Below are positions 1 to 25,388 of a DNA stretch of 25,388 nucleotides, in pieces. A model generated the notes under the pieces. It was given only the letters and a program-made list of their open reading frames with translations. It had not been told where the DNA came from and made no database searches. The DNA comes from a virus. The stretch spans positions 1-25,388 of the IMG/VR virus record IMGVR_UViG_3300044640_001009; one strand, given 5' to 3'. The first letter of the stretch is position 1. Each line of letters starts with the position of its first letter. Made by a program: the position numbers and the translations under genes.

Positions 1-240
1 CGATGAGGCCACGGTGGCCGTTGTCGCCGTGATGGCCGCAGTGGCTCCTGTCGTGACAAAACTGGAGGAGAGAGCCGCTGAGGCTGTGGCGGGTTCGTTG
101 TAGCCCGAGGCGCTGGCGCTAGAGCTTGGAACATTCGCGATGCTTGTTCCATCGATGAATGAATAGGAGGGACTCGTGACTGTCTGCCTCCACGATCCGA
201 CCGGCACCGTGACTGTGCGCGGGATCACCCAAGAGTTCAT
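1..240 (-). CDS. Partial tail-region protein, C-terminus off the left edge
   Basis: The frame is open from an ATG at 240 to the window edge, giving 80 codons without a stop. The start overlaps the stop of the upstream gene as ATGA (TGA at 237-239), the usual coupling in this operon. The N-terminus reads MNSWVIPRTVTVPVGSW and is followed by a Ser/Ala/Thr-rich low-complexity stretch. That composition suits a minor tail or tail-fibre protein. No domain is recognised; the tail assignment comes only from its place downstream of the tape measure gene. Confidence 0.72.
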   Translation of the reverse strand, partial: MNSWVIPRTVTVPVGSWRQTVTSPSYSFIDGTSIANVPSSSASASGYNEPATASAALSSSFVTTGATAAITATTATVASS

Positions 241-833
241 GCGAAAACCCAGTTCCAGTAGCTCGTATAGGGAAGCTCGAAGGGGCCAGCTCCCGTCCTG
301 CTTGTCCGGTAGCTTTCAACCGGGACGGCAGAGATATTCTTCTTCAGGACATTGAAATAGGTGCCGTTCACGCTGACGCCGATCAACACCTTGAACGAGG
401 CGGGTGGCGCATCTGCCGCTGCCGTTGCCATTGCTGGCTGGGTGGAGCCGCTTGAGATCGTGCAGGAGGAGACTGATCCCGCCGTCGTGTTGGCATCGAC
501 CCAGAACCATTTGGTGTCGGTCAAGGGAGCCGTGAAGTCGGTAAAGATATTGGAGGGCATGACCCCGCCGACCGATCCGGGCTGGAACTTGAACGTGATC
601 GTGGTCGAGCTGATGGAGCCCGTGACTTGATCCCACGGAGACTTCACGGGTGCTGAGGGGCCGCCTCCCCCGGAGATATTCAGCGAGTAGCCCCCCGAGG
701 ATCGCAGGAAGGTGTAGCCGGGGCCGGGCTGGAGTTCACGGGCTCGAAGCTCGCCGTCGATCCATGCGGCGAACCGCTCCCAGATCGCGGGCGTGAACGA
801 TCCCCCGCTTGTGAGCCGTGGACAGCGAGGCAT
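237..833 (-). CDS. Minor tail protein, unknown family (198 aa)
   Basis: The chosen start is the ATG at 833, which overlaps the upstream stop as TGATG. A longer in-frame extension to 899 would run into the neighbouring gene and is less likely. The protein has a Gly/Ser-rich stretch near residues 50-65, many Thr, Ser and aromatic residues, and a Trp-rich end (SYWNWVFA), like beta-structured tail proteins. It lies between two other tail-region genes and shares their transcript. No family is recognised, so the role is inferred from position. Confidence 0.72.
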   Translation of the reverse strand: MPRCPRLTSGGSFTPAIWERFAAWIDGELRARELQPGPGYTFLRSSGGYSLNISGGGGPSAPVKSPWDQVTGSISSTTITFKFQPGSVGGVMPSNIFTDFTAPLTDTKWFWVDANTTAGSVSSCTISSGSTQPAMATAAADAPPASFKVLIGVSVNGTYFNVLKKNISAVPVESYRTSRTGAGPFELPYTSYWNWVFA

Positions 834-1498
834 CAGGTGTAGAGTGTTGGTTCCCAACCAAGCTGGCCGCTCGCTCGATACTCGCGGGAGATCCTCCATT
901 TTCCGTTGGAAAGCGCGGAAGCGGTCATGCCCGTCAGGAGCCAGTTGCCGCCGGTCGGCAGTGTGGGAGTCCCAGTCAGGCCGGTTGCCACCTTGCCGAT
1001 GTCGGCCATCGAGGGGAGGCTGGATTCATCCGCGCTGATGGAAAGCGTGATGGAGGGCTTCAGGACGCTCTCGATCCCTTTGCCAAAGAGGATGCAGTAG
1101 GATCGCAGGCCGTCACTGCCGCTTCCTGCGGCGGTATAGTCGCTGTATTTCTTCGCACCGCTCTCGCAGTCGGCGATGATGGCGAGGTCCGAGGCCGAGA
1201 GGAACCAAGGTTGGCCCGAGGCGAACTTCCAGAAACTCTTTAGTGGCTCGGTCGAGGTCGTGGTGTGGATCTCGTAGGAGGAATTAGTGGAAGGTGGAGG
1301 TGCGGGAGTCGTCCCGGTGTTGTCCCCCACGTCCTCGTAGGTGCAGCGGTAGACCCCGTCATCGAAGCTCTTGGTGGCGTTGACGGCGGTCGTGGGGATC
1401 GCAGGGAAAGATCCGAGGGACTCAAGGGTCGTGGTCGTGACCCACGAGTTGAGTTTGGAATCCCACCTGGCTGATTTTGAAACGATGGTGTCGGGCAT
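833..1498 (-). CDS. Tail-associated protein downstream of tape measure (221 aa)
   Basis: The ATG at 1498 lies 6 nt after the tape measure stop, and the stop overlaps the next start as TGATG. The sequence is soluble, rich in Thr, Ser, Trp and Gly, with no signal peptide or membrane segment. The C-terminal third (GNWLLTGMTASAL, then GWEPTLYT) looks like beta structure. In lambda-like phages the gene just after the tape measure encodes a tail-tip or minor tail protein, and that is the inferred role. The family is not recognised. Confidence 0.75.
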   Translation of the reverse strand: MPDTIVSKSARWDSKLNSWVTTTTLESLGSFPAIPTTAVNATKSFDDGVYRCTYEDVGDNTGTTPAPPPSTNSSYEIHTTTSTEPLKSFWKFASGQPWFLSASDLAIIADCESGAKKYSDYTAAGSGSDGLRSYCILFGKGIESVLKPSITLSISADESSLPSMADIGKVATGLTGTPTLPTGGNWLLTGMTASALSNGKWRISREYRASGQLGWEPTLYT

Positions 1499-1504
1499 GA
1501 TCTT

Positions 1505-3211
1505 TTACGCTGGGGCAAACTCGGCCTGACCCTGCGATCCCTTGGAAAGGCTCTGGTGGATCTTTTGAAGCAGGCCGGTCTGACGCTTGTTTTCCTCAAG
1601 GATGGGGTTGCCACCGCCGCCGATGGAGATGCCGCCGCCGCCGACCTTGGCAAGGCTGTCGGCGAAGATGGACTGCTTCACTGCTGCGGCTTGACCGATA
1701 TCGGCAGGGTTAAATGTGGTATCCTTATTGCCACGATTGGCGTTGTCGGCGGTGGCTTTGGCGTTTGCGGCCAGAGTTGCAGCGGTCGGAGTGAAGGAGG
1801 AGAACTTGATGCCGTCAAATTGCGTGGACAACCTAGCCTTGATCTGGTCAGCCGAGTCTTGAAGGGCAGAGCGGTTCGCATCTGCGGCTGCTTTCGCATC
1901 AGCAACATAATCAATCCCCCCGGCCTTATTCTCTGCCGCAATCTGGTCTACGGACTTGGTGTCCAGTTTCCCGTTGTTTTTGAGTCTGTCCTGAATAGCG
2001 AGGATGTTTGCCTCTGCCGACTTTTGAATCTGTTGCTGTTTTGCAATCTGAGCATCCAACTCTTTCCCCCCGGCTGCACCATAGGGCATGAAATTTTTTT
2101 TGCGCGTGAGTTCTTGCTCTTTGAAGAATGCATCATCCCTCTGCTTGATGCTTAATTGCTCTGAGTTTTTAAGGTTCCCACGCTCCTCTTTTGATAATCC
2201 CTTGAAAGTTATGTCGTGCGCCTTGTTAGTGATCTTTTCAATAAAAGCAGCGAAATAATTCAGAGGCTCCCTGAATGCCGAGAAAAGTGCGTCCTTAAGC
2301 TTTGAGCCTTGGATCACTAGCTCAATGCCAAAGAGCTTGAGCGCATCACCAGAAAGCGCAAATCCAATGAGTTTGCTTATGTCATCAAGCGCATTCTTCG
2401 CGGCAGCTTTCCAATTTGTGGAAAAGTTCCCAGCAACAATACCAAGATTTTTTCCCAGTGTTGTCAGGTCGACTCTGTCGATCCCATTTGCCAGTGAGTC
2501 CAAGAGTCCAGTCATCCCACTTGCAACGCCGACAAAGAGCCCTTGCAACTTGGGGCCGACGCGTCCCAGTGAGTCGCTTGCCTTGTCGAAGATCCCCGCA
2601 TTCTGACCAAGCAGCTTTGCCGTTTCGGAGATGTTCCCGGCGTTCTTGAAAGCCGGGTCCATAAAGACCTGAAGCAACTCGCCGCCACTCTTGCCAAACA
2701 GTGCCATGCTCGCCGCTGCCCTCTCGGTGCTGTTAGGCAACTGCGCGATGGCATTGCCGATCTGGGCGAAGGCTTGGCCAGAATCCATCGAGGCGAGGCT
2801 CTGAGGATCAAGCCCCATGCTCTTGAGCACATCGGCCTCCTTCCCTCCTCCGACAGCGGATGATAGGGCCTTCTGCATTTTGTTGACCGCAGGGCCGAGC
2901 TTCTCGGCATCGACCCCGGCATCCTTGAACCCCTGCCGCAGTCCATAGAGTGACTCGACGGCAACTCCGGTCCTGTTGGAGAGATCCGTCAACTCGCCAC
3001 CGAGGTCGAGCGCCCCTTTCATCCCGGCCATCACCGCAGAGATGGAGCCGACTGCGCCGACCACTTTTGCAATGGGGCCTAGCAGTTGACCAAACCCAGC
3101 AGATGCCATCTTCGAGGTGGCCCCGGCGACAGCAGAGGTCGCCCGGTTCAGCGACTGCTGAAGGCCGGAGGTATCCCCTCCAATCCCGAAGATGATGCTA
3201 TCGTTGGCCAT
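1505..3211 (-). CDS. Tail tape measure protein (568 aa)
   Basis: The protein sets tail length and is threaded through the tail tube during assembly. Evidence is its size as the longest tail gene, the Gly/Ala-rich hydrophobic stretch at about residues 30-75 (LLGPIAKVVGAVGSISAVM), long helical regions, and the ELTDLSNRTGVAVESLYGL segment that is common in tape measures. It follows the split tail chaperone gene and a minor tail gene, the classical order. At about 0.15 nm per residue it predicts a tail near 85 nm, short for a siphovirus. The start carries the TTTGACA motif (3228-3234) and has no Shine-Dalgarno sequence. The preceding stop codon is inside the motif. Confidence 0.9.
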   Translation of the reverse strand: MANDSIIFGIGGDTSGLQQSLNRATSAVAGATSKMASAGFGQLLGPIAKVVGAVGSISAVMAGMKGALDLGGELTDLSNRTGVAVESLYGLRQGFKDAGVDAEKLGPAVNKMQKALSSAVGGGKEADVLKSMGLDPQSLASMDSGQAFAQIGNAIAQLPNSTERAAASMALFGKSGGELLQVFMDPAFKNAGNISETAKLLGQNAGIFDKASDSLGRVGPKLQGLFVGVASGMTGLLDSLANGIDRVDLTTLGKNLGIVAGNFSTNWKAAAKNALDDISKLIGFALSGDALKLFGIELVIQGSKLKDALFSAFREPLNYFAAFIEKITNKAHDITFKGLSKEERGNLKNSEQLSIKQRDDAFFKEQELTRKKNFMPYGAAGGKELDAQIAKQQQIQKSAEANILAIQDRLKNNGKLDTKSVDQIAAENKAGGIDYVADAKAAADANRSALQDSADQIKARLSTQFDGIKFSSFTPTAATLAANAKATADNANRGNKDTTFNPADIGQAAAVKQSIFADSLAKVGGGGISIGGGGNPILEENKRQTGLLQKIHQSLSKGSQGQAEFAPA

Positions 3212-3227
3212 TTCTATCTGAGATGGG

Positions 3228-3234
3228 TGTCAAA
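3228..3234 (-). promoter_or_regulatory. TTTGACA start-proximal motif, 16 nt before ATG 3211
   Basis: An exact copy; its TGA is the stop codon of the preceding gene. No Shine-Dalgarno sequence precedes the tape measure start. Confidence 0.55.
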
Positions 3235-3784
3235 ATCCCCGAACCTTCATGCCTGGATACTTCTTGGCGATGGTTGAAACCTTCTTGAATACGCCCCTTT
3301 TCAGGTTTGCCTTGAAGTAGGAGGTGCGTCCGTTGATGGCCTTGAGCAGGGCGACGCGGCCCATGCTCCTGACCGTGGTCAGCATGGAGTTTTCGATAAT
3401 CAGCTTAAAGAGGCCCCCTGATTTTTTATCGCTCACCTTCACTTCATGGTCATAAGCATTGCCCTTCACGGTGGCCTTGGTGACATAGCCGGGGGCCTTG
3501 ACCGGCGTCATGAGCTTTTCGGCAATGGCAAGCCAGGACTGCTTGGCAAGTCCGCGACGCTTCAAGAGTTCCTGCATCTCGGGTTTGCTGATCTTTCCCC
3601 TGGCCTGTCTGGCGCGGATCTTGCCGGCATCTGCTGCCTGCTGGTTGGAGATGGTCTTTTGCAGGATCGCACCGGTCTCCGAGATGATAACTTGCTTGAA
3701 GCTGACCCCGCTCAAGCGGGAGAGATCCCTCATGGCCCGGTTGAAGTTGCTCGTGTCGATGGTCAGGGCGTTCTTGCTCACCAC
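3230..3784 (-). CDS. Minor tail protein upstream of tape measure (184 aa, GTG start)
   Basis: The frame begins with two consecutive GTG codons (3784 and 3781). An AGGAGG lies directly upstream, one of the few good Shine-Dalgarno sequences here, and favours the second GTG. The start overlaps the end of the frameshifted tail-chaperone frame (stop at 3778-3780), so translation is probably coupled to the G-T product. The protein is basic and mostly helical, with a Lys/Arg-rich C-terminus. Its position between chaperone and tape measure suggests a tail assembly or tail-terminator role. No family is recognised. Confidence 0.8.
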   Translation of the reverse strand: MVSKNALTIDTSNFNRAMRDLSRLSGVSFKQVIISETGAILQKTISNQQAADAGKIRARQARGKISKPEMQELLKRRGLAKQSWLAIAEKLMTPVKAPGYVTKATVKGNAYDHEVKVSDKKSGGLFKLIIENSMLTTVRSMGRVALLKAINGRTSYFKANLKRGVFKKVSTIAKKYPGMKVRGF

Positions 3785-4394
3785 TCCTCCTCGATGTCAA
3801 CCGAGTCGCCCTTGGCAAAGGCCATCAGTTCGTCGATCTGCACAGTCGCCGGGGCTGATTCCTTCACGGTCCAGCAGTCGTGAGACCGTAGCGCGGCGTG
3901 GTAATAGGCGTTCACCCGGTAGACAGGCATTTCCATCAATGCCTCTTCGCTGAAGCCCCCCTCCTTGGCCAGCGTGAATATCAGCGAGGCCAGTGAGGGA
4001 GGCTCGATTAGTTTGGGGGTGCCGTCTCCGAGCTTGCCGTGGAGGGCTTTGGAAGCACCTCGACCGAGGTCTCTTTCTCCAGCCCAGTGACGGTCACAAA
4101 CCAGTCGGCTGCTGCCTTCAGATCCGCTTCGCTTATCCCCTCCAAGAAGGCGTCCTTGTCCACGAGGTAGGCAGACTTGTTCAGTGTGTTCAGCGCGACC
4201 CGCTCGATGGGGGCTGCGATCAGGTAGATGAAGGCAAAGAGCAGTTCTTCGTTGCGATCCTCCTCCTCGATGTCGAGCCAGCGCAGAATCCGCTGGAGCT
4301 TGAGCTTCACCCGATTACTGAAGGGGCGAACCTTGACCCCGCCGATCACCGGCTCGTCTGCATAGATGCGTTCGTTGAGTGTTTCCTCGGTCAT
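3778..4394 (-). CDS. Tail assembly chaperone, G-T fusion by -1 frameshift (about 205 aa)
   Basis: The -1 frame stays open from the slippery site down to a TGA at 3778-3780 and adds 77 residues starting LIEPPSLASLIFTLAKEGG. This piece has no usable start of its own and fills the otherwise empty gap between 4008 and 3784. In lambda the G-T fusion binds the tape measure through the T domain and recruits tail tube subunits. The fused domain is helical and ends VDIEEEW. Its coding region runs into the GTG start of the next gene. The event is -1 because the downstream frame begins one base earlier than the zero frame. Confidence 0.85.
4008..4394 (-). CDS. Tail assembly chaperone, G product (128 aa)
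   Basis: This is the zero-frame product of a G/G-T tail-chaperone pair like lambda gpG. The start is the ATG at 4394, 4 nt past the upstream stop. An upstream extension of the frame overlaps the preceding gene and is rejected. The protein is acidic and helical (EEEDRNEELLFAFIYLIAA) and ends in a Pro/Ser/Thr linker before APPN and the TAA stop. A slippery heptamer sits directly on that stop. It lies two genes upstream of the tape measure, as in lambda. The family is inferred from size, position and frameshift site rather than from sequence identity. Confidence 0.8.
   Translation of the reverse strand: MTEETLNERIYADEPVIGGVKVRPFSNRVKLKLQRILRWLDIEEEDRNEELLFAFIYLIAAPIERVALNTLNKSAYLVDKDAFLEGISEADLKAAADWFVTVTGLEKETSVEVLPKPSTASSETAPPN
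4011..4017 (-). promoter_or_regulatory. -1 ribosomal frameshift slippery site CCCAAAC
   Basis: On the coding strand the zero frame reads CCC CCA AAC TAA, so the heptamer C CCA AAC fits the X XXY YYZ rule exactly. Tandem slippage re-pairs the two tRNAs on CCC and AAA. The site touches the zero-frame stop, so slippage is the only way into the 77-codon downstream frame. Confidence 0.85.
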
Positions 4395-4398
4395 GGCT

Positions 4399-4851
4399 TT
4401 AGAGTTTGGAGAGGAGCTTGGCCCTCTGTTCCTCGGTGGCACTCGCCGGGATGTAGGCAGCGCGGCCTCCACGGGTCACCTTGATCGTCGGGGTCTGCTC
4501 CCGGATGGCATCCCTGAGAGACTGGAGCGTCTTCTGGTAAAACCTCATGTAGGTGATGGGGTGGTCTGGATTGGCGGCGAGCCATTCCTTGTCGAGCCAA
4601 CGCTTGATGAACTCGGCGGTGGAAATCTTCTCTCCATCGAAGGAGTTGAACGTGATCTCCTTGTCGGCCATGAGCCAGACAACGGTCCTGCGGGGCTTCC
4701 CGTCGTGGCCCTGCTCGATGGTGTCGAGGTATCCCTGGGGGGCGATCTCCCCTCCGGAGGTCGCTGCCGCCGCGACGAGGTGGGTGTTTGCGCTTTTGAG
4801 CGGGTGCTCGTGGTCGGCGAGCACGCTGAGCTTGGTGTTGGTTTCGATCAT
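4399..4851 (-). CDS. Conserved-looking tail-region protein (150 aa)
   Basis: The ATG at 4851 is preceded by CTGACATTCTGAT and has no Shine-Dalgarno sequence. The protein is soluble, with a basic C-terminal segment (TIKVTRGGRAAYIPASA) and a helical end (TEEQRAKLLSKL). It lies between the tail-tube-like genes and the tail chaperone gene, a slot where phages often carry a tail-tube-associated or assembly protein. I do not recognise the family. No membrane segment or signal peptide is visible. Confidence 0.78.
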   Translation of the reverse strand: MIETNTKLSVLADHEHPLKSANTHLVAAAATSGGEIAPQGYLDTIEQGHDGKPRRTVVWLMADKEITFNSFDGEKISTAEFIKRWLDKEWLAANPDHPITYMRFYQKTLQSLRDAIREQTPTIKVTRGGRAAYIPASATEEQRAKLLSKL

Positions 4852-4875
4852 ATCAGAATGTCAGCCGGTCCTAGA

Positions 4876-5205
4876 TCAGGCCACTGTGTTTGGGAAATGC
4901 TTCCCGCTGTATTTCCAGTTCGGAAAGTCGTCGTTCTTCTCGGTCTGCGAGTAGCTGTCGATGATGATGGTCCCGCCGGTGATCGTGGAGGGGATGTTCA
5001 GGGTGGCCACGCCGAGCGCGATGGAGGGGTAGTCGCCCGCGCCGTCGACGGAGAACTCGCCGGTGGGGTCGAACTTCGCGGCTTCGCTAAAAGCTCCGGT
5101 GCGATCCTTGAGCACCTTGGTCTCGACCTTGCGGGAGGTCGTGACCTTGGAGATCGTGCCGCTGGTGAAGGAGGAGATGCCGAGTGAGGCGGTGATGGCT
5201 GGCAT
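4876..5205 (-). CDS. Tail-tube-like protein, second copy (109 aa)
   Basis: This small Thr/Gly/Ser-rich beta-type protein resembles its upstream neighbour (5226-5558). Both begin MPAI, both carry an SREVKT- or SRKVETK-like segment near residues 25-30, and both end with an acidic NEDYPDF- or KNDDFPNW-type segment. Position before the chaperone and tape measure genes suggests a major tail tube protein. Its leader is C/A-rich (CTACCAACCGACCACGACC before ATG) and has no Shine-Dalgarno sequence. The length is short for a tube protein, so one of the pair could have another structural role. Confidence 0.78.
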   Translation of the reverse strand: MPAITASLGISSFTSGTISKVTTSRKVETKVLKDRTGAFSEAAKFDPTGEFSVDGAGDYPSIALGVATLNIPSTITGGTIIIDSYSQTEKNDDFPNWKYSGKHFPNTVA

Positions 5206-5225
5206 GGTCGTGGTCGGTTGGTAGG

Positions 5226-5558
5226 TTAGCTCCAGCGGGAGGCTTCGATGGAAAAGTCGGGATAGTCCTCGTTGGACTCGTCCACGGAGACCGAGGTGAT
5301 GGCCACGGTGCCGGTCGTGATCGTGACGCCGACGCCTGCGGTGCCTGCGACGGCCAGCGTGAGGGCCGGTGCGCCCTTGCCCTTCACCGAGATCTTGGTC
5401 TCGGTCATCGGCAGGACTCCCGCCTGAACGGTGACGCCGCTGGCGTTCTTGACGGTCTTGACCTCGCGGGAGGCATCCTGTGTCACCTCGGAGATGACGG
5501 TGCCGGAGCCGGGGGTGACGAGGGCTTGGAAGGCGGATGTGACGCCGATGGCAGGCAT
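5226..5558 (-). CDS. Tail-tube-like protein, first copy (110 aa)
   Basis: This is the upstream member of a tandem pair of related beta-rich proteins. It carries ASREVKTVKNASG near residue 30 and ends NEDYPDFSIEASRWS. Alternating Val, Thr and Gly residues suggest a beta sandwich as in tail tube or capsid decoration proteins. The start lies one base after the stop of a 33-codon gene, so translation is likely coupled. Which of the two forms the tail tube cannot be told from sequence. Confidence 0.78.
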   Translation of the reverse strand: MPAIGVTSAFQALVTPGSGTVISEVTQDASREVKTVKNASGVTVQAGVLPMTETKISVKGKGAPALTLAVAGTAGVGVTITTGTVAITSVSVDESNEDYPDFSIEASRWS

Positions 5559-5559
5559 G

Positions 5560-5661
5560 TTATTTGGAGGGTTCGGGTTCGGGAGCAGGGGCGGGTGATT
5601 TCACGACATCCTTTTCGAGGATCAAGGGGTTTGGAATTGGCTCATTGGGCTCGGCGCTCAT
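5560..5661 (-). CDS. Small Pro/Glu-rich protein (33 aa)
   Basis: The short frame starts MSAEPNEPIPNPLILEKDV and ends in Pro-Ala and Pro-Glu repeats. It ends one base before the next start. The TTTGACA motif lies exactly 13 nt upstream of the ATG, the same arrangement as at proven late genes, which supports a real start. The function is unknown. The acidic, proline-rich composition suggests a disordered accessory peptide of the tail tube genes. Confidence 0.55.
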   Translation of the reverse strand: MSAEPNEPIPNPLILEKDVVKSPAPAPEPEPSK

Positions 5662-5783
5662 GGAAGTGCTGGCGTGTCAAATCGCGCGTGGGAACGCGGG
5701 ATAGTCATTTGAGGCGCAGGCCGAGAAGCCCGAAGGACAGCAGTCCAAGGGTTCCTGATCCGGGAGGATCGGCAGACAAACAT
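5658..5783 (-). CDS. Possible 41-codon ORF between tail genes
   Basis: An ATG at 5783 overlaps the upstream stop as TGATG, and the TGA at 5658-5660 overlaps the next start as ATGA. That double coupling is the main argument for it. Against it, the product is Arg/Pro-rich without recognisable features, and the TTTGACA motif inside it suggests the next gene initiates on its own. A second frame in the same stretch encodes a more protein-like peptide (5705-5779). At most one of the two is likely to be real. Confidence 0.25.
   Translation of the reverse strand: MFVCRSSRIRNPWTAVLRASRPAPQMTIPRSHARFDTPALP
5675..5681 (-). promoter_or_regulatory. TTTGACA start-proximal motif, 13 nt before ATG 5661
   Basis: An exact copy with spacer CGCCAGCACTTCC, no Shine-Dalgarno sequence. 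GCG and CGC flank the motif. Confidence 0.65.
5705..5779 (-). other. 24-codon hydrophobic peptide resembling a PEP-CTERM tail
   Basis: Directly after and in frame with the TGA of the 5783-6193 gene, the sequence continues through a TTG codon to MSADPPGSGTLG, then LLSFGLLGLRLK and a stop. A Pro-rich start, one hydrophobic Leu/Gly helix and a basic end resemble the sorting tails (PEP-CTERM) common in Verrucomicrobiota. The exact PEP triplet is replaced by PGS. It could be a tiny TTG-initiated gene, a UGA read-through extension, or chance. Confidence 0.25.
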
Positions 5784-6193
5784 CACTCGGAGACCCCGAG
5801 CATGCAGGCGATCTCAGCCACCCATGCGTGATCCTCCTGGGAGGTCTTTGTCCCGCTGACCCAGATGCCTCCGAATGAGGGCTGGAAGGTGTCACCCGTG
5901 GGCCAGTTCGTGTTCAGGTAGCTCGAGGTGAGCGCGGCCCGGAGCGAGTTGATGGTCGAGACGAAGGTCGCCATCGAGGCACTCCCCAGCAGGGATGGTG
6001 CCGTGATCTTGACGGTTAACTCCGCCTTGTGAAGGCCCCCGGCGATTTGATCCACCGATGCGCAGGAGACGATGAGGTTGACCGCCTCCGGGTTCAGTTC
6101 GGCGTAGTCGCTGCCGAGGTTGATCTGGGTGCCGGTGAATGCCGAGGCGGCCAGCGCCGTCCTCATGCTTGTTTCGATCAGAAGGGGGTTCAT
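5783..6193 (-). CDS. Head-tail joining or tail terminator candidate (136 aa)
   Basis: The ATG overlaps the preceding stop as ATGA. The product is a soluble alpha/beta protein (MNPLLIETSMRTAL at the start, DHAWVAEIACMLGVSE at the end). It lies second after the major capsid gene and just before the tail tube genes, where tailed phages usually encode head-completion and tail-terminator proteins of about this length. The role is inferred from position; no family motif is recognised. Confidence 0.8.
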   Translation of the reverse strand: MNPLLIETSMRTALAASAFTGTQINLGSDYAELNPEAVNLIVSCASVDQIAGGLHKAELTVKITAPSLLGSASMATFVSTINSLRAALTSSYLNTNWPTGDTFQPSFGGIWVSGTKTSQEDHAWVAEIACMLGVSE

Positions 6194-6528
6194 TTCGTTG
6201 CTCGGACGGCGGTGACTTTGATCTCGTTCCCAAGAGGGGAACCGAGGAGTGAGGTGGCGCTTTCGACCGTGTAGGTGATATTCTCAGCCACCAGCAGGAC
6301 GGTGGTCCCCTTCGAGGGCTTCGGAGCACGGCCAACTGGCCATCGAAGGGTGATCTCACGATCAATGTTGAACCCGCCCAGATCATTCATCTCGGTCCCA
6401 ACCTGAGGGGTGCTTACATGGGCGTAGAAGGTTCGCCCAGAAATGGTGACCTGTGTGCCGAGAGCATCGGCTATGCTGGCAAGCCCCTTCGCATGGAAGG
6501 CGGCGATTGCTGATCGAGACAGGGCCAT
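6190..6528 (-). CDS. Head completion protein candidate (112 aa)
   Basis: This is the first gene after the major capsid protein, separated from it by a hairpin. The start at 6528 carries TTTGACA with the common 13-nt spacing and has no Shine-Dalgarno sequence. The sequence begins with a helical segment (FHAKGLASIADALG) and continues with beta-rich stretches (GTTVLLVAENITYTVES), compatible with a head-tail adaptor. The stop overlaps the next start as ATGA. The function is inferred from genome order. Confidence 0.8.
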   Translation of the reverse strand: MALSRSAIAAFHAKGLASIADALGTQVTISGRTFYAHVSTPQVGTEMNDLGGFNIDREITLRWPVGRAPKPSKGTTVLLVAENITYTVESATSLLGSPLGNEIKVTAVRATK

Positions 6529-6541
6529 GCAGAGAGGCCCC

Positions 6542-6548
6542 TGTCAAA
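6542..6548 (-). promoter_or_regulatory. TTTGACA start-proximal motif, 13 nt before ATG 6528
   Basis: An exact copy of the motif, here TTTTGACA, overlaps the T-tract behind the post-capsid hairpin. No Shine-Dalgarno sequence lies between it and the ATG. Confidence 0.7.
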
Positions 6549-6553
6549 AGCAG

Positions 6554-6585
6554 AAGGCCGTCCCCCACGCACGAGGGACGGCCTT
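6554..6585 (-). terminator. Hairpin after major capsid gene
   Basis: A perfect 11-bp inverted repeat, AAGGCCGTCCC and GGGACGGCCTT, has a 10-nt loop. On the minus strand it is followed by CTGCTTTTGAC, a short T-tract. It stands 22 nt after the major capsid stop. It may be a leaky terminator or an RNA-stabilising hairpin that raises capsid mRNA over the downstream genes. Confidence 0.65.
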
Positions 6586-6607
6586 GCTTGTGTGCCTAGG
6601 GGAGGAC

Positions 6608-7465
6608 TTAGGCGGCGGTGACGATGAGGCCCATCGTTCCGGAAGTGACTGCGGCTGCGGCACCGAACATCACCTCGGCGCTCGCTACGAGCGCACGGCT
6701 GGAAGGATCGCTCCAGACGTTGTAGTAGACGTTCAGGCCGAGTCCGTCGATGGAGACCACGTCGCTGACCAGCATGCGGTCGCGAATGTGATCCATGCCG
6801 GGGGCTGCGGAGGCAATCGCGAGAGCCTCGGGGCTGCAAGCGAAACCAGCGAGACGGGTCTGGCCCGAGAACTGGTTGGCGTAGTAGATGCCGTTGTCGA
6901 AGCCGTAGGCACCCTTGTCGAGCGTCAGGCCAGTCGTGGCGGTGGGGATGATGCCGCTGTAGAGCGTCGGCGAGAGCACAAGGCCCTTGCTGGTGCTACG
7001 GCTGATCGAGGACCAGAGGGTCGCGAGGTTGCCAGCGGCGAAGTTCGCAGCGGCATTAGCCGGGGCCACAACTGCCGCACCGAAGTTGGCGGTTGTGATC
7101 GGTGTCGTGACGGCCTGCCAGATCCTGTCGGCGAGGGCGTTGAGGTTAATCTTCACCAGACGCTCGAGCTTGATGGCGTTCTGGATGTCCACGTAGTCCA
7201 AGCCGAAGGGCTGATACAGGTGGTCGAGAACGACTGTCGCCTTTGTCAGGGTCGAGTTGCCAGTCGAGTTGAACGAGGTGGGGTTGACACTGGTGGAACC
7301 AGCGGCTGACGCGATGGGCACCTGGATGGTGTCCTTGGGCTTCTTGACCTCTGCTGAGAAGTCGGTGCTGAAGAGGTTCAGGGCGGCCAAGCGATTGGCG
7401 AGGACCGTCTGAGCCTGCTCCGAGATCGTGCTCGAAATGAGCGCGGAATCGATTGTGTTGGGCAT
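6608..7465 (-). CDS. Major capsid protein (285 aa)
   Basis: This protein forms the head shell. It follows the protease-scaffold gene and precedes head-completion genes, the standard order, and its size suits an HK97-fold capsid protein. The N-terminal part has an Ala/Leu-rich helix (TISEQAQTVLANRLAAL); the middle has FGLDYVDIQNAIKLERLVK and the later part SDVVSIDGLGLNVYYN. The end is small-residue-rich. The leader is a run of CCCAA repeats without a Shine-Dalgarno sequence, odd for what should be the most abundant phage protein. No processing site was identified. Confidence 0.85.
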   Translation of the reverse strand: MPNTIDSALISSTISEQAQTVLANRLAALNLFSTDFSAEVKKPKDTIQVPIASAAGSTSVNPTSFNSTGNSTLTKATVVLDHLYQPFGLDYVDIQNAIKLERLVKINLNALADRIWQAVTTPITTANFGAAVVAPANAAANFAAGNLATLWSSISRSTSKGLVLSPTLYSGIIPTATTGLTLDKGAYGFDNGIYYANQFSGQTRLAGFACSPEALAIASAAPGMDHIRDRMLVSDVVSIDGLGLNVYYNVWSDPSSRALVASAEVMFGAAAAVTSGTMGLIVTAA

Positions 7466-7468
7466 GGT

Positions 7469-7487
7469 GGGTTGGGTTGGGTTGGGG
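7469..7487 (+). repeat. G-quadruplex-type tract in the capsid gene leader
   Basis: The plus strand has four G-tracts separated by TT (GGGTTGGGTTGGGTTGGGG), which fits the four-tract quadruplex pattern. This is the template strand of the capsid gene. The mRNA therefore carries an unstructured CCCAA repeat ending 3 nt before the ATG. Confidence 0.7.
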
Positions 7488-7526
7488 TTTGCTTGGCTTT
7501 CCTGAGAGCGTTATTGCCTCATGAAA

Positions 7527-8705
7527 TTAGTTGCGGCGGGCTGCGAAGATCGCGGCCTTGTGCTGCTTGAAAAGTTCGGCGGCGAGCTTCTTGTCGCCTG
7601 CCTCGACGGCGGCGGCATAAGCCTCGGCGGGGTTGAAGGGAGCGGCCTGCGCCTCGATCTCGATCTCGACATCGGAGGGGAGAAGTCCAGCGGCCCGGAG
7701 GGCGATTCGCTTGAGATCCTCGAGCTTGGCGATAGCCAGATCACGCTTCTCAACCTCGGCCCTCAGCGCGGAGAGATTCCTGTGAGCGGTCTCCAGGTCG
7801 GCGCGGAGGTTGATGACCTCGGACTTGGTGTTCTCGAAATTGAGAACAATGTCGGAAAGCTTTGAGGAGAGCTTCTCCTCGGGGAGTTCTTCAACGACCT
7901 CCTCGGCAGGTGCGGCAGGCTCTACCACTTCGGCAGCAGGCTCGACCGCATCACCGGGGAGATTCTGCGTGCCTTCAGGCCCCTTCACTTCCTTCGGACC
8001 TTCGGGGTCGTGCTGTGTGCCCTTGGGGCCGTCCACCTGAAGCTCGACGACGGCCTCGTCGGCCTTCTCCTCGATGGGCTGGGACTCGGTGACTTCCTCG
8101 ACCTTCACTTCCTCAACGGGAGCGGCAGGGGGAACCTCTTCGGGTTTGATGTCTTCTGGCATAACTTGAAAGAGTCCGGAGGGATTGGCTGCGGGCTGAT
8201 CGACGAGGTCGGCTGAGTAGATCTCCATGCAACGGGCGGCGCGGGCGATCTCGACGGAACCACCAACTGACGGAGGAAGCTCTCCGCTGTTCGGCTCAAC
8301 CTTCTCGGTGTCATCGTAGGGAACCTCGACATCCTCGCTTTCTCCCGAGAAAGAAATGGAAAGACCAAAAGAGCCGGGCATGTTCTCGGCCATCTCGAGG
8401 ATCTTCTCGAAATCCTCGTGCGACTTGATGAGGTGAAGATCGGCGCGAAGCTGAATGCCGTCGATCTGGAAGTCACGGAGGACGCCGACCATCGCGTCGA
8501 TCCCGGTGGCGTGATCCATCTTGACGCGCAGGCCGTCCACATAGGTCTCGGCGCAGGCTTTGACCTGCTCAATCGTCACGCCGTCCACGATCATGCCGTG
8601 ACCCTTGGCCTCTCCCTCGGTGATGACGGAGACGCCGCGCAGGATGCCATACTCACGGTCAACCCGTGAGCCAGTCGCGGCGGCGAAAAGAGTCAGCTTC
8701 TGCAT
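7527..8705 (-). CDS. Prohead protease fused to capsid scaffold (392 aa)
   Basis: The N-terminal half (about 1-180) is a prohead protease. It has His65 in KMDHATGID, the probable nucleophile Ser116 in GSFGLSISF, and SADLVDQPAANP at 164-175, the usual end signature. An acidic Pro/Glu/Val linker (about 183-280) leads to a coiled coil (about 285-335) and an Ala-rich helical C-terminus, the scaffold part that is cleaved away during head maturation. The start at 8705 is chosen because the longer frame overlaps the portal gene and because TTTGACA lies 17 nt upstream. It sits between portal and major capsid, as expected for this fusion. Confidence 0.88.
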   Translation of the reverse strand: MQKLTLFAAATGSRVDREYGILRGVSVITEGEAKGHGMIVDGVTIEQVKACAETYVDGLRVKMDHATGIDAMVGVLRDFQIDGIQLRADLHLIKSHEDFEKILEMAENMPGSFGLSISFSGESEDVEVPYDDTEKVEPNSGELPPSVGGSVEIARAARCMEIYSADLVDQPAANPSGLFQVMPEDIKPEEVPPAAPVEEVKVEEVTESQPIEEKADEAVVELQVDGPKGTQHDPEGPKEVKGPEGTQNLPGDAVEPAAEVVEPAAPAEEVVEELPEEKLSSKLSDIVLNFENTKSEVINLRADLETAHRNLSALRAEVEKRDLAIAKLEDLKRIALRAAGLLPSDVEIEIEAQAAPFNPAEAYAAAVEAGDKKLAAELFKQHKAAIFAARRN

Positions 8706-8722
8706 ATTGGAGAAATGCGGAG

Positions 8723-8729
8723 TGTCAAA
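8723..8729 (-). promoter_or_regulatory. TTTGACA start-proximal motif, 17 nt before ATG 8705
   Basis: An exact motif; its TGA is the stop codon of the portal gene. No Shine-Dalgarno sequence precedes ATG 8705. Confidence 0.6.
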
Positions 8730-10212
8730 CGGCGGGGTCTGCCACTGGCTCCGCGGTGGGGACAACTGGCGAGCCGGGAGCAGGAGGGAAAACCTCCGAG
8801 ACGCTGATCTGGACTCCCTCCTCGGCGGCGATCTCCATCACCCGCTTCTTGCGACGGACGGCGGCGCGGATCGTGTCGTCCAGAACCTGATCGTGATCCT
8901 TGCCCCTCATGTTATGAAATTCCTGCGGGGAGATCTGCCCGCGCTGAACCATGTCGCTGAAGAGGCGGCCATCGCGCCCGATGTCCACGGAGACCTTCTG
9001 CGGTGCCGTGAACTCGCACCTCCACCAATCGCTGCCGTCGTTCGGCATGGGCAGGCGTCCGCTCTGGATCTCCTGCCAGACCCAGAACCTCCAGAATGGC
9101 GCGGCGAATGACTGGATGATAATCTCTTGAATGCGGCCAATGGTCTTGGCTGCGTCCTCCATCGCAAACCTCATGGTCGCGCCCCCGGCCTCCTCGGGAT
9201 CGAAGAGGACCGAGGCAGGCATGTTGAACCCGTGCGCGATGTCGCGCCTGAGGTATTTCAGGAAAGTGTCGAGGTTCGCGGACGGGTGGGCGTTGTTGAA
9301 CGACTCGATTTTCTCTCCCGGCTTCAACTGCGGGATGATCGAACCATCGGTCATGAGATCCTTCGTGACTGGCGTGCCAGATCCCGACTGGACCTTTTGA
9401 AGCGAGGAGCCGAGTCCGATCTGCCCGGCCTCCGGGGAGGTGATGACAAATGCCAAGGAGGAACCGAGCTTTGCGCTCATTTTCTCATAGCCGAGGATCT
9501 CGGTGATGTCCTGCAAGTGGTCGGCTGCGCGGTGGAGCCACGGGCGGGATCTCACCTGACCAATCCGGTCCACCTTCCCAACTCGGGTGAGGTCGTCCGC
9601 GCTGATCTCGTTGTATTCTGCGTAGTTACCGGGGGCCTTCAGCACTCGGTAGCGGGTCGGAGCACCGAGCTTGCTGACCTTCACTCCGTCCACCCATCCG
9701 TTTGCCACATCGCTGTGAGACGATCCGACGTTCTCGCCCGGGATGATCCGGAACATGGCGCGGTCGCTGTTCGATGTCTGCTTCTGCCAGAAGACATCCC
9801 CAGCAAGGGCCATCTGCTTCACCAAAAGTTCCTGCGCGTCGTAGAAGTTGACTTGCTTGGAGACATCGACGCCGAAAGCGGAGTTGCCGCAGGCGTCCTC
9901 GAATGCCTGCTCGGCGAGTCGGTTCCAATTCTCGTCGGCGGTCTTGGCCTGCGGGATCAGAGGGCCGACGAACTTCGCCACGCCATCCACCGCACGGGCG
10001 GCAAGGCCGATGTTCTCGTAGAGGAAAAAGGATTTCTTGGTCTGCTCAATCCTTGCCGAAGGGGTAAGTGCCTTGCTCGCGTCCAAGGTCGGCGTGTAGA
10101 TCCACATCCGCTGTGGCGAGGCAATGCCATCGGCAGAGGAGAAGTTGGTTGTCTTCTTAGGGCGACCCGCGCCGGGTCGATAGCCACCACGCTTTGATTT
10201 CGGTTCGCTCAT
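8725..10212 (-). CDS. Portal protein, lambda gpB type (495 aa)
   Basis: This forms the dodecameric ring through which DNA enters the head. The segment around 290-350 (GEKIESFNNAHPSANL, then RDIAHGFNMPASVLF and GGATMRFAMEDAAK) is typical of lambda-type portals. The length is near that of lambda gpB. An unusual N-terminal patch (GYRPGAGRPKK, residues 10-20) resembles an AT-hook, more often seen on terminase or DNA-binding proteins. The gene lies downstream of the terminase and a gpW-position gene. The start has TTTGACA 13 nt upstream and no Shine-Dalgarno sequence; 38 nt upstream ends a tRNA-like gene. Confidence 0.92.
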   Translation of the reverse strand: MSEPKSKRGGYRPGAGRPKKTTNFSSADGIASPQRMWIYTPTLDASKALTPSARIEQTKKSFFLYENIGLAARAVDGVAKFVGPLIPQAKTADENWNRLAEQAFEDACGNSAFGVDVSKQVNFYDAQELLVKQMALAGDVFWQKQTSNSDRAMFRIIPGENVGSSHSDVANGWVDGVKVSKLGAPTRYRVLKAPGNYAEYNEISADDLTRVGKVDRIGQVRSRPWLHRAADHLQDITEILGYEKMSAKLGSSLAFVITSPEAGQIGLGSSLQKVQSGSGTPVTKDLMTDGSIIPQLKPGEKIESFNNAHPSANLDTFLKYLRRDIAHGFNMPASVLFDPEEAGGATMRFAMEDAAKTIGRIQEIIIQSFAAPFWRFWVWQEIQSGRLPMPNDGSDWWRCEFTAPQKVSVDIGRDGRLFSDMVQRGQISPQEFHNMRGKDHDQVLDDTIRAAVRRKKRVMEIAAEEGVQISVSEVFPPAPGSPVVPTAEPVADPAV

Positions 10213-10225
10213 GCATGAGCGTACC

Positions 10226-10232
10226 TGTCAAA
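10226..10232 (-). promoter_or_regulatory. TTTGACA start-proximal motif, 13 nt before ATG 10212
   Basis: An exact copy between the tRNA-like gene and the portal start. The spacer GGTACGCTCATGC has no Shine-Dalgarno sequence. Confidence 0.7.
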
Positions 10233-10250
10233 ATTCAAACGGAAATCAAA

Positions 10251-10326
10251 TGGCACAGCCCCTCCGAATCGAACGGAGCCAGATGGTTTTGGAGACCTTC
10301 TCGCCTACCTTGGAACATTGGACTGC
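10251..10326 (-). tRNA. tRNA-Trp(CCA)-like gene with encoded CCA end
   Basis: A 76-nt minus-strand element folds as a tRNA. The acceptor GCAGTCC pairs with GGGCTGT over seven pairs, two of them G-U. Discriminator G and an encoded CCA follow. The T-arm is perfect (CTCCG, loop TTCGATT, CGGAG). The anticodon loop is CTCCAAA with anticodon CCA for tryptophan, in a stem AAGGT/ACCAT with one A-A mismatch. The variable loop has four bases. The D-arm is weak, though its loop keeps AAGGTA, and U8 is missing. G73 agrees with tRNA-Trp. The D-arm weakness could mean a degenerate or non-decoding tRNA. Confidence 0.7.
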
Positions 10327-10411
10327 TAAATTGGTTCCCGGCTGGGCTGACCATATCAAGCCGCCGAAAAAGTCGAGCGGCACCGGGATCTCTCAGGCGT
10401 CCCCGAGAAAA

Positions 10412-10714
10412 TCAAACCGACCATCGTAGGTTGCCGAAGTCGGGAAAGGTGCCAAGCTGGCGGGTCTGGATAATTGCGGTCGGGTCCAATACGGCGATGC
10501 ACTCCGTAATCGCGTTCAGGTAAGCCCACTTCGGAAGGGTCACTTCTCCATTAGCAGATCCCCCCTCGGCACTCGTCCCGGTGATGGTGACATCCTCAAC
10601 CGCTTGGTTGAAAACCTTCTTCTCAAGCTCGCGCAGATCCTCCAACAAGAAGTTCCGCAGAAGGTAGGACTTGATGCCAGAAATCTTGGCATGGTCGGGA
10701 GTGTTCGAGGCCAT
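10412..10714 (-). CDS. Head-tail joining protein candidate at lambda W position (100 aa)
   Basis: This small soluble protein is encoded between large terminase and portal, where lambda carries W. It is mostly helical at the N-terminus (LRNFLLEDLRELEKKVFNQ), then more extended, ending DFGNLRWSV. The ATG at 10714 has TTTGACA exactly 13 nt upstream within a G-rich spacer. No sequence match to gpW is claimed; the role is positional. The 3' side of the gene is separated from the portal start by about 200 bp that hold the tRNA-like gene. Confidence 0.7.
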   Translation of the reverse strand: MASNTPDHAKISGIKSYLLRNFLLEDLRELEKKVFNQAVEDVTITGTSAEGGSANGEVTLPKWAYLNAITECIAVLDPTAIIQTRQLGTFPDFGNLRWSV

Positions 10715-10727
10715 GAAGGCCCCCCCG

Positions 10728-10734
10728 TGTCAAA
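10728..10734 (-). promoter_or_regulatory. TTTGACA start-proximal motif, 13 nt before ATG 10714
   Basis: An exact copy just after the large terminase stop. It is flanked by CCC and GGG, so it may sit in a small hairpin loop. Confidence 0.7.
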
Positions 10735-10737
10735 GGG

Positions 10738-12507
10738 TCAGGGGGCCTTTTCTTCCGAGGCTGGATCCCTTCGTCCCAGTTGGTTCCTCATGATCGCCCA
10801 GGCGACGCAGTGAAGCTTGGTGCAATCACCGAAGTGATCGGCTGTGACCTTCTTCCAGTAGAAGGGGGAGACCCGGCTGTTCTTGTTCTCCAGCATCTGC
10901 TGGCCGGTGTGCCCCTCGATGAAGTCTCGACCGACATCCTCAGGAAGGTGGAGGCGGGGCGGAAGCCGCTTCTTGATCCGCTCGAGATACAGGTGGGTCT
11001 TCCAGGCAAAATCTCCGTAGGTGTAGAGCAGGATATTCAGCCCCTTGATGGTGGTGACGGCGTAGTTCCCGAAGGTGCTCTCTGATCCCTTGGACGGGTA
11101 GTAGAGGCCCCCCGATTTCGCGCAGACAGAATAGACCCGCTCCGTCAGGAAGCCCGAGTCGATGAGCCCGGCCACCGGCGCGACGATCTCGTCGCTCCCG
11201 GGCAACTGGTAGCGGCGAGCCGCGAGGAACTCAGGCGAGATGAGATCCTCGACGGAGAGGACGGTGCCGTAGTCCACGACCCAACTCTCTCCCTGGTCAT
11301 TTCGAGCCTCGACCGACCAATGTGTCTGCTTCTCGCCCGGATCGGCGCAGAGGGTGAGGATCGCAGGCGATCCGTCCGCCGTGACCTCATCAGGGATCTC
11401 GCGCAGCCGGTAGCCGACGCGCAGCTCGAGGATGGCATCCTCTTTCACGGAGGCAGCGCGGTTCTCGAAGGGGAGCCCTTCGTAGGTATTCCGAAAATCA
11501 TGGAGCCCTCCGGGAGAGGAGGACTTCTGAAGGAAAAGCTTGGCAAGCTCCCCCCAAGTCATCTGCGGTGAGTAGAGGGCGGAGATGTGGCAGGAGATAT
11601 GGTCGCGGGGTGCGAGGGGATTCCCGGCGATCCAGCGGCCAGCGGCGACGAGCTTTCTCTGCATCTCCTGTGGCCAGAGTTCCCCGCACTCGCGGCACTG
11701 GTAGCAGGCGGTGTCGGCCACGCCGTCCAGATCCCACGCCCCATCCGGACCTCGAAGCTCATCCGACCATTTGACCTGATCGAACTCGAGGTGCTGCTCG
11801 GCTCCGCAGTCCGGGCAGGCGACATGGTAGCGGTGCTGGCTCCCGGCCATGAACTGCGACCAGATCGCGCCGGTCTCGACGGTGGGAGTCGATGCCAGGA
11901 CGCGCTTGCAGATCGTCCGGTAGAAGTTCGTCCTAGCCATGGCAAGCTCGAGGGACGGAGCCTCGGTCGCGGAGGCGTCGGGCCACTTGTCCACCTCGTC
12001 ACAGAAGAGGTAGCGGGTGGGACGGGATGCGAGGTTGGCCTCGGAGTTCGACCCGACGAGCTTGAGGGTGCATGACTTGAACTGCATCTCGGTCTTTTTG
12101 AACAGATCGGGGTCGTCAGGCATGACCGGCTTGATGGCCGCGCAGGAGCGCAGCCGGGGGATGAGTTCACGCTCGCTCCATGACTTGGCATTCTCAGCGG
12201 TCGAGGTGACGTAGAGGATCGGACCGGGATCCTCGGCGACGGCATACTGGATGAGGTTCGCAAGCAGGGTGGTGCCGCCGATCTGGGCACTCTTCACGAA
12301 GGTGATCTGCCGGATCTTCCTGTCGCCGAACCAGAGGTGAAGCTGTCGGAGGTAGGGGGTGAAGTCACAGGAGAAGCGCCCAGGGCGCGGAGAGAAGCGC
12401 GGATCGAGGACGATCTCCCGCTCCGCCCATGTCAGGGGATCAGGTCGCTCCTTTGGCTCCCACATGGAAGCCAGATCGGCCTCAAGCTTCTGGAGTGCCG
12501 GTGACAT
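10738..12507 (-). CDS. Terminase large subunit, GpA family (589 aa)
   Basis: The ATPase-nuclease packages DNA into the prohead. A Walker A-like KSAQIGGTT lies at 72-80, Walker B YLFCDEVD at 166-173, and Cys pairs at 231/234 and 271/274 form a probable zinc site, as in lambda gpA-like enzymes. Nuclease-domain acidic residues are likely in LCADPG and GLIDSG. The start at 12507 (MSPALQKLEADL) lies 26 nt inside the small terminase gene. A longer in-frame extension is Pro-rich and overlaps that gene, so it is rejected. GpA-type terminases usually cut at cos sites. Confidence 0.93.
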   Translation of the reverse strand: MSPALQKLEADLASMWEPKERPDPLTWAEREIVLDPRFSPRPGRFSCDFTPYLRQLHLWFGDRKIRQITFVKSAQIGGTTLLANLIQYAVAEDPGPILYVTSTAENAKSWSERELIPRLRSCAAIKPVMPDDPDLFKKTEMQFKSCTLKLVGSNSEANLASRPTRYLFCDEVDKWPDASATEAPSLELAMARTNFYRTICKRVLASTPTVETGAIWSQFMAGSQHRYHVACPDCGAEQHLEFDQVKWSDELRGPDGAWDLDGVADTACYQCRECGELWPQEMQRKLVAAGRWIAGNPLAPRDHISCHISALYSPQMTWGELAKLFLQKSSSPGGLHDFRNTYEGLPFENRAASVKEDAILELRVGYRLREIPDEVTADGSPAILTLCADPGEKQTHWSVEARNDQGESWVVDYGTVLSVEDLISPEFLAARRYQLPGSDEIVAPVAGLIDSGFLTERVYSVCAKSGGLYYPSKGSESTFGNYAVTTIKGLNILLYTYGDFAWKTHLYLERIKKRLPPRLHLPEDVGRDFIEGHTGQQMLENKNSRVSPFYWKKVTADHFGDCTKLHCVAWAIMRNQLGRRDPASEEKAP

Positions 12508-13087
12508 CGGGGGCGGGGGCCTTGGCATTCCAAGGCGCGGAAGCGGAGGCGGCGGCCAGCTCGCGGAGGATGGCGACCACCTCGTCGCGGACGATCCCGG
12601 CAACATCGGCCTGAGACTCGATCCGTGCCGCCAGCACGTCGGGAAGGTTCTCCATCAGGCCCTTCGCCATGGCCATGTTCCCAAGGATGAACTCCGAGAC
12701 TTTCGAGACCTCGACCAGCCGACCGGCAGAGGTGGCCAGCTTCAGGTTGTTCTCGGCGACTTGGAGCCAGAGCTTGTGCGCTTCGGAAGCAGACTTCAGC
12801 AGGGCACCGAGGGAGTTGAAATTCCCAGCCTCTTCCGTCTTGTCACAGAGGATAGAGAGCCGGGCATGGCGAACGGCTGCGGCATGTTCCGTCTCCTCCT
12901 GGGTCATTGGCTTGGCGGCGGACTCAGGACGGGCGAAGGCGAAGGTCGAGTCCTGGGCACGGGACCGGATGAACTCCCTCCATCGGGGGTCGTCCTTCAC
13001 TCGCCAGTTCCTGACGGCGCGGACGGAGACGGAGTGAGCGGAGGCGCAATCTTCGATGAGCGCGGACTCGTGACGGGAATTCCTCAT
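12482..13087 (-). CDS. Terminase small subunit (201 aa)
   Basis: This is the DNA-recognition subunit. A helix-turn-helix is visible near the N-terminus (IEDCASAHSVSVRAVRNW, about 11-28), followed by a long helical region suited to oligomer formation and an Ala/Pro-rich end overlapping the large subunit start. It is the first gene of the head operon. The start has TTTGACA 13 nt upstream, displayed in the loop of a perfect 9-bp hairpin. The iteron region lying 160-460 bp upstream could be its binding site. Confidence 0.85.
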   Translation of the reverse strand: MRNSRHESALIEDCASAHSVSVRAVRNWRVKDDPRWREFIRSRAQDSTFAFARPESAAKPMTQEETEHAAAVRHARLSILCDKTEEAGNFNSLGALLKSASEAHKLWLQVAENNLKLATSAGRLVEVSKVSEFILGNMAMAKGLMENLPDVLAARIESQADVAGIVRDEVVAILRELAAASASAPWNAKAPAPDVTGTPEA

Positions 13088-13090
13088 GGC

Positions 13091-13116
13091 TTCCGTTCCG
13101 TGTCAAAGGAACGGAA
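13091..13116 (-). promoter_or_regulatory. Hairpin presenting TTTGACA before the terminase genes
   Basis: On the coding strand TTCCGTTCC and GGAACGGAA form a perfect 9-bp stem whose 8-nt loop is TTTGACAC (motif at 13101-13107). Additional CCGTT repeats lie upstream. The motif is 13 nt from the ATG of the small terminase. A role in translation control is plausible. Confidence 0.6.
13101..13107 (-). promoter_or_regulatory. TTTGACA start-proximal motif, 13 nt before ATG 13087
   Basis: An exact copy, in the loop of the perfect hairpin before the small terminase gene. Confidence 0.7.
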
Positions 13117-13251
13117 CGGAACGGATGCGGAATGGTGGGAACTAAACGGCTTCCCTAACGTTCCAAGCTAATTCACGCAAAAACAACGCCAGTCCGCCCA
13201 ACCGCGAGGAGTGAGAGATGGTAAAAGATTCCTTCCGGAGGGGGTGGGCGA
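13117..13251. other. Non-coding leader between terminase and iterons
   Basis: I see no supported gene here. The stretch carries no clear promoter or hairpin. A plus-strand frame that runs into the iterons (13211-13555) has Arg/Ser-rich composition and no family signal. Confidence 0.5.
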
Positions 13252-13545
13252 GGACGTTCCGACGCTCATCGTCGATTCCCACCAGTTTCTACTGGAGCGA
13301 CCGAGAGAAAAACTGACTGGGATATCAGAATATCGTCCTTATCTCCTTAAGAGATTATATAAAAGATTGTTGGTAAGCGGTTTCAAACCCAATGAGATGG
13401 TGCGGAAGCATCGTCCGGAGGAGGACGTTCATCGTCCCGAATGGGCGCACAAAACAAAACCCCGCTCCCTCTTCACGAGATCCATGGCTCCTTCAGGACG
13501 TTCATCGTCCTCATTCCGAGAGTTGACCAGAGGGCGCGGGACGAT
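13252..13545. repeat. ATCGTCC iterons: candidate origin or packaging site
   Basis: Non-coding DNA from about 13117 to 13510 carries ATCGTCC at 13332, 13410, 13431 and 13504, an inverted copy at 13539, and a near copy at 13268. Two copies are part of an exact 15-bp repeat GGACGTTCATCGTCC (13423-13437 and 13496-13510), itself a GGACG/CGTCC dyad. An AT-rich stretch lies in between (13320-13375). Location next to the small terminase gene favours a cos or terminase-binding site; iterons plus AT-rich DNA favour a replication origin. Confidence 0.55.
13354..13386 (-). promoter_or_regulatory. Candidate late promoter toward terminase genes
   Basis: On the minus strand TTGAAA (13381-13386) is followed after about 19-21 nt by TATATA/TATAAT (from 13354). 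This is the only sigma70-like pair I see upstream of the head operon, about 270 bp from the small terminase ATG. It lies among the iterons, so binding there could regulate it. Confidence 0.4.
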
Positions 13546-13684
13546 GGGAGGATGATCGGTGTGCGGCTGTAGCGCCGTCGATAAGGCCCGATGTATAGGC
13601 ATGAAGAACCGCATCATCTTGTTCAAGTTTAGTGGAGGCACATCCTGTCAGGATGAGTGCTAGAAAAAGGAAAACCCTGTGCAT
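13511..13684 (-). CDS. Small lipoprotein (57 aa)
   Basis: The sequence starts MHRVFLFLALILTGCAS: a basic residue, a hydrophobic core and a lipobox LTGC, so it should be lipidated and exported. The mature part is short, hydrophilic and His/Ser/Pro-rich. The start codon lies inside the 3' arm of a hairpin that also looks like the terminator of the upstream replication operon. A GTG at 13702 is an alternative start. The function is unknown; superinfection exclusion lipoproteins are a possible analogy only. Confidence 0.6.
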   Translation of the reverse strand: MHRVFLFLALILTGCASTKLEQDDAVLHAYTSGLIDGATAAHRSSSHRPAPSGQLSE

Positions 13685-13708
13685 GGCCGGTGAGCCTTGC
13701 ACAGGGTT
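13673..13708 (-). terminator. Terminator hairpin overlapping the lipoprotein start
   Basis: An 11-bp perfect stem, AACCCTGTGCA and TGCACAGGGTT, has a 14-nt loop and is followed on the minus strand by TTCCTTTTTC. It lies 20 nt after the stop of the helicase-like gene. The ATG at 13684 begins at the last loop base, so the structure would also hide that start codon. Confidence 0.7.
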
Positions 13709-13727
13709 GAATGTGACGCCAGTTCCT

Positions 13728-14831
13728 TCAGCTTACGCGCCACTTCCTGTCATTCTTCCCTCCCACACGTTCGAGCTTCACCGTCCCCAGCTCCTCCCCG
13801 AAGCGGAAAACCCGCCCATTGTAGCGGGCAAAGAGCCGCGACATCTTCGTCCTTGCTGAGGTATAGATCTCAAACTCCTTGGTCTCCCGGTCCGTCTTCC
13901 CCTTGATCTGCTCCTCGAACAGCCCCCGGTTGCGGCAGATCCAGATCACCTCGTCGAATGTCACCCCCTCACGGGTGCGGAGTTCAATGCCATCCTGGAA
14001 CGTCCCCTCGGCCATCGCCTGCACCAGATCGCGCATATCGGCGGCGTCTGGATCTCCGAAGTCCTCGCTCTCGGGCTTTCGTAGCGGATCGCCGAAGCCC
14101 GCATTTTCCACGATCCCCCCGATCACCCGTGACCAGTCCTCAAAGCCCACCAACCGCGACGAGCAGGCAGGACGCCCGGCCTTGTCCCATGCCACGATGA
14201 GCGACCAGAGAGCCGAGAGAATGGCGAATCTCACCTCCGGCCTCGCCAGATACTCAGCCCCCATCGGCCTCTCGATCTTGCGCGCCTGAGGGTCTGCCTC
14301 CTTCTGGAAGAGATCGATGAAGATCGACCGCCGGGCGATGTCAGAGGAGACCTCCGCCTGGTTCGAGGTGAACATCAGCATTGTCTGCTTGGCCACCTCA
14401 TACTTAGCGCTCGAGCCGAGCCGACGCACCGAGACCACCGAGGAAGTCGCGAACTGTTCCAAGTAGGCAGAATCCAGCTTGTCCTTCACATTATCGAAGA
14501 TCACCGAGTCCGAACCCGCCAGCACCTCCGAGTCGAGCACCTTCTGAAGCTCCTCGCGTTCCTCCGGCAGGGCGCGCATCGCGGCGAATCCCCTCACCGG
14601 CACCTCCACCACCATGGCGAGGAGAGACTTCCCGGCGGCTGGGCCGTTGGCATTCCAGATGACCAGCGGCACCTGAGCCTGCTCAGGCAGGAGTGAGACT
14701 GCGAAGCGCGTCATCATCGCCGCGATCTGGCAGGAGAGGGATCGCCCCCCATCATCGGCAAAGGGGAACTCGTGGAGGAGGTCGGTCAGGTAATCGACGG
14801 CAGCCTCCTTGGGCATCAGGTCATAGGTCAT
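13728..14831 (-). CDS. Replicative helicase-like ATPase (367 aa)
   Basis: P-loop ATPase with Walker A NGPAAGKS (62-69), Walker B VIFDN (110-114) and a sensor-like MFTSNQ (153-158), the arrangement of phage/plasmid primase-associated superfamily 3-type helicases. The N-terminus (VDYLTDLLHEFPFAD) matches the part that normally follows the GYD-containing linker in single-chain primase-helicases. Here that linker is encoded separately at 14998-15477. The ATG overlaps the preceding small gene as TAATG. It ends the early operon, followed by a terminator. It is probably the replication motor. Confidence 0.8.
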   Translation of the reverse strand: MTYDLMPKEAAVDYLTDLLHEFPFADDGGRSLSCQIAAMMTRFAVSLLPEQAQVPLVIWNANGPAAGKSLLAMVVEVPVRGFAAMRALPEEREELQKVLDSEVLAGSDSVIFDNVKDKLDSAYLEQFATSSVVSVRRLGSSAKYEVAKQTMLMFTSNQAEVSSDIARRSIFIDLFQKEADPQARKIERPMGAEYLARPEVRFAILSALWSLIVAWDKAGRPACSSRLVGFEDWSRVIGGIVENAGFGDPLRKPESEDFGDPDAADMRDLVQAMAEGTFQDGIELRTREGVTFDEVIWICRNRGLFEEQIKGKTDRETKEFEIYTSARTKMSRLFARYNGRVFRFGEELGTVKLERVGGKNDRKWRVS

Positions 14832-14974
14832 TATTCGTGCGTGTTTGGTTTTGGTTTCTGTTCCTTTTTCTTCCAGTTGATCACTGCAAAGTTGCGACGA
14901 TACTCCTTTGAGAAATTATTCCTGGGCGCATCGCCCTTGCCGTTCTCGGCAGTCTTTCGGTTTTCATCCTTCAT
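14831..14974 (-). CDS. Small basic protein in the replication operon (47 aa)
   Basis: The frame runs from an ATG at 14974 to a TAA that overlaps the helicase ATG as TAATG, so the two should be translated together. The product is very basic and hydrophilic (MKDENRKTAENGKGDAPRN at the start, NWKKKEQKPKPNTHE at the end) and could bind nucleic acid. An AAAGGAG lies within it, well upstream of the helicase start. A GGCTGAAG repeat directly precedes the start. No family is recognised. Confidence 0.6.
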   Translation of the reverse strand: MKDENRKTAENGKGDAPRNNFSKEYRRNFAVINWKKKEQKPKPNTHE

Positions 14975-14975
14975 A

Positions 14976-14998
14976 ATTCAGCCTTCAGCCTTTCGGCC
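14976..14998 (-). repeat. GGCTGAAG tandem repeat, split-gene junction 1
   Basis: On the minus strand the sequence reads AAAGGCTGAAGGCTGAAT. It fills the gap between the 159-aa linker gene and the 47-aa gene. It is the same family as at 15515, 16771 and 22695. Confidence 0.75.
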
Positions 14999-15477
14999 TA
15001 CGCCTCCTTCACGAGGATCTTGGTCTCCTCGTCATAGCCAGCCGTCTGGAGAGTCAGTTCACCAGCGCGGATGATCGGCACCGGGATGCGCGAGATCCGG
15101 CGCAGTGGCCGTTGCAGGGTGAGGAACTGGTGCGAGGTCAGGCACGCCTCTGCCTGCATCTTGTTCATCGAGTCGGGCCGCGCCTCATAGGCATCCGAGC
15201 CGTCCTCCTTCTTCCATGGCATCTTCACCAGCTTCACCGTGCGGAGATTCTTCTCAGCATAGGTGCGGAAGCAGGCCGGGGTCAGCGGCTGCATCCTGTC
15301 AGTCTTCGGCTCCAGCACCACGGGCAGCCCGTCTTGGAGGAAGACCCCGTTCCGGCTCATCACCTCACCGATATCGTGGGCGAACTCCGAGAGGATCCTC
15401 CCCACCCGGGGAAGCTCGATGTGCGGCAGACCCGGGTCAGTGCCTGGGGTGGGAGAGGGTTCATTGTTTTCAGTCAT
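14998..15477 (-). CDS. Primase-helicase linker domain, separate ORF (159 aa)
   Basis: The C-terminal part, RPLRRISRIPVPIIRAGEL followed by AGYDEETKILV, resembles the region linking primase and helicase domains in single-chain phage primases, where a GYD motif directly precedes the helicase N-terminus. It ends soon after that point, and the matching helicase start is encoded at 14831. The N-terminus is Pro/Glu-rich. A TTTGACT near-motif lies 20 nt upstream. Repeats flank it on both sides. Either the protein is a split fragment that works in trans or the replicase has been rearranged. Confidence 0.7.
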   Translation of the reverse strand: MTENNEPSPTPGTDPGLPHIELPRVGRILSEFAHDIGEVMSRNGVFLQDGLPVVLEPKTDRMQPLTPACFRTYAEKNLRTVKLVKMPWKKEDGSDAYEARPDSMNKMQAEACLTSHQFLTLQRPLRRISRIPVPIIRAGELTLQTAGYDEETKILVKEA

Positions 15478-15514
15478 GTGCGTGTGTTCGTTGAGTCAGT
15501 CAAATCTTGGTTTT

Positions 15515-15544
15515 CTTCAGCCTTCAGCCTTCAGTCTTCAGCCC
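15515..15544 (-). repeat. GGCTGAAG tandem repeat, split-gene junction 2
   Basis: Four degenerate units (GGGCTGAAGACTGAAGGCTG and on) stand between the primase gene stop (15556) and the linker gene start (15477). Confidence 0.8.
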
Positions 15545-15555
15545 TGCTCCCACCC

Positions 15556-16755
15556 CTATCGGTGGTGGAGATCGGCCAGAGCCCCCGCGTCCCGTCGTAG
15601 CTCCGAGGCCATCGGAGAGAATTTCGGGTTGCAGGGAGCGTAAAATTCCAGCCTCTCCGCGCAGGCCAGCATCGACTCGGCATCCTCACCCCACGCCGCA
15701 GCGCGAGCCGCCTCCACCGCATCCCGCAGCGCATCGCGGACGGGTGGCCGGTCCATGATCCTCTCGCCGAAGGGGGGCCACGGATTCACATAGAGCAGCT
15801 TCTGGAGAGCATCCTTCTCAGGGCGGTATTGCTGAGGCAGACGGGTTAGACGCACAGCGGTCAGAGCCTTCGGATCAGCCCCGATCCGGGCGAGAGTCGC
15901 CTTCTGAGCGCGAGCCCAGGCATCCCACTCAGCCTTCGAGGTCGGCCCCGAGAGAGCCGACATCCCCGAGCCACTGCCCGGCACACGGATCAGCGCATGG
16001 ACAGAGCGACCCCCAGAGGAATAGATCGCCGATACAGGGAGGGTCGTCTTGGCCAGCGCACCGAGCCAGATGCGAGGATCAGCCTCATCGGACTCCAGCA
16101 GGGCGAACTTCCAGCGCGTCACCGACTCCTCAGAGCGGCGTGATGGCTTCCCCGTGCGAGGGTTCGGGTATTCGAGGCCAGAGACCGGATTGGCCAGATA
16201 CCACATCCCCCGGGAGCCACAGGCCGGGATCGGCTCATCAGGCCAGAGAGCCTGCCCTTGCGACTTATCATCTGAGAAGATTAAGACCTTCTCCCCCTCA
16301 TAGAGGAGAGAGAGGAACCCTGCCGAGTCCAGCAGAGAGGGATCGGCATAGGATCTGGCCGCGAACCAATCCAATCGGGGGCGGAACTCCCCAGCGAGAG
16401 CCGCTAGGGCCGCAGGGTCGAACTCCACCGGCTCCGGCTTCGGCATCGGCTTGTAGTCTTCAGCATTGATCCTTCTTCCTTCAGCCTTGCCAGCCAGCAG
16501 ATAGCCGGCGCCCTTCTTTGAGTTAGAGTTGGCAGCCGAGCGCAGCTTATAGGCCAGCTCCCGCTCAGACCACGGGGGGGCGCAGCGGGCATTGTATTCC
16601 TGCATCAGGCTCATCGCCTCCGACTCACCCAGGGCGAACCCATGGACCAGAACGCAGGCCACCGCGAAGGTCGCATCATGGCCCCCTGATCCGGCGACCG
16701 CCGCATCCATCCGCGCGATATAACGGGAAGCCCGTTCTAGAATAGAGACGCTCAT
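15556..16755 (-). CDS. Primase-polymerase-like protein (399 aa)
   Basis: The N-terminal 75 residues are an Ala-rich helical domain of PriCT type (PWSERELAYKLRSAA), common in phage primases. A later region has the primase signature: an acidic LLESDEAD, then SAIYSSGGRSVHALIRV with the catalytic-type His, then RLTRLPQQYRPEKD and LLYVNP. This matches archaeo-eukaryotic-type prim-pol proteins. Order of domains (PriCT first) is unusual. A Lys/Glu/Arg stretch (AGKAEGRRINAED, about 88-100) is encoded by a degenerate GGCTGAAG repeat. The stop overlap of the upstream gene is ATGA. It probably primes phage DNA replication together with the two following genes. Confidence 0.72.
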   Translation of the reverse strand: MSVSILERASRYIARMDAAVAGSGGHDATFAVACVLVHGFALGESEAMSLMQEYNARCAPPWSERELAYKLRSAANSNSKKGAGYLLAGKAEGRRINAEDYKPMPKPEPVEFDPAALAALAGEFRPRLDWFAARSYADPSLLDSAGFLSLLYEGEKVLIFSDDKSQGQALWPDEPIPACGSRGMWYLANPVSGLEYPNPRTGKPSRRSEESVTRWKFALLESDEADPRIWLGALAKTTLPVSAIYSSGGRSVHALIRVPGSGSGMSALSGPTSKAEWDAWARAQKATLARIGADPKALTAVRLTRLPQQYRPEKDALQKLLYVNPWPPFGERIMDRPPVRDALRDAVEAARAAAWGEDAESMLACAERLEFYAPCNPKFSPMASELRRDAGALADLHHR

Positions 16756-16970
16756 GCGTGGGAGGCTGTTAGGCTGAAGGCTGAAGGAAGAAGGCTTTTA
16801 CCCAGACTCTCAGCACGGCGTTGGGCGCGCGCCCTTTCGATATGAAGAGCCTTCCTGTTTTGCCCTCTCACTCCAGTGCATGGAGAGAAAGGGGGCGCAC
16901 CGCATTGAGGGCAGAATCCCTCGTCAACTTCTTCCTCATTTCCTGAGTTCCTGAGTTCCTTATTATTCAT
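16752..16970 (-). CDS. Small zinc-finger-like protein with repeat-derived ends (72 aa)
   Basis: The core has CPQCGAPPFSPC followed by a His-Arg pair (ALHIERAR), a pattern of small phage zinc-binding proteins. Both ends come from repeats. The N-terminal KELRNSGNEE is encoded by the AGGAACTC tandem repeat at 16940-16960. The C-terminal LLPSAFSLTAS is the translated GGCTGAAG repeat at 16771-16796. The stop overlaps the primase start as ATGA. Probably nucleic-acid binding; the family is not certain. Confidence 0.7.
   Translation of the reverse strand: MNNKELRNSGNEEEVDEGFCPQCGAPPFSPCTGVRGQNRKALHIERARAQRRAESLGKSLLPSAFSLTASHA
16771..16796 (+). repeat. GGCTGAAG tandem repeat inside a coding region
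   Basis: The unit AGGCTGAAGGCTGAAGGAAG lies on the plus strand and is read in antisense by the zinc-finger-like gene. A shared 19-nt stretch (GTTAGGCTGAAGGCTGAAG) also occurs at the 22695 copy. Confidence 0.8.
16940..16960 (-). repeat. AGGAACTC tandem repeat at a gene start
   Basis: On the minus strand AGGAACTCAGGAACTCAGGA sits 8 nt after the ATG of the zinc-finger-like gene and encodes its N-terminus. Confidence 0.7.
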
Positions 16971-16973
16971 AGA

Positions 16974-17168
16974 TCACAGATCCAGATTGGAAGGGGTAGA
17001 CCGCAGGCCGGGCACCTCGAGGGCATCGACTTTGACCCAGATCCCAACACCTCCGGACGAGTCGGCAGGGACCACGCAGACCTGATTGGTCTTGAGATGG
17101 ATCTGGACCACCTTCATCAGGCGGCCCGACGACTTCAGGCGCACCAGTTCAGAAATTTTCAAGTTCAT
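16974..17168 (-). CDS. YodC/DUF2158-like small protein (64 aa)
   Basis: The core ISELVRLKSSGRLMKVVQI and the later GIWVKVDALE follow the YodC-like pattern (VRLKSGG..MTV with a closing beta strand). The start at 17168 (or 17171) is chosen because GGAGGAGG lies just upstream. A longer frame overlaps the previous gene. The function of the family is unknown. The stop is 3 nt before the next ATG. Confidence 0.7.
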   Translation of the reverse strand: MNLKISELVRLKSSGRLMKVVQIHLKTNQVCVVPADSSGGVGIWVKVDALEVPGLRSTPSNLDL

Positions 17169-17382
17169 CATCCTCCTCCTCATTGATGTGTTGGGCCTTT
17201 CGGCGGCGGACCGAGCCGAACGAGAAAGTCGAGACACGCTCCATCCCGCGACTTTTGAAGAACTCATCACACTTCCGTTTGATTTCAGCCTGGGGGATCC
17301 TCCCGCACAGACCGGCCTCATCTCCCGACTTGGAGAGACGCATCAGCTTCCCGTTCATCGTGGCCCAGCCGTCTGCATTCAT
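17149..17382 (-). CDS. Small charged protein (77 aa)
   Basis: The ATG overlaps the upstream stop as TGATG. The product has a basic centre (SVRRRKAQH) and an acidic end (NEEEDDELENF), with no membrane segment. The acidic codons at its 3' end (GAGGAGGAG) double as the ribosome binding site for the next gene. The family is not recognised. It lies in the early operon among probable DNA-metabolism accessory genes. Confidence 0.7.
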   Translation of the reverse strand: MNADGWATMNGKLMRLSKSGDEAGLCGRIPQAEIKRKCDEFFKSRGMERVSTFSFGSVRRRKAQHINEEEDDELENF

Positions 17383-17603
17383 CAGCGCTTCCTCCAGGAC
17401 TTCGGTGCATCGAGGGCCATCGACGGGGCGAATCGATCCAGCTCGATCTGGAGCTTACGGAGCGCCTTCCCGAACTCAGCCAGCTCCTCCTGATTGGAGA
17501 AGGAACTCTTGTCCAGCACATGGGAGGCAGCCGCCCGGATCCGACCGCACTCAGCCTTCAGAGCCGCCACCTGATCGCACAGATCCATGACACCGGAGTC
17601 CAT
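17382..17603 (-). CDS. Small coiled-coil-like protein (73 aa)
   Basis: The start at MDSGVMDLC (17603) is 2 nt after the upstream stop and has G-rich sequence upstream. A longer frame to 17618 is possible. The protein is helical with heptad-like spacing (EFGKALRKLQIELDRF) and a basic C-terminus. It could form a dimer. The function is unknown. The stop overlaps the next start as TGATG. Confidence 0.68.
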   Translation of the reverse strand: MDSGVMDLCDQVAALKAECGRIRAAASHVLDKSSFSNQEELAEFGKALRKLQIELDRFAPSMALDAPKSWRKR

Positions 17604-17605
17604 GA

Positions 17606-17818
17606 TTAGTTCCCCCACTCTAAGGGAGCCTCCGGTTCAGGCAGATGCGCCCAGTGCGTGATGTGAGAGTCGATGGGATCTCCGGTGTGGGCATTGACCC
17701 ACTCACCTCCCTCGAAGATGGCAATGAAGTGAGCTTCCTGATCCCACGCCAAGACGCAGATCGGACGGTCAGGCTGGAACTCCGAGGGATACCACTCGAT
17801 GGGCTTCGGATTCTTCAT
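17606..17818 (-). CDS. DUF551-like protein (70 aa)
   Basis: The sequence starts MKNPKPIEWYPSEFQP and ends with HITHWAHLPEPE, the typical DUF551 end (THW..LPEPP), with Trp residues spaced along a small beta domain. The family is common in phages and has no settled function. The start overlaps the upstream stop as TGATG. Confidence 0.78.
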   Translation of the reverse strand: MKNPKPIEWYPSEFQPDRPICVLAWDQEAHFIAIFEGGEWVNAHTGDPIDSHITHWAHLPEPEAPLEWGN

Positions 17819-18258
17819 CAGATGGCCTCCGATTCCTTTGAGAGATACTCATTGATCTGGTTCCATTCCTCGACCATGGGCTTGAGGGCATCAGCGGCGC
17901 GCTTCAGGTATTCGACATTGCCCGTCTCGATGGCCACCTTCCATCGTTGCTTCAGGGCCGAGAAGACCTTCACGAGCCTGTCCGTGTCTGGGATTGGATC
18001 TGATTCCAGCGCGATCCGCTCCGATACCTCGAAGCCCAGCTCCGTGATGATCTGGGCCTCCACGACCAGAGCCTTATGAAATCCCCACTTCTTCTCGTAA
18101 TGCTCCCTGGAAGCCCTCTTCGCCTTCCCTCCATATTTCTCAACGAAATAACCCCACTTCCAGACATCGATGACAACTTGCTCTGGAGTATTATCGGGGA
18201 AGCTAACCCCGGATGGAGTCAGTTGAACCCCATACTGATCATTAAGTGTTAGTTGCAT
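17818..18258 (-). CDS. Early-operon protein (146 aa)
   Basis: The start at MQLTLNDQYG (18258) follows the upstream stop directly. A longer frame reaching 18360 overlaps that gene and is rejected. The protein is soluble and helical, with aromatic and charged residues (VVIDVWKWGYFVEKYGG), without a recognised motif. Length and position suit a phage DNA-metabolism accessory protein. Nothing more can be supported. Confidence 0.72.
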   Translation of the reverse strand: MQLTLNDQYGVQLTPSGVSFPDNTPEQVVIDVWKWGYFVEKYGGKAKRASREHYEKKWGFHKALVVEAQIITELGFEVSERIALESDPIPDTDRLVKVFSALKQRWKVAIETGNVEYLKRAADALKPMVEEWNQINEYLSKESEAI

Positions 18259-18260
18259 AT

Positions 18261-18839
18261 CTATTGGTTTTTGTTGTTGGTTTTCACTAATTTCATGAGC
18301 GCCTGTCGCCTTTCGCTCTCCGACATCTTGTCGGGGTTTTTCTCCCTCCTGGTTGACCAACCTGCCTTGGCTGACGCCTTGTAGACCTTCGAGCTTTCCA
18401 GCATCTTCTGACCACGGGCGTGGATGCCGAACTCCTTCTCATTCTTCTTCACCCAGTGGCTCACATCGGCCTTTGTTTTGCCGATCTTCCTCCCGATCTC
18501 AGACAGGCTCATCCCACAGAGATCCCACTTCTGGCTCTGAAGCGCCCAGAGAAGCACGATCACCCGGACTCCAATGGCTTCGAGCGTCGCCGCTGACAGG
18601 CCAGAAGTCCCGGCAACCCCCTCCAGCATCCGCTTCAACTGGGAGGCCGCATCTGAGGAATGGATAGAATCAATATACTCCTCCAGAAACTCCCGACTGT
18701 CTTCGGGCAGACTTTCCAAAATATGTCTCAGATCGATCTCCCTGATCGGGTCATAGGATGGATTGTATGGCTGACGAAGTGCCTCGATGGAGTCATTGAC
18801 CCATGCCCGGTCAGCAGCACATGGTGAAGCAGAGATCAT
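18261..18839 (-). CDS. HTH-containing DNA-binding protein (192 aa)
   Basis: A helix-turn-helix is visible (MSLSEIGRKIGKTKADVSHW), followed by a basic tail with Ser/Lys/Arg and a Lys/Asn-rich end. The start at MISASPCAAD (18839) overlaps the upstream stop as ATGA. The N-terminal half is acidic (LESLPEDSREFLEEYID). It may be an early regulator or a replication initiator-type protein; the position before the primase genes agrees with either. The family is not identified. Confidence 0.72.
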   Translation of the reverse strand: MISASPCAADRAWVNDSIEALRQPYNPSYDPIREIDLRHILESLPEDSREFLEEYIDSIHSSDAASQLKRMLEGVAGTSGLSAATLEAIGVRVIVLLWALQSQKWDLCGMSLSEIGRKIGKTKADVSHWVKKNEKEFGIHARGQKMLESSKVYKASAKAGWSTRREKNPDKMSESERRQALMKLVKTNNKNQ

Positions 18840-19123
18840 GGTTTTTTCAGGGCCTCCAGCTTCTTGAGTTGAGCGACCGCCGTCCTCGACGCCTCCAAGC
18901 ACCAAGAGATCTCATCGGGGGCGCAGATACCCGCAGCCACCGCAACCTCGCCATGCAGCAGATCCGAGGCACCCAGCAGAGACTCCTGACAGCAGTCACA
19001 GAGCCGCCACGGATAGCTCTCCACTCCGGTCTGCTCATCGGTGACCGGCAGGCCGGCTACCCAGTTCGCCGGGGCCGTGCAGAGGGGCATCGTGCAGATG
19101 CCGAGGTCATTCAGGTCATTCAT
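18836..19123 (-). CDS. Cys-rich small protein (95 aa)
   Basis: Cys residues are placed as C..PLC in the N-terminal part and CDCC a little later (CTMPLC, then WRLCDCC), which suggests zinc binding. It is otherwise soluble, with a helical Lys-rich C-terminus (AQLKKLEALKKP). Both ends overlap neighbours as ATGA. The family is unknown. Confidence 0.7.
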   Translation of the reverse strand: MNDLNDLGICTMPLCTAPANWVAGLPVTDEQTGVESYPWRLCDCCQESLLGASDLLHGEVAVAAGICAPDEISWCLEASRTAVAQLKKLEALKKP

Positions 19124-19197
19124 GATTTTGGAAGGATGAAGAGGGCCAGCAGCAGCAGGATTGCCAAGGCAAGGGCACAGGTCGTGTCGGCGCTCAT
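19120..19197 (-). CDS. 25-aa membrane peptide
   Basis: The frame MSADTTCALALAILLLLALF continues for five residues and ends in TGA. It is almost wholly one transmembrane helix. The ATG overlaps the upstream stop as ATGA and its own stop overlaps the next ATG in the same way. That double coupling plus hydrophobic design argues it is real despite its size. Confidence 0.65.
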   Translation of the reverse strand: MSADTTCALALAILLLLALFILPKS

Positions 19198-19379
19198 AGG
19201 TTTTCCTCCGGGTAAACTCGCTTGAGCCGCTTCAGGGCATATTCCGTAGCCTTCCACCCGACCTTCTCAGCGTCGGTCATCGGGTAGGACATGCGGCGCT
19301 CCGGACGTCGGATGCCGCCGAGATTGTGGATGAAGGAGAGGGAACGGACCACCTCCTGGGATGCGAGGGCGTTGCTCAT
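19194..19379 (-). CDS. Small basic protein (61 aa)
   Basis: The start at MSNALASQEV (19379) overlaps the upstream stop as ATGA. A longer frame reaching 19418 would overlap that gene. The product is basic, with KRLKRVYPEENL at the end and a short helical N-terminus, and no Cys or membrane segment. The family is not recognised. It is part of the coupled micro-gene chain. Confidence 0.65.
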   Translation of the reverse strand: MSNALASQEVVRSLSFIHNLGGIRRPERRMSYPMTDAEKVGWKATEYALKRLKRVYPEENL

Positions 19380-19552
19380 TTGCCGGCCTCCTTGAGCAGG
19401 CGCATGTATTCCCGCCAAAGCCTATCTTTCACAGCCGCCTCATAGCCGGTGACCCGGCGATACCAACCCCAGATGCGGCCCAGCAGAGAGGTCGGCTTCT
19501 TCTGGAAGCTCCGGACATATTCCAGCGCGGCTTCGAGAGTCGGATCGCTCAT
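19376..19552 (-). CDS. Small basic Trp/Tyr-rich protein (58 aa)
   Basis: The frame starts MSDPTLEAALEYVRSFQ, has GRIWGWYRRVTGYEAAV in the middle and ends in a basic helix. Both ends overlap neighbours as ATGA. Basic and aromatic residues could contact nucleic acid or membrane. The family is unknown. Confidence 0.65.
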   Translation of the reverse strand: MSDPTLEAALEYVRSFQKKPTSLLGRIWGWYRRVTGYEAAVKDRLWREYMRLLKEAGK

Positions 19553-19659
19553 CGGGAACCTCCCATGAAACGGGCAATCAGCCCGGCCAGAACCTCAGAA
19601 AACTCCCGACGGCCCACAAAGAGGACCCCCGCCAACATGGCAAAGATGAGGGCGATCAT
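19549..19659 (-). CDS. 36-aa membrane peptide, first gene of the early operon
   Basis: The frame MIALIFAMLAGVLFVGRREF continues to MGGSR. An N-terminal transmembrane helix is followed by a basic amphipathic part. GGGGGAGGGGG directly upstream is a good ribosome binding site. A longer frame reaching 19863 would cross the attP region and is rejected. It is the first gene of the minus-strand early operon. The stop overlaps the next start as ATGA. Confidence 0.65.
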   Translation of the reverse strand: MIALIFAMLAGVLFVGRREFSEVLAGLIARFMGGSR

Positions 19660-19682
19660 TTTGCCCCCTCCCCCAAAAAGTT

Positions 19683-19850
19683 TGGGACAACCTTGGGACA
19701 AACAGCCGCTAGAGGCTGATAAAGACTGACCCCGCTGGGAATCGAACCCAGATCTAGAGTCTGTGGGTTTGTTTCTACGTTTTTCATTTTCTCTCTGTAG
19801 GATTTTATTTTTTGTTGTTTTTTTTACTCTGTCTTGGGACACGTGGGACA
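19683..19850 (+). repeat. TGGGACA repeats flanking attP: integrase arm-site candidates
   Basis: Four same-orientation copies of TGGGACA form two pairs, at 19683 and 19694 to the left of the tRNA-like core and at 19835 and 19844 to its right, just before the integrase ATG. Spacing within pairs is 11 and 9 nt, about one helical turn. This matches the arm-type binding sites of lambda-like integrases. The interval also holds a T-rich tract (about 19779-19828) that would be easily bent. Confidence 0.55.
19727..19751 (-). other. attP core: 3' end of a tRNA
   Basis: On the minus strand the sequence has a perfect T-arm (CTGGG, TTCGATT, CCCAG) followed by an acceptor-like CGGGGTC and discriminator A. 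No 5' half of a tRNA is present upstream, so this is a tRNA 3' fragment, the usual attP of tRNA-integrating phages. It lies 105 bp before the integrase ATG. The host target would be a tRNA whose acceptor starts GACCCCG. Confidence 0.75.
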
Positions 19851-19855
19851 CAAAC

Positions 19856-20911
19856 ATGGCCAAGATTTACTACCGAAATTCCTCCCCGATGATATGGATT
19901 CAGCGCAAGGTCGCGGGACGATGGGTTCGCGAGCGCACGGAGTGGCGTGTCGGTGATCGTGCTGGGGAGAGGAAGGCCCTCGCCCTGTGCGCCCGGCTCT
20001 CCCTCGAGGAGATGAGTGCAGGGAAGCGGGAACTCTCCGGAGACTTCGCCAACTGGGTTGAGCCGTGGCTGGTTGAAAAATACGGCAGCAGCACCACGAC
20101 CACCCTCTCTGTCTACCAGCGGCAGTGGCGGCACCTGAGCAAGTGGATGCAGGCCAAAGGCCACAGACACCCACTCGACATCACGAGGGCTTCCCTCTCC
20201 GACTACCGTGCCTGGCGCGATCCCGACTCTCAGGCCCGCAACCTCGGCGCGAGAATCAACACCGTCATCGGCGAGATCCGGACGCTCGGCGTGATCCTGA
20301 AGGAGGCCAAGGCCCGTGGCCACTGCCGCGAGATCGTCACCGACAAGCTGGGCTGGAAGTCCGAAGCCCGCAGGGAATACGAGCCCTGGACTGACGAGGA
20401 GTTTGCGAAGGCCCTGAGCGCGAGTGAGAAGCTGAAGGGAGATCGGGAGTGGATTCGCGTCGCACTCATCCTCGGAGCCTACCAGGCTGCCCGAGGGCGA
20501 CAGGTGCAGGTGCCCCTCTCCGCCATCGACTTTGAGGCAGGGATGATTTACTGGCCCAAGGAGGTCATGAAGGGGAAGCGTGCCGACTGGGTGCAGCCCC
20601 TTGATCCCCGGGCGGCCATCCTGCTGAAGCCTATTGTCGAGGCTCGCAGGAAGGCCGGCAAGGCCACCCTCGCCGACGTGGCCCTGTTGAACTCCATCAA
20701 GATGCGCCGATGGCTTGACGGACTCGGGATTCACAAGGTCCACCACGGCCTCCGGGCGACGTGGATCACCAAGGCCGCCCTTGCGGGAGTCCCCCAGGCT
20801 GTCGCTATGGCCTTTGTGCATCATAGTGGTCCGGCGGTGCATCGCTTGTATCAGCGGGTCAGGCCATCGCAGTCTGCCGAGTTTTTGCAGAAGATTTCTT
20901 TCGGGAAATGA
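19856..20911 (+). CDS. int: Tyrosine recombinase (integrase, 351 aa)
   Basis: Site-specific recombinase for integration and excision. Catalytic residues are visible: Arg213 (YQAARGRQ), His297/Arg300 (HHGLRATW), His323 (FVHHSG) and the nucleophile Tyr332 (HRLYQR). An N-terminal arm-binding region (1-60) precedes a SAM-like core-binding domain (about 65-160). The start at 19856 (MAKIYYRN) lies right after the arm-site pair. The longer frame to 19763 begins inside the T-rich tract and is rejected. Its 3' end overlaps a gene on the opposite strand by 53 bp. Confidence 0.93.
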   Translation: MAKIYYRNSSPMIWIQRKVAGRWVRERTEWRVGDRAGERKALALCARLSLEEMSAGKRELSGDFANWVEPWLVEKYGSSTTTTLSVYQRQWRHLSKWMQAKGHRHPLDITRASLSDYRAWRDPDSQARNLGARINTVIGEIRTLGVILKEAKARGHCREIVTDKLGWKSEARREYEPWTDEEFAKALSASEKLKGDREWIRVALILGAYQAARGRQVQVPLSAIDFEAGMIYWPKEVMKGKRADWVQPLDPRAAILLKPIVEARRKAGKATLADVALLNSIKMRRWLDGLGIHKVHHGLRATWITKAALAGVPQAVAMAFVHHSGPAVHRLYQRVRPSQSAEFLQKISFGK

Positions 20912-21101
20912 TCGGCGCTGGCGCGTAGGCGTCGGCCACGCGGAAGTCAGGGTTTTCAGCCATCCATTCGAGGGCTGACTTGAGCGTCGTGCGACCGCAT
21001 GGCGTCGAGAATCCAGCCCTGCACATTGCGCTGACATAGCCCTTCGAGCGGCCTAAACGCTCGGCCAACTGAGTTTTATTGAGGAGTTCCGTGTTGTTCA
21101 T
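20859..21101 (-). CDS. Excisionase-like HTH protein (80 aa)
   Basis: The sequence has an HTH unit (LAERLGRSKGYVSAM) followed by RAGFSTPCGRTTLKSALEW and a short basic tail. The pattern suits MerR/Xis-like DNA-binding proteins used as excisionases or small regulators. It is encoded opposite the integrase and overlaps its last 53 bp, so the two transcripts are mutually antisense. A promoter with good sigma70 boxes lies just upstream. It is divergent from two RHH genes, suggesting a lysis-lysogeny control region. Confidence 0.75.
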   Translation of the reverse strand: MNNTELLNKTQLAERLGRSKGYVSAMCRAGFSTPCGRTTLKSALEWMAENPDFRVADAYAPAPIISRKKSSAKTRQTAMA

Positions 21102-21120
21102 TGGTCGTATGGTTTAGCTT

Positions 21121-21148
21121 TGTATAGGCATCACGCTTATTGCGTCAA
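21121..21148 (-). promoter_or_regulatory. Promoter of the excisionase-like gene, with operator-like dyad
   Basis: On the minus strand TTGACG (21143-21148), a 16-nt spacer and TATACA (21121-21126) make a good sigma70 promoter. In the spacer, TCACGC-TTATT-GCGTCA is an imperfect dyad (5 of 6 positions), a plausible operator for one of the RHH proteins. Confidence 0.65.
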
Positions 21149-21211
21149 CAAGATTTATGAAAAAAGGTTAAAAAAATTGATAGGACGAGAAAACAGGGTG
21201 AACTTAAAGAC

Positions 21212-21460
21212 ATGGCAAGGCCCACAAAACCCGACGCGGCTTGGTACACCGTGCGTATTCCGCGCGAGTTGGTTCCATTTATTCACGCTCGCTCGACAGA
21301 GCTGGGCCTCTCTCAAGCCGTCTACGTCCAGAGCCTTATCAATTCCGACCGGGTCAACCGACGCAAACCTGCCTTGATCTACCCCTCCGACTACAGCGGT
21401 CCAGCGCTGGAGCTGCGGGTTGCGGAGACTCCCCCACCCCATTTGCGTTCGGGGAAATAA
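21212..21460 (+). CDS. RHH-like DNA-binding protein 1 (82 aa)
   Basis: The N-terminus (WYTVRIPRELVPFIHARS) is a beta strand followed by two helices, the pattern of CopG/Arc-type ribbon-helix-helix proteins. The rest is Pro-rich and basic. No strong Shine-Dalgarno sequence is present. Divergent from the excisionase-like gene, it is a candidate lysogeny repressor or an autoregulator. Function inferred from fold pattern and place. Confidence 0.65.
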   Translation: MARPTKPDAAWYTVRIPRELVPFIHARSTELGLSQAVYVQSLINSDRVNRRKPALIYPSDYSGPALELRVAETPPPHLRSGK

Positions 21461-21481
21461 AGGGTAGAGTGCCCCATCATG

Positions 21482-21511
21482 GCGTGGTCGTTTGTAGTTT
21501 AATGACTACGC
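21482..21511. promoter_or_regulatory. Possible operator dyad between the RHH genes
   Basis: GCGTGGTC (21482-21489) and GACTACGC (21504-21511) form an imperfect inverted repeat (7 of 8) 40-80 bp before the second RHH gene. It could be the operator of an RHH dimer. The spacing is wider than usual for one dimer. Confidence 0.3.
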
Positions 21512-21559
21512 AAGACAATACAATTTTCAAAGGAGGGCTGGACGGTCAGATTGCTGGGG

Positions 21560-21751
21560 ATGATTCAGAAGAACGTGGTCAAGACGCTCAGGGTGCCGCA
21601 GGCACTGATTGATCGCGTCCGTAAGTTGGCCGCCAGGAGCACCATCGAGGAGACCGACCTTTACCGGCTCGCCATCATGGCCGGCCTAGATCGGCTGGAG
21701 ACTGGGGAGTTTAATCCCTTCCTCCCCCCACCCTGCAAGCCCAAGAAATAG
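21560..21751 (+). CDS. RHH-like DNA-binding protein 2 (63 aa)
   Basis: The strand-helix-helix pattern is clear: VVKTLRVPQALIDRV, then TIEETDLYRLAIMAGLDRL. This is a small CopG-type regulator. The ATG at 21560 is used; a TTG at 21551 would add three residues, and the nearest AGGAGG (21531-21536) is too far from both. It ends 8 bp before the end of the convergent gene. It probably acts with the neighbouring RHH gene in the lysogeny switch. Confidence 0.65.
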   Translation: MIQKNVVKTLRVPQALIDRVRKLAARSTIEETDLYRLAIMAGLDRLETGEFNPFLPPPCKPKK

Positions 21752-21758
21752 GGCCAGA

Positions 21759-22010
21759 CTACCACTCAATCCTTCGCCAACGATCCCTCCAAAGGAGGTC
21801 GCTCATGCGGTTGGCGAGGGCGATGATTCGCACTTCTGGCTCGGTTGGCAGGAGCAGATGGAGTGCCTCGTGGCAGACGGTATCGAGCCTCTCCCTGCTG
21901 TTGTTCTTGGTCGGGTCGACTTCGATTAGGTCAGGCGCGACTGCCTGACCGAGGGCCTTCTCCTTTCCGAGCTTCCGATCCCTGATCTTCAGCGTCCGGG
22001 GAAGCTTCAT
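21759..22010 (-). CDS. Small HExxH putative metallopeptidase (83 aa)
   Basis: The motif HEALH at 47-51, inside TVCHEALHLLLPTEP, is the zinc-binding signature of zincins. Downstream charged helices are typical of small phage HExxH proteins, which are shorter than standard peptidases. The ATG overlaps the upstream stop as ATGA. It is the last gene of the right operon and lies against the RHH regulators. It may be an enzyme that removes a repressor, or an inactive binding protein. Activity is not established. Confidence 0.65.
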   Translation of the reverse strand: MKLPRTLKIRDRKLGKEKALGQAVAPDLIEVDPTKNNSRERLDTVCHEALHLLLPTEPEVRIIALANRMSDLLWRDRWRRIEW

Positions 22011-22201
22011 TGCAGGCGTTCCTCGATCTTGTCCAGGAGCATGGAATGGAAGTCTGCGAGGGCGTCCAGCATGTCCTCGTGGTTGTCAGTGGAGAAGCGG
22101 AGACGGAAGGGAAGCTCGATGCCGTCGATCTTTACGTCGAGAGACAGGCACCAGCGGATTTTCCCCTCGGGGAGTTGCTCGCTCTCGGTGACGACGCTCA
22201 C
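22007..22201 (-). CDS. Small acidic protein (64 aa)
   Basis: The sequence (MSVVTESEQLPEGKIRWC, then SLDVKIDGIELPFRLRF) looks like a small beta domain with a helical end (MLDALADFHSML). No Cys cluster or membrane segment is present. It is coupled to the HExxH gene by an ATGA overlap, so the two may work together. The family is not recognised. Confidence 0.65.
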   Translation of the reverse strand: MSVVTESEQLPEGKIRWCLSLDVKIDGIELPFRLRFSTDNHEDMLDALADFHSMLLDKIEERLQ

Positions 22202-22223
22202 AGGGATGAAGGGGATGTCCCGC

Positions 22224-22679
22224 CTACTTCGCCAGTCTCAGCTTGGTTTGTTGGCTCTTGCTTGGGATGGCGATGCGGCCATCCTCCCACTCAATGCGGC
22301 CACCCTTCACGACGCCGATCCGGGGGGAGTCCATGCGGCGGATCTTTGCCCCCTCGAAGAAGGGCCAGCGGTCACGAGGCCGAGTCGAGGGTCGAGAGTC
22401 GAGAGTCGAGGGCTTTTCAGGTTTCAGGTTTCCGGTCTCAGGTTTCTTCTGCCCACCGATGCGGAAGCCGGTCTTGATGACCTTCCTGCCTGTCTCGGCA
22501 TCCCAGATGGTGAACTGCTTGCACTCGACTTCGCCTGCCCGGATCGATGGGGCAAGGTGTTCGCGGACTCGCTCAGGGGAGCATTCCAACTGCTCGGCGA
22601 TCTGCTCGGCAGTATCCCAGCCGGGAGGCCATGCGTAGTGACGGGCGTTCTGCTTATGCAGGAGTTTTTTCCATTTCAT
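22224..22679 (-). CDS. Winged-helix-like protein with repeats inside its frame (151 aa)
   Basis: Residues 22-75 look like a winged helix (WDTAEQIAEQLECSPERV, then RKVIKTGFRIGG). Between about 78 and 102 the frame is built from two tandem repeats and reads KKPETGNLKPEKP then STLDSRPSTRPRD. A beta-like C-terminal domain (RIGVVKGGRIEWEDGRIAI) follows. The repeats keep the frame open and act as a linker between two domains. The function is probably DNA binding. No Shine-Dalgarno sequence of note. Confidence 0.68.
   Translation of the reverse strand: MKWKKLLHKQNARHYAWPPGWDTAEQIAEQLECSPERVREHLAPSIRAGEVECKQFTIWDAETGRKVIKTGFRIGGQKKPETGNLKPEKPSTLDSRPSTRPRDRWPFFEGAKIRRMDSPRIGVVKGGRIEWEDGRIAIPSKSQQTKLRLAK
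22382..22446. repeat. Two tandem repeat families inside a coding region
   Basis: 22382-22412 carries degenerate GTCGAGA/G units and 22418-22446 carries CAGGTTT/CTCAGGTTT units. Both are of the scattered, host-genome type and translate in frame as a linker in the gene at 22224-22679. The units are too short and too degenerate to be CRISPR. Confidence 0.8.
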
Positions 22680-22694
22680 GGGAGGGAGGTGGTT

Positions 22695-22748
22695 AGGCTG
22701 AAGGCTGAAGTCTGAAGGTTATCCCGCAGAGACGCAGAGGCGCAGAGA
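22695..22748 (+). repeat. GGCTGAAG and CGCAGAGG tandem repeats
   Basis: AGGCTGAAGGCTGAAGTCTG (from 22695) is followed by CGCAGAGACGCAGAGGCGCA (from 22725). The second is read in antisense as the end of the small membrane protein gene at 22719-22883. Confidence 0.8.
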
Positions 22749-22883
22749 TAGGAAAATGACAAGGAAGAGTAAGACGCATAGGGCAAAGATACCCGTGGTG
22801 ATCGTTGGCAACATGGCGCGGCCAATGTATCGACGGAACTCCTCATCGGAGCAGTCGGGAGGTGGAGGAACGGATAGGCCCAT
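22719..22883 (-). CDS. Small membrane protein with repeat-derived C-terminus (54 aa)
   Basis: The ATG at 22883 is 3 nt after the phosphoesterase stop. The N-terminus is Pro/Asp-rich (MGLSVPPPPDCSDEEF), followed by a transmembrane helix of about 22 residues (TITTGIFALCVLLFLVIF). The last residues LSLRLCVSAG are the translated CGCAGAGG repeat, ending at a TAA. The repeat supplied both the C-terminus and the stop codon. The function is unknown; it could be a lysis or exclusion accessory. Confidence 0.65.
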   Translation of the reverse strand: MGLSVPPPPDCSDEEFRRYIGRAMLPTITTGIFALCVLLFLVIFLSLRLCVSAG

Positions 22884-22886
22884 GAC

Positions 22887-23900
22887 TTACAGGATGATGG
22901 GGGCGGTGATGGTGCGGCCTCTGTTGCGGTCGAAGAGGAAGAAGGTCTGCTGGGGCCGCTCGTAGCCTGCCTTGATCGAGACGGCGTAGGCGTTGTAGCC
23001 GATGAGCGAGCCGTTACTTACCCACTTAGGATTCTGCTGCTGGGTATGCCAGTGTCCGAAGACATCGAGGTCGGCAACCTTGGCGCGATTCCAACTTGCG
23101 ATGGCCTTCTCGGTCGGGATGGTGAGACCGCCGACGCCGCCTTGATATTTCAGCCCGTCCCCGTGGTGGAAGCGGATGACACGATCATAGACCGGGACAA
23201 AGGAGAGGTAGCTATCAGCGACGACCCATTCAAGGTCATCCCCCGTGATCTGCGAGGAGAGGATGGAGTAGAGCAGCCACTCGTAGCTGTTCTTGTAGCC
23301 TGTGGCATGGCGGGGCTTCTTGGTCGTCCTGCCGTGGTTCCCGTAGTTGCAGACGATCTTGATCGAGGAGAACTGCTGACGGAGGTAGGCGATGCCCTCG
23401 GCAAGCTGATCCTTGAGCCAGAGGATAGTCTCGGTCGGGGTGAGTTCATTAGTCTCCTGAAGCTCCTCATGGATGAAGCCCGACATGAGATCGCCACCGA
23501 GCCAGAGGACGGCCTGCTCGACCTTGCAGCCGCCGCGCTGGATCTCGGTGAGGCGCACCGCCGAGGTGAAGAACTTGCGGATACGATCCTCGGCGATCCC
23601 AAGGTTGAACTCATTCAGCCCATTCGTGGAGGCCGAGGTGACCGTCTCCTCGACATGCCAGTCCGAGGCGCAGAGGACAGCGACGGCCTCCCCCTGGTCG
23701 AGTGTGACAGGCTTGAGTGCCTTCTTCGAGAGCTTGCGTGATCCGATGGCAGAGGCGACATCCAACTGGGCTTCCAACTCGCTGACGAGTTGCTGGTAGT
23801 TGCCGAGTTGACGCTTGAGGTCTCCGATCTCGGCTGAGTGAGCGCGTTCCTGCGCTGACCGGGCGACACTGCCCCAGTCGGTGGCGGTTTTTTTAGCCAT
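22887..23900 (-). CDS. Calcineurin-like metallophosphoesterase (337 aa)
   Basis: All motifs of the family are present in order: D80-x-H82 (ASDWHVEE), GGDL 135-138, GNHGR 187-191, HHGDG 245-249, and GHWH 282-285. It is likely a two-metal phosphodiesterase or nuclease. An N-terminal coiled coil (about 15-50) may form an oligomer. The start carries TTTGACA at 14 nt spacing and no clear Shine-Dalgarno sequence. It lies just downstream of the endolysin gene, an unusual place for a nuclease; a role in packaging or host DNA degradation is possible but not shown. Confidence 0.85.
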   Translation of the reverse strand: MAKKTATDWGSVARSAQERAHSAEIGDLKRQLGNYQQLVSELEAQLDVASAIGSRKLSKKALKPVTLDQGEAVAVLCASDWHVEETVTSASTNGLNEFNLGIAEDRIRKFFTSAVRLTEIQRGGCKVEQAVLWLGGDLMSGFIHEELQETNELTPTETILWLKDQLAEGIAYLRQQFSSIKIVCNYGNHGRTTKKPRHATGYKNSYEWLLYSILSSQITGDDLEWVVADSYLSFVPVYDRVIRFHHGDGLKYQGGVGGLTIPTEKAIASWNRAKVADLDVFGHWHTQQQNPKWVSNGSLIGYNAYAVSIKAGYERPQQTFFLFDRNRGRTITAPIIL

Positions 23901-23914
23901 ACTCTCGGAGGCCG

Positions 23915-23921
23915 TGTCAAA
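23915..23921 (-). promoter_or_regulatory. TTTGACA start-proximal motif, 14 nt before ATG 23900
   Basis: An exact copy between endolysin and phosphoesterase genes. GGAG and CTCC flank it, so it may also sit in a hairpin loop. Confidence 0.6.
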
Positions 23922-23951
23922 GCTCCCGCTTTGAAATCGCCCGTTGCGATG

Positions 23952-24527
23952 TCAGGCCACTAGTTCCTTCTTCACTGCCTCGAGGCGGTTCATCCAGCCG
24001 TTGCGGAACTTTTCAAGCCGGGGGTTGCCAGCGATGATCGCCTCGTAGCGGCGGCGGGATTTTTGGAGGAAGGCCATGGCGAGCCCGTGGCTATCTGGCG
24101 ACGCCATCGCGGATCTGCGGGTCTTTTCGCCGAGGATGCCGTCCACGGTCAGCCCGGCCCCGTAGTCATTGATCGAGTTTTGAAGCATCCTGACCGCGGT
24201 GCGGGTGCCTTGGTTCACTCCCTGCACAAAGGCCACTTCCTGCACGGGTGAAGGAAGGCCGGCGAAGGGCATCCAGTCCATTTCATAGTAATGCGCGGCG
24301 ATGGCTCGGGCGGTCGGCTCGGCTGGCGGTGGCGCGATTCGGTCGTGCTTCACCGTCAGCCCTGCAAAGGTGGCCCCTCCCGGGTCGTCGGGGTCGTTCT
24401 CCCACCTGATCGTCTCGCCGTCCTTTTCATAGACGCATTCCCAGCGCAGGACGAGGCCGAGCGATTTGCGGAATCGGGAGGGGAGGCCCGCATCTTCTGC
24501 GGCGTTGAGAATGTCTGAGCGTTTCAT
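23952..24527 (-). CDS. Endolysin, GH108 type (191 aa)
   Basis: A phage lysozyme of the glycosyl hydrolase 108 family. The N-terminal catalytic region has Glu in RWECVYE and the following NDPDDPGGATFAGLT (the NDPGG.T.G signature). A C-terminal domain resembles the peptidoglycan-binding domain found with GH108 (AFLQKSRRRYEAII, then KFRNGWMNRLE). It has no signal peptide, so export depends on a holin. The gene overlaps the upstream membrane gene as ATGA, a classic lysis cassette. Confidence 0.88.
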   Translation of the reverse strand: MKRSDILNAAEDAGLPSRFRKSLGLVLRWECVYEKDGETIRWENDPDDPGGATFAGLTVKHDRIAPPPAEPTARAIAAHYYEMDWMPFAGLPSPVQEVAFVQGVNQGTRTAVRMLQNSINDYGAGLTVDGILGEKTRRSAMASPDSHGLAMAFLQKSRRRYEAIIAGNPRLEKFRNGWMNRLEAVKKELVA

Positions 24528-24736
24528 TTCTCGGCGAACTTTTGGACGACCTTGGCGCCCGCTGCGGTGGCGAGCGTGATTTCGAGGAGGGAGCCGACGC
24601 CGTGAGGGATGTCCTGTCCGGTGACGAGCCAGCGCCCGATGACCAGGACGACCAGCGAGAGAACGACCGCGAGCGAGAAGCGGGTCATCGAGGGCGACCC
24701 GGGGGCGTCGGAGAGCAGCCCGCGCAGGAATGTCAT
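24524..24736 (-). CDS. Holin candidate (70 aa)
   Basis: The start is the ATG at 24736 (MTFLRGLLSDAPG), coupled to the upstream 34-aa gene. A longer frame that overlaps two genes is rejected. One clear transmembrane segment (FSLAVVLSLVVLVIGRWLV) and a second, weaker hydrophobic stretch (LLEITLATAAGAKVV), with a charged C-terminus, suit a class II holin. Position directly before the endolysin supports the role. Confidence 0.65.
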   Translation of the reverse strand: MTFLRGLLSDAPGSPSMTRFSLAVVLSLVVLVIGRWLVTGQDIPHGVGSLLEITLATAAGAKVVQKFAEK

Positions 24737-24837
24737 TTGCGGAAGCGTTTGAGGAAGTCCCCGATCTCCGGCAGGAAGCATATGGTCAGGAACATAAGGA
24801 GCGATCCGAGCGCACCAGCGAGGAAACATGTGATCAT
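24733..24837 (-). CDS. 34-aa membrane peptide in the lysis cassette
   Basis: The frame MITCFLAGALGSLLMFLTIC continues with LPEIGDFLKRFRK. One transmembrane helix is followed by a basic amphipathic tail. The start and stop overlap the neighbouring genes as ATGA. It could be a small holin or antiholin. Confidence 0.65.
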   Translation of the reverse strand: MITCFLAGALGSLLMFLTICFLPEIGDFLKRFRK

Positions 24838-25283
24838 AGGAAGCGGGGGCGGTAGATGCGCCATGCCAGCCAGAGACCCATGCAGGCGATCTCGACAATG
24901 ATCACCATGCGCCAGAAGGCGACCTCCTTGAGTGCCTTCCTCTGCTTCGCTTTCCAGAGTTCGGCCTGCTCTTGGGATTGGACAAGCTTGACGCTCTGAT
25001 CATCCACCTTGGCGGCGTAGTCGGTCAGCGCGGTGCTGGCTTGGTCAAGGTGGGCGTTGAGTTGTTCGAGCGTCCGCAGTCCGAGCGGGTTGACATTGGC
25101 ACGGAGGAGAGAGGCCGACTGCTTTGCGGCAGAGACGGATGAGACGACCGCTGCCGGGGAGGGAGTCAGCACGGCCTTGGGGGCCGAGGTGCAGCCTGTC
25201 ACGCCGAAGAGGGCAATCGTGGCGGCCAGCATCGCCGCGCAGAGTAGGAGCAGCAGTTCGAGCGGGTCTTGAAATCGCCTCAT
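24834..25283 (-). CDS. u-spanin-like lipoprotein (149 aa)
   Basis: A signal peptide with a lipobox (ALFGVTGC, Cys31) is followed by a helical, Gln/Ala/Leu-rich periplasmic region and then a C-terminal transmembrane helix (about 118-142, MVIIVEIACMGLWLAW) and basic end (RIYRPRFL). This topology, outer-membrane lipid at the N-terminus and inner-membrane helix at the C-terminus, is that of unimolecular spanins (T1 gp11 type), which fuse the two membranes at lysis. It implies a two-membrane host. The start carries a near-match motif (TTTGACT, 13 nt). Confidence 0.75.
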   Translation of the reverse strand: MRRFQDPLELLLLLCAAMLAATIALFGVTGCTSAPKAVLTPSPAAVVSSVSAAKQSASLLRANVNPLGLRTLEQLNAHLDQASTALTDYAAKVDDQSVKLVQSQEQAELWKAKQRKALKEVAFWRMVIIVEIACMGLWLAWRIYRPRFL

Positions 25284-25296
25284 GCAAGAGGCGCGG

Positions 25297-25303
25297 AGTC
25301 AAA
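25297..25303 (-). promoter_or_regulatory. TTTGACT near-motif, 13 nt before ATG 25283
   Basis: The seventh base differs from the motif (T for A), but the spacing is exactly 13 nt and no Shine-Dalgarno sequence follows. Confidence 0.45.
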
Positions 25304-25320
25304 GAGAGGAGAGATTCACC

Positions 25321-25388
25321 ATGGAGAACATGGAGAACATGGAGGGGGGAAAATCAGGGCTTCATGAGCTTCATGTGCTTCATGGTGA
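25321..25388 (+). repeat. Two tandem repeat families at the right edge
   Basis: ATGGAGAAC units (25321-25345) and CTTCATGAG/TG units (25360-25388) run to the window edge. Each unit carries an ATG on one strand. On the minus strand they give the frames MFSMFSMV and MKHMKLMKP, too short to call genes. They lie upstream of the lysis cassette. Confidence 0.75.

Follow-up and report, generated by a model that had tools for sequence, protein, structure and literature searches.

Canonical bacterial and phage tRNA-Trp(CCA) genes (Rfam RF00005) combine a 7-bp acceptor stem, a 5-bp T stem with a TTCRATT loop, a G18G19-like GG in the D loop, a CTCCAAA anticodon loop, G73, and a CCA end. tRNA-Pyl is built differently, with a 6-bp anticodon stem and a 3-nt variable region, and a longer anticodon stem is part of tRNA-Sec geometry as well. 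A tRNA-Trp(CCA) with a 4-bp anticodon stem has been described in bacterial genomes, and core and stem variants of tRNA-Trp(CCA), including D-arm and anticodon-stem variants in E. coli, raise UGA reading (PMC13092985). Phage tRNAs can also counter host defenses: the tRNA-Tyr of T5 and SP15 counters retron-Eco7 (PMC11555353), and anticodon-loop variants are known (PMC10264068).

We analyzed a 25,388-nt stretch of viral DNA, hereafter the window (IMG/VR virus record IMGVR_UViG_3300044640_001009, positions 1 to 25,388). Judged by its sequence, an element lying between two head genes of the window is a tRNA-Trp of a widespread phage-borne class that is restricted to Trp and Ala and has a common odd core. 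The element shares all of the canonical tRNA-Trp(CCA) features listed above. Unlike the canonical form, however, members of the class have no U8, and of the D stem only a CC/GG mini-stem remains, to which UG..CG pairs may add. Their anticodon stem is 6 bp long and their variable region usually 3 nt, and the element misses the RF00005 cut-off. The longer anticodon stem recalls tRNA-Sec and tRNA-Pyl, and tRNA-Sec is the top Rfam tRNA-clan match of the element (24.2 bits against a cut-off of 47), but the class has CCA or Ala anticodons, a canonical T loop, a 7/5 acceptor branch, and no Sec or Pyl identity elements; the element itself carries CCA, not UCA, and a 7/5 branch, not 8/5 or 9/4. It resembles the 4-bp-stem tRNA-Trp(CCA) in having an anticodon stem of nonstandard length but differs from it in that this stem has 6 bp, the class is phage-borne, and TGA use in the window is high. 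With the defense-countering tRNAs the class shares phage encoding, and the strong phage promoter of the T5 type is similar to promoters that precede class copies outside the head operon. The class, however, is altered in the core and anticodon stem rather than in the anticodon loop, and it is not known to counter any defense.

The first-pass annotation had proposed a tRNA-Trp-like gene inside the head operon. ARAGORN, run on the whole window, called exactly one tRNA, a tRNA-Trp(CCA) at 10251-10326 on the minus strand, as annotated; the head genes are on the minus strand too. The background for such calls was 3 in 200 simulated windows of matched dinucleotide make-up. The acceptor stem, perfect T arm, CTCCAAA loop with a Trp anticodon, G73, and encoded CCA that had been described are all present in the window sequence, as are the weak D arm and the absence of U8 (position 8 is A). 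The parts of the gene are as follows.

10251..10326, minus strand: tRNA-Trp(CCA) gene of the non-canonical-core class, 76 nt including the encoded CCA (ARAGORN; family model R1, 83.5 bits; Ala-only model R2, 57.0 bits)
10320..10326, minus strand: 5' strand of the acceptor stem, GCAGTCC, nt 1-7 (all 7 pairs covary across the class)
10301..10319, minus strand: non-canonical D region, AA-TGTTCC-AAGG-TA-GGCGA, nt 8-26, with D mini-stem CC/GG (invariant core)
10282..10300, minus strand: anticodon arm, 6-bp stem GAAGGT/ACCATC and loop CTCCAAA (class-wide both-sided changes at all six pairs)
10292-10290, minus strand: anticodon CCA (ARAGORN)
10279..10281, minus strand: variable region TGG, 3 nt (TGG in 120 of the 132 members listed, a count partly fixed by the search patterns; 4-5 nt in the remainder)
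10262..10278, minus strand: T arm, CTCCG-TTCGATT-CGGAG (five covarying pairs; canonical T loop)
10251..10261, minus strand: 3' strand of the acceptor stem, discriminator G73 (10254), and encoded CCA (10253-10251) (G73 in 85 of 86 distinct Trp members listed)

The acceptor stem pairs nt 1-7 (10326-10320) with nt 66-72 (10261-10255), including G1·U72 and U5·G68, and the anticodon stem of the window copy contains one A-A mismatch. No match in the window reaches the gathering cut-off of the Rfam tRNA family (RF00005, 29 bits), and the single-sequence fold of the element is unexceptional (z = -0.97). The case for a tRNA thus rests on its relatives, through conservation and covariation. The surrounding locus has the following features.

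8725..10212, minus strand: portal gene, downstream of the tRNA (Pfam PF05136, Phage_portal_2; PHROG 21)
10226..10232, minus strand: TTTGACA before the portal start codon, a candidate 5' signal that recurs in the window (motif count in the window)
10333..10407, minus strand: structured RNA module A, upstream of the tRNA (predicted hairpins, -33.4 kcal/mol)
10412..10714, minus strand: 100-aa gene upstream of the tRNA, in the gpW position (open reading frame)

The annotated location between the gpW-position gene and the portal gene holds, but the name gpW reflects position alone: Pfam and PHROG searches with the 100-aa gene returned no match. The 38-nt portal leader that had been reported is there as well, running from the CCA to the portal ATG and carrying TTTGACA at 10232-10226. 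This heptamer occurs eight times on the minus strand of the window (23921, 13107, 10734, 10232, 8729, 6548, 5681, and 3234) and never on the plus strand, mostly ~14 nt ahead of a start codon (TerS, the gpW-position gene, the portal gene, and 6190-6528), and it seems to serve this phage as a recurring start signal.

A portal-based search yielded 30 related viral loci. The tRNA is conserved between the same two genes in 22 of them and absent from the other eight, so it is dispensable. Among the 22 carriers the T stem reads CTCCG/CGGAG, CTCGG/CCGAG, or CTTGG/CCAAG, and the anticodon stem, GAAGGT/ACCATC or GCGAGA/TCTTGC, encloses the same CTCCAAA loop throughout; these compensatory changes indicate that the RNA structure is under selection. 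The eight tRNA-less loci run from the upstream stop codon through a TTTGATT-type run and TTTGACA to the portal start with no interruption.

This comparison bears on the second proposal of the first-pass annotation, that the element is a tRNA-like signal at which RNase P and 3' cleavage would free the portal mRNA; on this reading it is kept mainly to set the 5' end of that mRNA. In every relative that has it, the element sits between the same pair of genes, which, like the 38-nt leader, would fit such a role. The eight relatives without the element nevertheless keep a similar TTTGACA leader, the same RNA is found in unrelated phages as part of tRNA arrays or immediately downstream of a promoter of its own, and the anticodon loop and identity elements are conserved, although a mere cleavage signal has no need of identity elements. 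We therefore do not favor processing of the portal mRNA as the main function and regard it as unlikely.

A further rival is that the tRNA inserts Trp at UGA, its altered core allowing the CCA anticodon to read through that codon. The upstream gene ends in TGA, the frame in the window then stays open for 59 codons through the tRNA (10212-10414), and core and stem variants of tRNA-Trp(CCA) do raise UGA reading (PMC13092985). Against this, the anticodon stem is longer (6 bp) rather than shorter, TGA ends 13 of the 21 genes in the window, and Ala tRNAs have the same core; in the relatives L011, L015, and L023, the open extension spans only 8-26 codons. Since the extension is inconsistently open in relatives and TGA is heavily used as a stop, we rejected UGA read-through, which we consider very improbable.

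Equally improbable is tRNA-dependent lysogeny, which exists in mycobacteriophages (PMC10865867) and in which the phage would integrate into and destroy the host tRNA-Trp gene while supplying its own copy. The window does encode an integrase (19763-20911). The 28-kb record of a related locus, L021, however, lacks the tRNA although its integrase is 91% identical to that of the window, the integrases of several tRNA carriers reach only ~25% identity, and the same tRNA is found in unrelated phages. We disfavor this explanation too, because the presence of the tRNA does not follow integrase type. As a separate observation, the integrase matches of two related loci (L012 and L028) each contain one TGA and one TAG in frame.

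The spread of the tRNA extends well beyond the head operon. A 19-mer from its 5' half is present in 57 viral stretches, and many of these copies lie in other, often larger phages, where they adjoin tRNA-Gln, tRNA-Asn, or tRNA-Met genes. On one otherwise unrelated phage contig (L072) the tRNA is identical to the window copy over all 76 nt, and blastn finds just 79 nt in common between that contig and the window; the gene, therefore, moves on its own. Upstream of copies outside the head operon lies a promoter-like hexamer pair, spaced by 16-17 nt and set 6-7 nt away from tRNA nt 1. Head-operon copies have no convincing promoter in front of them, so their expression depends on operon read-through.

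We delimited the class with relaxed patterns across 2.9 million viral contigs, which recovered at least 119 stretches and, in a separate search for anticodons not starting with C, 63. The class core is [A/C]A-UGNNCC-AAGG-N1-4-GGCGA, joined to a 6-bp anticodon stem and the usual 3-nt variable region. Among the matches listed there are 136 distinct copies: 88 with CCA (Trp), 47 with Ala anticodons (44 UGC, 2 GGC, and 1 CGC), and one damaged Trp copy. Patterns for nearly all of the remaining anticodons returned nothing beyond the damaged Trp copy and a single non-tRNA stretch. Damaged copy aside, Trp and Ala are thus the sole anticodon types of the class among the matches listed from the 2.9 million contigs. 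A 224-kb phage (L215, 10480-10760) carries a cluster of three Ala tRNAs with the non-canonical core, whose anticodons are UGC, GGC, and CGC.

Covariation was assessed in an alignment of 42 diverse class sequences with 22 modeled pairs. These pairs are formed in 98.2% of cells, versus 40-47% when the structure is slid by 1-3 columns, and both-sided changes occur at 18 of the 22, which include every acceptor, anticodon-stem, and T-stem pair. The 7-bp acceptor and 5-bp T stem of a tRNA-Trp are, by this measure, under selection in all of their pairs, and the element also holds the 7-nt CTCCAAA loop with its CCA anticodon and G73 at 10254. All 42 sequences form the outermost, sixth pair of the anticodon stem, with six pair types among them; a further invariant A-U pair proposed by RNAalifold would extend this stem to 7 bp. 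Pairing in the D region is less certain, because that region is nearly invariant; the CC/GG mini-stem has the support of one both-sided change at one of its two pairs (to CT/AG), in the tRNA-Ala of Klebsiella phage phi1_175008. In the predicted core the D arm is cut down to a short mini-stem, position 8 is not U, the anticodon stem has 6 (possibly 7) bp, and the variable region is usually 3 nt long.

Family models set the element far above background. With model R1, class members score 57.7-87.6 bits and canonical tRNAs at most 45.5; the 83.5 bits of the window tRNA were obtained with a training set that included the window sequence. For this reason we built a second model, R2, from Ala members only. 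With no Trp sequence inside it, R2 gives the window tRNA its 57.0 bits, and no canonical tRNA in the R2 search exceeded 38.4, an independent test that ties the Trp and Ala groups together. The window tRNA, then, combines the core motif with the 6-bp anticodon stem and clearly outscores canonical tRNAs. The suggestion that it is a divergent tRNA gains support, with the weak D arm and missing U8 as fixed signatures of a phage-borne class.

The same data dispose of the view that the element is a decaying tRNA pseudogene or the remnant of an attachment site. A weak D arm, the lack of U8, one anticodon-stem mismatch, a score below the Rfam cut-off, and a relative annotated as tRNA-Pseudo all point that way. 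Systematic compensatory changes and an invariant core across the class point the other way, and class covariation rules the pseudogene out, leaving it the most improbable of the alternatives.

The identity elements are isotype correct. Among the matches listed, 85 of 86 distinct Trp members have G73. Every Ala member has G3·U70 (41 of 41 with UGC), and A73 is shared by 40 of the 41 UGC-Ala members; the relaxed class queries left all of these positions free. G73 for bacterial TrpRS, and G3·U70 with A73 for Ala, are known bacterial determinants (PMC9976931). The CTCCAAA loop is found in 86 of 86 distinct Trp members listed, a position fixed by the relaxed query and free in the 19-mer query. Because AlaRS and TrpRS both read mainly the acceptor end, and TrpRS also the anticodon, the unusual core is compatible with both enzymes.

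Class members also occur in cultured phages of Mycobacterium, Bacillus, Pseudomonas, and Klebsiella, where they are annotated as tRNA-Ala, tRNA-Pseudo (UGG), or tRNA-Undet or not at all. The member in Bacillus phage Mater (L240, 1493-1569) is labeled tRNA-Pseudo and that in Mycobacterium phage Nanosmite (L247, 1201-1275) Undet; ARAGORN skips the Ala member within the tRNA arrays of L250 and L264. The matches in Estes and Kremar are among the cultured-phage members annotated as pseudo, annotated as undetermined, or left out. In a bacterial sample of ~1,170 genomes from the phyla of four seed genomes, we found just three class-level matches, and on that sample we rejected a housekeeping bacterial tRNA. 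Two are seeds: one lies on a phage-like contig that bears genes of replication type, the other within the tRNA array of a small contig. The third is a further small contig with a tRNA array. Matches of 44 bits in Nitrospirota proved by inspection to be ordinary tRNA-Trp, and a class search of plasmids returned nothing. That the class is phage-borne is well supported, with bacterial sampling that spans four phyla and is not exhaustive. In the full-text literature searched, which covers few subscription papers, we found no description of the class, and a prior mention is possible.

We conclude that the element is very probably a functional phage-encoded tRNA-Trp of a phage-borne class with a non-canonical core. 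Stem covariation, the invariant anticodon loop, isotype-correct identity elements, movement between unrelated phages, and loss or absence in some relatives argue for it; the missed Rfam cut-off, the pseudo label of the Mater member, and the A-A pair in the anticodon stem count against it. By threshold the element falls outside the Rfam tRNA family, yet it most likely carries tRNA-Trp identity and works like a tRNA-Trp. The tRNA would be transcribed together with the head genes. Host RNase P and 3' processing would then free it from that transcript, host TrpRS would charge it by recognizing G73 and the CCA anticodon, and it would serve UGG codons in late protein synthesis. Excision from the operon transcript probably occurs and may shape the end of the portal mRNA.

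Among reasons for the unusual core, we tentatively rank evasion of tRNA-targeting defenses first, with less than even confidence. The core might let these tRNAs work on host ribosomes yet escape host enzymes that recognize a normal elbow or core, such as tRNA-targeting defense nucleases and core-modifying enzymes, a suggestion that we likewise think possible rather than probable. A VapC toxin cuts phage tRNA-Trp among others (PMC13273310), and other phage tRNAs offer precedents for evasion (PMC11555353 and PMC10264068). The many phage tRNAs that share this nonstandard core have in part been missed or mislabeled. Its restriction to Trp and Ala predicts that such tRNAs are served only by synthetases that ignore the core, and the class offers a testable system for asking what makes phages retain tRNA genes of their own and how much deviation in the core translation tolerates.

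The pre-portal gap holds other RNA-like elements. Across the window and the 30 related loci it contains exchangeable structured modules in varied combinations, namely, A (CTCGGGGACGCCTGAGAG...), B, and C (ATCTTCGGTGAACC), and a three-hairpin block downstream is a further exchangeable module. Module A is present in part of the relatives. The pre-portal modules had no Rfam match in the loci tested, and a TPP riboswitch as the identity of module A was dropped, as no Rfam match appeared at E values up to 10 or in related loci. In several larger phages (L031, L033, L052, L078, and others), an unclassified RNA-like stretch (GGGGATCTTCGGTGAACC ... CGGGGGAGGCAATGAGGGG) lies just after the tRNA-Trp, and in L263, from which the tRNA is absent, module A stands beside an RNA-like stretch similar to this post-tRNA one.
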